DNA of 64,000 nt from Gemmatimonadota bacterium (GTDB taxonomy: Bacteria > Gemmatimonadota > Gemmatimonadetes > Longimicrobiales > Gaopeijiaceae): positions 62,001 to 126,000 of the forward strand of contig JAJDXM010000085.1 of assembly GCA_022823225.1 (NCBI GenBank). The letters are read 5' to 3'. Numbering within the stretch: the first letter of the stretch is position 1; every line of letters begins with the position of its first letter. This document shows, one piece after another, positions 1 through 64,000 of this stretch. The notes below the pieces were generated by a model. It was not told where the DNA came from, ran no database searches, and was given only the letters and a program-made list of their open reading frames with translations. The position numbers were made by a program, and so were the translations under genes.

Positions 1-131
1 TCGGGGTTGGAACAGACCCACGCCTTGTATCGGATGGGAGCCCCGTCCCGGCCGTAGTCCGACATCGGCAGGAGAAGTCCGTCATTACACTTCTTGCAAT
101 CGGCAAAGCCGTTCTCCGCCAACGTGTTCAT
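1..131 (-). CDS. Small zinc-ribbon-like protein (partial, runs off the left edge)
   Basis: The first 43 residues of a gene that continues beyond the window. The start ATG at 131 is preceded by GAGGGG about four bases upstream, a fair ribosome binding site. The visible protein has CKKC at residues 12-15 and a further WVCSNP near residue 40, a spacing that suggests one half of a treble-clef or zinc-ribbon fold whose last cysteine lies outside the window. I do not recognise the family. About 185 bases without a clear gene separate it from the next minus-strand gene. Confidence 0.6.
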   Translation of the reverse strand, partial: MNTLAENGFADCKKCNDGLLLPMSDYGRDGAPIRYKAWVCSNP

Positions 132-315
132 CAGCCCCTCATCATTGCTTGGTCGATGGGCCTTCAGGCCCCGCCGTCATGCCGGTCGCTCGCGGACCGC
201 CTATGGTCTTTCGTGCGTGATGCCGCACACTATCGCAGAAACTACAACGGATTCCGGGAGACTGCCAGCAAAACTCTCGGTTCCAAGCCTCGCGCGCCGC
301 GGGAAAAGGGAAGTG

Positions 316-693
316 CTATGTCGCGACGCTCCAGGGATAATCGTGGTCGAAAACCTGCTCGAAATCGAAGACATCCTCGAAGTCCTCGCGCCGGTCCTCG
401 TCCCGCTTGACCAGCACGCCGATGTCCACGAGGGCGAAGACGAGCTCGCCCACATCGTCGGTCGAGTGGATGCCCCAGTACTCGAGGACGGTGCGCGCGA
501 GGGGGCCGAAACGAGCGATCGCGAGGCCGCGAGCTCCCTCGGCGAGCTCCTGCCCGGATATGTGGCGCCGCTCCTCCTGCCGCGCGATGACATCATGCAG
601 CGCATCCAGGAGAAACACGTAGGCGCCGCGGTGGTAGCGCGGATGCCGCTCCTGAAGCCGGGTCAGCACGTCGACGGATTCGCAGGCGTTCAT
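316..693 (-). CDS. Minf_1886 family protein
   Basis: A 125-residue protein that I match by pattern to the Minf_1886 family, small uncharacterised proteins of Planctomycetes, Verrucomicrobia, Gemmatimonadota and relatives. Visible family-like features are an N-terminal YHRGAYVFLLDAL segment (residues about 20-32), a central HISGQELAEG helix, a GIHSTDDVGELVF stretch and an acidic, aromatic-rich C-terminus (EDFEDVFDFEQVF). There is no signal peptide or membrane segment, so it should be cytoplasmic. It lies 35 bases downstream of glyA in the same direction and may be co-transcribed with it. Its function is unknown. Confidence 0.75.
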   Translation of the reverse strand: MNACESVDVLTRLQERHPRYHRGAYVFLLDALHDVIARQEERRHISGQELAEGARGLAIARFGPLARTVLEYWGIHSTDDVGELVFALVDIGVLVKRDEDRREDFEDVFDFEQVFDHDYPWSVAT

Positions 694-728
694 GCAGCAA
701 AGTTACATCTTCGAGCCGAGGTCGCCAA

Positions 729-1967
729 TCAGGGCGCGTAAAGCGGGTAGGCGGACGAAAGCTCATTTGCACGGCCGCGAATCCGCGCGATCCGGTCCTC
801 GTTCCCCGGCTGCTCGAGGATGTCGGCGATCCATCCCCCGATCGTCGCCATCTCCTCCGTGCCCATTCCGCGGGTGGTCAGGGCCGGCGTGCCGATGCGC
901 AATCCGGAGGTGACGAAGGGTGATCGCCTTTCGCCGGGAACGGTATTCTTGTTCACCGTGATCCCGGCCCGCTCCAGCGCGTGTTCGGCATCCTTGCCCG
1001 TGAGTTCCCTTTCGCGCAGATCGACCAGGATCAGGTGGGTGTCGGTCCCCCCGGATACGAGGCGCACGCCGCGGTGTCTCAAGGTGCGGGCCAGAACCCT
1101 CGCATTCTCGATGACGCGGGCGCCATAGTCCCCGAACGCCGGGGCGAGCGCTTCGCCCAGAGCCACCGCCTTGGACGCAATGACATGCATCAGGGGTCCG
1201 CCCTGGATGAAGGGGAAGACCATCCTGTCGATGACGCGCGCGTGTTCGCCGCGGCACAGCACGAGGCCGCCGCGTGGGCCGCGCAGCGTCTTGTGGGTGG
1301 TCGTGGTGACGACATCCGCATGCGGCACAGGGCTGGGGTGATGTCCTCCGGCCACGAGCCCGGCGATGTGGGCGAGGTCCACCACGTGGACGGCGTCCAC
1401 CTCGGCGGCGATCCGGCCGAACGCCTCGAAGTCGAGTGCGCGCGGATACGCCGACGCCCCCGACATGATCAGCCTGGGACGGCACCGGCGAGCGACTTCC
1501 AGGACGCTGTCGTAGTCGATGCGCCCGTCCTCCTCGCGCACGCCGTAGGCCTCCACCCTGAAGAGGCGCCCACTGAAGTTCACGGGGGATCCGTGGGTGA
1601 GGTGGCCTCCGTGGCTGAGGTTCATCCCGAGGATGGTGTCTCCGGGCTCGAGGAAGGCGAAGTACGCAGCCATGTTGGCCTGCGCGCCCGAATGGGGCTG
1701 CACGTTGGCGTGGTCGGCGCCAAAGAGCCTGGTGGCGCGCGACCGGGCCAGCTCCTCCACCTGGTCGGCGAATTCACAGCCGCCGTAGTAGCGCCGCCCC
1801 GGAAGCCCCTCGGCGTACTTGTGGGTGAAGACCGTTCCCAGCGCCTCCCTGACCGCGGGCGAGACAAAGTTCTCGCTGGCGATCATCTCGAGCTGGCCGA
1901 GTTGCCGCCCGGTCTCGTCCTCGACGGCGCGGAAGACTTTCTCGTCGGCCCTCCTGAGGTGTTGCAA
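729..1967 (-). CDS. glyA: Serine hydroxymethyltransferase
   Basis: PLP enzyme interconverting serine and glycine with transfer of the one-carbon unit to tetrahydrofolate. It is 412 residues, the usual length. Family landmarks are clear: [14 protein letters not shown] near the N-terminus, [13 protein letters not shown] (residues 51-63), the cofactor region with DLAHIAGL (about 197-204), and the PLP lysine K226 in [14 protein letters not shown]. The start is TTG at 1967, with GGAGG four bases upstream. The stop of the acyl-CoA dehydrogenase gene lies 11 bases before it, so the two are probably one transcript. Confidence 0.97.
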
Positions 1968-1978
1968 CGTGCCTCCAG

Positions 1979-3133
1979 CTACGCCTTAAGGGAACGTCCA
2001 ATGACCAGCCTCAGGATCTCGCTGGTCCCTTCGTAGATCTCGGTGCCCTTCGCGTCCCGCATGAGTTTCTCCACCGGATACTCACGCATGAAGCCGTAGC
2101 CCCCGAAGATCCGCACCGCCTCCTCGGTCGCCCAGGTCGCCGTTTCACTCGCGATCAGCTTGGCCATCGCCGAAGACGCCCTCACCGGCGGGTCGCCATC
2201 CTGCAGCGCGTCGCGCGCCTCCCACACCCGGGCGCCCTCCATGACCAGGGCCCTGGACGCCGCAACTCTCGCAGCCATCCTCGCGAGCTTGCCGCGCACC
2301 GCCCCGAACGAGGCGATGGGACGGTCGAACTGTCGTCGCTCATGCGCGTAGCGGACCGCATGCTCCAGCGCCGCCTGGGCGATCCCGACGGCCTGCGCGC
2401 CGATTCCGAGCCGTCCGAGGTCGAGTGCCTCCAGCGCGTAGCGGAGCCCGGCGCGCGGATCACCCACCAGGCTTTCCTCGCCCACTTCGAGGGCGTCCAG
2501 TTCGACCGAAACGGTCTCGGAGGCCCGCAGACCCATCGTCTTTTCCCGGTCCCCGGCGCGGTATCCGGGAGCATCGGTGTCGACCAGGAAGGCCCCGGCG
2601 GCGACCCGCCCCGAGGCGTCTTCGCCGGTGCGCGCGAAGATCAGCATCAAGTCGGCGGAGGCCCCGTTGGTGACCCACTTCTTGGCGCCCGAGATCGTCC
2701 AGGAACCGTCCCGGGCCACGGCCGTCGTGGTCATCGCGGACGGGTCGCTTCCGGCCTGCGCTTCCGAGAGTGCGAAGCCGGCGATCCGGGCGCCCGAAGC
2801 GAGGTCGGGCAGCCAGGCTGCCTTCTGGGACTCGCTGCCGTGTGCAAGCAGCACCGCCGGGACCGGTCCGTTCTGGATGGCGACGGTGAGGGCGAGCGCG
2901 GCGTCGGCCCGCGCCAACTCCTCCAGGGCGACCAGGCAGGTGGGCAGATCGAGGCCGAGGCCGCCATACCGCTCCGGCACGAGCATTCCCAGGAACCCAA
3001 GCTCGCCGAGCTTGCGAAGGACGCCCCGGTCGAAGGCGCCGCGCCGGTCCCAGGCGGCTGCTTCCGGCAGGATTTCGCTTTCGGCAAAATCGCGCGCCAA
3101 CTCCCTGATCGTCCTCTGGTCCGCAGTCAGCAC
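1979..3133 (-). CDS. Acyl-CoA dehydrogenase
   Basis: FAD-dependent oxidation of an acyl-CoA to the trans-2-enoyl-CoA, the first step of beta-oxidation. It has the three-part family layout: an N-terminal helical domain with [13 protein letters not shown], a middle beta domain with [14 protein letters not shown] and KKWVTNG, and a C-terminal helical domain ending in [21 protein letters not shown] and [13 protein letters not shown]. The glutamate of IYEGT is the catalytic base in short-chain type enzymes. I place the start at GTG 3133 (384 residues, family length), four bases after the hbd stop; an upstream ATG at 3166-3164 is possible but overlaps hbd. Substrate chain length cannot be read from the sequence. 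Confidence 0.93.
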
Positions 3134-3137
3134 GGCG

Positions 3138-4004
3138 CTATTCCGCGGGCTTCGGAGGATAGGCATGGAAGCCCCGGCCGGACTTCCGTCCAAGCCACCC
3201 GGCCGCGACGTACTGTCGCAGCAGGGGACAGGGGCGGTAGCGGTCGTCGCCCAGCTCCCGGTGCAACACCTCGAGGATGTTGAGGCAGGTGTCGAGGCCG
3301 ATCAGGTCGGCCAGCGCCAGGGGGCCCATGGGGTGGTTCATTCCCAGCTTCATCACCGTGTCGATCCCCTCGGCCGAGGCCACTCCCTCCATCAGCGCGA
3401 AGACGGCCTCGTTGATCATCGGCATCAGGATCCGGTTCGACACGAACCCCGGGAAATCGCGCGCCTCCACGGGCGTCTTGCCGAGCGTGCGCGCCAGTTC
3501 CATGACGGCGGCGGCGGTGGCGTCATCGGTCCGCAGGCCACGGATGACCTCGACCAGCTTCATCACCGGCACCGGATTCATGAAGTGCATCCCGATGACC
3601 TTCTCGGGGCGCCCGGTGGCGGCAGCGATCTTCGTGATCGAGATCGAGGAGGTGTTCGACGCCAGGATCGCGCCGGCAGGCGCGATCCTGTCCAGCTCGG
3701 CGAAGATCTCGCGCTTGAGACCGGCGACCTCCGGCACGGCCTCGATCGCCAGATCGGCCTTCGCGACCACGTCCAGCGACGTTCCCGCTTCGATCTGGGC
3801 CAGCGTGGCGCTCAACCGTTCGCCGGAGATCCTGCCCTTCGCCAGCTGGCGCCCCAGATTGCGCCGGATCATCCCGAGACCCCGGTCCAGCGCCTCGCGG
3901 TCGGCATCGACCAGGGCGACCTGCAACCCGGCGAGCGCACACACATGTGCGATTCCGTTGCCCATCGTGCCCGCGCCGATCACGGAGACCTCCCGGATCT
4001 TCAC
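3138..4004 (-). CDS. hbd: 3-hydroxyacyl-CoA (3-hydroxybutyryl-CoA) dehydrogenase
   Basis: NAD(P)-dependent oxidation of 3-hydroxyacyl-CoA to 3-ketoacyl-CoA. It is 288 residues, the length of stand-alone short-chain enzymes rather than the FadB fusion. The Rossmann loop [16 protein letters not shown] sits at residues 8-23, followed by the expected [17 protein letters not shown] block and the [17 protein letters not shown]-terminal domain motif. The start is GTG, overlapping the upstream CPBP stop in GTGA. Next to an acyl-CoA dehydrogenase and a thiolase it forms most of a beta-oxidation or butanoate set; an enoyl-CoA hydratase is missing from this cluster. Confidence 0.94.
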
Positions 4005-4912
4005 GGCACGCCTTCCCCGGTGGCGGTGGTCCGGGCGGCGGCAGCCGCGGCGGGCGCGCCCGCCGCGGGAGTCCGCCACCGTCCCCTCCGCTCCCCACGC
4101 ACCACGTGGGCCAGCGCCAGGGCAATCGCCAGCGTCGACCCCAGGCCACCTTCCAGGCCGGCGGCGCCCCCGGTCCACAGATCGCTGCCGGAACTCGTCA
4201 CTTCAACCAGCGGAGCATCCACCAGCGACAATCCGCTCACCGGCAGATCCGCAAGAAAGCCCGTCGCGAAGTTCCACCCGAGGTGCACCCCGATGGCGTG
4301 CCAGAGGCTGCCCGTGACGATCCGGACCACCCCGAGCAGCACCCCGGCCATCGCGATGTTGAGGAGGGTCAGCGCATCCATGTTGGGGTTCCAGCCATGG
4401 AGAATCGAAAACGCAGCGGTGGTCAGCGCGAGCGCCGCGCCCGTGCCCCATCGCTCCGCGACAACGCTCAGCGGATAGCCGCGGAAGAGGAACTCCTCCG
4501 CGGCGGCGGCAAAGAGGAGAACCAGCGCGGTCCAGGCTCCCGTGGCCAGGTACTGGATCACCGTCCCGCCGTCCGGGCCGTAGCGCAGTCCGCCCGCCAT
4601 CGCGACCGCGAGGGCCGGAAGGACGATCGCGATCCCGAACCCGAAGCTGCGTGCGAGGCTCCTGGCCGCGCCATCCCTGTGAAGGCCGATGTGAGAGAGC
4701 GGGCGCCGGCGGTCCATTCGAAGCACGATCGCGGTGGCCGCGAACGCGGCCACGCAGCCCGCAGTCCCCTGAATCAACAGGTTTTCGGCAGGATCCAGGA
4801 TCGCCCCGAGAGCCGTCAGAAACAGGACGAAAACGACCGCGAAACCGCCCAGACGGAAAAGGACCTCGAGGACCTTGCGGAGCGCCCGCTCCGACGAAGG
4901 GCCGTCGTTCAA
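4001..4912 (-). CDS. CPBP family intramembrane glutamic endopeptidase
   Basis: A multi-pass membrane protein of 303 residues with the Rce1/CAAX-type motifs: [13 protein letters not shown] (the paired glutamates and arginine), [10 protein letters not shown] and [10 protein letters not shown]. The family includes putative prenyl-protein proteases and bacteriocin-immunity proteins; the substrate here is unknown. At least six hydrophobic segments are visible. The chosen start is TTG at 4912, overlapping the bioY stop in TTGA and so likely translationally coupled. The C-terminal tail after the last membrane segment is Ala/Arg-rich. The function relative to its beta-oxidation neighbours is unclear. 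Confidence 0.82.
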
Positions 4913-5487
4913 GTCCGCGCGCTCCGCCCCAGGATCAGCCGAGCGATCCCGACGCCGATGCCGATCTTGATCACCGCGCCCGGGAGGAAGGGCGCCACGG
5001 CGGCGGCGAACAGCGCGCCCGAATGCGGTTCGGACACAACCGACAGCCAGGCCGCGCCGAGCGCGAAGATCACCATCGTGCCGACGAGAAACGCCGCCGT
5101 GGTCCGCAGGAGCCGGCCTTCCCTCCCGGCGATCCATCCGCACAGCGCGGCGGCCATGGGGAACGCCATCAGGTATCCGCCCGTCGTGCCAAGAATCCAG
5201 GGAGCCCCGGCGCCGCCCATCGCGAAGACCGGCACACCCAGGGCACCCAGCGCCAGATACAGCAGCTGGGAGGTGGCACCCGCCACCGGGCCGAGCAGCG
5301 CGCCGGCGAGCAGGACGAAAAGCGTCTGCAGCGTCATTGGGACAGGGGTGACGCCGAGCGGCACCGCCACCTGGGCACCCAGCGCGGTGAGAAGAGAGAA
5401 GACCACGACGGCCACCGGCAGAGCCACGCGCCGGTTTCCGGGGAGCGCCGGAACGGAAAGCCAAACCTTCGCCCTGGATTCGATCAT
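4909..5487 (-). CDS. bioY: BioY family biotin transporter (ECF S-component)
   Basis: A 192-residue membrane protein with the BioY signature: [26 protein letters not shown], then [15 protein letters not shown] and [11 protein letters not shown]. It should be the substrate-binding component for biotin uptake, either alone or with an energy-coupling module encoded elsewhere. The start ATG is 12 bases after the thiolase stop. Biotin is needed by acetyl-CoA carboxylase, whose AccB and AccC are encoded at 39965-41853; no biotin synthesis gene is seen in the window, which fits reliance on uptake but does not prove it. Confidence 0.92.
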
Positions 5488-5499
5488 TCGGTTGCCTCG

Positions 5500-6711
5500 T
5501 CAGTTCTTTCGTACGGCCAGTGCGACGGCATTGCCTCCACCCAGGCACAGGGTCGCCAGGCCGGTCTCGGTATCGCGGTCTTCCATCGCGGCCAGGAGCG
5601 TGACCAGAATGCGGGCGCCGGAGGCACCGATCGGGTGTCCCAGCGCCACCGCGCCTCCGTTCACGTTCAAGCGCCCGGCGTCGATCCCCAGCGCCCGCAT
5701 GTCCGCAATCGCCTGCACCGCGAAGGCTTCATTCATCTCGATCAGTCCGTAGTCCCCCACATTCGTTCCCGCGCGCCGCATCAGTTTGCGCACGGCGATG
5801 ACCGGAGCGAAGAAAAGGTCCTCGGGCTCCGTTCCGCCCGCGGCGTATCCGGTGATCACGGCCTTGAAGGGCAGACCGTGCGCCTCGGCGAACTCCTGGC
5901 TGGCCACAACCAGCGCCGAGGCGCCATCGTTGAGTCCCGGGGCATTCCCGGCGGTCACGACCAGTTCCTCCAGCCCCTCGGGCGCATCGCGCGAAAACGC
6001 GGGACGCAGCCGGCCGAGTGCCTCCATGGAGGTGCCCCGCCTCGGCCCTTCGTCGGTTTCGACAACCTCCCGTTTCCCCCGCGTCCGCACCTCGACCGGG
6101 ACGATCTCGGTGCCGAATCTCCCTCCGTCGATCGCGGCAACCGCCTTCCGGTGCGACGCCAGCGCGAAGGCATCGGCCTCGGCCCGGGTCACGCCCGCCT
6201 TCGCGGCCGTGTATTCGGCGTGCCCCCCCATGTGACAATTCCCGAAGGAGCACCACAGCCCGTCGTGAACCAGACCGTCCTGCAGTTCGCGGTCGCCGAG
6301 CTTCACCCCGCCCCGCAGCCCGCGCACATAGTACGGCACGTTGGACATGGACTCGAAACCGCCGGCCACCACCATCCGCGCGTCCCGCGCCCGAATGGCC
6401 TGGGCCGCGAGCATCACGGCCTTGAGGCCGGAGCCGCACACCTTGTTGACCGTCACGGCCGGCACCTTGGCCGGAATGCCCGCATTCACCGCGGCCTGGC
6501 GCGCGGGCGCCTGTCCCGCGCCGGCGCTGACCACGTTCCCCATGATGACCTCGTCGACATCGTCAACGTCGACATCGGCACGGGCAACAGCCTCGCGCAC
6601 GGCAACGGCCCCGAGTTCCGGGCCCGACAGCGTGCTCAGTCCCCCCAGAAACCGCCCGATGGGAGTCCGCACGCCGTCCAGGATTACAGGTGTGGTGGCC
6701 AGGTCCGCCAA
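5500..6711 (-). CDS. Acetyl-CoA C-acyltransferase (thiolase)
   Basis: 403-residue thiolase II/acetyl-CoA acetyltransferase. The acyl-accepting cysteine is C92 in [11 protein letters not shown], the catalytic histidine about H359 in [14 protein letters not shown], and the second cysteine about C389 in LCLGGGN. It can condense two acetyl-CoA or cleave 3-ketoacyl-CoA; the direction cannot be told from sequence. It heads the operon thiolase-bioY-CPBP-hbd-acyl-CoA dehydrogenase-glyA. A gap of about 70 bases separates it from the exonuclease gene. Confidence 0.95.
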
Positions 6712-6781
6712 AGGATTCTCTCTCCTGTGGTTCCGGGCAGCCCGCGGACGAACTGCCGCTCGTTCGCCGGCGAACCGGCGA

Positions 6782-7651
6782 TCACCAATCTACACGCGGG
6801 CGAATCCGGCGCGGTAGCCCGGTCTCCATGAACATGTCGCGCTGATTCCGATGCCGTCGCCTCGGGCGGTAGCGCCTGAGCGAATGGAGGTCGCCGATGC
6901 CAAGGCGTTCCGCCCGGTCCAGAAGACGGACGAGGATCCGGGCCGTAGCCGCGGCGTCTCCGTGGGCCCGGTGCCGCGGAAGGATCGGGATATCGAAGTG
7001 GTCCGCGAGTGCGTCGAGGTTCCGGTTGCGGAGTTCCGGCGCGAGCCGGCGCGCGAGCCTGATCGTGCACAGGCGCTGCACTTCGGGGACGTCGCCCAGC
7101 GCCTCCCGCAGCTGCGCCCGCACCCAGCCCCAGTCGAAGCCGGCGTTGTGCGCCACAAAGACCCGGCCCGCCAGGCGCCGGAAGACCTCTTCGGCCACTT
7201 CGTCGAAGGTGGGCGCCCCGGCAAGCATCGCGTCGGTGATGCCGGTGAGCCGCGCCGTGACGGGCGTCGTTCGCCGGCCCGGGTCGAGCAGGGTATGGAA
7301 GGTGTCGGTCACCACCCCGCCCCGCACCTCCACCACCGCGATCTCGGTCATGCGGTGTCCGCGGTCCCAGGTGCCCCCCGTCGTCTCCACGTCCACGACG
7401 GCGAAGGGCAGGCGCGACAGGCGCCTCCCCGGCGCGCGCGACGCCCGGCCGCGAATGCTCCACGTTCCCCCCCCGTCCACGACGAAGCGCTCATCGGAGC
7501 CCAGCAGCGCGAAGACGGCCGCGGAAGCGGCGCCGGGGTTGCCGTCGAGTCGGAGGACTTCCCGTGCGAGATCGGCGGTCGGCGCGGGCCCGCTGCGCAA
7601 CATGGCCCAGGCCCGCTCAAGGAGCGATTCGCTCCCGGCCCCGCCCGTCAC
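6782..7651 (-). CDS. DEDDh 3'-5' exonuclease (DNA polymerase III epsilon-like)
   Basis: 289 residues. An N-terminal region of about 80 residues resembles a small helical/winged domain, and the exonuclease domain follows. The metal-binding acids are D87 and E89 in VVDVETTG, D in FVAHNAGFDWGW, and the H/D pair in HRAHGDAAATA, giving a complete DEDDh set. It could be a proofreading subunit or a repair exonuclease; the N-terminal extension argues against a plain DnaQ. The C-terminus is Arg-rich. The start is GTG, overlapping the rex stop in GTGA. Confidence 0.87.
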   Translation of the reverse strand: MTGGAGSESLLERAWAMLRSGPAPTADLAREVLRLDGNPGAASAAVFALLGSDERFVVDGGGTWSIRGRASRAPGRRLSRLPFAVVDVETTGGTWDRGHRMTEIAVVEVRGGVVTDTFHTLLDPGRRTTPVTARLTGITDAMLAGAPTFDEVAEEVFRRLAGRVFVAHNAGFDWGWVRAQLREALGDVPEVQRLCTIRLARRLAPELRNRNLDALADHFDIPILPRHRAHGDAAATARILVRLLDRAERLGIGDLHSLRRYRPRRRHRNQRDMFMETGLPRRIRPRVDW

Positions 7652-8286
7652 GGCCGGCGCCGAGCGAGCGAGTATGACAGGCTCTGGAGCTCCACCAGCA
7701 TGCTCACGTTCCTGAGCGCCACATCGTCGGGGAGGCGCAGCTGCGTCGGGGCGTAGTTGAGAACGGCCCGGACGCCAGCGGCGACCACCCGGTCCACGAG
7801 CGACTGCGCGACCCCCGCCGGCACCGCCACAATCACCAGATCCGTTCGGTCATCGCGGAGCGCGCACTCGAGTTCGTCCTCCCCCCTGATCACGACATCG
7901 CCCAGCGGCGTGCCCACCTTGCAGGGGTCGTTGTCGATCACGGTGGTGATGTGGAAGCCGCGGTCGCGAAACGGCTGGTAGCGGAAGAGCGCAGTCCCGA
8001 TCCGCCCGGCCCCCAGCAGGGCAACACGCCACTCCGAATCGAGGCCGAGCACGCTCCGGAGCACGCGGGTCAGCTCCTCCACGGAGTATCCCAGGCCGCG
8101 CTTTCCGAAGGAGCCCAGGTAGGACAGGTCCTTGCGCACCTGTGCCGCGGTGGTGCCCCCGCGCCGTGCCAGCCGATCACTGGCGACGCTCCTGACCCCC
8201 GAACGCTCGAAGTCCTCCAGGTAGCGAAGGTAGAGGGAGAACCGGCGGACGCTGGCGTCGGGGATCGTGTTTGTGAATCCGTTCAC
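7648..8286 (-). CDS. rex: Redox-sensing transcriptional repressor Rex
   Basis: Rex binds DNA when NAD is high and releases it when NADH accumulates, controlling fermentation and respiration genes. The 212-residue protein has the N-terminal winged helix (RRFSLYLRYLEDF, ASDRLARRGGTTAAQVRKDLSYLGSFGKRG) and the Rossmann domain with LLGAGRIGTALF. The start is GTG at 8286. The first codons lie inside a perfect Rex operator (8271-8288), so autorepression is very likely. The downstream exonuclease gene overlaps it by four bases. The stop of rsmA lies 49 bases upstream on the same strand. Confidence 0.96.
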   Translation of the reverse strand: MNGFTNTIPDASVRRFSLYLRYLEDFERSGVRSVASDRLARRGGTTAAQVRKDLSYLGSFGKRGLGYSVEELTRVLRSVLGLDSEWRVALLGAGRIGTALFRYQPFRDRGFHITTVIDNDPCKVGTPLGDVVIRGEDELECALRDDRTDLVIVAVPAGVAQSLVDRVVAAGVRAVLNYAPTQLRLPDDVALRNVSMLVELQSLSYSLARRRP

Positions 8287-8288
8287 AA
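8271..8288. promoter_or_regulatory. Rex operator overlapping the rex start codon
   Basis: TTGTGAATCCGTTCACAA is an exact match to the known Rex box TTGTGA-N6-TCACAA and is an almost perfect inverted repeat. It spans the GTG start codon and the first five codons of rex. A bound repressor would block transcription at or just after the likely start point. A TTGACG hexamer about 30 bases upstream (8316-8321, minus strand) could be a -35 element, but no convincing -10 follows. Confidence 0.9.
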
Positions 8289-8335
8289 GTGGAAGGTGGC
8301 GCGCGTGGCGGCGAGCGTCAACCGATCAGTGCCGG

Positions 8336-9208
8336 CTACCGGCTCCCTTCCGTGAGCGCCCGGCTCAGCGCCACGAAGTCGTCGGGAGACAGGCGCTCCG
8401 GCCGCAGTGTGGCGGACAGCGACCGCTCGGCCAACGCCTCCTCCACCCACGCCGCCGAGCAGCGGAGATCGGGGTGGCGGCGCAGGATCGTGCCGAGCTG
8501 CTTGCGCCGCCAGGAGAAGGCCGCGCGGGTCAGCGCGCGCACCCGCCGGGACGCATCGGGGGTGAGAGGCGGGGGAGAGCGGGGCGTGATCCGCAACGCC
8601 ACCGAGTCCACCTTCGGGACGGGACGGAAGGCGCCCCGTGGCACCTTGCACACCGCGGAGGCGTCGGCGTGCACCGCCACCCCCACGGTCAACGCCCCGT
8701 ACGTGCGCGTGCCGGGCGGCGCCAGGATGCGCGCGGCAACCTCCGCCTGCACCGTGACGACGATGTCCGCCGGGCAGGGAAGCCGGAGCAGCCTGAAGAC
8801 GATCGGTGTCGTGATGTTGTAGGGAATGTTCCCGACGACCCGCGTGGCGGCCCAGTCGGAGGTGAGGGCGCGGAGATCCAGCGACAGGATGTCGCCGTGC
8901 ACGACCTCGACGCGCGGGTCGTGGCGGTAGCGCTCGGCCAGCGCCGGCGCGAGCCCGTCGTCGAGTTCCACGGCGGTCAGCGCGACGCCGGCGCGAACCA
9001 GGTGTTCGGTGAGCGCTCCCCTGCCCGGACCGATTTCCAGTACCGGGTCGCCGGGGCCGGCGCCCACCGCCCCCGCGATCTTGCGCTGCAGGTTGGGATC
9101 AATGAGAAAATTCTGGCCCAGCGACCGCTTGGGACGGCGGTGGGCCTCGAACCGCCCGCGGTCCGGCTCCGCACCTCGGGGCGCGGAGCGTTCGGGCCCC
9201 CGGGTCAT
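8336..9208 (-). CDS. rsmA: 16S rRNA dimethyladenosine transferase
   Basis: KsgA/RsmA dimethylates two adjacent adenosines near the 3' end of 16S rRNA. The 290-residue protein has the expected order: RSLGQNFLIDPNLQ, the SAM loop VLEIGPGRGALTEHL, and the target-binding motif VVGNIPYNITTPIVFRLL. The C-terminal domain has AFRPVPKVDSVALRI. ATG 9208 overlaps the stop of the phosphatase gene in ATGA; longer readings in this frame run into that gene and are rejected. Confidence 0.96.
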   Translation of the reverse strand: MTRGPERSAPRGAEPDRGRFEAHRRPKRSLGQNFLIDPNLQRKIAGAVGAGPGDPVLEIGPGRGALTEHLVRAGVALTAVELDDGLAPALAERYRHDPRVEVVHGDILSLDLRALTSDWAATRVVGNIPYNITTPIVFRLLRLPCPADIVVTVQAEVAARILAPPGTRTYGALTVGVAVHADASAVCKVPRGAFRPVPKVDSVALRITPRSPPPLTPDASRRVRALTRAAFSWRRKQLGTILRRHPDLRCSAAWVEEALAERSLSATLRPERLSPDDFVALSRALTEGSR

Positions 9209-10764
9209 CGGGTCCGCAGGACGATCGCGGTCCGGTCGTCCGAGGGGATGGAGGGAGTCGCACGGTCGCAGAGTTCGAATAGCCTGCCCAGGATTTCGCC
9301 GGACGGCCTCTGCCGGTTCTCTTCCACCGTTTTTAACACCTGCTGCTCGCCGCTCATCCTGCGAGTGCGTGCGAGCGTGTCCGACAGGCCGTCGGTGAAG
9401 AGCAGGAGCAGATCCTCTCCCGGCTTCCACCGGATTCGGGACTGCCCGTAGGGGGCGGCTCCGATCCCCATCGGCGGGTCGGTGGCCGGGAGGCGGCGAT
9501 GCTCGCCCCCGGCGCCGATGACGAAGGCGTGGGGATGGCCCGCGTTCGCGTACGCGATGTCCGGGAACCCCGGCGAGAGCATGCAATAGCAGAGCGACAG
9601 GTACATCTCGGTGGACTCCAGTTCGTCGCCGATCGCCCGGTCCACGTACTCAAGCACCTTGGCGGGGGCCGCCCCCTGCTCGGCGTAGATCGCCGCCGCG
9701 CTCATGACCAGCGCCATGATGAGCGCAGCCGGAAACCCGTGACCCGAAACGTCGCCGATCATCACCCCCACCCGTCCGCCGGAAAGCTGAATCACCTGGT
9801 AGAAATCGCCGCCCACCGACTTTGCCGGAACCACCCGTGCCGCCGCGTCCACGCGGGCGAGCCGCGGGATCGGCGGCAGGAGCTTCATCTGCAGGTCGTG
9901 CGCAAGTTCCATCTCGCGTGACAGGCGCTCCCGGGCCATGTCCAGCCGGATGTGGCGGTTGGCTTCCAGCGCCGCCTCCAGCGCCGCGCGGTTCCGGTTC
10001 GCCTCACGCGCCAGCGAGGCCGACCGCTCCACCGCGGCCGCGAGCACGCGGGCCACGGGACTTTCCGCTGCGTGCCCCGCCACCTCCACCTCCACCGCGA
10101 GGCCGGCCCCGACGGGAACCCGGAACCGCCGTGTGCCGGCGATCCCGTGGGCGTCGGATCCCGGGCGGGGATCTTCCGGCGCGTCCGCCCCGCCGACCTT
10201 CCCACCGGGAAAGACCCTCACCCGCCGTTCCCCCGCGAGCGTCCACGCGACGAGCGTCAGTCCCAGTTGCGTGCGAAAATCCTCCAGCGTCGAGATCACC
10301 GCCTCGGGGATCTTCGCGCCGGCGGGCCCCGGTTCGCGCAGGATCAGGGTGACCGTGTTGCCCGCGCGGTTGAAGCGCACCTCGTCCATCAGTTCCCGCA
10401 TGAGAAAGACCCCGCGCCCGTCGGGCAGCGTCAGATTCTCGGGCAGCCTTGGATCGGGGACCGACTCGGGATCGAATCCGCCGCCCTGGTCCGAGACGCG
10501 CACACGCACCTCACCGGGAACGGCGCGGAGCTCCAGCAGCACGCGCCTGTCCGGATCGCCCGCGTTTCCGTAGAGGATCGCGTTGGATATCGCCTCGGTC
10601 AGGCCGACCCGAAAGTTGAAGAGGAGGCGTCGGCGGTCGAGTCGCGCGGGAGCGCAGTGTTCGACCACATGGTCCACCACGCCCTCGATCGCCGCGAGAT
10701 CGCCGGGCACCTCGAGCACGAGGATTCCGGGCTCATGGACGCCGGGGGGATGGGAGACGCTCAC
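9205..10764 (-). CDS. RsbW-like ATPase / RsbU-like PP2C phosphatase fusion
   Basis: 519 residues. The N-terminal 130 or so residues form an anti-sigma-kinase type GHKL ATPase domain: LTEAISNAILYGNAGD (N box), DQGGGFDP (G1) and DGRGVFLMRELMD (G2). A linker of unclear fold follows, then a coiled-coil segment (REANRNRAALEAALEANRHI). The C-terminal SpoIIE/PP2C domain keeps the metal-site motifs SVGGDFYQV, GDVSGHGFPAAL, FTDGLSD and DDRTAIVL. One polypeptide may therefore both phosphorylate and dephosphorylate a STAS partner. The STAS gene ends one base before its GTG start, making it the obvious partner. Confidence 0.88.
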   Translation of the reverse strand: MSVSHPPGVHEPGILVLEVPGDLAAIEGVVDHVVEHCAPARLDRRRLLFNFRVGLTEAISNAILYGNAGDPDRRVLLELRAVPGEVRVRVSDQGGGFDPESVPDPRLPENLTLPDGRGVFLMRELMDEVRFNRAGNTVTLILREPGPAGAKIPEAVISTLEDFRTQLGLTLVAWTLAGERRVRVFPGGKVGGADAPEDPRPGSDAHGIAGTRRFRVPVGAGLAVEVEVAGHAAESPVARVLAAAVERSASLAREANRNRAALEAALEANRHIRLDMARERLSREMELAHDLQMKLLPPIPRLARVDAAARVVPAKSVGGDFYQVIQLSGGRVGVMIGDVSGHGFPAALIMALVMSAAAIYAEQGAAPAKVLEYVDRAIGDELESTEMYLSLCYCMLSPGFPDIAYANAGHPHAFVIGAGGEHRRLPATDPPMGIGAAPYGQSRIRWKPGEDLLLLFTDGLSDTLARTRRMSGEQQVLKTVEENRQRPSGEILGRLFELCDRATPSIPSDDRTAIVLRTR

Positions 10765-10765
10765 T

Positions 10766-11095
10766 CTACTCCGCCAGCGCCTCCTCCCGGCTGCTGCAGA
10801 TCTCGAACAGGGTGTCGAGCTTGGTCAACTCGAAGAGCGTGCGAAGGTCCTCATTGAGCGAGGCCAGCCGCAGCCGTCCGCCCACCTCGCGGATCTTCTT
10901 GGAAAGGCTTACCAGGATGCCCAGCCCCGAGGAGTCGATGTAGCCGGTCAGCGCAAAGTCCACCACGAAGCGCCGGGTCCCCGCTTCGACTTCGGCCAGG
11001 ATCATGCGCTTGAGCTCCTGCCGGTTGCCGACGATGAGCTGGCCCGCCACTTCGATCAGCGTGACCTCTCCGAACCTTCGCATGTTGAAGGACAT
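10766..11095 (-). CDS. STAS-domain anti-sigma factor antagonist
   Basis: 109 residues, the size of SpoIIAA/RsbV proteins. The predicted phosphorylation site is S55 or S56 in TGYIDSSGLGILVSL, the classic STAS switch motif. In partner switching, the unphosphorylated form sequesters a kinase/anti-sigma factor. It stands directly upstream of the kinase-phosphatase fusion with a 1-base gap, so the two are co-translated. I chose ATG 11095 because the family N-terminus (MSFNMRRFGEVTLIEV) begins there; a candidate sigma-70 promoter lies about 80 bases upstream. No sigma factor gene is present nearby. Confidence 0.92.
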   Translation of the reverse strand: MSFNMRRFGEVTLIEVAGQLIVGNRQELKRMILAEVEAGTRRFVVDFALTGYIDSSGLGILVSLSKKIREVGGRLRLASLNEDLRTLFELTKLDTLFEICSSREEALAE

Positions 11096-11178
11096 CTGTC
11101 CGTTCCTGTTCGCTGGCTGTCCGATTCCGTCGGCCCCGGGACGCGGCGCCCGGCGGACCGTGAAAGCTGTAAGTGAAG

Positions 11179-11207
11179 ATAATCGGGCCGGCGTGCGCAT
11201 GAAGCAA
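11179..11207 (-). promoter_or_regulatory. Candidate sigma-70 promoter for the STAS/phosphatase operon
   Basis: On the minus strand TTGCTT (11207-11202) and GATTAT (11184-11179) are separated by exactly 17 bases. The site lies in the 146-base gap between the pta stop and the STAS start and would give a leader of about 75 bases. Confidence 0.5.
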
Positions 11208-11241
11208 AGCAGGGATGGCGGGGCCGGCCGAGGGCAGGCTG

Positions 11242-12138
11242 CTACCCGGGAGGGCGCCGGGCCCTGTCGGCCGCCATCAGTGCGGTGATCGCCGCCACAT
11301 GCACGATATCCCCCACCGAGGCTCCTCTGGACAGGTCGTTGACAGGTGCTCTCAAGCCCTGGAGGATCGGACCCAGGGCGGTCGCCCCGGCCAGACGCTG
11401 GACAAGCTTGTAGGCGATGTTCGCGGCATCCAGGCTCGGAAAGACCAGTACGTTGGCGCCACCCGCGACCGGCGAGCCCGGGCACTTCACGCGCGCCACC
11501 TCGGGGACGAGCGCCGCGTCGCCCTGCAGTTCCCCGTCGGCGACGACGCCCGGGCACAGCTCGCGGAACCGCTCGAGCCCTTCGCGGACCTGCTCGACCG
11601 ACCGTCCCCCGGCGCTGCCCCGTGTGGAATAGGACAGGAAGGCGACGCGGGGCTCGTCCCCCACGACCAGCCGCCGCACGCGGACCGCCTCGCTGGCGAT
11701 CGCGGCGAGCTGCCTTGGCCGGGGGGCGGGCACCACCCCGGCATCGGTGAAGGTCAGAACCTCCGGCCCCCCGCCCCGAAACCCGGGCACCTCCATGAAG
11801 AACGACGACGAGAGCGTGCGCACGCCCGGACGGAGCCCGATGCCCTTCAGTCCCGCCCTGATCACGTCCGCGCTGGTGTGGACGGCCCCCGCGACCACGC
11901 CGTCCACCGCTCCGACCTTCAACATCGCAACCGCCCGCTGGAGGGGCGACAATGGTTCGCCGTCTCCATGTCCGGCGGTGCCGCGTGCGGGGTCCGCGCC
12001 GACGAGCACCGGCTCGGCCACGCCGCGGTCGGCGAGGATTCCCGCGGCCTCGGCGACCCGCGGATCGCCGCCCTCGGGAAGCGCGATTCTCCTTCCGAGT
12101 CGCTGCGCCCGCTCCACCAGCCGGGCGGCGAAGGTCAC
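11242..12138 (-). CDS. pta: Phosphate acetyltransferase (short form)
   Basis: 298 residues containing only the catalytic Pta domain, without the N-terminal regulatory DRTGG part found in long enterobacterial enzymes. Diagnostic stretches are RIALPEGGDPRVAEAA, SSSFFMEVPGF, AFLSYSTRGSA, ARVKCPGSPVAGGANVLVFPSLDAANIAYKLVQRL and GPILQGLRAPVNDLSRG. It would interconvert acetyl-CoA and acetyl phosphate; phosphate butyryltransferase is the main alternative, but the C-terminal block is typical Pta. No acetate kinase is seen beside it. GTG 12138 overlaps the coaD stop in GTGA. Confidence 0.92.
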   Translation of the reverse strand: MTFAARLVERAQRLGRRIALPEGGDPRVAEAAGILADRGVAEPVLVGADPARGTAGHGDGEPLSPLQRAVAMLKVGAVDGVVAGAVHTSADVIRAGLKGIGLRPGVRTLSSSFFMEVPGFRGGGPEVLTFTDAGVVPAPRPRQLAAIASEAVRVRRLVVGDEPRVAFLSYSTRGSAGGRSVEQVREGLERFRELCPGVVADGELQGDAALVPEVARVKCPGSPVAGGANVLVFPSLDAANIAYKLVQRLAGATALGPILQGLRAPVNDLSRGASVGDIVHVAAITALMAADRARRPPG

Positions 12139-12632
12139 GAGAAGCGCCGCTGGAGGCGCTCCAGCACCGGGGCGGAGACGAAGCTGCTCACATCTCCTCC
12201 CAGCGACGCGACCTCGCGGACGAGGGAAGCCGAGAGGAAGGAATACCCGAGGTCGGGAACCAGGAAGAGCGTCTCGACGTCGCCGCGGAGCTCGCGGTTC
12301 ATTTGGGCCATCTGGAATTCGTACTCGAAGTCGGCGACCGCCCTGAGTCCCCGCACGATGAAACGGGCACCCACGCGGGCCGCGAAGTCCACGAGGAGAC
12401 CGGTGAAGGAGACACACTCGATGCGCCTTTCCCGGGCGAAGACTTCCGTCATGATTTCGAGTCGTTCGGGGACGCTGAACAGGTGGCTCTTGCTGTGGGA
12501 AGACGACTCGGCCACGGCGACCACGAGCCGGTCGCACACGCGAAGCGTGCGCCGGGCGACGTCTTCATGCCCCCGGGTCACGGGATCGAAGGACCCGGGG
12601 TAGACGGCCACGACCGGGCGGTGGGTCGACAT
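12135..12632 (-). CDS. coaD: Phosphopantetheine adenylyltransferase
   Basis: Penultimate step of coenzyme A synthesis. The 165-residue protein has the nucleotidyltransferase motifs YPGSFDPVTRGHED (the T/HxGH signature at residues 19-22), RFIVRGLRAVADFEYE, and LGYSFLSASLVREVASLGGD. The ATG start overlaps the rsmD stop by one base (TGATG). rsmD-coaD is a very common bacterial gene pair, and the pta neighbour adds another CoA-linked step. Confidence 0.97.
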   Translation of the reverse strand: MSTHRPVVAVYPGSFDPVTRGHEDVARRTLRVCDRLVVAVAESSSHSKSHLFSVPERLEIMTEVFARERRIECVSFTGLLVDFAARVGARFIVRGLRAVADFEYEFQMAQMNRELRGDVETLFLVPDLGYSFLSASLVREVASLGGDVSSFVSAPVLERLQRRFS

Positions 12633-13180
12633 CAGCGATTGTCTCCTGGCTGTTTCACTCTGGAAAGGGCGGTGCCGCCGTACCGGCGCTGCTCGGCGGC
12701 GGCCTCCGGGGGGAACTGCTCGCGCGCCGCGTGTTCCACCCACAGTTCCCGCGCGAACGGGCTGTCCGCGTAGCTCGTCACAAGCCGGGCGGTGTAACCA
12801 CGGTCGTAGGGCGGGTCAGCGAAGGCAAGGTCGTAGTGAAACGGCTCCAGCGCACGCAGATGGGCCATCACGTCGGCACGAAGAAGCGTCGCGCGGGGTC
12901 CGGCGCCCAGCGCGGCGATGTTCCGCTGCAGAACGCGCGACGCCGTTCGACCGTGTTCCACGAAGGTGACGTGGGCCGCGCCGCGGCTGAGCGCCTCCAG
13001 CCCGAGCGCGCCCGACCCTGCGAAGAGATCGGCGACGCGGGCGCCCCGAATGCGGTCGCCCAGGATCGACATCCAGGCTTCGCGGATCCGGTCGCTGGTG
13101 GGACGGACCCCCCGTCCGCGGACCGGCCCGAGCCGGCGGCCCTTCCACTCTCCCGCGATGATCCGCAAGTGCGCTTCCAC
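12632..13180 (-). CDS. rsmD: 16S rRNA (guanine966-N2)-methyltransferase
   Basis: 182 residues. It shows the N-terminal RIIAGEWKGRRL, then RPTSDRIREAWMSIL, the SAM-binding VADLFAGSGALGLEALSRGA, and the catalytic DPPY in DLAFADPPYDRGY. It modifies G966 of 16S rRNA during 30S assembly. The start is GTG at 13180. The gene follows the recJ stop by 38 bases. Confidence 0.95.
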   Translation of the reverse strand: MEAHLRIIAGEWKGRRLGPVRGRGVRPTSDRIREAWMSILGDRIRGARVADLFAGSGALGLEALSRGAAHVTFVEHGRTASRVLQRNIAALGAGPRATLLRADVMAHLRALEPFHYDLAFADPPYDRGYTARLVTSYADSPFARELWVEHAAREQFPPEAAAEQRRYGGTALSRVKQPGDNR

Positions 13181-13218
13181 CTTGTCGGCTATGGCGGCGC
13201 GCCGACCCGGCGGCCGGG

Positions 13219-14967
13219 TCAGTGCGCCGGATGGATGTCGACGACCTTCGCCTCGATCGTGGTGCGTCCCCTGAAGCTACTCTCGATGAGGCTGAAGGCG
13301 ACATCCACGGGTCCGCTTCCCAGCTCGTCCACTGGTGCCCGCTCGGCGAGGCGAAAGCCGATCGCCGGGAGCGAAGCGCCATCCTGGGCGAGGCGGAGCT
13401 TGACGTGGCCGCCCTTCAGCACCTTCGGGGGCGCCGCCAGACCGACCCCGCGGGCGACAAACAGCGGATCGGGGTTGCCCGGGCCGAACGGTCCCACATA
13501 CCGGAGGTAGCGAAAGAAGTCGGGCCCCGCTTCGCCCAGCCCGATTTCGAGGTCGGCGCGGATCTCCGGGCGCGGGACGGCGTCCCCCATCGCGCCGCGC
13601 GCGGCCGCCTGGAATGCCTCGCGGAAGGCGGGCAGCCGCTCGCGGGAGATGTCCATGCCGGCGGCCTGGTGGTGCCCGCCGAAGCGGATCAGGTGCTGCG
13701 AGCACGACGAGATGGCCGCGTGCAGGTCGAAGGAAGGCACGGACCGGGCGCTTCCACGGCCGCGGTCTCCGTCGAAGGAGAGCACGACGACGGGGCGAAA
13801 GATGCGCTCGACCAGCCGCGACGCCACAATGCCGATCACGCCGTGGTGCCAGCCATCGCCCGACACGACGACCGCGCTGTCCCGCTCCGGGTCGTAGGCG
13901 CGCTCCAGCGCCTCCAGCGCCTGCTCGGTGGTCCGCTGCTCCAGTTCGCGGCGGCGGCGGTTGTCTCCCTCCAGCATCTCCGCGAGCCGCCGCGCCTCGG
14001 TCGCCTCCCCGGCCATGAGCAGCCGGAGCGCATCGCTCGCGTCCCCGACCCGCCCCGCCGCGTTGATGCGCGGACCCAGCGAGAAGGCCACCGCCGCCGA
14101 ATCGACCGGCCGGTCCGCACCCACGCCGGCGCGGGCCATCAGCGCCATCAGCCCGGGACGCGCGCTGTGCGTGAAGGCGCGCAGGCCGTAGCGGGCCAGA
14201 ACCCGGTTCTCCCCCGTCAGGGTCATCTGGTCGGCGATGGTCGCGAGGGCCACCAGGTCGAGGTATTCCCAGCTCTCGTCCGCGGGGCGCCCCAACTCCT
14301 CCGCGACGAGCTGCCCGACCTTGAAGGCGACCGCCGCCCCGCAGAGGTCCTTGTTGGGGTAGGCGCAGCCGGGGCGGTTCGGGTTGACGACAGCGAACGC
14401 CGGGGGCAGTGTCGAACCGGGACGGTGGTGGTCGGTGACGATCACGTCCATTCCCGCCCGCGCCGCGCGCCGTACGGGCCCGTGGGCCACGATCCCGCAG
14501 TCGACGGTGACGAGCACGGCCGCTCCACGCGCCGCCGCGCGGTCCACACCCGCGTCGGAGAGGTCGTAGCCGTGCCGGAGCCGGTCGGGCACGATCGCAT
14601 CCGCACGGCCGCCCAGCGCACGGATCCAGGAGGCGAGCAGCGCGGCGGCGGCGATACCGTCCACATCGAAATCACCGTGGACCACGACCTGTTCGCGCTC
14701 CGAAACCGCTCGCGCCAGCCGCCGCGCCGCCTTCGTCGCGTCGAGGAGGCCGGCGGGCGCGTGGAGCGTGCCGAGCAGCGGGCGCAGAAAGGACCGGGCG
14801 GCCCGGGGGGTGAGGTGTCCCCGGGCGGCGAGGAGGCGGCAGAGCGCGTCGGGGAGCTTGAGGCCCCGGCGAAGGGCCCGCACGGCGGCGGGGTCGGGGT
14901 GGGGCGGAATCTTCCAGTTCGGGCGCGGCGTCATCCGGGCCGAGGACACCCGCGGACCGGGACTCAC
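13219..14967 (-). CDS. recJ: Single-stranded-DNA-specific exonuclease RecJ
   Basis: 5'-3' exonuclease on single-stranded DNA, used in recombination and mismatch repair. It is 582 residues. DHH-family metal motifs are complete: VVHGDFDVDG (D99, D101, D103), VTVDCG, and VTDHHRPG (D179, H180, H181). The DHHA1 RNA/DNA-binding motif RFGGHHQAAGM and the C-terminal OB-fold region follow. GTG 14967 lies seven bases after the stop of the zinc-ribbon protein gene; ATG 14934 is an equally plausible start. Confidence 0.95.
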   Translation of the reverse strand: MSPGPRVSSARMTPRPNWKIPPHPDPAAVRALRRGLKLPDALCRLLAARGHLTPRAARSFLRPLLGTLHAPAGLLDATKAARRLARAVSEREQVVVHGDFDVDGIAAAALLASWIRALGGRADAIVPDRLRHGYDLSDAGVDRAAARGAAVLVTVDCGIVAHGPVRRAARAGMDVIVTDHHRPGSTLPPAFAVVNPNRPGCAYPNKDLCGAAVAFKVGQLVAEELGRPADESWEYLDLVALATIADQMTLTGENRVLARYGLRAFTHSARPGLMALMARAGVGADRPVDSAAVAFSLGPRINAAGRVGDASDALRLLMAGEATEARRLAEMLEGDNRRRRELEQRTTEQALEALERAYDPERDSAVVVSGDGWHHGVIGIVASRLVERIFRPVVVLSFDGDRGRGSARSVPSFDLHAAISSCSQHLIRFGGHHQAAGMDISRERLPAFREAFQAAARGAMGDAVPRPEIRADLEIGLGEAGPDFFRYLRYVGPFGPGNPDPLFVARGVGLAAPPKVLKGGHVKLRLAQDGASLPAIGFRLAERAPVDELGSGPVDVAFSLIESSFRGRTTIEAKVVDIHPAH

Positions 14968-14974
14968 GCTTCGG

Positions 14975-15697
14975 TCACGAAGACGGCGCGGTGACGATCA
15001 CCCCGCACGCCTCGCAACGCACCAGCGGCGCCGTGGAGCGGATCTCGTTCTGGAGCTGCAGCGGAATGAGCGAGAAGCACGACCCGCAGGCACCGTCATC
15101 GGTCATGGGCGCCACGGCAACCTTCCGCCCGCTCAGCATCAGGTTCTCGTAGACGTGGAGATACCCGGGTTCGATTTCGCCAGCGACCACGTCCCGTTGC
15201 GCTTTCAACCGCGCTGCCTCGGACTGTACCTGCTCGCGCCGGGCGATCAGCTCCTCCCTTCCCGGAGCAACCGACTCGCGGGCTTCGTCCAGCGCGGCCC
15301 GCTGCCGGTCGAGCCGTTCTTCGAACCGGCCGATCTGGTCCAGCAGGCTGACGACCTCCTGTTCCTCCTGGTCCAGGGCCCGGCGCACCAGCCCCAGTTC
15401 GGCCTGCACCGCCGCCTCTTCACGTACGGTCCTGACCATGTTCAGCCGGTCCTCCAGCCGGTTCTGGCGCAATCGCTTCTCTTCGGCGGCAAGGCTGAGC
15501 CGACGCTCTTCGAGACGCAGATCGCGCACCTTTGTCTCCGTGGCGGCCACCTCCTCCTCCAGCAGCCGAGCCGGCTCTTCCACCGCGTCGAGCTGCGGTC
15601 CAAAGGATTCGATCCGGTCACGGACCGCGCGTATCTCCTGATCCATGTTCTGCAGTTCCAGCAGCGCTCTGGATACCTGGCCGGTTTCGACCGTCAC
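14975..15697 (-). CDS. Coiled-coil protein with C-terminal C4 zinc ribbon
   Basis: 240 residues. Roughly residues 10-190 are heptad-rich and charged, predicting a long antiparallel coiled coil. The C-terminus carries CGSC and CEAC about 24 residues apart, a C4 ribbon. This layout matches the zf-RING_7 (DUF164) family, which is often encoded near recJ, dnaG and mutS2-type genes in many phyla. Proposed roles are nucleic-acid binding, but function is not established. GTG 15697 overlaps the dnaG stop in GTGA. Confidence 0.83.
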   Translation of the reverse strand: MTVETGQVSRALLELQNMDQEIRAVRDRIESFGPQLDAVEEPARLLEEEVAATETKVRDLRLEERRLSLAAEEKRLRQNRLEDRLNMVRTVREEAAVQAELGLVRRALDQEEQEVVSLLDQIGRFEERLDRQRAALDEARESVAPGREELIARREQVQSEAARLKAQRDVVAGEIEPGYLHVYENLMLSGRKVAVAPMTDDGACGSCFSLIPLQLQNEIRSTAPLVRCEACGVIVTAPSS

Positions 15698-17505
15698 GGT
15701 GCAAGTTCTCCCATTTGTCGGCTGGTTCCCGCAAACCACCTGGCCGACCGTCTCCAGTCCGTGCCCAAGGCCCGTTCTTCCCTGTTCAGTGCCTGTATAT
15801 CCTTCACCAGCCTGTGTTTTTCCTCCTGCTCCCGGGCACCGCGCAACTCCCGGTGCAGGGCCACCCTGCGGCGGTCGCGGGTCCTGTTCTCGATCCGCAG
15901 AACGACATCCCCGAAGACCCCGTCGGGCGGGACCTCCCGTTCCCCCATGAGGTCTTCGAAGGACCGATGGGCTTCCGGCGCGGCCCCCTCCGGCAAAGCC
16001 GTCAATTCCGGGTTGTCGATCAGCTCTTCGAAGATGACACGGTACGACCCTTCCTCCAAGTCCGACGGGCCCAGACGCTCCCCCGCCCGCTCGACCCAGT
16101 CCCGGTGCTTGAGGAGGAAGAGGATCAGCGCCCGGTCGGGGCCGAGCCCGTGAAAACGCGGGGCAGGCCGCCGCGTCCGTGCGGGGGTTGCGGCACCCGG
16201 GATCCGCGCGGGCGCCGACGAGTCGCGCAGGTCGGCCTCGAGCGTCTCCCGCTGAACGCCGGTGTGCCGGGCGACACGGGACAGATAGATGTCGCGCAGA
16301 CTCGGATCGGTGACGGCCCTCAGCGTGGGAAGAAGCCGGTCCAGCGCCTTGCGCGTCCGTTCGATGGAGGAGAAGTAGTCGTGCTCCTCAAGGATCGCGA
16401 TCTTGCGGTCGAGGACGTCGACAGCGTCTCGCACCAGCGCCCTGATCGCATCGGCGCCGCCGGAAAGTGCCACGGAATCGGGGTCCTCACCCTCGGGGAG
16501 GGTGACGACGGAGGCGTGCACGCCCTGTGCAAGGAGCACGTCCGCGGCCCGGAAGGTCGCCCGCTGGCCGGCCGGGTCGTTGTCGAAGAGTATGCGCACC
16601 TGTTTGGTGTAGCGCTCGAGCAGCCGCGCGTGCGCGTCCGTCAGGGCGGTTCCCAGCGGCGCCACGGCGTGTCGGATTCCGACGGCGGCAAGGGAGAGCG
16701 CGTCCATGAAGCCCTCGACCAGCAGGGCGGCACCCTGCCTGCGGATGTGGTTGCCGGCCCAGCTGAGGCCGTACAGGATCTCGCCCTTGTGGAAGATCGG
16801 ACTCTCGGGCGAGTTCAGGTACTTGGGCGCTCCCTTGCCCTCGGGACCGAGCAGGCGGCCGCCAAAGGCGAGGACGCGTCGGGAGACCGACTCGATCGGG
16901 AAGATGATCCGGTTGCGAAAGGCGTCGTAGGGGCGGTCCCGGCGTTCGCTCTTCTTCAGGAGCCCGAGTTCGAGGAGGATCCCCTCGCTGATCCCCCGCG
17001 CGGAAGCGGCGTCCCGCAGGGCGCCCCAGTCGTCGGGAGCGTAGCCCAGTCCGAAGCGCTCGCCGATTTCGCGATCGATTCCACGTCCCTTCAGGTACTC
17101 GCGCGCCGCCGCGCCGCCCTCCCAATCCCACAGGCGCTCGCGGAAAAACGCGCCGGCGTGGGCCGAAGCCTCGTAGTACGGACGGCGGGGATCTTCGCCC
17201 TTCCGGCCGCGCCTCACTTCGCGCACTTCGATGCCGCTGCGGGCTCCCACGTACTTCACCGCGTCGACGAAGCTCATGCCCTGATGCTTCATCAGGAACG
17301 AGAAGACGTCACCGGATTCGCCCGACGAGAAGTCGTGGAAGAAGGCCTTGGCGGGAATCACGAAGAAGGACGGCGTCTTTTCCTGCTTGAACGGACTCAG
17401 TCCGCGGAAGTCCTTCCCCGCCCTCTTCAGCTGCACGAACTCGCCGATGATCCCGACGATATCGGCCCGGGCGCGAACCTCCTCCACCACGTTGTCCGGA
17501 ATCAT
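15694..17505 (-). CDS. dnaG: DNA primase DnaG with degenerate zinc-binding domain
   Basis: Synthesises RNA primers for replication. It is 603 residues with an N-terminal CHC2-like domain, the RNA polymerase core/TOPRIM domain (LVEGFMDALSLAAVG, LFDNDPAGQRA, LPEGEDPDS) and a C-terminal helicase-interacting region. The zinc site looks lost. The usual CPFH is SPFK at residues 37-40, and the usual second cysteine pair is replaced by D58 and S61 in HDFSSGESGD, although the flanking EKTPSFFV is intact. Similar loss is known in some bacterial DnaG lineages. ATG 17505 abuts the mutS2 stop (TAGATG). Confidence 0.94.
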   Translation of the reverse strand: MIPDNVVEEVRARADIVGIIGEFVQLKRAGKDFRGLSPFKQEKTPSFFVIPAKAFFHDFSSGESGDVFSFLMKHQGMSFVDAVKYVGARSGIEVREVRRGRKGEDPRRPYYEASAHAGAFFRERLWDWEGGAAAREYLKGRGIDREIGERFGLGYAPDDWGALRDAASARGISEGILLELGLLKKSERRDRPYDAFRNRIIFPIESVSRRVLAFGGRLLGPEGKGAPKYLNSPESPIFHKGEILYGLSWAGNHIRRQGAALLVEGFMDALSLAAVGIRHAVAPLGTALTDAHARLLERYTKQVRILFDNDPAGQRATFRAADVLLAQGVHASVVTLPEGEDPDSVALSGGADAIRALVRDAVDVLDRKIAILEEHDYFSSIERTRKALDRLLPTLRAVTDPSLRDIYLSRVARHTGVQRETLEADLRDSSAPARIPGAATPARTRRPAPRFHGLGPDRALILFLLKHRDWVERAGERLGPSDLEEGSYRVIFEELIDNPELTALPEGAAPEAHRSFEDLMGEREVPPDGVFGDVVLRIENRTRDRRRVALHRELRGAREQEEKHRLVKDIQALNREERALGTDWRRSARWFAGTSRQMGELAP

Positions 17506-19890
17506 CTACCTGAACCTCGCCACAGTGACGCCGTGCCCGCCCTCGCCCGGACGGCCGGCACGGAAACCCTCCACCCGCGCGTCGCCGTCCAGAACGGCGG
17601 ACACCCGCTTCCGCAGCGCCCCCGTACCCTTCCCGTGAATGATGCGCAGTTCACGCAGATCGGCGACGGCGGCCTCGTCCAGGGCGCGGGACAGCGCCAG
17701 CTCGGCCTCGTCGGCGCGCTGCCCGCGAAGATCCACTTCGGTGGCGGCGTCGGGGATGTCGCCGCTCCAGGCGGGGGGCCGGGGCGGGGTCTCCGGGCCG
17801 GACGCGGGGGAGGCTTCCCCTTCATCGGCCCGTGCCAGCCGAGTGCTCGGGACCCGCATGCGCACCCCCCGCACGACGACCACCACGCGGTCTCCTTCCA
17901 CGGAACTCACGGTTCCGCGCGCACCGGTATCGGTCATGCGGACGGACGCGCCGGGTTCAAGCCGGACCCCGGGTCGCTGCTCCGCCGGCGCTTCCGGGTG
18001 TCCCGCGGCGGGCTCCTCCAGGGCCCGAGCCGCGTCCTCGACCGACCGGCGGGCCTTCGTGGCCGCCCGTTCGAGGGACGGTACGCCCCGGGCGCCATCC
18101 CGGAGTCCGTCGATGGCGGCCTCCACTTCGCGCCGCGCCTCCAGAAGCATCCTGCGCGCCTCCTTCCGCGCCCGGTCCGCGTGTTCCCGCTCGGAGCGCC
18201 TCACCGCCGCCTCGCGCGCCTTCAGTCCTCCCTCCATCGCCGCCACCCGGCGCCGCTCCGACTCGAGGGCGGCGAGCAGCCTGGACACCTTGCGCTCCTT
18301 TCGCTCCAGGGCCTCGAGGAGTCCGTCGAGCCGGGCTTCCGCTCGGTCCCGGTAGCCGTCCGCGAGGTCAAGGACCTCCTTCGGGAAACCGAGCCCGCGG
18401 GCGATCGCCAGTCCGTAGCTTCGCCCGGGGCGCCCCTTGGCGAACCGGTACGTCGGGGCCAGGCGGTCCCCGTCGAACTCCAGCGATGCATTCACGATGG
18501 CGTTCCCCGGGGCCGCGAGGCGCTTCAGCGCCCCCATGTGAGAGGTGACCACGGCGATGCAACCGCGCCGGGCGAGCGTCTCGACCAGGGCACGCGCGAG
18601 CGCCTCCCCCTCCTTGGGGTCGGTGCCGACGCCGGGTTCGTCGACCAGCACCAGAGAACGGGGCCCCGCGGACCCGAGCACCTCCTGGAGGTTGCGCAGG
18701 TGGGCCGAAAAGGTCGAGAGCGAGTCGGCGATGGATTGTTCGTCTCCCACATCGGCGAAGATGGCGTCGAAGACGGGGAGGCGGGTGCCGCGGCCAGCCG
18801 GGGGAAGCACGCCGGACTGCGCCAGAGCCGCGACCAGTCCGACCGATTTCAGGAAGACCGTCTTGCCTCCGGTGTTGGGGCCCGTCACGACCACCACCCG
18901 CTCGTGGGAATCCAGGTCGATGTCGAAGGGCACGGCGGAGGTTCCGCCGGCCGCCAGAAGTGGATGCCGTCCGTTCGCGATCCGGAACTCGCCGCCTGCA
19001 ATCTCCGGGAGTTCCCCCTTCCATCGCTCCGCCGCCCGCGCCCGGGCCACCCGGGTGTCCATGGCGGTGAGCGCCGACACGGATTCGGCAAGGTCGCCGG
19101 CAAGGGGTCGGCACCGGTCGGTGAGCCGGCGCAGCACTCGCTCCACCTCGCGACCCTCGGCCCGCTCCAGTTCCCGCACCCGGTTCATCCTCTCGATCGC
19201 CGATGGGGGCTCCACGAAGACGGTCGCCCCGGACGACGACTCGTCGTGAACATATCCGCCGACCGCGCGCTTGCCCTCCCGGCGAAGCGGGATCACGTAG
19301 CGCCCCTCGCGGATCGTGACCGACGCTTCGGCGACCCGGTAGCGCTCGTCGACCCCGTCCAGGAGCTTCTCCAGGTGCTGCACGACGCGGTTGTGGGCTC
19401 CGCGAAGGCGGCTTCGCAAACGACGCAGTTCGCTGCTTGCCCCGTCCAGGACCTCCCCCCCCCCGTCCACGGAACGCTCGATGGCGGCCTGGAGGGGCGG
19501 GTCGGACAGGACCCGGGCCGCCAGAGCCTCGAGCGCGGGAAGGCCTTCGGCCCCCTCGGCCAGTGCACGACGGACCATGGCGCCCGCCGCCAGGACCCCG
19601 CCCAGCCGGGCCAGACCCGCCGCGGACAGTACGGATCCGTCCCGGGACAGGCGCCCGAGGGGGACCCGGACATCCGGAACGACGGGGAAGCCCCAGTCGC
19701 TGCGGGTCTCAAGAAACCGCGCAGTCTCCGCGACCGCGGCCAGGCGCGTGCGCACCGCATGCTCGTCGGTGGCCGGCCGCAGCGCCCGCACCGCCTCTTT
19801 TCCGGCCACCGTGGCGGCGAAGCCGGCAACGTACTCCAGGACCCGGTCGAACTCGAGGACCTGGAGACTGCGCCCGACAGCGATGGTCAA
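17506..19890 (-). CDS. mutS2: Endonuclease MutS2
   Basis: MutS2 proteins suppress homologous recombination and/or rescue collided ribosomes. This one has 794 residues: a MutS core without the mismatch-binding domain, a Walker A loop in VTGPNTGGKTVFLKSVGL, LVLVDEPGVGTDPKEG (Walker B), and TSHMGALKRLA. A long coiled-coil region (about 500-640) follows, then a KOW-like segment (GARGTVSSVEGDRVVV). The C-terminal Smr nuclease domain has VDLRGQRADEAE and LRIIHGKGTGALR. The TTG start at 19890 overlaps the yqeY stop in TTGA. Confidence 0.95.
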   Translation of the reverse strand: MTIAVGRSLQVLEFDRVLEYVAGFAATVAGKEAVRALRPATDEHAVRTRLAAVAETARFLETRSDWGFPVVPDVRVPLGRLSRDGSVLSAAGLARLGGVLAAGAMVRRALAEGAEGLPALEALAARVLSDPPLQAAIERSVDGGGEVLDGASSELRRLRSRLRGAHNRVVQHLEKLLDGVDERYRVAEASVTIREGRYVIPLRREGKRAVGGYVHDESSSGATVFVEPPSAIERMNRVRELERAEGREVERVLRRLTDRCRPLAGDLAESVSALTAMDTRVARARAAERWKGELPEIAGGEFRIANGRHPLLAAGGTSAVPFDIDLDSHERVVVVTGPNTGGKTVFLKSVGLVAALAQSGVLPPAGRGTRLPVFDAIFADVGDEQSIADSLSTFSAHLRNLQEVLGSAGPRSLVLVDEPGVGTDPKEGEALARALVETLARRGCIAVVTSHMGALKRLAAPGNAIVNASLEFDGDRLAPTYRFAKGRPGRSYGLAIARGLGFPKEVLDLADGYRDRAEARLDGLLEALERKERKVSRLLAALESERRRVAAMEGGLKAREAAVRRSEREHADRARKEARRMLLEARREVEAAIDGLRDGARGVPSLERAATKARRSVEDAARALEEPAAGHPEAPAEQRPGVRLEPGASVRMTDTGARGTVSSVEGDRVVVVVRGVRMRVPSTRLARADEGEASPASGPETPPRPPAWSGDIPDAATEVDLRGQRADEAELALSRALDEAAVADLRELRIIHGKGTGALRKRVSAVLDGDARVEGFRAGRPGEGGHGVTVARFR

Positions 19891-20324
19891 CCCAGCTCCT
19901 CCCGCACGATCGCCGACGCCGCGCGGCCGTCGAAGCGGCCCCGGATGCGGGGCATGAGCCCGGACATCACGGCACCGATGTGGTTCGCTCCTCCGGCGAT
20001 CAGTTCGCAAACGATCTCCCGCACCTCGTCGGCCCCGAGTTCGGACGGCAGGTAGGCCTGAAGCACCCGGGCCTGCTCTCTCTCTCGGGCCGCCAGCTCG
20101 GGGCGTCCCCCCGCCTCCATCTGTGCGGCAGCGTCATGACGCTGCCTGATCGCCCGGGCAAGCACGATGCGCACGCCGTCGTCGTCGAGGGCGCCGCCTG
20201 CCTGGATCTCGCGGTTTCGGACCTCGGCCAGTGTGGTCGAGAGCACCAGCGTGCGGACCCTGTCCCGGGCGCGGCGCGCCTCGTTCAAATCCGACCTCAG
20301 CGTATCCTTCAAAGACGCGTTCAA
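19887..20324 (-). CDS. yqeY: GatB/YqeY domain protein
   Basis: A stand-alone relative of the GatB C-terminal tRNA-binding domain, typically about 150 residues; in other genomes it is often next to rpsU, which is not seen here. Visible family elements are LKDTLRSDLNEARRARD, LRTL-type helices with EVRNREI, EREQARVLQAYLPSEL, and GAVMSGLMPRIRGRFDGR. I prefer TTG 20324, about ten bases after GGAGGGGG; GTG 20342 would add six glycine-rich residues. Its exact role is unknown; tRNA amidotransferase-like activity has been suggested for the family. Confidence 0.85.
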   Translation of the reverse strand: MNASLKDTLRSDLNEARRARDRVRTLVLSTTLAEVRNREIQAGGALDDDGVRIVLARAIRQRHDAAAQMEAGGRPELAAREREQARVLQAYLPSELGADEVREIVCELIAGGANHIGAVMSGLMPRIRGRFDGRAASAIVREELG

Positions 20325-20462
20325 AGAGCCGCCCCCTCCCACGTTCCGGATCGTCGTGACACTCCCTCAAGATACGGGCGAGGAAGGCTCCGGGGGACCC
20401 GCGGGCGGCTGCGGCGGCCATGCTGTCCCATCCAGCCATACAAACACCCGCGGAGCGGCGAT

Positions 20463-20490
20463 AGCATACATGTCCTCGCCAACCCAACAA
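20463..20490 (-). promoter_or_regulatory. Candidate promoter for yqeY-mutS2-dnaG
   Basis: Minus strand TTGTTG (20490-20485), 16-base spacer, TATGCT (20468-20463). It lies in the 180-base divergent gap between yqeY and the plus-strand orphan gene and is one of the few well-formed hexamer pairs in the window. The implied leader is about 135 bases. Confidence 0.42.
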
Positions 20491-20503
20491 AACGCGGAGC
20501 ACC

Positions 20504-20929
20504 ATGGTCTGGACAACGGAGTGTGTGGTGGACATCCTGCGCCGAACCGGTCCGGGCGCCCTGCCGACGGACCGGTTGAAGGCGGAACTGCGACTGGCGC
20601 GACCCCCCATCTTCCTTACCCGCGGGCGGCTCGATCAGCTCGTCGGAGAGTCCGAGGGACGGATCGCGCTACTGGAAGTGAAGATTGACGACGCTGAACG
20701 AACGGCGCTGGAGAGCTGGGTCGTGCTCACCGATCCCGGCGACCGCCCCACCGGATCGGCACTGGCCGGAGAACTCTGGCGCAGCCTCTCGGCGCTCGCG
20801 GCCGAACTGAACCCCGCCTCGCGGGTCGAGGTGAGCCGCTGGATACTGCAGGCGAGCCTGGCCGAGCGCTCCTGTTCCGCGGCCCTCGGATCCCGGCCCG
20901 CCTACTACCGTCCCGCGAGATACCGGTAG
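20504..20929 (+). CDS. Hypothetical protein with possible winged-helix N-terminus
   Basis: 141 residues; family not recognised. The first 60 residues (CVVDILRRTGPGALPTDRL, then IFLTRGRLDQLV and GRIALLEV) read like helix-helix-helix-wing, compatible with a winged-helix DNA-binding domain. The rest is mostly helical with an Ala/Leu-rich segment and a basic, tyrosine-containing tail (AYYRPARYR). No signal peptide or metal motif is visible. GGAG lies four to five bases before ATG 20504. It is the only plus-strand gene in the first 43 kb, divergent from yqeY and convergent with dnaJ, so it must have its own promoter. Confidence 0.7.
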   Translation: MVWTTECVVDILRRTGPGALPTDRLKAELRLARPPIFLTRGRLDQLVGESEGRIALLEVKIDDAERTALESWVVLTDPGDRPTGSALAGELWRSLSALAAELNPASRVEVSRWILQASLAERSCSAALGSRPAYYRPARYR

Positions 20930-20981
20930 CCGCGCGGCCGCGGGCCGCTCGAAACGGCGGCGGGATTACCCGACACGGGCG

Positions 20982-22127
20982 TCAGCCAAGCGCTTCCCTG
21001 ACCCGCGACCAGAATCCGCGCCGCTGCCCGCGCTCGATCTTCTCGGGGGGCGCATCCTCGATCCTGCGGAGCTTGTGCACGAGCCGCTCCTGCTCCGAAC
21101 TGAGCCGCGTTGGAACCCAGACGGCGAACCGGACCAGCAGGTCGCCGTGGCCGCGGCCGTTGAGGTCGGGCACTCCCTCGCCGTCGATCCGGATCACTTC
21201 GCCGCTCTGGATCCCTGCCGGAACATCCACCCAGGTGCTCCCCTCCACGGTCGGGACGGTGATCCGGGCGCCGAGCGCGGCCTGGCTGAAGGTTAGCGGA
21301 ACCTCGATCATCAGGTCGGTGCCGTCGCGGCGGAAGCGCTCGTGCTCGGCCACTTCCAGCAGCACGACGATGTCGCCCCGGGGGCCGCCCCGGGGACCCA
21401 CGTTGCCCTCCCCCCGCAGAGTGATGTAGTTCTCCGACGACACCCCCGCCGGCACGTCGACCTGGATCTGGCGCTCGGCGCGGACACGCCCCTCGCCGCG
21501 GCACCGGACACAGCTCTCGGAGATGATCGATCCCTCGCCCGCGCAGCGGCGGCACGGAGTGACGCTCACGAACTGCCCGAACACCGAGCGCTCGACACGC
21601 CGTTCCTCGCCCCCCCCGTTGCAGTTGGGGCAGGTCAGGGGACGGGCCCCGTCCTTGACCCCGGTGCCATTGCAGGCGCCACAGCTGTCAAGGACCGACA
21701 CGCGAACCTTGCGGCTCGCTCCGGTGCGCACGTCCTGGAGCGTCAGCGGCAGCCTGAGGCGAAGCGCCTTTCCCTTGACGGGACGGTTGCCGCGGGCGCG
21801 CCCTCCGAACAGACCCTCCAGGCCGGCAAAGCCGCCGAAGTCCCGCATGAAGACTTCCAGCGCATCGGAGAAGTCGAGTCCGCCTCCGAAGCCGCCCGGC
21901 CCCTTCAGACCCTCCTTGCCGTAGCGGTCGTAGCGGGCGCGCTTCTGCGGGTCTCTGAGGACCTCGTAGGCCTCGGTGACCTCCTTGAACCGTTCCTCCG
22001 CCTCCGTGGAGCCCTTGTTGCGATCGGGATGATACTCCAGCGCCACCTTGCGGTACGCCTTCTTTATTTCGTCCTGGCTGGCGGTGCGCGGGATGCGCAA
22101 GAGCTTGTAGTAGTCGGCCATTTCCAT
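20982..22127 (-). CDS. dnaJ: Chaperone protein DnaJ
   Basis: Hsp40 co-chaperone that stimulates DnaK ATPase. 381 residues in type I order: J domain with the HPD at residues 33-35, a Gly/Phe-rich linker, a zinc-finger domain with four CxxCxGxG-type repeats ([32 protein letters not shown]), and the C-terminal substrate-binding domains. ATG 22127 or the ATG two codons later could be used. It follows hrcA by 14 bases. dnaK and grpE are not in the window. Confidence 0.97.
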
Positions 22128-22141
22128 CCGTCGGATGCCGT

Positions 22142-23200
22142 TCAGGGCTCCAGCATCCGGGTGACTAGGGACGATGTGTAATCGACGATGGCGATCACCT
22201 TCTCGTACGGCATCCGCGTCGGCCCGATGACGCCGAGGATCCCGCGCAGCCGGCCGAATCGATACCCCGAGGTGACCAGGGTGAAGCCGGCAAGTTCGGG
22301 CGCGTGCTCGGATCCGATCGTGACGAACGGTCCTCCGCGGGCCACTCGGGTGCCCAGGACCTTCGCGAGAAGCTCTTTCTGTTCGGTGAGCACAATCAGT
22401 TCCTCAAGGCGCTCGCGGGACGAGAATTCGGGTTGCGCGGCAATGGAAGAGGTACGCCCCAATACCACCTGATCCTCGCCGGCGGTTTCAGCCTCGAAGA
22501 CCTCTCCCCCCGATTCGACGAAGATGTTCAGGATGTCGCGGGCGGCGGGATCTTCGACCGCGTCCCGCAGACGAGCTCCGAGGGAACGGCGGATTTCACT
22601 GAAGGTGAGACCGCCCAGACGCTCGTTGAGCACCTGCCGAATCACCTCGAGAATGTCGGCGGGGGCTTCGCCCGGCAGATCCACGTAGACCGTCCTCACG
22701 ATCCCGGACTGCACGGTGACGACCATCAGGACCTTCTGTGAGGACACCTGGATGAGGTCGATCTTCTCCAGACGCGCGGCGTCGAGCTGAGGCACGGAGC
22801 CGACGCCGAGTTCGTTGACCAGAATCCCGAGCGCACGCACGGAATTCTGCAGAACCCGTTCCAGCGTGGACTCGCCCGTGCGCAGCTCGCGCTCGATGCG
22901 AGACTTCTCGGCCGCGGTCAGAACCTCGGGCTGCACGACACTGTCCACGAAGAACCGATAGGCCAGATCGGTGGGCACGCGCCCCGCCGAGGTGTGGGGA
23001 TGCGTGAGGTAGCCGTCCTCCTCGAGGTCGGCCATGGTGTTGCGGATCGTGGCCGCCGAGACCCCGAAGCCGTACCTGCGGGTCAGCGTGCGGCTTCCGG
23101 CCGGTTCCGCCGTCTCCACGTAGGTGCGCACCACCGCCTCGAGCACCGAACGCTCCCGATCCGAGAGCGGCCTCCGTCCTTTTCGGTGGCGCAGGTCCAT
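22142..23200 (-). CDS. hrcA: Heat-inducible transcription repressor HrcA
   Basis: Repressor of groE/dnaK-type heat-shock operons through CIRCE operators. 352 residues: an N-terminal winged helix ([26 protein letters not shown]..., [28 protein letters not shown]), then a GAF-like dimerisation domain with the [17 protein letters not shown] and [19 protein letters not shown] stretches. AAGGG lies just before ATG 23200. No CIRCE palindrome is visible upstream. The order hrcA-dnaJ without grpE and dnaK between them is a reduced version of the common operon. Confidence 0.96.
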
Positions 23201-23239
23201 GATCCCTTCGACTCCGTTGCAAATCCCGTCCGCTACTTG

Positions 23240-23267
23240 AAAATCTCCCGTGCTCCGCCCCCGTCAA
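23240..23267 (-). promoter_or_regulatory. Candidate sigma-70 promoter upstream of hrcA
   Basis: Minus strand TTGACG (23267-23262), 16-base spacer, GATTTT (23245-23240), in the 79-base gap between the hemW stop and hrcA. The local drop in GC supports it. The spacer is one base short of ideal. Confidence 0.38.
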
Positions 23268-23279
23268 CCGCCCGCGGGC

Positions 23280-24440
23280 TCAAGGCAGGCACTGCTCAAG
23301 CTCGACGGCAAGGTCATCCAAAACAAGCCAGCCCTCGGGAGTCAGGCGAATGGCGCCATCCTCGAGCCGCGCAAGGCCTCCGGCTTCCCAACTGAGGACG
23401 CGGCCCGCGGCGCCGTCACCCAGCCGGGCGTGGCGGAGGCCCTCCCCGGTGCGCAGCGCCAGCCACACGGCCTCCAGGCGAGACTGCTCCCCGGTGAGGA
23501 CTTCGCTGTCCGCACGCGCCGTGCCCGAGGCCCGCACCCCATCCCGGTACGCCGGCCAGTCGCGTTCGTTCCACCAGCGACGTCCGTTCGCGTAGCTGTG
23601 GGCCCCGTTGCCGAGCCCGAGGTAGGGCGCGCCGCGCCAGCAGGCCAGATTGTGCCGGGAGGGGAAGCCCGGACGCGCGAAGTTCGACACCTCATAGTGC
23701 TCGTAGCCGGCACGCGCGAGGGTCTCAGCCGCGAAGAGGTACTCGTCCCGATACCGCGCTTCGCCGGCGGGCGCCGTCGTTCCCTGCTGCACGGCGCGGG
23801 CGAGCGGCGTCCCCTTCTCCACTGCCAGGCCGTAGAGCGAGATGTGCGGCACATCGAGACGAAGTGCGCGCTCCAGGTCATCCTTCCAATTGCGCGCAAC
23901 CGTCGCCGGCAGCCCGAAGATGAGATCGACGGACAGGTTCGCCAACCCGCCGGCCGTCGCCCTGGCGACCGCCTCCTCGGCGTCGGCGGCCGAATGCAGA
24001 CGCCCCATCCATCGCAGGGCCTCCCGGCTGAAGCTCTGGACGCCGAACGACACGCGGTTCACACCTCCGCGCGCCCAGCACCCGGCAACCGGTTCGGTGA
24101 AGGACTCGGGATTCGCCTCAACCGTCCACTCGAAGTCGTCACCGCGCGTTCGCATGCGCCCGATGACCTCGGCCAGGGCCACGATCCTGCCGGGATCGAG
24201 GATGGAGGGTGTCCCACCCCCCACATACAGAGTGTCCAGGGTCGAAGCCAGACGGACTTCGCCCGACGCCTCCAGTGTCTCCAGCTCGGTCCGGATCGCC
24301 CCCAGCCAGCCGGCACCATCGGGCCGCCGGTTCACCTCAACCGCGAAGTCGCAATAGCAACAGCGGCGTGCGCAGAACGGCGCGTGCACATACACGTTCC
24401 GGATCGAATGCCTCGGAGATCCAAAACGTAATGCCGACAT
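23280..24440 (-). CDS. hemW: Radical SAM heme chaperone HemW
   Basis: HemW-type radical SAM protein (heme trafficking; formerly annotated as coproporphyrinogen oxidase HemN-like). 386 residues from ATG 24440. Motifs: YVHAPFCARRCCYCDF (the CxxxCxxC cluster loop), LYVGGGTPSILD, TVEANPES, VNRVSFGVQSF, and SRHNLACWRGAPYLGLGNGAHSY. The variant HNLACW in place of HNLxYW is minor. The start codon lies in the last bases of a dispersed repeat and overlaps the dprA stop by one base (TAATG); in-frame reading upstream goes through the repeat and is not expected to be translated. Confidence 0.92.
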   Translation of the reverse strand: MSALRFGSPRHSIRNVYVHAPFCARRCCYCDFAVEVNRRPDGAGWLGAIRTELETLEASGEVRLASTLDTLYVGGGTPSILDPGRIVALAEVIGRMRTRGDDFEWTVEANPESFTEPVAGCWARGGVNRVSFGVQSFSREALRWMGRLHSAADAEEAVARATAGGLANLSVDLIFGLPATVARNWKDDLERALRLDVPHISLYGLAVEKGTPLARAVQQGTTAPAGEARYRDEYLFAAETLARAGYEHYEVSNFARPGFPSRHNLACWRGAPYLGLGNGAHSYANGRRWWNERDWPAYRDGVRASGTARADSEVLTGEQSRLEAVWLALRTGEGLRHARLGDGAAGRVLSWEAGGLARLEDGAIRLTPEGWLVLDDLAVELEQCLP

Positions 24441-24546
24441 TACATTTGGTAAAGTTTGCTTGACATTGCGAATACGTGGGCACCGCAGTCCAGCCTGGAT
24501 GCATCGCCGCTCGAATGCCGGGGGGGGTCCGTCCACGGGCTGCCAG
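24436..24546 (-). repeat. Dispersed repeat, copy A (dprA/hemW junction)
   Basis: A 111-base unit whose minus strand aligns with 42935-43044 at roughly 85% identity by eye with one single-base gap. It runs from CTGGCAGCCCGTGGAC through CGGCATTCGAGCGGCGATGC to ACCAAATGTAATGTC. It encodes the last residues and stop of dprA in one frame and supplies the hemW start ATG at its far end. It is the best example here of an intergenic repeat recruited into coding sequence. Confidence 0.85.
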
Positions 24547-25609
24547 CGCCCTCCCTGACCATCGTGGCGTGGCCACCCGGCGTCCTCATCACGCGGCCGT
24601 CCCGGGTGGATGTCACGTAACCCCGAATCTCCAGTATGATGAGATCGGCCCCCACTTCCTCCGGCGGCCGTCCGGTGGTCCGGGCCACCTCGTCGACGGC
24701 CGCGGGACCGGCCGGCAGCGCGGCGAGCAGTTCACGCAGTCCGGGCTCCGGGGGCGGGGCGCACACGGGCGCGAAGGCGTCGTTCAGGCCGGTGTCGACC
24801 ACAATCGCCGCCCCGTCGGCGATCAGGCGGTTCGTGCCCTCGCTGGTTGCCCGGTCGATCGGCCCCGGCACCGCATGCACCTCGCGCCCCAGGTCGAGCG
24901 CGAACTCCGCGGTGATCAGCGCGCCGCTGCGCCTCGACGCCTCGACGATCACAACGTCGCTCGCCAGCGCGGCGATGATCCGATTGCGCCGGGGGAAGTG
25001 ATGCGGTTCCGCCCGCGTTCCCGGCGGGAACTCCGACACGACCACGCCATGCTGGAGGATCGCGCGATACAGCGCCGCATTTCGGGGTGGCGAGACCACA
25101 TCCACCCCGGATCCGAGCACGGCGGCCGTCCTGCCCGGCAGCGCGCCCCGGTGCGCTTCGGCATCGACCCCCATCGCCATGCCGGAAACCACGCAGCGTC
25201 CTCGCCCCGCGAGCCCGGCACCCAGCGCGCGCGCCACCCGGCGACCGTACGCGGTCGCGCGGCGCGATCCCACGACGGCCACGCACTCCTTCTGCAGCAG
25301 ATCGGTCCTGCCCAGCGTGAAGAGGACCGGGGGAGGGTCGCCGAGGTCGCGGAGCCGCCGCGGATACCCCGGCTCCCCGTAGGCCAGCACCGCGGCGCCT
25401 GCCGCGGCGCAGCGCCGCGCCAGCTCCCGCGCGTCCCGGGCCGCTGCGCCGGCTCGCCGCGCCGTCTCGGCCTGCGGGCCGGCGATCTCCGAGAAGGTGG
25501 CGCGGTCCGCCTCCAACGCCTCGGCGGGGGACCCGCAGCGGTCGACCAGCTCCCGGAACCGCTTGGGCCCGACGCCGGGCAGCCCCTGCAGCGTCAGGGC
25601 CTCGATCAC
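24440..25609 (-). CDS. dprA: DNA processing protein DprA
   Basis: DprA loads RecA on incoming single-stranded DNA during natural transformation. 389 residues: an N-terminal SAM/HhH part (LQGLPGVGPKRFRELVD), the Rossmann-like core with VAVVGSRRATAYGRRVARALG, GMAMGVDAEAHRGAL, TAAVLGSGVDVVSPP and FPRRNRIIAALASDVVIVEA, and a C-terminal winged-helix domain ending near VMRTPGG. The last 30 or so residues are encoded by dispersed repeat copy A and look unlike any DprA tail. GTG 25609 overlaps the obgE stop in GTGA. Confidence 0.94.
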   Translation of the reverse strand: MIEALTLQGLPGVGPKRFRELVDRCGSPAEALEADRATFSEIAGPQAETARRAGAAARDARELARRCAAAGAAVLAYGEPGYPRRLRDLGDPPPVLFTLGRTDLLQKECVAVVGSRRATAYGRRVARALGAGLAGRGRCVVSGMAMGVDAEAHRGALPGRTAAVLGSGVDVVSPPRNAALYRAILQHGVVVSEFPPGTRAEPHHFPRRNRIIAALASDVVIVEASRRSGALITAEFALDLGREVHAVPGPIDRATSEGTNRLIADGAAIVVDTGLNDAFAPVCAPPPEPGLRELLAALPAGPAAVDEVARTTGRPPEEVGADLIILEIRGYVTSTRDGRVMRTPGGHATMVREGAGSPWTDPPRHSSGDASRLDCGAHVFAMSSKLYQM

Positions 25610-26640
25610 AGGTCGCCCGGGGGTTCGCGCCCCGGCCCCTCTCGCTGGGCCGCCAACTGGCGCCAGCATCCCTCAAGCATCTCGGTGACGCCCCGGCCCG
25701 TGACTGCACTCACGTGGTAGGTGGCCCAGGCGCCGGGCGCCGCCACAGCCGGGAGGGCGCTCCCACCGTCCCCACCACCTCCTCCGGCGACGAGATCCAT
25801 CTTGGAGAACACCACCGCCCAGGGAAGTTCCGCAAGGCGTGGCGAGTACCTCTCGATCTCGCTGCGCAGCCCGGCCAGCGTCCGCGCGGGGTCCGGAACG
25901 TCCACGGGGAGAAGCATCGCCAGGGCGCGCGTCCTCTCGATGTGGCGGAGGAAGCGGTGTCCGAGACCCTTCCCCTTGTGGGCGCCCTCGATGATCCCGG
26001 GGATATCGGCCACGACGAAGGAGCGAAAGTCCGGGAGATCCACCACGCCCAGGTTTGGCGTAAGCGTGGTGAAGGGGTAGTCGGCGATCCTGGGTCGCGC
26101 CGCGCTGATCCGTGCCAGGAGCGTCGACTTCCCGGCGTTCGGTTCTCCGACCAGACCGACATCGGCCAGAAGCTTGAGTTCGAGCCGGATCCTCCTCTGG
26201 TCACCCGCGCCCCCGGGTTCCCAGCGCCGGGGCGCCTGCCGCGTTGCCGAGGTGAAGCGGACGTTGCCGCGTCCGCCCCGCCCCCCACGCGCTACGAGAA
26301 GCGTATCGTCCGGATCGAGCAGCTCACCCAATGCCTCTCCGGTCTCGTCGTCGACCGCGATCGTGCCGGGCGGCACCCTGAGCACCAGATCGCGGCCGCT
26401 CCGGCCGGTGCGATTGGATCCTTCGCCGTGCCTGCCGCGCTCCGCAGCGTGGTGCCGCCTGTAGCGATAGTCGGCCAGGGTCGTCAGCGAGGGATCGGCC
26501 TCCAGACGCACGTCGCCCCCCTTCCCCCCGTCCCCACCCGCGGGACCCCCGCGCGGGACGCCTTTTTCCCGCCGGAACGCCTCCGCGCCGGATCCGCCGC
26601 GCCCGCCGCGCACCTCGATCGTCACCGAATCCAGGAACAC
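25606..26640 (-). CDS. obgE: GTPase Obg
   Basis: Ribosome-associated GTPase needed for 50S assembly and stress control. 344 residues: the glycine-rich Obg fold (RGGRGGSGAEAFRREKGVPRGGP...), and the G domain with GEPNAGKSTLLARIS (G1), DIPGIIEGAHKGKGLGHRFL (G3) and FSKMD (G4, a serine in place of the usual asparagine). No C-terminal OCT domain remains; the protein stops soon after the G domain. The start is GTG 26640, seven bases after the asparaginase stop. Confidence 0.95.
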   Translation of the reverse strand: MFLDSVTIEVRGGRGGSGAEAFRREKGVPRGGPAGGDGGKGGDVRLEADPSLTTLADYRYRRHHAAERGRHGEGSNRTGRSGRDLVLRVPPGTIAVDDETGEALGELLDPDDTLLVARGGRGGRGNVRFTSATRQAPRRWEPGGAGDQRRIRLELKLLADVGLVGEPNAGKSTLLARISAARPRIADYPFTTLTPNLGVVDLPDFRSFVVADIPGIIEGAHKGKGLGHRFLRHIERTRALAMLLPVDVPDPARTLAGLRSEIERYSPRLAELPWAVVFSKMDLVAGGGGGDGGSALPAVAAPGAWATYHVSAVTGRGVTEMLEGCWRQLAAQREGPGREPPGDL

Positions 26641-26647
26641 GAAACCC

Positions 26648-27706
26648 TCACTCCACTACGACCAGCCGGCCCACTCCCTCGCCCCTCGTATTGACGAGCT
26701 GCGGCGCCGAAAACCGCGCCAGCGCCCGCATGGTCCCCCGTGACAGGATTCCGGTCCGCTCCAGGACCGCCAGCAGCGCCGGAGGACCCGCCCGCCGCGC
26801 CCCGTCCTCGACCTTCAGCGCCACCCCCAACCTTCTCCCCAGATCGGCCGCCACGTAGACGCCCTCGGCGCCCACCTTGGCGAGCAGGCGGTCCCGCTCC
26901 TCGCGCATCAGGCATGTGCACAGCCGCTCGCTCCCCGCCACCATGAACGGGTAGCGGACCATGGCCCCCACCACCCTCCCCGGCGTTCCGCCGTCGCGGG
27001 CCGCGGAAGCCAGGCGCGCCATCGCGCCCGCGGCAGCCGCGAGCGGGACCGCGAAGGTGGGGACCCCGCACCCGTCCACCCCCTCCCGAATCGAACCGGG
27101 GTCGCACTGCGTCCAGTCGAGCACTTCGCGCCGGATCCTGCACTGAACCGGGTGATCGGGGCGTTCGTACCCCTCCAGCGGCCATCCGTGGAAGGCGGCC
27201 AGGGCCAGCATTCCGGCGTGCTTGCCCGAGCAGTTGCTCATGATCGGTGTGAGCGGGATACCCGCGTCCGCCAACTCCCGCTCGCGCTTCCGCAGCAGGG
27301 GCGCGTGAGGACCGCAGACCAGTTGCGACTCGGATATGCCGGCCTTCGCCAACATCGCGCGCACGGTTCGCAAATGCTCCTCTTCCGAATTGTGTGACCC
27401 GCAGCAAAGTGCAATCTCCTCAACCGAAAACCCGAAGTGGTCCGCGGCACCGTCCGCCACCAGCGGAAGCGTCTGCAACGGCTTCGCCGCCGAACGCAGC
27501 ACCGTGAGCCAGCCGGTGTCGCCCCAGCTTCGGACCACATCCCCTTCGGCGTCGACGACGAGCGCATGCACCCTGTGCGTCGACTCGACCACGGACCCCC
27601 TGCGCGCCGACACACTGAGCGGCTGGCCGATCAACGATAGGGTCGCCCGGCGGGCGGTTCCATGGTCAGATCGGCCCAAAACCGGCGGTCCGTCAGCGCT
27701 GGCCAT
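26648..27706 (-). CDS. L-asparaginase II family protein
   Basis: 352 residues resembling the asparaginase II (PF06089) family, unrelated to the classical threonine-triad AnsA/B. Supporting stretches are GSVVESTHRVHALVVD, VLRSAAKPLQTLPLV, CCGSHNSEEEHLRTVRAMLAKAG, IMSNCSGKHAGMLALAAFHGWPLEGY and DGCGVPTFAVPL. It is predicted to hydrolyse asparagine to aspartate in the cytoplasm. ATG 27706 overlaps the S41 protease stop by 14 bases. The N-terminal 20 residues before SLIGQPL are less certain. Confidence 0.88.
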   Translation of the reverse strand: MASADGPPVLGRSDHGTARRATLSLIGQPLSVSARRGSVVESTHRVHALVVDAEGDVVRSWGDTGWLTVLRSAAKPLQTLPLVADGAADHFGFSVEEIALCCGSHNSEEEHLRTVRAMLAKAGISESQLVCGPHAPLLRKRERELADAGIPLTPIMSNCSGKHAGMLALAAFHGWPLEGYERPDHPVQCRIRREVLDWTQCDPGSIREGVDGCGVPTFAVPLAAAAGAMARLASAARDGGTPGRVVGAMVRYPFMVAGSERLCTCLMREERDRLLAKVGAEGVYVAADLGRRLGVALKVEDGARRAGPPALLAVLERTGILSRGTMRALARFSAPQLVNTRGEGVGRLVVVE

Positions 27707-29351
27707 CCCCCGCGGCGGATCCTCCGGCCCCTGACGCCTCGGCCGCCAGGGGAGATCCCGCAAGGGCAAAGAGCTGGGTGGGGTTCTCCGCCATGGCAAG
27801 GAGTTCGACCGCACGCTGAAGCTGGGCGTCACTGCCTGCGCCGCGCCGAAAACTCCCCAGTTCCTGCCACGCGAGCAGCGCGACGTGGCTGCCCATCCGG
27901 TAAACCAGCGGTCTCCTGGCCTGCAGAACGGTCTCCACCGAAAGCTCGGCACCCCGTTCCAGCAGAGAGGCGTGAAAGTCGGCGAGGTCGGCGTCCCCGA
28001 TGTGGAAGCCCGGCTCCAGACCCGGGTTTTCCTGGACGTAGCCGACGGCCCAGTTCTGCAGCGCTGCGAAGAATCCGTTGGCGGCACGCGCCACCTCCTC
28101 CAGCGCCCTCTCCTCGTCGGCAGAGAGTGTGTCCTGCAGGACCCAGAGGTCGGGGACGATCCCGCCGCCTCCGCGCAGCGCGCGGCCTCCAGCCGAGGCG
28201 AACCGCGGTCTGTCCGCAAGATCCGGTCGCTGCACCCGCTCACCCTGAACGCTTAGCGGTGGCTCGCCCGCACCACCATCCGGATCCGGGCGGTCTCTCT
28301 CGATGGAACGCCCCACGGGAGTGAACCAGCGCGCCGTGGTCAGCTTGAGAACATTGCCTCCGGGAAGGGGAAAGAGCGATTGGACGGAGCCCTTGCCGAA
28401 GCTGGGGCTGCCGATCAGCAGGGCGCGGTCGTGGTCCTGAAGGGCGCCCGCCAGGATCTCGGAAGCCGACGCGCTGGAGCCTGTAACGAGCACGGCGACG
28501 GGAAGCTCAGGGTACGCCTGCGCCGTCTCGGCCCGGTATTCCTCGGGCGGCGTCGAACGCGCGCGGATCTCCACGATCGACTGGCCGCGGTCGAGGAAGA
28601 GGTCGGTAAGCGCGACGCCTTCGGTCAGCAGGCCTCCGCGGTTGCCACGGAGGTCAAGGATCAGCGACGCCATCCCCTCCGCTGCCAGCGAATCGATGGC
28701 GGCGCGAACCTCCTCGGTGGTCGTGCGACTGAAGACCGCGAGCGGCACGTACCCGACCCCGCCCTCGAGCATCGTGGCAAAGGGAACCGACCGCACCCCC
28801 ACGACCGCGCGCTCGATGTCGAAGGTGATGATCCCCTCCGTGCCGGGACGCCGGATGCCGATTCTCACCCCTCGTCCCGGCTCGCCCCGGAGCAGATCAA
28901 CGGCCCGGCCAGATGCGGGCCCCACCACGGTTTCGCCGTCCACCTCGACGATCCGGTCGCCCGCAAGCAGCCCCGCGGCGGCGGCGGGCGATCCGGGGAT
29001 CGGCGCCATAACGGTGAGGAATCCGTCAAGGTTGTTCACTTCCACGCCGATCCCCGAGTAGTCGCCCTGGGTCCGGATGCGCTCGTTCTCCCAGTCCCCG
29101 GCGGTCAGGAACCGCGAATTGGGGTCATCCAGCCCGCCGACCATGCTCGTGATGGCGGCCTGGTAGAGATCGTCCACATCCACTTCCTCGACGAAGTCGT
29201 CCTTGATGTGCCGCATGACTTCGTCGATCGCGCGGGCGTGGATATAGATGTTGGCGCCCGCACCGACATCCTTCTGGAGGAACCAGCCGCCGCAGACGAC
29301 CGCGAGCAGGAAGACCAGACCGGGCGGCAGCAGGGCGCTACGCTTCTTCAT
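27693..29351 (-). CDS. S41 family carboxy-terminal processing protease
   Basis: 552 residues. An N-terminal membrane anchor or signal peptide (LLPPGLVFLLAVVCGGWFL) is followed by a PDZ domain (YSGIGVEVN..., GSPAAAAGLLAGDRIVEVDG) and the S41 catalytic domain with ILDLRGNRGGLL, the serine of TGSSASASEILAGAL (about residue 300) and the lysine of PSFGKGSVQ. It should act in the periplasm as a CtpA-type tail-specific protease. A C-terminal extension of about 150 residues beyond the catalytic domain has no recognised motif. Its ATG lies inside the last codons of tmk (14-base overlap). Confidence 0.92.
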   Translation of the reverse strand: MKKRSALLPPGLVFLLAVVCGGWFLQKDVGAGANIYIHARAIDEVMRHIKDDFVEEVDVDDLYQAAITSMVGGLDDPNSRFLTAGDWENERIRTQGDYSGIGVEVNNLDGFLTVMAPIPGSPAAAAGLLAGDRIVEVDGETVVGPASGRAVDLLRGEPGRGVRIGIRRPGTEGIITFDIERAVVGVRSVPFATMLEGGVGYVPLAVFSRTTTEEVRAAIDSLAAEGMASLILDLRGNRGGLLTEGVALTDLFLDRGQSIVEIRARSTPPEEYRAETAQAYPELPVAVLVTGSSASASEILAGALQDHDRALLIGSPSFGKGSVQSLFPLPGGNVLKLTTARWFTPVGRSIERDRPDPDGGAGEPPLSVQGERVQRPDLADRPRFASAGGRALRGGGGIVPDLWVLQDTLSADEERALEEVARAANGFFAALQNWAVGYVQENPGLEPGFHIGDADLADFHASLLERGAELSVETVLQARRPLVYRMGSHVALLAWQELGSFRRGAGSDAQLQRAVELLAMAENPTQLFALAGSPLAAEASGAGGSAAGDGQR

Positions 29352-30060
29352 CCGGTCTCTCCGCGCTGCTCGTCCTCATCCTCGGCCCCCGGGTCCCGCC
29401 AGCGGCGGCTTCAGGTAACCTCGACGTGACCTCGCTGCGGATTCGTGCCGCCACCTCCTCCACACTGCCGGATGCGGGAATCAGCACGGCGCTGTCCGTC
29501 GTTCGTGCCAGTTCAACATATCCCCGCCGGACCCTGCGGTGGAAGTCGGTCCCCGCTGACTCGAAGCGGTCTCCACCCTTGCCCTGGAGTTTCTGGCGGG
29601 CCAGGCCCTCCTCGGCGGGCAGGTCCAGCACGATCTGCAGATCGGGGGCCAGCCCGGCCGTGGCATGGCGGTTGAGCGGTTCGATGCGCCGGGGATCGAT
29701 CCCCCGGCCGTAGCCCTGGTAGGCGAAGGTGCTGAGGTCGAACCGGTCCGAGACGACCCACCTTCCGCGGGCCAGCGCGGGCTGCACCACCTCGCGCACG
29801 AAAGCGGAGCGGGCAGCCAGGATCAGAAGCAGTTCGGTCGCGGGCGGGATGGGAACCTCGCGATCGTGCAGGAGCAGGTCCCGTATCCGCTCGCCCACCC
29901 GCGTGCCACCCGGCTCGCGGGTCGCCTCGACGCGCAGCCCCGCCTCGCGCAGGAACGTCCGCAGCCGCTCGGCCTGGGTGGTCTTCCCCGATCCCTCGGC
30001 TCCTTCGACCACGATGAAGCGGCCGCGCGGCCCCTCCCCGGCGCCCTGGCCCACGCTCAT
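29338..30060 (-). CDS. tmk: Thymidylate kinase
   Basis: dTMP to dTDP. 240 residues from ATG 30060. P-loop VEGAEGSGKTTQAERL (residues about 18-33), the DR[YF] region VVSDRFDLSTFAYQGYGRG, LDLPAEEGLAR, and the LID region with GGDRFES. The C-terminal tail is longer and more basic than usual because it continues into the start of the S41 gene. A 13-base gap separates it from ylbF. Confidence 0.95.
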   Translation of the reverse strand: MSVGQGAGEGPRGRFIVVEGAEGSGKTTQAERLRTFLREAGLRVEATREPGGTRVGERIRDLLLHDREVPIPPATELLLILAARSAFVREVVQPALARGRWVVSDRFDLSTFAYQGYGRGIDPRRIEPLNRHATAGLAPDLQIVLDLPAEEGLARQKLQGKGGDRFESAGTDFHRRVRRGYVELARTTDSAVLIPASGSVEEVAARIRSEVTSRLPEAAAGGTRGPRMRTSSAERPDEEA

Positions 30061-30073
30061 GGCACCGCGGGCC

Positions 30074-30433
30074 TCAGGAGGTGAGGATGATGGGGGAAGC
30101 CGCCCCGGACCGCATCCCCTCCTGGATCGCCCCGTCGACCCTTTGCATGATGCGGTCGAAGTTGGCCTGCGCGGCGACAAGGCTCTGGTACACACTCAGC
30201 GCCTGCAGCTCTCCCATGGCGGCCTCGTACCGCTCCATGTCCTCGCTGGCGGGCTGCTCCCCGCGTTGCAGCGCCGCTTGCACCGACTCCTCGATCTCCA
30301 TGAACCGGTTTCTGAGCCGCGTCATCTCGCGGTCGTCGTCCGCGCACTCCTTTGCCCTGGCCAGAGTCCGGTACTCCGGAGTGCCGCCCAGGGCCCTCCC
30401 GAGCGACTGCGCCAACTCCTCGATTCGTGACAT
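30074..30433 (-). CDS. YlbF/YmcA family protein
   Basis: A 119-residue, almost entirely helical protein of the Com_YlbF family. It contains PEYRTLARAKECADDDREMTRLRNRFMEIEE and GELQALSVYQSLVAAQANFDRIMQRV, typical of the antiparallel helical hairpin. In Bacillus, YlbF and YmcA are part of a complex (with YaaT) affecting RNase Y, competence and biofilm; whether that holds here is unknown. AAGGAG about ten bases before ATG 30433 is a strong ribosome binding site. The 99-base gap upstream separates it from prmC. Confidence 0.85.
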   Translation of the reverse strand: MSRIEELAQSLGRALGGTPEYRTLARAKECADDDREMTRLRNRFMEIEESVQAALQRGEQPASEDMERYEAAMGELQALSVYQSLVAAQANFDRIMQRVDGAIQEGMRSGAASPIILTS

Positions 30434-30532
30434 TCTCTTAATCTCCTTCGGCGTTCCGGGCCAATCCGCGGCAGGACTCGCCGCCCTGGGGGACGCCTCG
30501 CTTCGTTGCCGGACCCCGGCCCGGCGCGAGGT

Positions 30533-31476
30533 TCATTCACGCGTCGCCACAACATAGCGCCGCCGTCCAGCAAGGTCCCTGTGAATCGACACACCTGCAA
30601 TCCCGGGCCGCTCGCGCAGCAGCCCGGCAACCGTGTCCGCCTGCGACCTTCCGATCTCCAGTCCCACCCAGCCGCCGGGGCGCACGACCGCCTCCAGCCC
30701 CTCGACCAGACCGCGGATCACGGCCAGCCCACCCTCGTCGGCCACCATCGCCAGGCGAGGCTCCCATTCCCGCACCTCGGGCTGCGCGCTGCGCCACTCC
30801 TCTGCGGTGAGATACGGCGGGTTCGAGATCACCAGGTCGAAGGTCAGGCCGCGCACGGGATCCAGCATCGGGCCGGACCTGAATTCGATCTCCGGGTGCC
30901 CCGAGGCAGCCGCATTTCGCCGTGCGAGTTCGAGTGCGTCCTGCGAGACATCGGTAGCCGTCACCGCCCGCGCGAGCCCCTCGTCCGCGAGCGCGATGGC
31001 GATGCAGCCCGAGCCGGTGCCGACATCCAGCGCCGCGGCGAAGACCCGTTCCCGCCCGGCGGCGGCGCTGACGACATCGATCAGAAACTCGGTCTCCGGG
31101 CGCGGAATGGCGACTCCGGGACCCACCTCGAGTTCCAGGTTCCGGAACGCGGCCGACCCCATCAGGTACTGCAGCGGTTCGCGGGCGGCACGGCGACGCA
31201 ACAGAGCCTTCAGGCGCGACAGTTCGCCGGCGACGAGGGGCCGGTCGAAGTGCAGGTAGAGTTGCAGCCGGTCCACGCCGAGGACGAAGGCGAGCAGATG
31301 TTCGGCATTCAGCCGCCCGCTCTCGACGCCCCGGTCCTCCAGGTAGCGGCCGCTGACGCCGATCACCTCGAGCACCTTCCAGACACGGGCGGGCGGGACG
31401 CCGCGCGAGGCAGGCTGCTCCGGCTCGCTCCCGGTGGCCGCCAGCCGGTCGCGCGGGGCCTGGAACGGGCGCGTCT

Positions 31477-31480
<4 letters not shown>
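30533..31480 (-). CDS. prmC: Release factor glutamine methyltransferase
   Basis: N5-methylates the glutamine of the GGQ motif in release factors RF1 and RF2. 315 residues: the N-terminal helical domain ([26 protein letters not shown]), [32 protein letters not shown], the SAM loop [16 protein letters not shown], and the catalytic NPPY in [17 protein letters not shown] 31480 overlaps the prfA stop in TTGA, and its substrate is the neighbouring gene's product. Confidence 0.95.
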
Positions 31481-32621
<1,141 letters not shown>

Positions 32622-32625
<4 letters not shown>

Positions 32626-34202
32626 CGGCCGGAGCGAAGCGGCCCGGCACCGGCCACCACTGCCAGGGCAAGAACCGCCACGCAAGCCGGCCCCAGCAGA
32701 TCCCCGGTGCGGGTGAACACGGTGACATTTCTTCGGCCGCGGGCGGTCAGCACGGCCACGCCCGGCGCCCCCGGCGTCAGCGCCCAGGGCTCGGCGACGC
32801 CGCTCGGCGGAACGGCGAATGTGTAGCCGGTGGCGGCGACCTGCAGGAGCGAGATGCGGTTCTCGATCGCCCGCAGGCGGCCGTGCGTCGCGTGCTGCCA
32901 GTACGCCCACGTGACGCGAAAGGGCGCGGCGGGATCGAGCCAGTCGTCGTTGGTGAGCACCACCAGCCACTCCGCGCCACCCCGCACCAGGGCGCGGGCG
33001 GTCTCGCCGAAGGCCGAATCGTAGCATACCAGGGCGCCGATCTTCTCCCGGCCGAAGTCGAGGGGACCGGTGGTCCGGCCGGGCGCGTATCCCCGGCTCC
33101 CGAAGCGTGGAGCGAAACGTGGCCACCACCCCGACCCCTCCAGCCCGGGAACCAGACGGGTCTTGCGGTAGGGCCGCGACAGGCTGCCGTCCGGAAATTG
33201 CAGAAACGCGGCGTTGTACCACAGGGTGTCGCCGGGGGCCCGCGCGACATCCAGGGCGCCGGTCAGAACAGGAAAGTCCAGCGTTTCGGCAAAGGCGGCC
33301 GCCCGCTCCCCCGCCAGGGTGGCTTCCGCACCGCCGAGTGCCCGCAGCGGGGCGGCGATGAAACGCTCCGGAAAGACGGCGAGCGCCGGGGATGCATCGC
33401 GGGACGCCGCGCGTATCGGTTCCAGCCAGCGCTCCAGGCCGCCGTCCGGGGCCGGTTCGGCCGGGTTGCCGCCCGGCTGCACCGCAGCAATCCGCATCTC
33501 GGGTCCCTCGTCGCCAAGCGTCGCGTGGCGGACGCCGCCGCCCACCGCCGGAAGCACCGCCAGACCAAGCGCCAGCGCCCCGCGGTGGCCGATGCGGCGG
33601 AGGCCGCCCCGACCATCGACCCACGGGGCAGCGACAGCGCCCATCCACACTCCCACCCCGACCGTCCAGGCAGTGAGAAAACGGGCTCCCAACACCTCGC
33701 TTCCGGCAGCGAGCGCGGGGTGCCACGCCAGTGACCCCCCGGCGTTGAGCCAGGCGTAGGAGAAGCCGGGGATGTGCGCGGCCGCCCATTCCGACCCGGT
33801 CCAGCACGCCGCCAGCGCAAGGGGAAGCGGCCAGCCCCAACGGCGATGCAACACGACAGCGCCCCGGCAGGCGACCCCCGCGAGCATTCCGATGAGCGAC
33901 AGCACCAGCAGGTACAGCGGAACCGCAAGCGACGTCCTCCAGGCGAGCGCCGGGATCATCCAGTAGAGGCCGATGCCGTGCGCGACGAACGCGGCCGTGA
34001 ACCCCAGGGTGACAGGGCTGGATGCGCGAATGCCGGGGGGACTCTGTCCACAGGCTGCCAGCGCGGCTCCGAGCGGCGCAAAGGCCAGAAACGGAAGAAC
34101 GGCTCCCCCGTACGGGGAAAACGTCGCCCCGATCGCCACACCCGATGCAGCCGCCAGCAACAACCGACCCGACACCCGAGGGAGACGGATCCAGGACTTC
34201 AC
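32622..34202 (-). CDS. lnt: Apolipoprotein N-acyltransferase
   Basis: Adds the third acyl chain to lipoproteins at the outer face of the inner membrane. 526 residues: about six N-terminal membrane segments and a periplasmic nitrilase-like domain with the catalytic triad E ([11 protein letters not shown]), K (YRKTRLVPG) and C ([10 protein letters not shown]), and a last membrane segment near the C-terminus. Clients in this window include Pal, CpoB and the fn3 lipoprotein. Residues about 48-61 ([14 protein letters not shown]) are encoded by a shortened dispersed repeat. GTG 34202 overlaps a seven-codon open frame in GTGA. Confidence 0.93.
34018..34061 (-). repeat. Dispersed repeat, shortened copy C inside lnt
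   Basis: 44 bases whose minus strand reads CTGGCAGCCTGTGGACAGAG, then CCCCCCGGCATTCG and GCATCCAG. It matches the first 55 or so bases of copies A and B but lacks about ten bases (AGCGGCGATG) in the middle. The lnt frame stays open through it, in a different frame from the one used by dprA. Confidence 0.7.
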
Positions 34203-34221
34203 GGCTGGTTCGCCGTGGACA

Positions 34222-35244
34222 TCAGGACACCGCGGTCTCGCGGCCTTCCCGCGCCGAATCGTAGGCCGCCTCCACCAGACTCATGAGGATGGTCTGCTCC
34301 ACCGGCGGCTCGGCGGCGGCCTGCCCGGCCACGACCCGCACGAACTTGTCCAGGAGGCGGCGGTATCCGTTGGTGAACAGGTCCTCGCCGCCGCGGGGGA
34401 TCGGTTGCCGGGGGGTCACATCCACCGTGCGCCCCCCGACCTGCTGGTAGATCGTCAGCGGCGTGAGGCGCGCGCCACCCTCCGAACCGGCGATCCACAG
34501 CCCGTGCCGGTCCCCGGGCGCGTGGAGGCGCCAGCTGGCCGCCATCGACAGGACCACGCCGTCGCCGGTGATCGCATGCAGGTGGGCCTCTTCCTCCACA
34601 TCGAACCCGTCGCCCGGGGTGGTCGCCGATACCCGGCTCAGCGCGGGATAGCCCAGGACCCAGAGAGCGAGATCCAGCGCTGGCACGCCGAGGTCCATCA
34701 GCGCGCCGCCGCCGGACTCCAGTGCGCGCCGGCGCCATCCCGTGCGGGGGCGGCGCACCGCCCGGTTCATCCAATCCACGCGTGCCGCGCTGACTTCTCC
34801 CAGCGTGCCGTCGGCAATCGCGGAGCGGAGCGCGCGCACATTGGGCTGATAACGGTGCGACATCCCCAGCACCACTCCCTTCCCCGTCGCCTCCGAGATC
34901 TCGAGCAGGTGCCGCACGCCTCCGGCCGACAGGGCCAAAGGGCGCTCCACCAGCACATGCTTGCCGGCCTCAAGACAGGCGGCCGCGATGCCTTCGTGCA
35001 GGAAGCTGGGAGCGCAGATCACGACCCCCTCGATGTCCTCGTCCGCGAGCAGCGCACCGTCGTCGACGACCCGGGGGATACCGAACCGGTGGGCCAGGGC
35101 CTTCGCCTTCGCCTCATCCAGGTCGGCAACGGCCGACAGTTTGACGTCGGAGCGCTCGGCAAGGATCGGGATGTGCATGAGCTGACTGATCACGCCGGTG
35201 CCCACGATCCCGATCCGAACCCTGCGGCCCCCGGTCTCACGCAT
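34222..35244 (-). CDS. Gfo/Idh/MocA family oxidoreductase
   Basis: 340 residues. The N-terminal Rossmann domain has IGIVGTGVISQLMHIPIL, a C(A)PSFLHEGIAAACLEAGKHVLVERPLAL block with ERP in place of the usual EKP, and the C-terminal alpha/beta domain begins near GALMDLGVPALDLALWVLG. The DxGxHxxD-type catalytic motif is present as DLGVPALD, lacking the histidine, so activity on a sugar substrate is uncertain. It overlaps rimO by eight bases. Substrate unknown. Confidence 0.87.
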   Translation of the reverse strand: MRETGGRRVRIGIVGTGVISQLMHIPILAERSDVKLSAVADLDEAKAKALAHRFGIPRVVDDGALLADEDIEGVVICAPSFLHEGIAAACLEAGKHVLVERPLALSAGGVRHLLEISEATGKGVVLGMSHRYQPNVRALRSAIADGTLGEVSAARVDWMNRAVRRPRTGWRRRALESGGGALMDLGVPALDLALWVLGYPALSRVSATTPGDGFDVEEEAHLHAITGDGVVLSMAASWRLHAPGDRHGLWIAGSEGGARLTPLTIYQQVGGRTVDVTPRQPIPRGGEDLFTNGYRRLLDKFVRVVAGQAAAEPPVEQTILMSLVEAAYDSAREGRETAVS

Positions 35245-36691
35245 GGATGAGCCTCCCCGTCAGGTCATGGTCGTCGGCCTCGACGATCTCCACCTCCACG
35301 ATATCGCCGGCCCGCACGGCGCGCGCCCCGGTCACGAAGGTCCGCCCATCCACCTCCGGCGCCTGTCCCTGGGTGCGCCCGACCGCGTCGTGCCCGGGCA
35401 GGCCGGGAGTCAGTTCGTCCACCAGGAGCTTCACCCGGGTGCCGACCCGGTCCAGATTCGCCTCCAGCGACAGGTCACGCTGGTGCTGCATGACCCGGTC
35501 CAGCCGCTCCACCTTGACCTCCTCGGGCACCTGGCCGGACATGACGGCGGCGGCGGTCCCTTCCTCGACCGAGTAGGCAAAGGCGCCGACGCGGTCGAAG
35601 CGAATCTCTTCGAGGAACTCCATCATCACTTCGACATCTTCTTCGGTTTCCCCGGGGAAGCCCACGATCACGGTCGTGCGCAGGGTGAGGTCGTCGATTT
35701 CGCCGCGCAGCCATCCCACCCGCTCCCGGACCGTCGCCTGGCGCTCGGGACGCCGCATGCGGGCCAGCACCCGGTCGCTTCCGTGCTGCAGCGGCATATC
35801 GAGGTAGGGAAGCAGACGCGGCTCGCGCGCAATCAGCCGGACCAGAGCCGGCGTGATCCCGGAGGGGTACATGTACAGCAGCCGGTACCAGTCCACATCC
35901 GTCCCGTCCAGCAGTGCCGCGAGAAGATCCTGCAGGAGCGGGGCGTTCCGATCACGGCGCCTGAGGTCGCGCCCGTACCAGGTGGTGTCCTGCGAGACCA
36001 GGTTCAGCTCCCTGACGCCCTGCTCCCCCAGCGCCCGCGCCTCCGCGACCAGGCCCTCCGGATCGGCGCTGCGGTGGAGCCCGCGCATGTGCGGGATGGC
36101 GCAGAAGGCACAGCGGTGGTCGCATCCCTCGCTCACCTTGAGGAAGGAAACGTGGCGCGTCTTCGTACTGAGGATGCGGAGCGGCTTCTCCATGTTCGGC
36201 ACGAACCCGGACTCGATGTAGCCTCGCGCCCGCAGCTCCGGCACCAGTCGCGCCATCTCCGCGATGCCCAGGAAGAGGTCGACCTCGGGGATTTCCTGCT
36301 GCAGTTCCTCGCGGTAACGCTGCACCATGCACCCCACCGCCGCCACCGCCCTCACCCGGCCGCGCGCCTTGAGCTCGCAGGCATCGAGGATCTTGTCGAT
36401 CGACTGCTCCCTGGCCTCGTCGATGAATCCACAGGTGTTGACCACCACGACATCGGCATTGTCCACGTCGCTGGTCACGTGCGCCCCCGCACCCACGAGA
36501 GCGGCCATCATGTGCTCCGAATCGACGGTGTTCTTGTCGCAGCCGAGGGTGACCAGTCCGAGGCGTGGGCCATCCGATGGTCCGATCGCGAAGGAACGGG
36601 GATCCACGGCCTTCACCCGCGGGTCGACCTCCGCGCGAACAGGCTCCGCAGTCACGGGAAAGACGGGAAGCTCCCGCGTACGCAGCCTCAT
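35237..36691 (-). CDS. rimO: Ribosomal protein uS12 methylthiotransferase
   Basis: Radical SAM enzyme adding a methylthio group to the conserved aspartate of S12. 484 residues from ATG 36691. The N-terminal cluster-binding domain has TLGCDKNTVDSE, VVNTCGFIDEAREQSI and VGCMVQRY. The radical SAM loop is CDHRCAFCAIP, and the TRAM domain is at the C-terminus (LVDELTPGLPGHDAVGRTQGQAPEVDG). The GCDKN form and VDSE favour RimO over MiaB. The start overlaps the lolA stop in ATGA. Confidence 0.93.
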   Translation of the reverse strand: MRLRTRELPVFPVTAEPVRAEVDPRVKAVDPRSFAIGPSDGPRLGLVTLGCDKNTVDSEHMMAALVGAGAHVTSDVDNADVVVVNTCGFIDEAREQSIDKILDACELKARGRVRAVAAVGCMVQRYREELQQEIPEVDLFLGIAEMARLVPELRARGYIESGFVPNMEKPLRILSTKTRHVSFLKVSEGCDHRCAFCAIPHMRGLHRSADPEGLVAEARALGEQGVRELNLVSQDTTWYGRDLRRRDRNAPLLQDLLAALLDGTDVDWYRLLYMYPSGITPALVRLIAREPRLLPYLDMPLQHGSDRVLARMRRPERQATVRERVGWLRGEIDDLTLRTTVIVGFPGETEEDVEVMMEFLEEIRFDRVGAFAYSVEEGTAAAVMSGQVPEEVKVERLDRVMQHQRDLSLEANLDRVGTRVKLLVDELTPGLPGHDAVGRTQGQAPEVDGRTFVTGARAVRAGDIVEVEIVEADDHDLTGRLIHA

Positions 36692-37428
36692 GGCGCGGGC
36701 CCGCGGCTTCCGCGTCCGCCGGGACCTCTCACCCTGGCCCCTTCGGGGACCACGAATACGAAGAGCGCGGGGTCGGGCGCCGCGTCGAGATTCACGTTGC
36801 TCAGCGTGAGGGTGCGCACATTGCCGCTCTGCTCGTGGAGCTCGATCCTGCGTATCACGTGTCTCTCCGTGTCGAGCCAGAGGCGCGCGAGGCGATAGGA
36901 TGCGCCGGCTCGGGGCGTCAGCGTGACAACGCGGCAATCCAGGCCGCCCACCGCTTCGATCCCGCCCTCCTCCGCTTCGTATTTGGAGCCTGGATCCTCC
37001 AGGAATTCGCGGTAGAAGTCCTCACGGCCGGGTGAATCCGCCACCGTGCCGCGCATCACCTGGCTCCTGTTCGAGCTCGGGTAGTACAGCCACACGTACT
37101 GCCCGTCCGAAATCACCATGTCGCCATCCGGATCGGTGAAACGCATCGAAAACAGGTTCGGGCGCTGTTGGCAGATCCGCCCGGCACTCTCGATCGTGCG
37201 CCGCATCACCGGGTTTTCGAGCACCTGCGCAAAGTCCGCGCAGATCGCCCGTACCTCTCGATACCGCAGAGCGGCCTGCTCGATGGCGCTGGAGGGCTCC
37301 TGGGCCGCGAGGGTCCAAGGCGGCAGCGGCGGGAACAGCGGCCCCGCCAGAGTGCCGGCAGCGAGCCAGAGCATCGGAGCGACGGCAAGCATCGGACGCG
37401 GGGGGGGGCGCCGCCACCCTTCAATCAT
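36688..37428 (-). CDS. lolA: Outer-membrane lipoprotein carrier protein LolA-like
   Basis: 246 residues with an N-terminal signal peptide (PMLAVAPMLWLAAGTLAGPLFP) and a LolA-type beta domain: REVRAICADFAQVLENPVMRRTIESAGRICQQRPNLFSMRF, GQYVWLYYPSSNRSQVMR, and LWLDTERHVIRRIELHEQSGNVRTLTLSNV. It should shuttle lipoproteins across the periplasm. ATG 37428 overlaps the ftsK stop in ATGA. The gene order ftsK-lolA is widely conserved in didermic bacteria, which supports the assignment. The C-terminus is Gly/Arg/Pro-rich. Confidence 0.87.
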   Translation of the reverse strand: MIEGWRRPPPRPMLAVAPMLWLAAGTLAGPLFPPLPPWTLAAQEPSSAIEQAALRYREVRAICADFAQVLENPVMRRTIESAGRICQQRPNLFSMRFTDPDGDMVISDGQYVWLYYPSSNRSQVMRGTVADSPGREDFYREFLEDPGSKYEAEEGGIEAVGGLDCRVVTLTPRAGASYRLARLWLDTERHVIRRIELHEQSGNVRTLTLSNVNLDAAPDPALFVFVVPEGARVRGPGGRGSRGPAP

Positions 37429-39869
37429 CCGGGACATATCTCCTCCAGCGTGTCGTGGGTAACCAGAACCTCCCGCGGCCGCGACCCGTCGGGCGGGCCC
37501 AGGACACCGGCATCGTGCAGCTGGTCGACGATCCGGGCCGCGCGCCCGTAGCCGATCCGCAGCTTGCGCTGCAGCAGGGATGTCGATCCCGACCCCTGTC
37601 TGATGCATGCATCCGCAGCCTCGCGGAAAAGGTCGTCCCAGTCCGCGGCGAAGACCCCGTCCTCGCCGTCGCCGTCCGCTTCGACGGCCTTCACCTCCTC
37701 GAGGATGTCTCCCTCGCGCGTCTTCACCCGGGCCTTCAGCCCTTCCATGGTGTCCGCCTGGTCCCGATACCACCCCATCAGCGCTTCGGTCTCCTCCGTC
37801 GAAATGTAGGCGCCCTGCATTCGCACCGGCTCGCTGTGCCCCGGCGGCAGGAAGAGCATGTCACCCTGCCCGAGAAGCGAGTCCGCGCCGTTCTGGTCCA
37901 GGATCGTCCTTGAATCCGTCTTCGACGCGACGCGGAAAGCTATTCTGCATGGGAAGTTGGCCTTGATCAGCCCAGTGATCACATTAACGCTCGGGCGCTG
38001 GGTAGCGACCAGAAGGTGGATGCCGATCGCGCGCGCTTTCTGGGCGAGCTGGGCCAGCGGTTTCTCCACCTCGGCCTGCACCGTCATCATCAGGTCGGCC
38101 AGCTCGTCGACGACCACGACGATCCACGGCAGCACTCCGCCGGTGTACGTCCAGCTCGCCGGATCCTCTTCCGGGCCGTCTGCCACCGGCAGCCTGAGCT
38201 CGGTCCCCTGCTCCAGGCGGGCGTTGAACTCGAGGATCGAACGCACGCCATTGGCACCGAGAAGGGTGTAGCGGCGCTCCATCTCCATCACCGCCCACTT
38301 CAGTACGCTGGCGGCCTCCCTGGGGTCCGTCACGACCGGGTGGCGCAGGTGCGGCAGGTCCGTGTACGCCGAGAGCTCCACCATCTTCGGGTCGATCAGA
38401 AGCATCCTGAGCCGGTCGGGGCCGTGCCGGTAGACCAGGCTGGTGATGATCGTGTTGAGACACACCGACTTTCCCGACCCGGTGGCGCCGGCAATGAGGG
38501 CATGCGGCATGGCGGCCAGATCGGTGACGTAGGGCCGTCCGGCAAGGTCCTTGCCCATCGCGAGCGGCAGCGCCCCGCGGGACTGCGCGAAGGCCGGCGC
38601 GTCGAGGATCTCCCGAAGCCGCACGATCTCGGGACGCGGATTCGGGATCTCCACTCCCACCGCGCCCTTGCCCGGGATGGGGGCGACGATGCGCACGCTC
38701 CTCGCCTTCATGGCCAACGCGAGATCGGCGTCCAGATTCGCGATCCTGTTGACCTTGACCCCTGCCGCGGGAACGACCTCGTACTGGGTCACCACCGGCC
38801 CGGTCGTCCTCCCCGCGATCTCGCAGTCGATGTTGAACGTGGCGAGCGTATTGACGAGAACCCCGGCCAGCCGGTCCAGATCGCGCTCCATCCCGTACCG
38901 GTTGGCGAGCCGCGGTGCGATCAGCAGATCGAGCCCCGGGCGGGGGTGGTAGCCCTGAGGCGGTTCGGCGGGAAGAAGCGTGTCGTCGCCCGGGAAGACC
39001 GGGCCGGACCCCGGCGGGCCCCCGGCCGTCGACTCCGGCGACGTGGAGTCCGCGAACATCGCGCCGTCGGCCGCCTCGTCCACGGCGATCGGGTCCGCGG
39101 TGCCCGCGTCGCCGAAACCCGGGTCTTCGGGGCCGGGGTCCGCTTCCGCCTGCCCCGGCGCGGTCTCCGGGCGGACTTCGGCGGGACTGGCGGGGCGCCG
39201 CTTCCACCAGGCGCTCGCGGCCGACCCGGCCCGGCGCATCCCGCTCACCGTCGCTCGGCCCGCGCTGGCCGCCATCGCGGCGGGAGTCCGCAGCGGATCG
39301 AAGCGGAACGCCGCGATCGAAGTGACAATGAGCGCGGACGCGACGACCACCCAGGCACCGAACCATCCCAGCGAGCGCCTGAGGGGCTCTCCGATCCAAC
39401 TGCCGAGGTGGCCGTGCACCACCGCTTCGCCGCCGGCCAGAAACCCGAAGACGGGAAGGATCAGGAGCAGCGCCGCCGACACGACCCAGAGCGCCTTGCG
39501 CGCAGCCGGTCCCCACCAGCTGCCGGTCTGGGCCGCTCCGGCGAAGAGGCCGAGCGGAACGGCGGCGCACCCGAGCCCCAGCCATGTGACCAGCAGACCC
39601 TTCAGCGCGTCTCCAGCGGCCCCCACCGGGTTGCCGTCGGGAAAGACCCCGGCCCGGGCGCCCAGCAGTTGCAGCGGGAAGAGAGCCGCCGCGACGAGCA
39701 CCGCAAGCACGGCCGCCAGCACCGCGATCGTGGCTCGGGGATCGGGGTCCCTTCCGGTGCGCCTTTTCCCCCGCCCGGGGGCTTTTCGCACACGGCGCTT
39801 CGAGGCTCCACCACTTCGCCGGCCCGCCGAACGGGCACTGCCAGCCTTGCCTCCGAAGAACTTCGCCAC
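37425..39869 (-). CDS. ftsK: DNA translocase FtsK/SpoIIIE
   Basis: 814 residues. A very basic N-terminal 40 residues, four hydrophobic membrane segments (about 45-190), a Pro/Glu/Asp-rich linker (about 215-300), then the motor: GATGSGKSVCLNTI (Walker A, around residue 460), LLIDPKMVELS, VVVVDELADLMM (Walker B) and ATQRPSVNVITG. A C-terminal gamma winged-helix domain has SGSTSLLQRKLRIGYGRAARI. It pumps chromosomal DNA at the septum. The start is GTG 39869, about 50 bases after a candidate promoter. The linker is short for the family. Confidence 0.96.
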   Translation of the reverse strand: MAKFFGGKAGSARSAGRRSGGASKRRVRKAPGRGKRRTGRDPDPRATIAVLAAVLAVLVAAALFPLQLLGARAGVFPDGNPVGAAGDALKGLLVTWLGLGCAAVPLGLFAGAAQTGSWWGPAARKALWVVSAALLLILPVFGFLAGGEAVVHGHLGSWIGEPLRRSLGWFGAWVVVASALIVTSIAAFRFDPLRTPAAMAASAGRATVSGMRRAGSAASAWWKRRPASPAEVRPETAPGQAEADPGPEDPGFGDAGTADPIAVDEAADGAMFADSTSPESTAGGPPGSGPVFPGDDTLLPAEPPQGYHPRPGLDLLIAPRLANRYGMERDLDRLAGVLVNTLATFNIDCEIAGRTTGPVVTQYEVVPAAGVKVNRIANLDADLALAMKARSVRIVAPIPGKGAVGVEIPNPRPEIVRLREILDAPAFAQSRGALPLAMGKDLAGRPYVTDLAAMPHALIAGATGSGKSVCLNTIITSLVYRHGPDRLRMLLIDPKMVELSAYTDLPHLRHPVVTDPREAASVLKWAVMEMERRYTLLGANGVRSILEFNARLEQGTELRLPVADGPEEDPASWTYTGGVLPWIVVVVDELADLMMTVQAEVEKPLAQLAQKARAIGIHLLVATQRPSVNVITGLIKANFPCRIAFRVASKTDSRTILDQNGADSLLGQGDMLFLPPGHSEPVRMQGAYISTEETEALMGWYRDQADTMEGLKARVKTREGDILEEVKAVEADGDGEDGVFAADWDDLFREAADACIRQGSGSTSLLQRKLRIGYGRAARIVDQLHDAGVLGPPDGSRPREVLVTHDTLEEICPG

Positions 39870-39922
39870 TGTCGCCTCAGCCGCGCGGAACCGTGATCAC
39901 GCAATCGTGGGCCATATCTACA

Positions 39923-39951
39923 ATCTTATCAGATGCCCGCAGACATGCGAA
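39923..39951 (-). promoter_or_regulatory. Candidate promoter in front of ftsK
   Basis: Minus strand TTCGCA (39951-39946), 17-base spacer, TAAGAT (39928-39923), in the 95-base gap between the accC stop and ftsK. The gap is clearly more AT-rich than its surroundings. Confidence 0.42.
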
Positions 39952-39964
39952 CCCCGGTGGAAGC

Positions 39965-41314
39965 TCACGACATCCGGTCCTGGAACGCCTCCACGAACCC
40001 CGTGTCGATGTCGCCGGTCCGAAACGCATCGTCCCGCGTGATGCCGGCCAGATAGTCGATTGTGGTCGAGATCCCCTCGACGACGAAAGACTCGAGCGCT
40101 TCACGGCCCCTCACCACCGCCTCGCGGCGGGTGTTGCCCCACACGATCAGCTTCGCGATGAGCGAATCGTAGAACGGGGGAACGCGGTAGCCCGAGTACA
40201 CATGCGTGTCCACGCGAACGCCGGGGCCGCCCGGCTGGTGAAAGGTGGTGATGAGCCCCGGCGAGGGTGCGAATCCGCGCCCGGGATCCTCCGCGTTGAC
40301 ACGAAACTCGATCGCGTGGCCCCGGTGGGGTTGCTCACCCGGAGGGAAGGAGAGCGGCTCGCCCGCCGCCACCCTGATCTGCTCCTTGACCAGGTCCAGA
40401 CCGGTCGTGGCTTCGGTGACCGGGTGCTCGACCTGAATCCGCGTGTTCATTTCGATGAAGTGGAATTCGCCCGAGGAATCGAGGAGGAATTCGACGGTTC
40501 CCGCGCCCACGTAGCCGATCGCCTCGGCCGCCCTGACCGCCGCCGCGCCCATGCGTGCCCGCAGCTCCGGCGTGAGCGCAGGCGAAGGAGATTCCTCGAC
40601 CAGCTTCTGGTGCCGACGCTGGATCGAGCAATCCCGCTCGCCGAGGTGGAGAAGGCGCCCCTGCGTATCGCCGAAGACCTGGAACTCGATGTGCCGAGGC
40701 CGTTCCAGGCACCGCTCCAGATAGACCCCGCCGTCCCCGAAGGCGGCTTCCGCTTCGGCCCGGGCCGCGGTGAAGTGCCGGAGGAAGGAGCCCTCGTACC
40801 CCGCGATCCGCATCCCCTTCCCTCCTCCTCCCGCGGTGGCCTTGATCATGATCGGGTAGCCGATTTCGCGCGCCAGCCGCTGCGCCTCGGCCTCGTCCGA
40901 CACCGTCCCCCCCGAACCCGGCACGACCGGGACACCCGCGGCGCGCATCGTCTCGCGGGCCACCGCCTTGTCGCCCATGGCCCGAATCTGGTCCGGCGTC
41001 GGCCCCACGAACACGAGGTCGGAGCTCTGGCAGATCTCCGCGAACTCCGAGTTCTCGGCGAGGAAGCCGTACCCGGGGTGGACGGCCTCCGCCCCCGTGA
41101 TCTCGGCTGCGGCGATGATCCGCGACACCTTGAGGTACGACTGCGCGGCGCGGGCCGCGCCGATGCAGACGGCCTCGTCGGCGAATCGCACATGCAGCGC
41201 TTCCTGATCCGCCTCCGAGTACACCGCGACCGTCTCGATGTCCAGCTCGCGGCAGGCACGGACGATCCGAAGCGCGATCTCCCCCCGGTTCGCAATCAGG
41301 AGCTTCCTGAACAT
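39965..41314 (-). CDS. accC: Acetyl-CoA carboxylase, biotin carboxylase subunit
   Basis: ATP-dependent carboxylation of the biotin on AccB, first half of malonyl-CoA synthesis. 449 residues: [16 protein letters not shown] start, [21 protein letters not shown]-grasp glycine-rich loop [34 protein letters not shown], and the active-site [17 protein letters not shown] 41314 is 41 bases after the accB stop. AccA and AccD are not in the window. Confidence 0.97.
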
Positions 41315-41355
41315 CAGGCGGTCGCCGTCCTCGATGTCACTCTCGGCTCCAGCCG

Positions 41356-41853
41356 TCAGGCCGGATCGACGCGGAAGAGGAGTTGGCCGTAGTCGACGGG
41401 TTCGGCGTTGTCGGCGCAGATCTCCACGATCCGTCCCGAGACCTCGCATTCGAGCTCGTTCATCAGCTTCATGGCCTCGATGACGCACAGCACGTCGCCG
41501 GCGGCCACCTTCGCGCCCACGTCGACGTAGGGGGGCGCTTCCGGCGAAGGGGCCCGGTAGAAGGTTCCCACCATCGGCGACGTGACGTCCACCAGATCCG
41601 CTGAAGGGGACTCCGCGGCATCCGCGGCCGGCGCGGGCGCTTCGGCCTGTGCGGGGCCGGGCGGCACCTGTGCGGGAGCCGCGGCCGGTGCCGGAGCCGC
41701 TGGCGGTGCCGCCGCCGGGGCGCCAGCGACCACGGTGCCGCTCGGGGACTTCGCCAGCCGTATGCGGGTACCCCCCCGGGCGATCTCCACGCTGTCCAGC
41801 GAGGACTCGTCCATCAGCCGGACCAGGGCCTCCAGAAACTCGAGATCGATCAT
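41356..41853 (-). CDS. accB: Acetyl-CoA carboxylase, biotin carboxyl carrier protein
   Basis: 165 residues. N-terminal helical segment, a long Ala/Pro-rich flexible linker (about residues 45-85), and the biotinyl domain with the modified lysine in [16 protein letters not shown] 41853 overlaps the efp stop in ATGA. It is the acceptor for biotin brought in by a transporter such as BioY (4909-5487). Confidence 0.97.
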
Positions 41854-42416
41854 GCGCTCACCCTGGTGAGGTACTTGTCTTCACGCCGGTCGACCCTGAG
41901 GACGTCGCCGACCTCGACGAACAGCGGCACGTTCACCACCGCGCCCGTCTCCAGCGTGGCGGGTTTGGTGGCTCCCTGGGCGGTATCGCCCTTGAAACCG
42001 GGATCGGTGTCGGTTACGGCGAGCTCGACGAAGTCCGGCAGTTCCACGCTGATCACGTTTCCGTCGTGCACCAGTCCATGGCACTCCATGTTCTCCTTGA
42101 GATACTTCAACTGGCTCCGGCCCAGCATGTCCCCACTGACCGGGATCAGGTCCCAGGTCTCCTGGTCCATGAAGTGGAACAATTCGCCGTCGGTGTAGGA
42201 GTAGCTGACCGGCCGCCGCTCCAGCCGAACGCTGGTGACGCGCTCGCCGGCCCGGAAAGTCCGGTCCACAACCGCGCCCGAGAGCACGTTCTTGAGCTTG
42301 GTGCGCACGAAAGCGCCGCCCTTGCCGGGCTTCACATGCTGGAAATAGGTGATCGTCCAGAGGGTTCTGTCGATCTCCAATACCATGCCGTTACGGAAAT
42401 CCGCGGTGGTTGCCAT
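41850..42416 (-). CDS. efp: Translation elongation factor P
   Basis: Relieves ribosome stalling at polyproline, relevant here because several neighbours (TolA, AccB) are proline-rich. 188 residues, three beta-barrel domains. The tip of the modified loop is [17 protein letters not shown] with the lysine in PGKGGAF. The C-terminal signature region is [29 protein letters not shown] 42416 is 26 bases after the aroQ stop. Which modification is used cannot be told. Confidence 0.97.
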
Positions 42417-42442
42417 GACGTCGGCCTCGGTTCCCCTTGTTC

Positions 42443-42916
42443 TCAGCGGCGCGCCGGGGGGTCGCCGGAGTCCGCCTCCCCACACCGCGCCAGATGATTG
42501 ACCAGACAGCGGAACCCTGAAAGGTAGCTGTCCACCCCGAAGCCTGCGACCACCCCCACCGCCGCCGGCGCAAGGAAGGAGTGCCGTCGAAAGCGCTCCC
42601 GGCTCGCGGGGTTGCTCAGGTGAACCTCGACGAACGGCTTGCCGGTTGCGAGCAATCCGTCGAGCAGCGCGACCGATGTGTGGCCCAGGCCGGCAGGGTT
42701 GATCAGCACGCCGTCGATTCGGTCGCGCGCATTTGCCAGATAGTCCAGGATCGCCCCCTGGCTGTTGGACTGGAAGGCTTCCGCCACCGCCCCGGCTTCC
42801 TCCGCGAGTTCCGCGAGCGCGGCGTCGATGTCGGCCAGGGTCGCCGTGCCGTACACCTCCGGTTCCCGGACTCCCAGCAGGTTCAGATTGGGCCCGTGGA
42901 CGACGGCAATCCTCAC
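42443..42916 (-). CDS. aroQ: 3-dehydroquinate dehydratase, type II
   Basis: Third step of the shikimate pathway. 157 residues: VVHGPNLNLLGVREPEVYG with the active-site tyrosine and arginine, FQSNSQGAILDYL (the usual SNxEGxLID is changed to SNSQGAILD), LINPAGLGHTSVAL, and EVHLSNPASRERFRRHSFLAPAAVGVVAGFG. GTG 42916 is chosen from the family N-terminus and the AAGGAA upstream; the reading frame continues upstream into the dispersed repeat, but this is not expected to be translated. It heads the aroQ-efp-accB-accC operon. Confidence 0.95.
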   Translation of the reverse strand: MRIAVVHGPNLNLLGVREPEVYGTATLADIDAALAELAEEAGAVAEAFQSNSQGAILDYLANARDRIDGVLINPAGLGHTSVALLDGLLATGKPFVEVHLSNPASRERFRRHSFLAPAAVGVVAGFGVDSYLSGFRCLVNHLARCGEADSGDPPARR

Positions 42917-42934
42917 AGACGTTCCTTTCGCAAC

Positions 42935-43044
42935 CTGGCAGCCCGTGGACAAAACCCCCGCGGCATTCGAGCGGCGATGCATCCGCGCTGGCCGCGGTGC
43001 TCGCGTATTCGCGATGTCAAGTGGAGGTTACCAAATGTCATGTC
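42935..43044 (+). repeat. Dispersed repeat, copy B (upstream of aroQ)
   Basis: A 110-base unit on the plus strand, matching minus-strand copy A from CTGGCAGCCCGTGGAC to ACCAAATGTCATGTC. The most conserved part is the identical 20 bases CGGCATTCGAGCGGCGATGC (42961-42980). Here it is non-coding, reading outward from aroQ. The terminal ATG opens only a nine-codon frame. Confidence 0.85.
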
Positions 43045-43183
43045 TTCATTACCTGTCAGGCTCCTGTAGCTCCGCTCTGCGTTGCTCCCTGGACCAATGG
43101 CTCTGCCATTCGCCCTTCGTCGCGCCTTGCCAGCGCGGCGCCTCGCCGCTCTCGTTGCTCACGCGGGTTTGTCCACGGACTGC
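42938..43183. repeat. Inverted pair of GTGGACAA-core motifs
   Basis: GCAGCCCGTGGACAAAACCC (42938-42957) is matched in inverse by GGGTTTGTCCACGGACTGC (43165-43183): 18 of 20 positions with one base missing. The pair frames about 210 bases. The central TTGTCCACG differs by one base from the high-GC DnaA box TTGTCCACA. It could be terminal inverted repeats of a small decayed element or paired protein-binding sites. Confidence 0.55.
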
Positions 43184-43379
43184 TTGAAGCTACCCGTTTC
43201 CCTCACGGACGCCCTCGGGAGTCCCTCCCTCGGCAGCGCCGGCCTGCGAAGGAAAGGTATTTCACGCTACCGGGGTGTCAACGCGTTCGGTGGGAGGGGC
43301 GCGGCACCCCGCGGATCGAGCGGGGTCTTTGCCACGGGGTGCAAACGATTAACTTTCGAACAAGGAGGTGACGTCTGCC

Positions 43380-45206
43380 ATGATGCAGCAGCTCAGAAAC
43401 AGCACGAAGTGGATCATGATCCTCACGTTCCTCGCATTCGTGGCGCTCATGGTCTTCGAATGGGGCGCGGACATTTCCGGGCGCACGTCCGGCGGATTCG
43501 GAGAGATCGGGCGGGTCAACGGGACACCGGTTGCCCACGACAACTACATGAGGGCGTATCGGAGCCTCTACGACCAGGCCCAGGCCGCTCAGGAAGATCC
43601 CATCACGAACGCCCAGGTCACCGAACTCGAGAACCAGGCCTGGGACGAAACCGTGGCCAACATTCTGATCCAGCAGGAGTTGGAACGCAGGGGAATCGTG
43701 GTCACCGACGAGGAGATCCGGAACGCGGCGCTCTTCAGTCCCCCTCCCGATGCGTACACGAACCCGGCCTTCCAGACGGACGGACAGTTCGACCTGTCGC
43801 GGTACCAGCAGTTCGTGTCGGTCTCGGATCCGATGGTGCGGATGGAGCTCGAACTCTTCTACCGGTCCATAATCCCGCGGGGTAAGCTGCTCCGGCAGGT
43901 CAGCTCGGGAATCCATGTCTCGGACCGTGAACTCTGGGACATGTACCGGGAACAGAACGAGACCGCCAGCGTGAGCTACATCTCCTTCGAACCGCAGTTC
44001 CGGGTTTCCGACGACGCGATCGAGATCACGGCGAGAGAGGTCTCCGACTACTACGACGACAATCGCGAGGACTACTACATTCCGGCCAGCGCCAACGTGG
44101 TGTCGGTCGCGATCACCAAGGCCCCGACGCCCGCGGACACCGCGGCCGTGATCGCGCGGGCCGAGGAGATCCGGCAGTCGGTCCTGGGGGGCGAGGATTT
44201 CGCCGGGGTCGCGGCTCGCGAGTCGCAGGGACCCACGGCAGCCGACGGGGGAGACGTGGGCATCGTGCTCAAGGACGATCTCGTACCCTCGATGGACTCC
44301 GTCGTCTTCAGCGCCCGGCTGAACCGCATCACCGAACCGGTCACGGCGTCCTCCGGGGTGCACCTCCTCGAGGTGACCGACCGCTGGGGCGAGGACTCCG
44401 CGCGGGTGCGCCACATCGTGCTCAACCTCGAACGCACCGACGACTCCGAGATCGCGCTTTTCACGCTGGCGGATTCGCTGGAGGAACTCGGCCAATCCAT
44501 GTCGCTGGCCGAAGCCGCAGCGATCCTCGGCCTGGAGGCCGATACGCTCGACATCATCGAAACCCGGCCGATCGTTCCGGGGGCCGGCGACGTGGGTGAA
44601 GGCGGCGACTGGGTTTTCGAACCGGAAACAGTGATCGGCGAGGTCAGCCCCGTCTTTGAGAACTCGGTTTCCTTCTATTCCATGGAACTGGTGTCGTTCG
44701 ACGCGGCACGCTACCTGACCGAGGCGGAGGCCGAATCGGCCATTCGCGCCAGCATCGGCGTCGACAAGAAGGTCGCGCTTGCCTTCGACGAGGCCGAAGA
44801 GGTGCTGGACGAGATTCGCACCGGGCGTTCACTGTCGGAGGTGGCGCCCGAATTCGGCCTTGAGATCCGCGATGCCGGACCGTTCACGCGCACCCAGTTC
44901 GCGTTCGGCCTGGGGCGCTTCAATGCAGCGACCGGAACTGCATTCGGGCTCGAGGTCGGCGAGGTGTCGGAGGCTGTGGAGGCGAACGGCAATGTGTTCG
45001 TGCTCGAACGGACGGCCTCGGAGCCCGCGGACAGTCTGGCATGGGTGGAACAGTTGGAGACGCAACACCAACTGGAGTTCGCCCGGATCCGCCAGGCCAG
45101 ACTCACGCTCTGGATCGAGGCGCTTCGCGAAGCGGCGGACATTGTGGACCGCCGTGAACAGGTGCTAAGCAGCTCCGACGAACAGGCGGCGGCGCCTCCG
45201 ATCTAA
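43380..45206 (+). CDS. PpiD/SurA-type periplasmic peptidyl-prolyl isomerase
   Basis: 608 residues. A single N-terminal membrane anchor (WIMILTFLAFVALMVFEWG), SurA_N-like helical region (GRVNGTPVAHDNYMRAYRSLYDQ, ILIQQELERRGIVVTDEEIR), a parvulin domain around residues 230-340 (SVAITKAPTPAD..., GGEDFAGVAARESQGPTAADGGDVGIV), and a second, more diverged parvulin-like region toward the C-terminus (GRSLSEVAPEFGLEIRDAG). It should act at the inner membrane on exported proteins such as LptD and Pal. ATG 43380 follows AAGGAGG by 11 bases; GTG 43368 coincides with the Shine-Dalgarno and is rejected. Confidence 0.9.
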   Translation: MMQQLRNSTKWIMILTFLAFVALMVFEWGADISGRTSGGFGEIGRVNGTPVAHDNYMRAYRSLYDQAQAAQEDPITNAQVTELENQAWDETVANILIQQELERRGIVVTDEEIRNAALFSPPPDAYTNPAFQTDGQFDLSRYQQFVSVSDPMVRMELELFYRSIIPRGKLLRQVSSGIHVSDRELWDMYREQNETASVSYISFEPQFRVSDDAIEITAREVSDYYDDNREDYYIPASANVVSVAITKAPTPADTAAVIARAEEIRQSVLGGEDFAGVAARESQGPTAADGGDVGIVLKDDLVPSMDSVVFSARLNRITEPVTASSGVHLLEVTDRWGEDSARVRHIVLNLERTDDSEIALFTLADSLEELGQSMSLAEAAAILGLEADTLDIIETRPIVPGAGDVGEGGDWVFEPETVIGEVSPVFENSVSFYSMELVSFDAARYLTEAEAESAIRASIGVDKKVALAFDEAEEVLDEIRTGRSLSEVAPEFGLEIRDAGPFTRTQFAFGLGRFNAATGTAFGLEVGEVSEAVEANGNVFVLERTASEPADSLAWVEQLETQHQLEFARIRQARLTLWIEALREAADIVDRREQVLSSSDEQAAAPPI

Positions 45207-45297
45207 CTGATGGCGCACTGAGCCCGAGCGAGCGTCGCACCACGGATGCGTCGCCGACCGGGCTGCCATGGGGAGTTGTTCCGCGGACGGCCGGTCG

Positions 45298-45552
45298 CTA
45301 ACTCGTCGTCAAGCGGCGGGGAGCACCTTCCTCCTGCCCCTCCGATTCCCGGGACAGGGGTTTTTCCTCGCGGCGCGGCGCGATTTCCGTTTCGGCCCGC
45401 ACCGAAGACTCCACCTCGCGGATGGACGTCTTGAATTCCCTGATTCCCTTGCCGAGAGACGTTCCGATCTCTGGCAGCCGCTTCGCGCCGAAAAGGAGCA
45501 GACAGAGCAGCAGGATCGCCATCATCTCCCAAATACCAAGACCAAAAGGCAT
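45298..45552 (-). CDS. tatA: Sec-independent translocase TatA/E
   Basis: 84 residues: short N-terminus, one membrane helix (WEMMAILLLCLLLFG), the hinge FGAKRLPEIGTSLGKGIREFK typical of TatA, and a charged tail. It pairs with TatC at 52374-53294; no TatB is seen, so a minimal TatA/TatC system is likely. GAGGTGAG before ATG 45552 is a strong ribosome binding site. It is convergent with ppiD; no clear terminator hairpin is visible in the 91-base gap. Confidence 0.94.
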   Translation of the reverse strand: MPFGLGIWEMMAILLLCLLLFGAKRLPEIGTSLGKGIREFKTSIREVESSVRAETEIAPRREEKPLSRESEGQEEGAPRRLTTS

Positions 45553-45657
45553 TGTCGTCTCACCTCCAGCTGCCCGAGGGTTCCGGCGCGGCCTTCTCCA
45601 GGCGGCCCGGCTCGTCCCGGTATGGAGGGACAAGCTAACGCAAATGCGTGTTCGCTG

Positions 45658-45933
45658 CTACAGCCAGGAGCGCACGATCACGGCGACGATCACGATCCCG
45701 ACCAGGGTAAGGACGTTGAGAACGAAGGAAACCGGCCCGATGGTGAAGGCAACGGCCACGAGGTCCACGTAGAACGGACCGATCATCGCAGTGACCGAGC
45801 TGGTCAGAAAGGACCGGGCCGCGCTGGCCGGCAGGAAGCTCTCCGCAAGCCGGGTCAGCAGCCCCCCCAGGAACATCCCGATCGCCAGCGTGCAGATGGC
45901 GCGAAGAACCTCCCGTTTCCTGATCGGCCGCAT
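45658..45933 (-). CDS. DUF4321-like small membrane protein
   Basis: 91 residues with three hydrophobic segments (CTLAIGMFLGGLLTRL, VDLVAVAFTIGPVSFVLNVLTLVGIVIVAVIV) and a basic N-terminus (MRPIRKREVLR). The pattern FLGGLL...GPFYVDL...FTIGPVSFVLNV matches DUF4321 proteins as I recall them. Function unknown. It begins six bases after the polyprenyl synthase stop, so it is probably co-transcribed with isoprenoid and Tat genes. Confidence 0.68.
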   Translation of the reverse strand: MRPIRKREVLRAICTLAIGMFLGGLLTRLAESFLPASAARSFLTSSVTAMIGPFYVDLVAVAFTIGPVSFVLNVLTLVGIVIVAVIVRSWL

Positions 45934-45939
45934 ACCTGC

Positions 45940-46944
45940 CTACCTTGATCGGTCCATGACGTAGAGGACGGCGTCCCGGAGCGCCCGGAGCGCAGGTCCC
46001 GGAGGAAGTCCGCGAATCGCCGCTTCGGCGGCGTTCGCATGCTCCGTCGCCTTCAAGCGGGCGTAGTCGAGCCCGCCATTTCGCCTTACTAGCTCGATCA
46101 CGGCTTCCACCTCGTCGTCTCCGGGCTCGACCAGCGTGAAGACGTGCCTGACCCGGTCCATGTCGGCGGACCCCATCTCCCTGAGCGCGCCGATCAGCGG
46201 CAGCGTCACCTTCCGGCCGCGCAGATCGAGTCCCGCCGGCTTCCCGGTCACGCTCTCGCTCCCCTCGTAGTCGAGCATGTCGTCCGTGATCTGGAAGGCC
46301 ATTCCGAGCGCGTGTCCGTATCGCGCGAGCGCCGCGCGGTGGACGGGGTTCCCAGCCAGGGCACCCAGTTCGCACGCGGCGGACATCAGTGACGCCGTCT
46401 TCGCGGAGATGAGCCGGAAGTACTCGGCCTCGGAGTAGGTGATGTCGTCGTAAGCGAGCAGCTGGCGCATTTCGCCGACGCTCATCCGGTTGGCCGCGGC
46501 GGCGAGGACCCTGACCGCCTCGAGATCTCCGAGCCGGGCCAGTTCCGTAACCGACCGGCTGTACAGGTAGTCTCCCAGAATGATCGCGACCTGGTGCGAC
46601 CAGACGGCGTTGACCGTCGGCATCCCCCGGCGCAGCACCGAATGGTCCACCGCATCGTCGTGCACCAGGGTCGCGATGTGGACCAGTTCGACGACGGCGG
46701 CCAGCGTGAGCGCCGAGCGGGGAGATCTGCCTTCAAGTTCGCTGGCCAGGAGGACCAGGGTTGGCCGGAACAGCTTCCCGGGAACCTTGAGCAGATAGTC
46801 GTTGATCTCGTTGACCATGGAGTAGTCGGCCACGGCGATGCGGCTCAACTCCTCCGCGACCTGTTCCAGCCGGTCCTGCACGGGAACTCTGATCTCGTGG
46901 AGATCGACGGTGGCCCTTTGCGCGGCTGTCGTATGGTTCGTCAT
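45940..46944 (-). CDS. Polyprenyl diphosphate synthase
   Basis: Trans-prenyltransferase making a long isoprenoid chain, most likely for the quinone side chain. 334 residues. The first aspartate-rich motif is LVHDDAVDHSVLRRG, the second QITDDMLDYEG; also GKLFRPTLVLLASE and GKPAGLDLRGRKVTLPLI. Chain length cannot be told. I use ATG 46944; ATG 46971 would add MTFDSTACQ, which derives from a GTGGA-core motif. There are about 150 bases without a gene upstream. Confidence 0.93.
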   Translation of the reverse strand: MTNHTTAAQRATVDLHEIRVPVQDRLEQVAEELSRIAVADYSMVNEINDYLLKVPGKLFRPTLVLLASELEGRSPRSALTLAAVVELVHIATLVHDDAVDHSVLRRGMPTVNAVWSHQVAIILGDYLYSRSVTELARLGDLEAVRVLAAAANRMSVGEMRQLLAYDDITYSEAEYFRLISAKTASLMSAACELGALAGNPVHRAALARYGHALGMAFQITDDMLDYEGSESVTGKPAGLDLRGRKVTLPLIGALREMGSADMDRVRHVFTLVEPGDDEVEAVIELVRRNGGLDYARLKATEHANAAEAAIRGLPPGPALRALRDAVLYVMDRSR

Positions 46945-47094
46945 CTGGCAGGCCGTGGAATCGAACGTCATGTGCCTGCGCGGCGGCCCGCTCACTGCCC
47001 CGCAGCCGCCAACGCCAACAATGAAAGTAGCGACACAGCACCGCAACGACACAATCGGACCGGCACAAACGGCTCCGTTGCTTCCCTGCGGGGG

Positions 47095-48048
47095 TTATCC
47101 GCGCGCCCGGCGCCGCGACGCCACGTGGGCGGACACCCGGCGGCTCAGTATCCGCGCCTCGGACCAGTCCCGCAGTCGCATCGAACGGGCGGCGCACGGG
47201 GTGTCGATCGCGTCGGGGAGCATCCCGACGACTTCGGTTCCCGCCACCCTGCCGCCCAGACGCGACACCTTCCGCTCGATCGCGCGGAAGACCTCGCCGG
47301 GATCGGTCGCCGCGGGGTCCTCCAGGTTCATCGCAATCTGGAGCCGATCCTGGCTGCGCAGTCGGAGCGCGAGCGTCCTCAGCCCGGCAAAGCCCCCGCC
47401 GGTCTCGCGGAGTTCCGCCGCGACGCGCTTCGCCACTTCGTGGTCCATTCCCTCGATGTCCACGTTCCACGCGAGCAGGACTTCCCGCGCGCCGACGCAG
47501 ACCGCACCGGCGGCAGGATGCGCCCAACCGTGGAGCACCCGCCCATGCGAGTCCCGGCCCGGCAGGTCGGCGACAGCCCGGTCCCTTCCGGGCGCCTGAC
47601 CGAGCGCCTCGAAACCGCCCCGTCGCAAGGCAGCCAGCGTCTGGCCGGGCGGGTGCGAAGCCTGGGCGTAGAAGTAGACCGGCACCCCGATCTCGGCGAT
47701 GCGGAAACCGACGCGGTGCGCGGCCTCGACCGCGTCCCGCATCCGCATTCCCTTCAGCGGCACGAAGGGCAGCACGTCCAGGGCGCCCACCCGCGGGTGG
47801 ACGCCCTGGTGTTCGCGCAGGTCGATGTTGTCCAGCGCCAGCCGGGCGGCCGCCACGGCTCCGTTCTCCACCGCGCGGGGGGGACCGATCACCGTGACCA
47901 CCGAGCGATGGTGATCCGGATCCATCGTCGTATGGAGGACCTCGCATCCGGCCCGCCCGAACGCGTCGGCCACGGCTTCGACGAACCCGGCGTCCCTCCC
48001 CTGGCTGAAATTGGGGACCGCCTCCAGGACGCGGATTCCCCAGGTCAA
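47095..48048 (-). CDS. ftcD: Glutamate formimidoyltransferase
   Basis: Transfers the formimino group from formiminoglutamate to tetrahydrofolate in histidine breakdown. 317 residues covering the two halves of the transferase (EAVPNFSQGRD, LREHQGVHPRVGALDVLPFVPLKG, VPVYFYAQASHPPGQTLAALRRGGFEAL, LLAWNVDIEGMDHEVAK, LQIAMNLEDPAATDPGEVF), without the C-terminal cyclodeaminase domain. The start TTG 48048 overlaps the fn3 lipoprotein stop in TTGA. No other histidine-degradation gene is nearby, so its role may be general one-carbon metabolism. Confidence 0.93.
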   Translation of the reverse strand: MTWGIRVLEAVPNFSQGRDAGFVEAVADAFGRAGCEVLHTTMDPDHHRSVVTVIGPPRAVENGAVAAARLALDNIDLREHQGVHPRVGALDVLPFVPLKGMRMRDAVEAAHRVGFRIAEIGVPVYFYAQASHPPGQTLAALRRGGFEALGQAPGRDRAVADLPGRDSHGRVLHGWAHPAAGAVCVGAREVLLAWNVDIEGMDHEVAKRVAAELRETGGGFAGLRTLALRLRSQDRLQIAMNLEDPAATDPGEVFRAIERKVSRLGGRVAGTEVVGMLPDAIDTPCAARSMRLRDWSEARILSRRVSAHVASRRRARG

Positions 48049-49187
48049 CGGCCCGGCGTCCCCCTGGCGACGCTCATGCCGGGGTTGCCCGGTTGCGTCT
48101 GGTAGGCCCAATCGAAAACGACAACCTCGCTGCCCTCCTGGTCGTAGCCGCTGACGCTGGCGCGAATCGCCCCGAAACGCACCTCTCCGTCGTCTCCCGG
48201 CACCCGGAGCATGTAGGTATGGCCGGTCACGAGCGACATCTGTTCGCTGCTGTAGCCGGTGACCGGCGCCGTCTCCCACGAAACGCAGTCCACGTCGGAG
48301 GCCGGTCCGCACTTCAGGCTGGAGGTCCAGCGCGTCTCCGGGTGAATCCGCACCCTGGGACCCGGCGCAATCCGGACCCCGTCCGCGTCCGACTCGATCC
48401 GGAAATGGCGGTCGCCGCTGTCCCCCGAAATCACGGCCTCGTTGTGTTCGGATTCCTGGAACCGGAACCCGGAAAGGTCCGGCCTGTCGCGGTAGGAGTA
48501 GATGACCTCGCCGGTATAGTCGGGCCTCGGCGTGCACCTCGCCAGCGCACTCGCGCCGCTCTCGTGCCCCTGGTCGTCCACCGAGGTGATGAAGTAGGTC
48601 ACGGTCTGTCCGTTTTCAGCCAGCATGTCGATGAAGCCCGGGGAATCCGTCTCCCCGAGGAACTGGTCGCCATCGGCGTCGGCGAGGTACACCCGGTACA
48701 CCGAGAAATCCGCCTCGTGCGCAGCATCGTTTTCCCAATGGATGTACGCGGAATTGTCCAGGGCCACCGCCACCACCACCTCCGGAATCGCGGGCGGTAC
48801 GGGATCCGGCACGTAGACGGCCACCGCCTCCGGGGTCGCCGTTTCCAGTCCCGTGTCCGCGTCGAACGCCGAAACGTAGTACTCATAGGTGACGCGGGGC
48901 ACCACGTTGACGTCGCGGTAGACGCACCCGCCGTCGATGCAGCTGGTCACCTCGGCAATGAAGAAATACTCGGGGTCGCTCTCGCGCTTGCCGTAGACAC
49001 GGAAGCCCTCGCCGTCCCAGCCGGATCCGGTCCGCCAATGGAGATCCACCCCGTGAGCGTAGTAGTACGCCTCCAGGTTCCCTGGTCCGTCGGGCGCGTC
49101 CTCCACCACCAGCCAGTCGTCGTCACAGCCCGACAGAATCAGCGACGCCGCCGCCAGCAGCGGCACGAGTACGGTATCGGTTCGCAT
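48045..49187 (-). CDS. Lipoprotein with fibronectin type III-like domains
   Basis: 380 residues. Signal peptide with lipobox LILSGC (mature N-terminus Cys about residue 20), then an acidic DDDW linker. Two fn3-like beta domains follow: about 30-125 (GNLEAYYYAHGVDLHWRTGSG..., TYEYYVSAFDADTG) and about 130-220 (PEVVVAVALDNSAYIHW..., TYFITSVDDQGHESG). A C-terminal beta-rich region has a CGPASDVDC pair. It is likely tethered to the outer membrane and exposed to the periplasm or surface. GGAGGAAT precedes ATG 49187. Family otherwise unknown; its position just after lptD suggests an envelope role. Confidence 0.78.
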   Translation of the reverse strand: MRTDTVLVPLLAAASLILSGCDDDWLVVEDAPDGPGNLEAYYYAHGVDLHWRTGSGWDGEGFRVYGKRESDPEYFFIAEVTSCIDGGCVYRDVNVVPRVTYEYYVSAFDADTGLETATPEAVAVYVPDPVPPAIPEVVVAVALDNSAYIHWENDAAHEADFSVYRVYLADADGDQFLGETDSPGFIDMLAENGQTVTYFITSVDDQGHESGASALARCTPRPDYTGEVIYSYRDRPDLSGFRFQESEHNEAVISGDSGDRHFRIESDADGVRIAPGPRVRIHPETRWTSSLKCGPASDVDCVSWETAPVTGYSSEQMSLVTGHTYMLRVPGDDGEVRFGAIRASVSGYDQEGSEVVVFDWAYQTQPGNPGMSVARGTPGR

Positions 49188-49335
49188 GGCATTCCTCCAT
49201 GTTCGATTGGTCACGACCTGAGGAATCCCCTCGATGCACCTTCCGTACCACAACTCCATCGTGTTGCAGCGCAGCCATTTGCCGGAAAGCCCGGGCTCGC
49301 CGGTTGTCCCACGGTGGGGACGGATGCGCCCCGGC

Positions 49336-52300
49336 TCAGCGACGCCGGCCCTGCCCGCCTCGGCCGGTGGCCCGCTGCTCGTAGTCGAAGTGGAGGTCGC
49401 GGTTGTCCCTCAGGGCGACCTCAAAGACGAAGCTCCAGTTCCCGCTGGGGGTCTGCCGGAAGGAGAAGTCGGCTTCCCAGCGGTGCAGGTTCCGCTGGAG
49501 CGTGATCGTGTGGTCATTGAAGACTCCGGCTTCGATGTCGTACGAACTGCGTGCGCGCACGGACCAATTCTCGGTCGGATTGAAGTTCAGCGACGCCTGC
49601 AGCATTTGACTGCCCCCGAAATCGACTCCCCGGGCGCGCGTGAGCGAATAGGACAGGGAGGTGTTCCAATCCCCGACGCCGCCGCGACGCCCGCCGCCAC
49701 CGCCGGTGCCGCGACGACCGCGGCCGCCCGGCACGACCGTCGCTTCACCCAGGTCCTCGGACTCGAACCCGCTGGGATCCTCGAACGCCGGATCCTCGCC
49801 GAACGGGTCAGCCGGGCCGGGGTCACCGAATCCGGCCCCGGTCTCCTCTTCGCCGGCAGTCTCGCCGGCGGGCTCGGGATCGTCGCCGGCAGCGTCCGCT
49901 TCGTCGCTCTCCGCCGCGACGCGCGCTCCCCCTCTGCCGGGCAGGAGAGAGCCGAGCCAGCCGAACACGGGGGTTCGGTTGCTCAGCGAAAAGGACAGGT
50001 TCATGCTGGAGAGGACGGGAGCGAACACCCTGCTTCCACCCGTGGCGGAAACCCCCGAGTCGTCGAACAGGTCGTGTTCGATAGATACGGTGAAGCCGCG
50101 GAGCATGTCCGAGCTGAGCTGGTTCTGAAGCTTCAGGTTGTCAGCGAACCCGCGGGTGAGGTCACCGAGTTCGCTGGCCTGCTCGAAGTCGTAGGTCACG
50201 GCGCTGGTGCGCCACGCCAGAACGCTGAGCTTGCGTGACTGGGGCAGCCGCCTGGGACCGGCGGTTCGATCGATCGGGGCATCCGCGGCCGCCGAATCCT
50301 CCACCTCCCCGCCGACTCGCATCTCGATGGTCTGGTTCAGGCCGATCACGATTTCGTTCCTGGGCTGTGCTCCCGTGGGGCCGAAAACCGCGGTCTGGAC
50401 CTCCGACGGCTCCGTCCTGGGGGTATAGGCGTAGTCGAAGGTGGGCGAGAACTTGTGCCGGACGCGCCCACCCGCGTAGAAGCCGTAGACATCGGACTTG
50501 AGCTGTGCCCCGAAGGCGATGCGATTGGGGGCGGCGGTGTAGCCGCTGCCCACCGAGCTGGTGTCCGACCGGATGGACCTGCCCGAGAGCGACAGCCGCG
50601 GCGTGATCGTGGTGGACCCCACGAGGTTGCGCTGGTAGTTGATGGTCGTCGACCAGGTGACCTCGTCGGCCTGGTAGTCTCCGGTTTCTTCGGCCAGCCG
50701 GGGAAAGAACGCCGGCCGCTGCAGATCCGCCACGCTGCCGATTCCCCCCATGGATGGGGGAGGGCCCGGGGTGAAGAACCCGTCCGGGATCCCCAGGGTG
50801 ACGTTCCGGTTGAAGTTCATGGTCTGCGACACTGAAAGGGCTCCGGCGGCCAGGGAGGCCGAAAAACCTCCCCGCCACGCTTCCGTGTCGGCCAGGCCGA
50901 AGTTGAAGCCGTTCTCGCCGAGGACCTGCTGCGGGAGGTCGCGCACCGATCGGTTGAGGCGGCCCGAGGCGGAGAACGTGGTGTTGTTGTAGAACCGCGC
51001 GCGGCTCACCGGCGCCGGAAGGAGCGTGATCGTGGAGAGCGAAACGGACGCTGAGGGCAGCGTCAGCTCCTTGCGGTCGTCGGAAAGGTAGTGCTTGCGG
51101 ACGGCGTTCAGGGCGACATTCCCCCAGTCGAAGCGCCGGCTGTACCCGCCTTCGGAGTCGATTGACTGGGTCACCTCGCGGGGATCGAAGGAGTTCTGCC
51201 GCACGAACGAACTGCTTGAGGCGTAGCGGGCCGAAAGCCGCAGCTGGGTCCGCTCCGACATCTGCCAGTTGTATCTGGCGTTGAAGGCCAGCTCGGACCC
51301 TCCGTTTTCCCGCCAGAACTGGCGAAAATCGGCGCGGCCGTCCTGAAACTGCCGCTGCCAGCGATACTGGAGTCCACCGGTGAGGGCCGTATAGTTGCCG
51401 CTCCACCAGTCGAGGCCGACCTGGGCGTCGGCGTAGTCGTTGATCGCCCAGTAGTAGCCGATGTTCGAGACCCGGCGCGAATAGCTCTCCGAGGTGCGCA
51501 CGATGTCGTTGACCGAGAACCGCACCGGCAGGAGTCCGGTGCGGCGCCCCTGCTCGGTGCTCTGCGACAGGAAGGGAAGCCAGAAGACTGGCACGTCCCC
51601 GAAGTAGAGCACGACGTTTCTGGCCACCATCCAGCCGCTGGGCGTCAGCTTCGTCCTCCTCGCGACGAAGTGATAGTGCGGATGTTCCTTGTCGCAGGTC
51701 GTGAACAGCAGGTCGTGACCGTAGGAGATGGTCTCCGACACCGACGGAAAGTCCCCGGAAACACGCCAATTGCCGGCCATCGCACCCATCTCCGTACTGG
51801 CGCCCAGCGCCGTGCCCCTCTGTTCGCGGAGATCGTAGATGAATCGGTCGGCCTTGAGGTCGTTCCCGTCCTGGGCCTTGTAGTTGGCCACCTCCCCGAA
51901 GGTCACCAGGCGGCCCGCCGCCTCGTCGAAGAACAGCGAGTCCCCCGAGAGCTCACGGCCGTCGCGGGTCAGGACCGAATTGCCGCCGCTGCCCAGAAGC
52001 ATCAGGATGCTGTTCAGCGGGTCGTAGCTCGCCCCTTCGCTCCGGTACTCGACCAGCCCGTAGTCCTCCAGCTCGAGGAGCGCCAGCAGCGTCGAGTCCC
52101 GGGAGGGGTCCTCCTCCGCCTCCTCGAGCGAGTCGGGGAGGAGGCCGGTCGAATCGCCGACGCGCCGGTCGAGCCGCTCCAGCCGTTCCTGCATGGCCGC
52201 GCGAAGAGAATCGCTCACCTGCGCCGCGAGGGGGGACGGGCCGCCCGGCAGCGCGCACGCCCCGGCCAGGATCGCCCAATACAGGATCCGCCGGAATCCG

Positions 52301-52368
52301 CACAACGGGGGGCGCGCGCTACGCCGCTCATCCGCGCGCCGGGTGTGCGCCGCCTTGCACGCCGCCAC
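49336..52368 (-). CDS. lptD: LPS-assembly protein LptD-like outer-membrane barrel
   Basis: 1010 residues. A signal peptide (ILYWAILAGACALPGGPSPLAAQ) precedes an OstA/LptA-like jellyroll region (about 110-200: GGNSVLTRDGRELSGDSLFFDE, YKAQDGNDLKADRFIYDL). A long run of alternating beta strands follows, typical of the LptD barrel (FWLPFLSQSTEQGRRTGLLPV marks the conserved barrel entry). An acidic then glycine/arginine-rich low-complexity loop (about residues 820-900) interrupts the barrel before the last strands. It would insert lipopolysaccharide or a similar glycolipid into the outer membrane. The start is GTG 52368, five bases after tatC. Confidence 0.87.
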   Translation of the reverse strand: MAACKAAHTRRADERRSARPPLCGFRRILYWAILAGACALPGGPSPLAAQVSDSLRAAMQERLERLDRRVGDSTGLLPDSLEEAEEDPSRDSTLLALLELEDYGLVEYRSEGASYDPLNSILMLLGSGGNSVLTRDGRELSGDSLFFDEAAGRLVTFGEVANYKAQDGNDLKADRFIYDLREQRGTALGASTEMGAMAGNWRVSGDFPSVSETISYGHDLLFTTCDKEHPHYHFVARRTKLTPSGWMVARNVVLYFGDVPVFWLPFLSQSTEQGRRTGLLPVRFSVNDIVRTSESYSRRVSNIGYYWAINDYADAQVGLDWWSGNYTALTGGLQYRWQRQFQDGRADFRQFWRENGGSELAFNARYNWQMSERTQLRLSARYASSSSFVRQNSFDPREVTQSIDSEGGYSRRFDWGNVALNAVRKHYLSDDRKELTLPSASVSLSTITLLPAPVSRARFYNNTTFSASGRLNRSVRDLPQQVLGENGFNFGLADTEAWRGGFSASLAAGALSVSQTMNFNRNVTLGIPDGFFTPGPPPSMGGIGSVADLQRPAFFPRLAEETGDYQADEVTWSTTINYQRNLVGSTTITPRLSLSGRSIRSDTSSVGSGYTAAPNRIAFGAQLKSDVYGFYAGGRVRHKFSPTFDYAYTPRTEPSEVQTAVFGPTGAQPRNEIVIGLNQTIEMRVGGEVEDSAAADAPIDRTAGPRRLPQSRKLSVLAWRTSAVTYDFEQASELGDLTRGFADNLKLQNQLSSDMLRGFTVSIEHDLFDDSGVSATGGSRVFAPVLSSMNLSFSLSNRTPVFGWLGSLLPGRGGARVAAESDEADAAGDDPEPAGETAGEEETGAGFGDPGPADPFGEDPAFEDPSGFESEDLGEATVVPGGRGRRGTGGGGGRRGGVGDWNTSLSYSLTRARGVDFGGSQMLQASLNFNPTENWSVRARSSYDIEAGVFNDHTITLQRNLHRWEADFSFRQTPSGNWSFVFEVALRDNRDLHFDYEQRATGRGGQGRRR

Positions 52369-52373
52369 CCGGC

Positions 52374-53294
52374 CTACTCCTCCGCGTCCGGGCCGGAGGG
52401 GCCGGTCGGCGCCGCCGGGTCACCGTGGTCGTAGGGCGTGGCATCCGGACTCACCGTCCCGGGCGCATCCACAGCCACCGAATCAGATGGCGGTGCGGCC
52501 TCCTCGACGGAGCCCTCCTTATCCTCGCGCTTCCGCCAAACCAGCACGGAAAGCAGGATGCCGAACTCGTAGAGTGCAACCATGGGAACCATCATCAGCA
52601 ATGTCAGCAGCAGCAGGTCACCTGGTGAAATGATGCTGGCGACCACGAGGATCGCGACGATCGCGTGGCGCCGTTTGCTCCGCAGAAAGGCCGGCGTAAT
52701 GACACGAAGCGCGCTCAGGACCAGAACCACCACCGGCAGTTCGAAGATGGCCCCGAACCCTATGTGGAGTCTGACGACGTAACCGTAGTAGAGGTTTGCC
52801 GTGTAGTCCGACTCCATGGTGGTTTGCATGAAGTTTCCGAAGAACTGCAGGGACACCGGCAGGGCGATGTAATAGGCCATGGCCACGCCCGCAAGAAAGA
52901 GCACGAGACCCAGCCACAGCGCGGGTACGATAGCCCTTTTTTCGCGCTTTTCGAGCGCGGGCGCCAGAAACACCCAGGTCTGATAGAAGATGATGGGAGA
53001 CGAGAGCACGAGCCCGATCGAGAACGACAGGTACAGGAAGACGTAGAACGAGTGCAGGGGCGCCAGGTTGCTGAGCATGTAGTCCGGGCCGTGCACCTCC
53101 CGAAGGGGCTGCACGAGGAGAACGTCGATCTGGTATCGCTGGACCAGCAGCATCCCGATCGCGGTGCCGATCAGCAGCGCCAGCAGGCTCCACAGGATCC
53201 TCCAGCGCAGCTCTTCCAGGTGGTCCAGGAAGGGCATTTCGGCCTTGGGGTTGTTCCGCAACCGCGAAAGGAGGCCGTCCCGCAGTCGATCCAT
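52374..53294 (-). CDS. tatC: Sec-independent translocase TatC
   Basis: 306 residues with six predicted membrane helices. Hallmarks: MPFLDHLEELRWRILWSLLALLIG near the N-terminus, the periplasmic loop with LAPLHSFYVFLYLSFSIGLVLSSPIIFYQTWVFLAPAL, and FGAIFELPVVVLVLSALRVITPAFLRSKRRHAIVAILVVASIISPGD. It recognises twin-arginine signal peptides. The C-terminal 60 residues are an acidic, Pro-rich cytoplasmic tail not found in short TatC. The ATG overlaps the nrdR stop by one base. Confidence 0.97.
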   Translation of the reverse strand: MDRLRDGLLSRLRNNPKAEMPFLDHLEELRWRILWSLLALLIGTAIGMLLVQRYQIDVLLVQPLREVHGPDYMLSNLAPLHSFYVFLYLSFSIGLVLSSPIIFYQTWVFLAPALEKREKRAIVPALWLGLVLFLAGVAMAYYIALPVSLQFFGNFMQTTMESDYTANLYYGYVVRLHIGFGAIFELPVVVLVLSALRVITPAFLRSKRRHAIVAILVVASIISPGDLLLLTLLMMVPMVALYEFGILLSVLVWRKREDKEGSVEEAAPPSDSVAVDAPGTVSPDATPYDHGDPAAPTGPSGPDAEE

Positions 53295-53818
53295 CAGTCT
53301 CCCCCGCTCCCCCGTTCGGCGGCGAGCGGCAATTCGCGCTGGACCCTTTCGCGCGCCTCTCGCCGCTCCCGGATGATCAATTCGTCCACAGCTTCCTGAA
53401 ACTCGTCAATGTGCTCGAAATTCCGGTATACGGACGCATAGCGGATGTAGGCCACGCGGTCCAGAGGCTTGAGCTCCTCCATGACCGCTTCGCCGATCGA
53501 CGACGACGGAATCTCGACCCTCGCGGACCCGGTGAGCGCGTCCTCGACCCGGTCGACCAGGGCCTCGATCTCGGCAGGCGACACCGGGCGCTTCGCGCAG
53601 GCCGTGGCGATCCCGGCCCGCATCTTGTTCCGCTTGAAGGCCTCGGCGCTCCCGTCCCGCTTTGCCACCTGAAGGGGCCGCCGCTCCACGTGCTCGTAGG
53701 TGGTGAAGCGCTGGCCGCAAACGAGGCACTCGCGCCGCCGGCGCACCGCCCTCCCGCCTCGGGCGGACCGGGTATCGACCACCCGGGTCGAACTGGAGTC
53801 ACAGTGTGGGCAACACAT
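53294..53818 (-). CDS. nrdR: Transcriptional repressor NrdR
   Basis: Nucleotide-sensing repressor of ribonucleotide reductase genes. 174 residues: the zinc ribbon MCCPHC...RRRRECLVCGQRFTTYE, then the ATP-cone (KRDGSAEAFKRNKMRAGIATACAKRPVS..., AYIRYASVYRNFEHIDEFQEAVDEL). A short charged tail follows. The ATG is followed by Cys-Cys, unlike the usual MKCPFC, but the ribbon spacing is intact. NrdR boxes were not seen near any gene in the window. Confidence 0.96.
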   Translation of the reverse strand: MCCPHCDSSSTRVVDTRSARGGRAVRRRRECLVCGQRFTTYEHVERRPLQVAKRDGSAEAFKRNKMRAGIATACAKRPVSPAEIEALVDRVEDALTGSARVEIPSSSIGEAVMEELKPLDRVAYIRYASVYRNFEHIDEFQEAVDELIIRERREARERVQRELPLAAERGSGGD

Positions 53819-53847
53819 CGGCGGACGGCCTCAGGACCCCGTGGTGG

Positions 53848-54693
53848 TCAGGGAATCTCGTCGAGCCTGGCGCGTGCCTGCTCCGCGACGCTGTGGTCCG
53901 GGAACGAATCGATCACCTGCAGCAGGAGCGCCCGGGCCTGCTCGAACTCCTCCAGGCTGATATACACCACGGCTGCGCGGTAGAGCGCGTTCGGGACCTG
54001 TTCCGATTCCGGGTAGCGTTCGGGAATGCTGAGGTAGGTGTCAATGGCCTCCCGCGGCTCTTCCTCCCTGATGCTCACCTGGCCGAGATACAGCAGCGCC
54101 CGCGGAGCGTTGTCGCTGTTCGGATAGAACTCCATGAACTGCTCGAAGGCCATGCGCGCGACCTGGCTCTCGGATTCGAAGAGCCGCACGGCCGCGTCGA
54201 ACTCCTCCGCCTCGAAGCTGGCCGCGTCCGTCGCCGGCATCGGCCCGTCCGCCACGACAAGCCCGAGCGAGTCGACTCCGAGCCGGTCGACCTTGTCGCT
54301 CAGCGCCTGGAAGTCGCCGCGCAGATCTCCGAAGCCCCTCTGGAGTTCGGTCAGGGTGTACTGATTCTGACCGACGATCTCGCCAAACTGCAATATGGCC
54401 GCCTCAATGCGGGCGAGGTCCCGGCTGAGCGTGCCCCTGACGTCCAGAACGGATTCGGAGGCGGCCGCCACCGAGTCGAGGGCCTGGCGGTTGCCGCGCT
54501 GCACGGCGAGGCTCAGGTCCTCGAAGGCGGCGCTCTGGGCCTCGTCCATCCTGCGGATCTCGTCCCGGAGATCGACGAGATCGCGCTTGGTGGCACAGGC
54601 CGCCGTGGCGCCCGCGAGGGCGAGCATCCCGACGGCCAGTCGGCAGTAGCCCCGGGAACGGGATGCCACCGGGCTGGCGGTCCGCCGGGTCAT
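53848..54693 (-). CDS. cpoB: Tol-Pal system coordinator CpoB/YbgF
   Basis: 281 residues. Signal with a weak lipobox (AGATAAC), an N-terminal coiled-coil region (about 40-140), then C-terminal tetratricopeptide repeats (VARMAFEQFMEFYPNSDNAPRALLYLGQV, EAIDTYLSIPERYPESEQVPNALYRAAVVYI, QARALLLQVIDSFPDHS). CpoB links TolA to peptidoglycan synthesis during division. The coiled coil is longer than in enteric YbgF. It follows pal by 18 bases. Confidence 0.92.
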   Translation of the reverse strand: MTRRTASPVASRSRGYCRLAVGMLALAGATAACATKRDLVDLRDEIRRMDEAQSAAFEDLSLAVQRGNRQALDSVAAASESVLDVRGTLSRDLARIEAAILQFGEIVGQNQYTLTELQRGFGDLRGDFQALSDKVDRLGVDSLGLVVADGPMPATDAASFEAEEFDAAVRLFESESQVARMAFEQFMEFYPNSDNAPRALLYLGQVSIREEEPREAIDTYLSIPERYPESEQVPNALYRAAVVYISLEEFEQARALLLQVIDSFPDHSVAEQARARLDEIP

Positions 54694-54711
54694 GGGGCGG
54701 CGCGGAGCCTG

Positions 54712-55311
54712 CTAGCCCCCGACGATGGCGTCGCCGCCCGCCGTGATGACGAACTCGACCCGCCGGTTGAGCGCCCAGGCGTCCTCGTTGGAGCCCTGCA
54801 TCGCCGGCTGCTCTTCGCCGTAGGACACGGAGGTGAAGCGATCGGCGCTGATCCCGAATCCGGTCAGGAACTGGATCACCGATTCGGCACGCTCGTTTCC
54901 GAGTGCGATGTTGTACTCGGAGGTGCCGCGCTCGTCGGCGTGGCCTTCCATGCGCAGCATCACTCCGGGGTTGGCGCGCAGAATCTCCATCTTGGCGCGC
55001 AGGGCGGTCTCGGTGTCGGTCCGGATGTTCGACTCGTCGTAGTCGAAGTAGACGGCCTGCATCAGGGTGTTGCGCGCGGCGGCGGCTCGCCTCGCGGTCT
55101 CCCTTGCCTCCGCCTCCCGCTCCGCCTGCAGCCGAGCCTGCTCCGCATTGTAGGCCCGGATCGAGTCCTCTATCCTCTGCGCCTCAGCGAGTTCCTCGGG
55201 CGTCGGACCGGTCGGCGCCGGGTCCTCCATGACCTGCTCCTGTCCTCCACCGCAACCGATGACCAGCAGCGAAACCGCAAGGGCGACGAGAACGAAACGA
55301 GGATTAGACAT
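54712..55311 (-). CDS. pal: Peptidoglycan-associated lipoprotein Pal
   Basis: 199 residues. Lipobox LLVIGC, an Ala/Glu/Arg-rich helical linker (about 40-80), and the OmpA-like domain with VYFDYDESNIRTDTE, LRMEGHADERGTSEYNIALGNERAESVIQFL and SYGEEQPAMQGSNEDAWALNRRVEFV. It anchors the outer membrane to peptidoglycan and interacts with TolB. It appears to have its own promoter at 55375-55403, giving a leader of about 57 bases. Confidence 0.97.
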   Translation of the reverse strand: MSNPRFVLVALAVSLLVIGCGGGQEQVMEDPAPTGPTPEELAEAQRIEDSIRAYNAEQARLQAEREAEARETARRAAAARNTLMQAVYFDYDESNIRTDTETALRAKMEILRANPGVMLRMEGHADERGTSEYNIALGNERAESVIQFLTGFGISADRFTSVSYGEEQPAMQGSNEDAWALNRRVEFVITAGGDAIVGG

Positions 55312-55348
55312 GCCTGCTCCCAGTGGTACAAGTGAGAAATCCGGTGCG

Positions 55349-55362
55349 GACCCAAAAGGGTC
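55349..55362. other. Small hairpin in the pal leader
   Basis: GACCC-AAAA-GGGTC forms a five-base-pair stem with a four-base loop, placed just after the predicted pal transcription start. It is too short and lacks a U-tract for a terminator; an mRNA-stabilising 5' hairpin is more likely. Confidence 0.4.
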
Positions 55363-55374
55363 TCCGACACGTGT

Positions 55375-55403
55375 TATATAGGCGATTCGCCATGAGTATG
55401 CAA
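55375..55403 (-). promoter_or_regulatory. Strong sigma-70 promoter for pal-cpoB
   Basis: On the minus strand TTGCAT (55403-55398) and TATATA (55380-55375) are separated by exactly 17 bases, the best-formed promoter in the window. It lies in the 111-base gap between the tolB stop and pal, about 20 bases past the tolB stop. It would let Pal and CpoB be made in excess of the inner-membrane Tol proteins. Confidence 0.72.
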
Positions 55404-55422
55404 GAGAACCCGGGGCGCATCG

Positions 55423-56913
55423 TCAGCGGATCCCTCCCTGCGGCCCGCCGCGGGTCGACCGGGACGCTCCATCGGCTCCGAGGGACGGGGACCAGTCGGT
55501 GTCCTCGGCGTCCACATTCGCCACCAGAACCCGGGTCCGCCCGGTAACCGAGTCGACGACGAACACGCCGGTACCGTTGCTCCGCTCACCGATGAAGACG
55601 ATGTGCCGCCCGTCGGGGGCCCAGCTCGGATCCTCGTTGTTGCCTTCCCGGGTCAGCTGTGTGAGGCGGCTGCCGCCCTCGTCGAGGTCGGCGATGAAGA
55701 TGTGGTAGCGCGCGTACGTCCCGCGCCCCTGGATCCGCCCGGCGAAGGCGACCTGATCGGCCAGGGGCGACCAGTCGGGGTCGGTGAAAAACCCTCCCTG
55801 GCCGTACCTGTAGGGGGACAGAGTCTGCGGGCGCCCGCCCTCCGACGGCATGATCAATACCTGCGGCGTGTGGGAGCCGAAACGGAGGGAGACGAACACG
55901 ATCGAACGGCCATCCCGGGAATAGCTGGGCTGGACGTTCTCCGAGAGCCCCGAGACCAGCTGACGCAGACAGCAGTCGTCACGGATGTTGTAGCTGAACA
56001 GGCCATCGACGCTGCGGCTCATCAGCCTGAAGACGATCTCGCCGCCGTGCGGATGGTACGCGGGCATGTGATGTTGGCCTTCATTTGCCGGCCCGATGCT
56101 GCGCTCGGTGTTCCGGGCCAGGTCCAGCTCGAAGATCCTGGGCACCCCCGTCTTGTAGGAGGTATACGCGATCCGGGCGCCGTCGGGCGACCACGCGGGC
56201 GAAATCGCGAGGTCACTGTCCCAGGTCAGGCGTCTCAGGTTCGCTCCGTCGGAGTCGACCATGTAGAGTTCCTTGCTGTCCGGGTCCCCGAAGGGGCGCA
56301 TCCGGAAGACGATCCTGCTGGCCGCCATTCCCTGCTCGCCCGTGACCCACATTACCACCTGGTCGGAGACCCTGTGGACCGCCATTCGGAAGTCCGGATG
56401 GTCCGGCGCGGGCAGGGGAACCCGGGTGCGGGCGCGCAGGTCGGCCGTGACGATGTCGTGCAGTTCGACCGAAAGGAACCGCGAGCCGGCAACGCGCTCC
56501 ACCCTGCCGGTCAGCAGCCAGTCGACGCCGTACTGGTCCCAGAATCCGTACTCCACGCCTTCATCGCTGAACACCGCGGGAAGGGAGTCGACGATGACGA
56601 AACGGTCGCTGTAGTCCAGATCGCGGGCCAGGATGGCGCCCACCCTCTCGCCCACCTCGGGGCTGTCGCCGGTCGTGGCGATCGGCAGGATGGCGATGGG
56701 GGGCACGTAGCGGTTTTCGTAGAGCAGCGTCAGGGCCACTCCCGGTATCACGCCTTCCTCCTGGGCGGCGAGCAGTGCCGGCGCGACTGCCACGGCGGCT
56801 GTCGCCAGCGCCGGAATCCCGGCTCGCCGGCCGTGCGCGACGATGCTCGCAAGGAATGCCGTCCGTGGCGGCCGACGGGACTGCGTCAGTGTGCGCACTG
56901 CGGTTTCCATCAT
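55423..56913 (-). CDS. tolB: Tol-Pal periplasmic protein TolB
   Basis: 496 residues. A long N-terminus precedes a signal sequence (IPALATAAVAVAPALLAAQ). The N-terminal TolB domain (PPIAILPIATTG, VDWLLTGRVERVAGSRFLSVELHDI) is followed by a beta-propeller with repeated WD40-like PD40 units (AWSPDGARIAYTSYKTG, SYSRDGRSIVFVSLRFG, SWAPDGRHIVFIGERSNG). It bridges Pal and TolA. The start overlaps the tolA stop in ATGATG. Confidence 0.95.
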   Translation of the reverse strand: MMETAVRTLTQSRRPPRTAFLASIVAHGRRAGIPALATAAVAVAPALLAAQEEGVIPGVALTLLYENRYVPPIAILPIATTGDSPEVGERVGAILARDLDYSDRFVIVDSLPAVFSDEGVEYGFWDQYGVDWLLTGRVERVAGSRFLSVELHDIVTADLRARTRVPLPAPDHPDFRMAVHRVSDQVVMWVTGEQGMAASRIVFRMRPFGDPDSKELYMVDSDGANLRRLTWDSDLAISPAWSPDGARIAYTSYKTGVPRIFELDLARNTERSIGPANEGQHHMPAYHPHGGEIVFRLMSRSVDGLFSYNIRDDCCLRQLVSGLSENVQPSYSRDGRSIVFVSLRFGSHTPQVLIMPSEGGRPQTLSPYRYGQGGFFTDPDWSPLADQVAFAGRIQGRGTYARYHIFIADLDEGGSRLTQLTREGNNEDPSWAPDGRHIVFIGERSNGTGVFVVDSVTGRTRVLVANVDAEDTDWSPSLGADGASRSTRGGPQGGIR

Positions 56914-57719
56914 CGTTCACCCTCCTCCCCGGACGGTTCGAATTGCCCGCCCCTGGGGCGCAGCTCGAGTATGATCGGCAGTACATCGAAAGGGTAGTCT
57001 TCGGGCAGTGGCCCGAGCCGGTTCTGCTTGCCCGCGCATTCGATCGCCTCAAGGGCCTGCCAATCGAAGGTCGTGCGCCCGGAACTCCGTACGACGTCGA
57101 AGCCCGTGGTTCGGCCGTCCCTTTCGATTTCGAACTGGACCGTTGCCACGCGGTCCTCCGTCGTGCGGAGGCACCGCTCTATCTGCCGCAGGATGTTGGC
57201 GAAGTACTCCGGATGCTCGGCCTTGAAGCCTTCCTGCCGGACCTGGAGCTGCTCGAAGCTGAGCTGCTCTTCTTCCTCCTCCTCCACCTCCTCGGTTTCG
57301 ACCGGGACCGGGGTTTCGTCTGCGGGTGGGGGTTCCTCGGGCTCGGGCTCGGGAGGGGTCTCCGTGGAGTCGGGCTCCGGCTCGGGTTCCGGCTCGGGCT
57401 CCTCGTCCTCGAGCAGGGGGAGCGGGTCTTCCTCCTCCCGGACCGTCGGTTCGGGTTCCTCGGGCGTCTCCACCACCAGCTCGTCCTCTGCCGCCGGCGG
57501 CTCCGGCTCTTCGGGCGGGGGCGTACGGGGCGGAGGAGTACGCATGATTTCGAGTTCCATGACCCGGTAGTAGAGCCGGTCCGGCTGGAGCGCCGGAACC
57601 ACCCAGAAGACCGCCACCAGGGCGATCAGGTGAATCAGGAGCGACATCCCCAGGGAGCGGGCGCCCAGCGGCCTGCGCGCGCCGCCGAAGAACGGAGAAT
57701 GCCCGGAGGAGGAACTCAT
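56910..57719 (-). CDS. tolA: TolA/TonB-family energy-transducing protein
   Basis: 269 residues. One N-terminal membrane anchor (SLGMSLLIHLIALVAVFWVVPAL), a long linker of Pro, Glu and Thr (about 55-155), and a C-terminal TonB_C-like domain (QIERCLRTTEDRVATVQFEIERDGRTTGFDVVRSSGRTTFDWQALEAI). Its position between tolR and tolB assigns it as TolA. The linker is strongly acidic, unlike the Lys/Ala-rich helix of enteric TolA or the EP/KP repeats of TonB. ATG 57719 overlaps the tolR stop in ATGA. Confidence 0.9.
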   Translation of the reverse strand: MSSSSGHSPFFGGARRPLGARSLGMSLLIHLIALVAVFWVVPALQPDRLYYRVMELEIMRTPPPRTPPPEEPEPPAAEDELVVETPEEPEPTVREEEDPLPLLEDEEPEPEPEPEPDSTETPPEPEPEEPPPADETPVPVETEEVEEEEEEQLSFEQLQVRQEGFKAEHPEYFANILRQIERCLRTTEDRVATVQFEIERDGRTTGFDVVRSSGRTTFDWQALEAIECAGKQNRLGPLPEDYPFDVLPIILELRPRGGQFEPSGEEGER

Positions 57720-58129
57720 CGGATGACCTCTTCCAGGATCAGGACGGGCGTCGCCCCTTCGGAATCCACGACATCCAGCAATGTCGCCATGATTCCGTAG
57801 TGGGCCAGCGAATCCCCCCTCAGCACCACCAACTCCAGTTCGCCCGCCCGGATCAACTGGCGCAGCGCAGCGGGCGCCTCGTCGCGCGGCACCGGCAACT
57901 CGCCGAAGAAGATCGAGTCGGGAGGGCGCACCGAGACGGTAAGCTGATTCTCGTTCGCCTCGATGTAGCCCGGGTCGCCGCGCGGCAGGTTCAGCTCGAT
58001 CCCTCCCTGCATCACGGGCGCGGTGATGATGAAGATGACGAGCAGGGTGAAGGCCACGTCGACCAGGCTGGTCACGTTGATCTCGGCGCGCACCGGGAGG
58101 GGGGAGCGCTCCACGCCGCGCTTCCTCAT
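57716..58129 (-). CDS. tolR: Biopolymer transport protein TolR/ExbD
   Basis: 137 residues: one N-terminal membrane helix with the conserved aspartate region (NVTSLVDVAFTLLVIFIIT, D about residue 24) and a periplasmic domain. With TolQ it forms the proton-driven motor for TolA. The gene follows tolQ by 19 bases. The initial residues (MRKRGVERSPLPVRAEI) are more basic than usual. Confidence 0.94.
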   Translation of the reverse strand: MRKRGVERSPLPVRAEINVTSLVDVAFTLLVIFIITAPVMQGGIELNLPRGDPGYIEANENQLTVSVRPPDSIFFGELPVPRDEAPAALRQLIRAGELELVVLRGDSLAHYGIMATLLDVVDSEGATPVLILEEVIR

Positions 58130-58148
58130 GCCGGTCCGTTCCCTGCCG

Positions 58149-58859
58149 TCATACGAAGCCGTCCTTGGCCAGACTCCCGATGAACTCGCTGGCGAACCCC
58201 TCGAACTCTCCCAACACGAGATTCAGGCGCGCCGCGAAATGGTTGTAGGCGATCACCGAGGGGATGGCCACGGCAAGGCCGATCACGGTCGTGACAAGGG
58301 CCTCGGCCACCCCGGGCGCGACCGCCCCGATGTTCGCCGAACCCGCCTGCGTGATCCCGATGAAGGTGTTCATGACGCCGATCACCGTCCCCATGAGTCC
58401 GAGCAGCGGCGAGACCGAGCCGATGACCGCGAGCCAGTTGAGCCCGTGCCCAAGATCGTCGATCTCCTCCGCCTCGATCTTTTCGATCACCATGCGGAGC
58501 GCCTCGAGCTGCGTGAGCGAGAGTCCGGCGGCATGACCTTTCCCGCCGAGCGCACCCGGCCGCAGGTCGTCGAAGAAGCCGAGTCCGCCCTGAAAGAGGC
58601 GCGTATAGGGAGACGGCGGAAGCTTCTGAACCGCCTGGTACGCTTCGCCCAGGTTCGTCACGGACCCGAGGTGCGCCAGGAACCGGTCCCCCTCGGCGCG
58701 CACGCTGCGGAAGTGCCGGACCTTGGCGATGATCACCCAGAGGGAAACAACCGAGAAGAGACCCAGCACACCCAGCACGACGTGGGTCGGCGGGCTCGCC
58801 CCCACGATCATGTCGAGCATGCTGCGGGGCGTATCGGGCTGCATGAGCGTACCCTTCAC
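58149..58859 (-). CDS. tolQ: MotA/TolQ/ExbB proton channel protein
   Basis: 236 residues. Three predicted membrane helices: HVVLGVLGLFSVVSLWVII, then the conserved pair GLNWLAVIGSVSPLLGLMGTVIGVMNTF and VAPGVAEALVTTVIGLAVAIPSVIAYNHF, which line the proton channel. GTG 58859 overlaps the epimerase stop in GTGA; an ATG five codons on gives the more family-like MQPDTPRSML start. It is the first Tol gene of the operon. Confidence 0.94.
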   Translation of the reverse strand: MKGTLMQPDTPRSMLDMIVGASPPTHVVLGVLGLFSVVSLWVIIAKVRHFRSVRAEGDRFLAHLGSVTNLGEAYQAVQKLPPSPYTRLFQGGLGFFDDLRPGALGGKGHAAGLSLTQLEALRMVIEKIEAEEIDDLGHGLNWLAVIGSVSPLLGLMGTVIGVMNTFIGITQAGSANIGAVAPGVAEALVTTVIGLAVAIPSVIAYNHFAARLNLVLGEFEGFASEFIGSLAKDGFV

Positions 58860-59878
58860 CCGGTTGGCGCCGCGGCCCGCGACGACGCGATATCACAGAA
58901 GGTGCGCGCCAGGCCGTCGGCGAGCGAGTGCCTGGGCGACCATCCCATCGCCCGGAGCCGCCCCGTCGCCAGCACACTCCGCCTGAGCTCCCCGGGCCGG
59001 GCCGCCCGGTGCGCGCGCCCGGGCCGCACACCGGCGGCCTCCTCAAGGATGGCCGCCAGCGTGTTGACGCTGGTCGCGACCTCCGTGCCCACGTTGTAGG
59101 CTCTCGCGTCCAGCCCTTCCCCGTCCTCGAGCGGCATGTCCGCCGCCACCAGGTTGGCGCGCGCCACGTCCTCGACATGGATGTAGTCCCGCGTCTGTTC
59201 GCCGTCGCCGTAAATGATCAGGGGCTCCCTCTCGATCAGGCGGTTGGAGAATATGGCCACCACGCCGGCCTCCCCACTGGGATCCTGCCGCGGGCCATAA
59301 ACGTTGCCGTAGCGCAGCGCTACGTACTCGAGGCCATGCACCGCACGGTAGTAGCCGAGGTAGTATTCCCCGGCGAGCTTCGACACTCCGTAGGGGGACA
59401 GCGGACGCTTGGCCGCACTCTCCGGGGTGGGATTCGCATCCGGTTCGCCGTAGACCACCCCCCCGCTGGAAACGAAGACCACGCGGCGCGTTCCGGCCGC
59501 GCGCGCGCCCTCCAGGATATTGAGGAGCCCGGCGATGTTCACGGCGGCGTCCGCGACGGGATCGGCGACCGAAACGCGTACATCGATCTGGGCCGCGTGG
59601 TGGTTGATCAGGTCGAAGCCGACATCGCGAATCAGCTCCCTGGCGCGCGGATCGGCGATGTCCATCCGGACGAACTCGGCGTCGGCCGGCACGTTGGACA
59701 ATCGCCCCGAAGAGAGGTCGTCGATCACCCAGACGCGATCGCCCCGCGCGATATGGGCGTCCGCCGTGTGACTCCCAACGAAGCCCGCACCGCCAGTGAC
59801 CAGGACCCTCCGACTCGAACCGGAAATCGTCTCCAGACTCCTCCCCTTTCGCTGTGGTCGGACCGGCCGCCAGCGCAA
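58856..59878 (-). CDS. NAD-dependent epimerase/dehydratase (extended SDR)
   Basis: 340 residues as drawn. The Rossmann loop VLVTGGAGFVGSHTADAHI, NHHAAQIDVRVSVADP, VFVSSGGVVYGEP, the YxxxK dyad in SPYGVSKLAGEYYLGYY, and LRYGNVYGPRQDP fit UDP-glucose 4-epimerase/nucleotide-sugar enzymes. Product unknown; an envelope glycan role fits the Tol neighbours. TTG 59878 is the only ordinary start in frame, but the Rossmann fold starts only about 25 residues later; CTG 59836, six bases after AGGGG, is a possible start (326 residues). Confidence 0.88.
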   Translation of the reverse strand: MRWRPVRPQRKGRSLETISGSSRRVLVTGGAGFVGSHTADAHIARGDRVWVIDDLSSGRLSNVPADAEFVRMDIADPRARELIRDVGFDLINHHAAQIDVRVSVADPVADAAVNIAGLLNILEGARAAGTRRVVFVSSGGVVYGEPDANPTPESAAKRPLSPYGVSKLAGEYYLGYYRAVHGLEYVALRYGNVYGPRQDPSGEAGVVAIFSNRLIEREPLIIYGDGEQTRDYIHVEDVARANLVAADMPLEDGEGLDARAYNVGTEVATSVNTLAAILEEAAGVRPGRAHRAARPGELRRSVLATGRLRAMGWSPRHSLADGLARTFCDIASSRAAAPTG

Positions 59879-60039
59879 CAGATCCCGTCCGCGGACGGCT
59901 GCCGCGTTTGTATACGCTAATCAAAACCGGGATGGTTGGTAACGGACGCTCCCCTTGGTGGTGCAAAGCGGCCGTCCATGACGTATTATGTCACCGTGCC
60001 CAGCCGGAACTGGAACCGCGGGGATTCAGCCAACGCAAC

Positions 60040-61197
60040 ATGATCGCCAGGAATCGCAGCCATTTGGCCTCCATCATGGATGGCCACATGAACCGCGTGC
60101 GCAACAGTGGCCCCGGCACGCCGGACGGCCGCAACGCCGCGCCGATCAAGACCTACCTGATCGAGGGATGCGGGCCCCTGCCCGACCCCGATGACGTGGT
60201 GGGGCCCTTCGGCACGCTGCGCTTGATCACGCAGGACCCGGTCCTAAGCGATCGATTCCCCGTGAGGATGCATCCCTCCAGCGATCCCTGCCTGGCAACG
60301 ATCAGGGGGCTCCGCGCGAACCATGCCCCCATCTCCTTTTACGTGGACTACACGGATCCGCGCTTCTGGCTGTTATACGGCTTCGCGCCCAGCAGAATAG
60401 CGGACAGGTTCATCTCCACGCTTGTCGCAACCCACCGGGACGTGGGCCGCACAACGTTCTGCAGCGAGTTTCTGTCGGCAGCAACCGACATCGGGTCCGC
60501 CGTCGCCCTTTCTCTCGACCACGAGGGCGTAATGGACGAGGAGGAAAAGGACGTGGCCCGTGTTCCCGAATCCGTGAAGGCACGCCTGTGGGGCACCCAG
60601 GCGGAGCGGCTGACGAACCTGATGCGCCAGCTCGGCTCGCTGTCGGACGGCATCGCGCTGTCGCAGGTCCGGTTGAGACACAGTCCCGGGAATCACGACT
60701 CCGAACGGTTCTCCCTGAACGATGTGAGGTTCGACGGCAGGATGATCACGCGCGGCACATCCTTCAGCGCGCACCGGTCGCTGGCGGAGGCCCTGCGGAC
60801 ACGATACGCCCGGCAGGTTGCGGACATCGAGTCCGGATACCAGGTGCGCCTCGAGGACTCGGGCGGAGTCCTTCTGGGGAAGTCGCTGGCCCTGCACCTG
60901 GCACGTCCCGTCCGGAACCTCCAACGGCTTTGCGAGAGGATCTTTTCGTCCGCCAGCCCCTTTCTGCTCTGGGGACTCCCGGTGCAACGCGGCCCCGGCA
61001 GTGTGTGCGTGAAGGCCGTCGACCTCGACCTGGGCCAACGCATGGACCTCGAATTCACACCGGATTTCATCCGGCTGTTCGTTCCGAAGGAAACATCGGG
61101 GAGCGCCGTTCTGCGCTTCTACACCAACGTTCAGCACCGTCTCGATCCTCGTGTGCGGATGCTGGACCAGGACGAGAATGAAATACTGCAGCCATAA
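60040..61197 (+). CDS. Uncharacterised protein, first gene of an orphan pair
   Basis: 385 residues from ATG 60040; family not recognised. No signal peptide, membrane helix, P-loop, nuclease or metal motif is evident. The middle (LANHAPISFYVDYTDPRFWLLYG-type aromatic stretch, then ISTLVATHRDVGRTTFCSEFLSAATDIGSAVALSLDHEGVMDEEEKDV) and the C-terminus (FTPDFIRLFVPKETSGSAVLRFYTNVQHRLDPRVRM) read as an alpha/beta cytoplasmic protein. Codon third positions look less GC-rich than in neighbouring genes. Its start is uncertain: no Shine-Dalgarno precedes 60040, 60079 or 59932. It is divergent from the epimerase and overlaps the next gene by 20 bases. Confidence 0.7.
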   Translation: MIARNRSHLASIMDGHMNRVRNSGPGTPDGRNAAPIKTYLIEGCGPLPDPDDVVGPFGTLRLITQDPVLSDRFPVRMHPSSDPCLATIRGLRANHAPISFYVDYTDPRFWLLYGFAPSRIADRFISTLVATHRDVGRTTFCSEFLSAATDIGSAVALSLDHEGVMDEEEKDVARVPESVKARLWGTQAERLTNLMRQLGSLSDGIALSQVRLRHSPGNHDSERFSLNDVRFDGRMITRGTSFSAHRSLAEALRTRYARQVADIESGYQVRLEDSGGVLLGKSLALHLARPVRNLQRLCERIFSSASPFLLWGLPVQRGPGSVCVKAVDLDLGQRMDLEFTPDFIRLFVPKETSGSAVLRFYTNVQHRLDPRVRMLDQDENEILQP

Positions 61198-62038
61198 GCT
61201 CTCTGTTCAGAACCTCCTGATCGGGATGTGCCGGGGATCGCCCGGAGTTCCCCGAACGATCAGGCGGATGGGGTACCGGGACCGCTGGATTGCGGGCAAC
61301 CTGCTCGGAAGGACCGGGACGGCGGCGGATCCGGTGCTGGTGCTGGCATCCGCCCAATCGCGCCACTCCTTCTTTGTCGAGGCGTGCGAAGAGCCGGAGA
61401 TGGATCCCGGGCGCCTCGACAGGTATGCGTCGGTGACGGCCGTGGACCTGCGCGAAAGGACCCCGCTGTCCCAGGATCAGACCGAGCTCTACGGCGTCGC
61501 GGTCTTCGGGCTGGAAGAACACCGCGACACTCTGCGAAGCAGCATTCGGGACAGCAAGCTGAAACCCACCCTGCTGCTGCGCACCGGGGACGGGCTGGTC
61601 ATCGACGCCAACCCGTTTCCCAAGGTTGCGCTGGCCAACCTCTTCCGTCCGGTTCTGTCCCTGGATTGGGAATCCGCCCCCCTGGGCTGGATCGCCTATG
61701 ACCACGAATCCAATCTTGCGGAGGTGGCGCAGGCCGTGATCCCGCAGGTCATCGCCTATGCGGCCGGAAGAGTGAACCGGGTGAAGATCGGCCGTGTCTG
61801 CGAGGATCACCTGCTTTGGGACCTCTCCACCCGGGCGGCCCGCAGGCAAATGCGCGCAAAGGTCAACGCCGCGCTTTCCTCCGCGGCCAGGCACGAATTC
61901 AGCGAGTTCTTCACCCTGCGCTCCGGAGCCCTGACGTTCTCCGGCACCGCGCAGGCGGCGATCCGGGCCCCGGGTTCGCCGACTCTGAAGAGGATGGCGC
62001 GCCACCACGCGGCCCTCCTGGAGCGGTTGGCCGGCTAG
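61178..62038 (+). CDS. Uncharacterised protein, second gene of an orphan pair
   Basis: 286 residues from ATG 61178; family not recognised. The first 35 residues are basic and cysteine-containing and could be untranslated if ATG 61226 or 61270 is used. Recognisable secondary-structure-like stretches are DPVLVLASAQSRHSFFVEA, TELYGVAVFGLEEHRD, LKPTLLLRTGDGLVIDANPFPKVALANLF, and a helical C-terminus (SPTLKRMARHHAALLERL). No catalytic motif is visible. It overlaps the preceding gene by 20 bases in a different frame, so the two products are probably made together. It is convergent with the SDR gene 83 bases away. Confidence 0.68.
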   Translation: MKYCSHKLSVQNLLIGMCRGSPGVPRTIRRMGYRDRWIAGNLLGRTGTAADPVLVLASAQSRHSFFVEACEEPEMDPGRLDRYASVTAVDLRERTPLSQDQTELYGVAVFGLEEHRDTLRSSIRDSKLKPTLLLRTGDGLVIDANPFPKVALANLFRPVLSLDWESAPLGWIAYDHESNLAEVAQAVIPQVIAYAAGRVNRVKIGRVCEDHLLWDLSTRAARRQMRAKVNAALSSAARHEFSEFFTLRSGALTFSGTAQAAIRAPGSPTLKRMARHHAALLERLAG

Positions 62039-62121
62039 TAGCGGCCCGAAGCGGGTATCGCCCCGGCAGTCGAGCGGGTCTCCGTCCACGGGCCTTCGGG
62101 AGATGGGGGCGGGCCGGCCAC

Positions 62122-62910
62122 CTACATTCCCGGTGGCGTGAATCTCCCGTCGATCGCGGTCCAGCCGCCGTCCGCAAAGAGGACCGTCCCGGTCACATAG
62201 CTCGCGGCATCCGAAGCGAGGAACACCGTCGGTCCAATCATTTCGCTCGCGCTTCCCCACCGGTTCAGGATGTTGCGACCGGCGTAGGCCGCGTACCAGC
62301 CGGGACTGTCCCTGATCGGCGCAGTGAGCGGCGTATCGATCACGCCGGGCGCGATGGCGTTGACCCGTACGCCGCAGGGCCCGAGCTCGGCCGCCGCGGC
62401 GCGCACCAGCTGGACGATCCCCGCCTTGGTGGCGGCGTACATGCTCTGACCCGGCTCCACGACAACGGAGCGGATCGAACTGAAGAGTACGATCGATCCC
62501 GATCCCTGTGCCCTCATGATGCGTCCGGCCGACTGCAGGACGTGCGCACTCCCCTTGAGGTTGAGGCCGAGGACGCGGTCGATCTCCTCGTCGGTGTAGT
62601 CCAGGAGCGGTTTGCGCACATTGACTCCCGGCGTGCAGACCACGACGTCCAGGGTGCCTCGTTCGGCGACAACGGCCTGGAAGGCGCCGGTCACGGCCGG
62701 GCCGTCCAGAATGTCGAGTGGGGCCGCGGCCGCCTCCCCGCCGGCCGCGCGGACGATCGCGGCCGTGCGCGCCGCCGCGGCCCCGTCGATGTCGAAACAC
62801 GACAGGTGCGCTCCCGCCTCCGCGCACCCGATCGCGACGGCCTCGCCGATGCCGGAGCCGCCGCCGACCACCACGGCCGTCCGGCCTGACAGGCTGAAAG
62901 TGTTGCTCAC
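62122..62910 (-). CDS. Short-chain dehydrogenase/reductase
   Basis: 262 residues. TGxxxGxG as VVVGGGSGIGEAVAIG, NNAG replaced by VCTPGVNVRK, the catalytic serine in VLFSSIRSVV, YxxxK in SMYAATKAGIVQLV, and the PG motif in IAPGVIDTPL. The C-terminal YVTGTVLFADGGWTA is typical of classical SDRs that resemble 3-oxoacyl-ACP reductases. Substrate unknown. GTG 62910 is chosen because AGGAG lies about nine bases upstream; an upstream in-frame GTG (62943) would start within a GTGGACAA core motif. Confidence 0.9.
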   Translation of the reverse strand: MSNTFSLSGRTAVVVGGGSGIGEAVAIGCAEAGAHLSCFDIDGAAAARTAAIVRAAGGEAAAAPLDILDGPAVTGAFQAVVAERGTLDVVVCTPGVNVRKPLLDYTDEEIDRVLGLNLKGSAHVLQSAGRIMRAQGSGSIVLFSSIRSVVVEPGQSMYAATKAGIVQLVRAAAAELGPCGVRVNAIAPGVIDTPLTAPIRDSPGWYAAYAGRNILNRWGSASEMIGPTVFLASDAASYVTGTVLFADGGWTAIDGRFTPPGM

Positions 62911-63055
62911 TGGGGCTCTCCTCGCATTGTCCGGTTTGTCCACGGGGTGTCACGACGCCACAATGTAAGGGCCCCGCCCGCGGGGCAAACCGTGCAGGAG
63001 AGCCCACCGCCCGCGCGGACCCCCGGGATCGCCGGACATCCAACGGATCAAGCCC

Positions 63056-64000
63056 ATGCCCCCGACGACCCAGGTCCGCCGCGAGGGTCGCGTCCTTGAC
63101 GAGGTCGAAGCCGCCCGCGACGAACTCGTGGCCTTTACCTCGGAGATGATCCGGATTCCGACGGTCAACCCGCCCGGCGAGCGCTATCGCGATTGCGCGG
63201 AGCTCATCGGGCGGCGGCTCGCCGCGGGCGGGTTCGCCGTGCACTACGTGGAGGCCGAGGGGCGGCCCGAGCACACGGCCGCACACCCGCGCGTCAATGT
63301 GGTGGCCCGGCGGGCCGCTGCCGGCAAGGGTCCGAGGCTGCACCTGAACGGTCATTTCGACGTGGTCCCGCCGGGTGAGGGATGGTCGGTCGACCCGTTT
63401 GCCGGACTGGTGCGCGACGGGCGCATTTACGGCCGCGGGGCGTCGGACATGAAGTCCGGCATTGCCGCCGCGCTGTTTGCGGTCGAGGCCGTTCGCCGCG
63501 CCGGGATCGAGCTTGCCGGGACCGTGGACTTCAGTGCCACGGTCGATGAGGAAAGCGGCGGCTTCGCGGGAGTGGCCCACCTTTGCGAGGCGGGGATCAT
63601 CTCGGGTGCGGATACCGACTACGCGATCATCCCCGAGCCGTTTGGGCCCACCCGCGTCTGTGTGGGACACCGGGGCGTCTACTGGTTCGACGCGATCGCT
63701 CACGGCCGCGCCGCCCATGGCAGCATGAGCCACCTCGGGCACAGCGCCATCGACGACATCGGCGCGCTGCTGGAAGCGTTGCGAACAGGGCTGGGGCCGC
63801 AGCTCGCACGGCGCCTCTCCGCGCTGCCCGTCGTGCCGGAGCCTTCGCGCCGCCCCTCGCTCAACGTCAACGCGCTGACGGGCGGCCAGGCCGGCGAGCC
63901 CTCCCAGTCGCCGTGCGTGGCCGACCGCGCCGTGGCGACCTTCGACCGGCGCTTCATCCCCGAAGAGCCCCTTGACGAGGTCCGCGCCGAGATCGGGCGG
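63056..64000 (+). CDS. M20 family metallopeptidase (partial, runs off the right edge)
   Basis: The first 315 residues of a dinuclear zinc hydrolase of the ArgE/DapE/CPG2 family. Visible metal ligands and catalytic residues: H100 and D102 in NGHFDVVPPG, D131 in GRGASDMKSG, and E165/E166 in TVDEESGGFAG, with a further glutamate in IIPEPFG. The dimerisation domain starts near GHRGVYWFDAIAHGRAAHGSM. The last metal histidine lies beyond the window. It could be a succinyl-diaminopimelate desuccinylase, acetylornithine deacetylase or a catabolic carboxypeptidase. It is divergent from the SDR gene across 145 bases. Confidence 0.88.
   Translation, partial: MPPTTQVRREGRVLDEVEAARDELVAFTSEMIRIPTVNPPGERYRDCAELIGRRLAAGGFAVHYVEAEGRPEHTAAHPRVNVVARRAAAGKGPRLHLNGHFDVVPPGEGWSVDPFAGLVRDGRIYGRGASDMKSGIAAALFAVEAVRRAGIELAGTVDFSATVDEESGGFAGVAHLCEAGIISGADTDYAIIPEPFGPTRVCVGHRGVYWFDAIAHGRAAHGSMSHLGHSAIDDIGALLEALRTGLGPQLARRLSALPVVPEPSRRPSLNVNALTGGQAGEPSQSPCVADRAVATFDRRFIPEEPLDEVRAEIGR

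Follow-up and report, generated by a model that had tools for sequence, protein, structure and literature searches.

An overlapping gene pair at a fixed site in a Gemmatimonadota genus encodes a predicted degenerate PD-(D/E)XK-type protein and a putative nucleic-acid-binding partner

Introduction

What do two overlapping genes without any recognisable motif do at the point where the conserved tol operon ends, and how did they come to stand there? The question arises from a 64,000-nucleotide stretch of a Gemmatimonadota genome (contig JAJDXM010000085.1), referred to here as the window. In a preliminary description, the two genes were taken to suggest an acquired two-component functional unit, possibly a new effector with its partner. 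Here, we follow the pair through related genomes, plasmids and viral records, and we examine predicted structures of both products.

Results and discussion

Genomic context and composition of the gene pair

Gene A (60040–61197, plus strand, 385 aa) and gene B (61178–62038, plus strand, 286 aa) were found exactly where they had first been placed, sharing 20 bases (61178–61197) in different frames. The window genes lie mostly on the minus strand; when likely genes were identified from their codon-position GC, A and B were the sole adjacent plus-strand pair among 48. They are located just past the epimerase-tolQRAB block, in which tolQ and the NAD-dependent epimerase gene (58149–59878, minus strand) represent the left flank fixed across the genus. 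Neither protein gave a meaningful E-value against Pfam, NCBIfam, PADLOC or PDB sequences, in agreement with the initial impression that both lack known motifs; the Pfam matches of the window proteins (e.g. Fndc10 and DUF7609) were discarded as noise.

Two compositional arguments put forward earlier did not hold. The third codon positions, described as less GC-rich than those of the neighbours, have a GC content of 0.82 in A and 0.83 in B, within one standard deviation of the value for the likely window genes (0.84 ± 0.025). The GTGGAC motif, cited as a signal on the 3' side of the pair, is present in 67 copies in the window, 5 of them within 59–64 kb, and the two cited copies are without meaning because the motif is so common. 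The case for A and B as a real pair rests on their relatives, since every one of the 13 genomes that carry A has B directly downstream of it.

Distribution and insertion site in the genus

When 59 relatives were searched with each protein, the same 13 genomes were matched by A and by B, always in the order A then B. Twelve carriers, the window included, belong to the window's genus (Gemmatimonadota metagenome-assembled genomes), of which 23 genomes were sampled; the thirteenth, G056, comes from another family of the same taxonomic order. A profile of A run against 395 genomes of the phylum added nothing except one false match, and a profile that included plasmid homologues recovered the same 13 genomes again among 154 of the order. 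The false match, in G386, was rejected as a carrier: it reached an E-value of only 1.8e-5, and the locus is unrelated, its ORFs reading from their sequences as histone-deacetylase-like and nitroreductase-like.

All genus carriers with informative flanks have the pair at one site, between rimI (GNAT)-tsaB-uvrB and epimerase-tolQRAB; the contigs of G005 and G016 are too short to include both flanks. The corresponding site was empty in nine of ten non-carrier loci (G022 left out), where the epimerase gene is followed, after approximately 52–171 bases, by the rimI/tsaB side. The tenth locus, in G011, has lost synteny. In a five-marker tree without an outgroup root, most carriers form one well-supported clade, and a further carrier, G018, is placed among the non-carriers. 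Ancestral presence followed by losses is favoured over two insertions because site and orientation are identical in both groups. Additionally, omega was 0.13–0.28 for most pairs of genomes in both A and B, the exception being A in the most distant pair (0.43), and these values therefore indicate purifying selection on both genes.

In the genus, A/B is thus an old, vertically inherited and sometimes lost locus rather than a fresh acquisition. The native composition, the single fixed site and the purifying selection together contradict a recent arrival in the window genome. Strict vertical conservation beside tolQ, named beforehand as an outcome that would speak against a transferred system, was found in part: genus members that have the pair have it at the one site, but about half of the genus is without it.

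The right flank is less uniform. Between B and rimI, the window has an SDR gene and more sequence besides (62122–64300). This segment looks like an additional insertion because, G009 apart, every other carrier whose flanks could be read has rimI directly adjoining B. In G009 (L030:2934–8619), approximately 6.7 kb separate B from the rimI/tsaB side, and this stretch encompasses a Schlafen AlbA_2/HATPase_c_4/HTH gene adjoining B as well as a PD40 beta-propeller protein.

Homologues beyond the genus

The G056 pair is located elsewhere in its genome, in DNA of 49–53% GC surrounded by DNA of 70% GC, a contrast that indicates a clear transfer. The A protein of G056 matched plasmid-encoded proteins of Methanocaldococcus jannaschii, Lysinibacillus, Halobacterium and Metabacillus, with E-values from 5e-18 to 8e-36, in addition to a weak piece in Salinibaculum. 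On all four plasmids a B homologue starts inside the end of A, with overlaps of 20, 32, 8 and 4 bases, respectively; in the window and the 12 relatives B directly adjoins A. Alignment of the genus A profile with A proteins from outside the genus gave an E-value of 3.4e-60 (hhalign). A belongs to the phrog_22469 family (E 2.6e-30), for which M. jannaschii was the sole control genome matched, and two B homologues, P0003 and P0001, matched phrog_27163 (1.9e-8 and 5.9e-4, respectively).

Four plasmid A and two plasmid B proteins used as queries returned the same few records, with one weak Natronosalvus piece extra. The unit is therefore rare on plasmids, though widely spread, with 4 solid cases among 72,556; these plasmids and a single further Gemmatimonadota genome are all that anchors the wider family. 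Scans of IMG/VR with A profiles, a B profile and a single A protein gave no relative, and the phage records searched yielded one insignificant match and no relative. The anti-phage profiles of PADLOC 2.0, which includes no such system, gave nothing meaningful for A, B or their homologues. The literature found on the M. jannaschii MJECL genes has YTH/m6A and a histone variant as its subjects, not the A/B pair.

Defence-related or toxin genes were observed next to the pair at a few loci. These include the PADLOC candidate PDC-S28 on the Lysinibacillus plasmid (E 3e-282), a GajA/AriA/OLD-like ATPase on the M. jannaschii plasmid, a PemK/MazF toxin gene on the Metabacillus plasmid and the Schlafen-type gene of G009; none was seen at the Halobacterium locus or in most genus members. 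The neighbour genes thus give hints of a role in defence or conflict. The earlier description as a new effector/partner pair suits the family, whose two genes form a two-component unit and always adjoin each other. The proposal of an acquired system survives for the family as a whole, which has moved between very distant lineages and in several cases lies near plasmid defence or toxin genes, but not as a recent event in the window genome.

Two further neighbourhoods were recorded. Just upstream of the M. jannaschii pair (L064:4300–7076), the GajA/AriA/OLD-like gene, of ATPase-TOPRIM type, is accompanied by a gene for a 292-aa protein without a Pfam or PADLOC match. In G056, a DUF5615/PIN-like gene (L031:14401–14754) lies approximately 4 kb from the transferred pair.

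Protein B

Profile-profile alignment and an AlphaFold2 model of moderate confidence (pLDDT 73.7, pTM 0.51) point to a degenerate PD-(D/E)XK core at residues 33–144 of B (61274–61609, plus strand). The predicted strands (33–38, 53–58 and 63–70, then helices and a strand at 104–112) follow the order expected for this fold, and residues 180–254 (61715–61939, plus strand) form a predicted winged-helix-like tail. Foldseek matches of the model were weak: the best clearly relevant PDB entry was XisH (E 0.07, probability 0.80), and MukE, similarly weak, corresponded to the tail. Homology to the proteins outside the genus is much clearer, with an E-value of 1e-25 between the B proteins of the window and G056 (BLASTP) and a probability of 99.4 (E 1e-21, hhalign) between genus B and the outside profile. 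In all five non-genus B proteins the motif (PD or PE, then ExK or DxK) is intact, one of them without the proline, and it occupies the strand-strand register of PD-(D/E)XK nucleases.

Within the genus, both the catalytic D/E and the (D/E)xK motif are absent from the window B and from all 11 relatives. The acid of the PD motif, at Val53 (61334–61336, plus strand), is replaced by Val or Leu in all 12 proteins; the lysine of the second motif, at Glu68-Ala69-Cys70 (61379–61387, plus strand), is likewise lost in 12 of 12, and Glu68 has become Gln in four. The window B thus descends from the superfamily but, by its motif, is not an active member. Their loss therefore makes the canonical mechanism unlikely in genus B, as judged from the sequences.

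Genus B could still be catalytic if its active site had been rewired to use alternative residues, e.g. Glu68, Glu103, His63 or Arg34. PD-(D/E)XK enzymes can relocate catalytic residues, which provides a precedent, and the genus conserves three of the candidates, Arg34, His63 and Glu103. However, every genus member has lost both the acid and the lysine, Glu68 is not retained in all of them and the site has no substitute lysine, and we consider a rewired enzyme very unlikely. Glu103 itself (61484–61486), where the fourth core strand begins, does not vary across the genus and G056, and the Lysinibacillus B protein has an equivalent Glu.

Protein A

Judged by its strand order, the AlphaFold2 model of A (pLDDT 77.5, pTM 0.82) contains two predicted TBP-like lobes, at residues 36–131 (60145–60432, plus strand) and 283–367 (60886–61140, plus strand). 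The first was recognised with Foldseek and from its topology, read by eye as a strand, helices, four strands and a helix. An internal repeat between the lobes was not detected by sequence profile-profile comparison. The best Foldseek match of the model was budding-yeast Iml3 (CENP-L; E 8.5e-5, probability 1.00), with low TM-scores of 0.26–0.39; weaker matches included RnlA, AdoMetDC and KA1 domains, and among viral models TBPs and one phage RdgC were returned. Low TM-scores would be expected if the lobes were arranged differently, and they make the fold call provisional. Provisionally, then, the model of A resembles nucleic-acid-binding folds of the TBP type (Iml3/CENP-L, RnlA, RdgC and TBP). 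RexA, RdgC, Iml3 and Chl4 have been linked as one DNA-binding fold (PMC11077077), and for RnlA and RNase HIII, recognition of nucleic-acid duplexes has been linked with their TBP-like domains (PMC7221094, PMC3710099); duplex binding is thus a property of these folds. The earlier statement that the function is not inferable from the sequence was thus too pessimistic, given a degenerate PD-(D/E)XK protein B and a TBP/RdgC/CENP-L-like model for A.

The same structural matches would suit a recombination, repair or element-maintenance complex of RdgC/CENP-L type, concerned with DNA handling or plasmid partition and not with defence. Iml3/CENP-L is the closest match of A and RdgC was matched too, the homologues are carried on plasmids, and a non-cutting form in the genus fits a DNA-binding role. 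Even on plasmids, however, the pair is rare and patchy, the nuclease motif is intact outside the genus and some loci have defence genes nearby, so this reading appears unlikely.

The resemblance of A to the TBP-like part of RnlA also bears on a toxin–antitoxin or addiction module, in which A would restrain B as a nuclease toxin and the genus would keep only an inert remnant. Two small overlapping genes, probably co-transcribed, and plasmid locations close to VapC and PemK genes agree with such a module. On the other hand, the larger protein A is better conserved than B at long range, which is unusual for an antitoxin; neither a HEPN nor a known toxin domain is present; and the mostly low omega values are contrary to an inert remnant. 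We regard an addiction module as rather improbable.

Proposed function and significance

We favour, with a confidence slightly better than even, the interpretation that A/B is an uncharacterised, mobile, cross-domain nuclease-recogniser pair, probably serving anti-element defence, which persists in the genus in a non-cutting form. In the putative active form, found in archaea, Bacillota and G056, the lobes of A would bind a nucleic-acid duplex, and A would position or license B to cut it. We infer that the two proteins form a complex; its likely role would be to defend against mobile elements or to serve in competition between them. The pair would have entered the ancestral lineage of the genus between rimI and the epimerase-tolQ operon, and the loss of the catalytic acid and lysine from B would predate the divergence of the carriers. 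Since then, purifying selection has maintained the pair, apart from some losses, and it would persist as a non-cutting complex probably acting by DNA binding. Of these elements, the family, the pairing, the site, the missing residues and the selection are observed, and the folds, the complex, its binding to nucleic acid and its role are inferred. A more far-reaching version, which we advance tentatively as possible but short of an even chance, is that this is an ancient, unrecognised two-gene system of a free-standing TBP/CENP-L-like recogniser and a PD-(D/E)XK nuclease, and that one symbiont genus disarmed the nuclease and then domesticated the system, so that defence by cutting gave way to DNA binding without cutting.

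The unit is common to methanogens, haloarchaea, Bacillota and Gemmatimonadota and has no Pfam, NCBIfam or PADLOC model. The proposal offers a testable role for two anonymous PHROGs and for a gene pair on the 58-kb M. jannaschii plasmid. The genus would represent a natural experiment in which a nuclease subunit was inactivated in the ancestor and the pair is still under selection. Furthermore, if A is truly RdgC/CENP-L-like, a prokaryotic group would join a fold that is also found at the kinetochore.

Comparison with known systems

The closest counterparts are the phrog_22469/phrog_27163 families and the M. jannaschii genes MJ_RS09135/MJ_RS09130, which have the gene order and overlap of the window pair. 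PHROGs records a function for neither family. The B proteins of the genus and of G056 differ from phrog_27163 in giving no match to it, and those of the genus also in lacking the catalytic residues.

Among characterised proteins, the A model is related by its matches, best to Iml3 and weakly to RdgC, to the RexA/RdgC/Iml3-Chl4 fold (PMC11077077). Sequence similarity to A is absent, and A is longer, with predicted TBP-like lobes at both ends. RexA is likewise one half of a two-gene unit, but A is paired here with a PD-(D/E)XK-type protein, and RexB is not known to be of this type.

RnlAB (RNase LS) and RNase HIII combine a TBP-like recognition module with a nuclease (PMC3710099, PMC7221094), as proposed here for A and B, and RnlAB is a two-gene anti-phage unit. 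The nuclease in those systems is a HEPN or RNase H domain fused to the TBP-like part, whereas here it would be a separate PD-(D/E)XK protein; neither A nor B had a Pfam or PADLOC match to the HEPN RNase domain or the RnlB partner that define RnlAB.

Finally, the non-genus B homologues have the strand order and motif of PD-(D/E)XK nucleases such as XisH and the N-terminus of type I R subunits, with weak matches to XisH and HSDR_N_2. The B family is set apart from these nucleases by its predicted winged-helix-like tail, by the loss of the catalytic residues in the genus and by its constant partner A.
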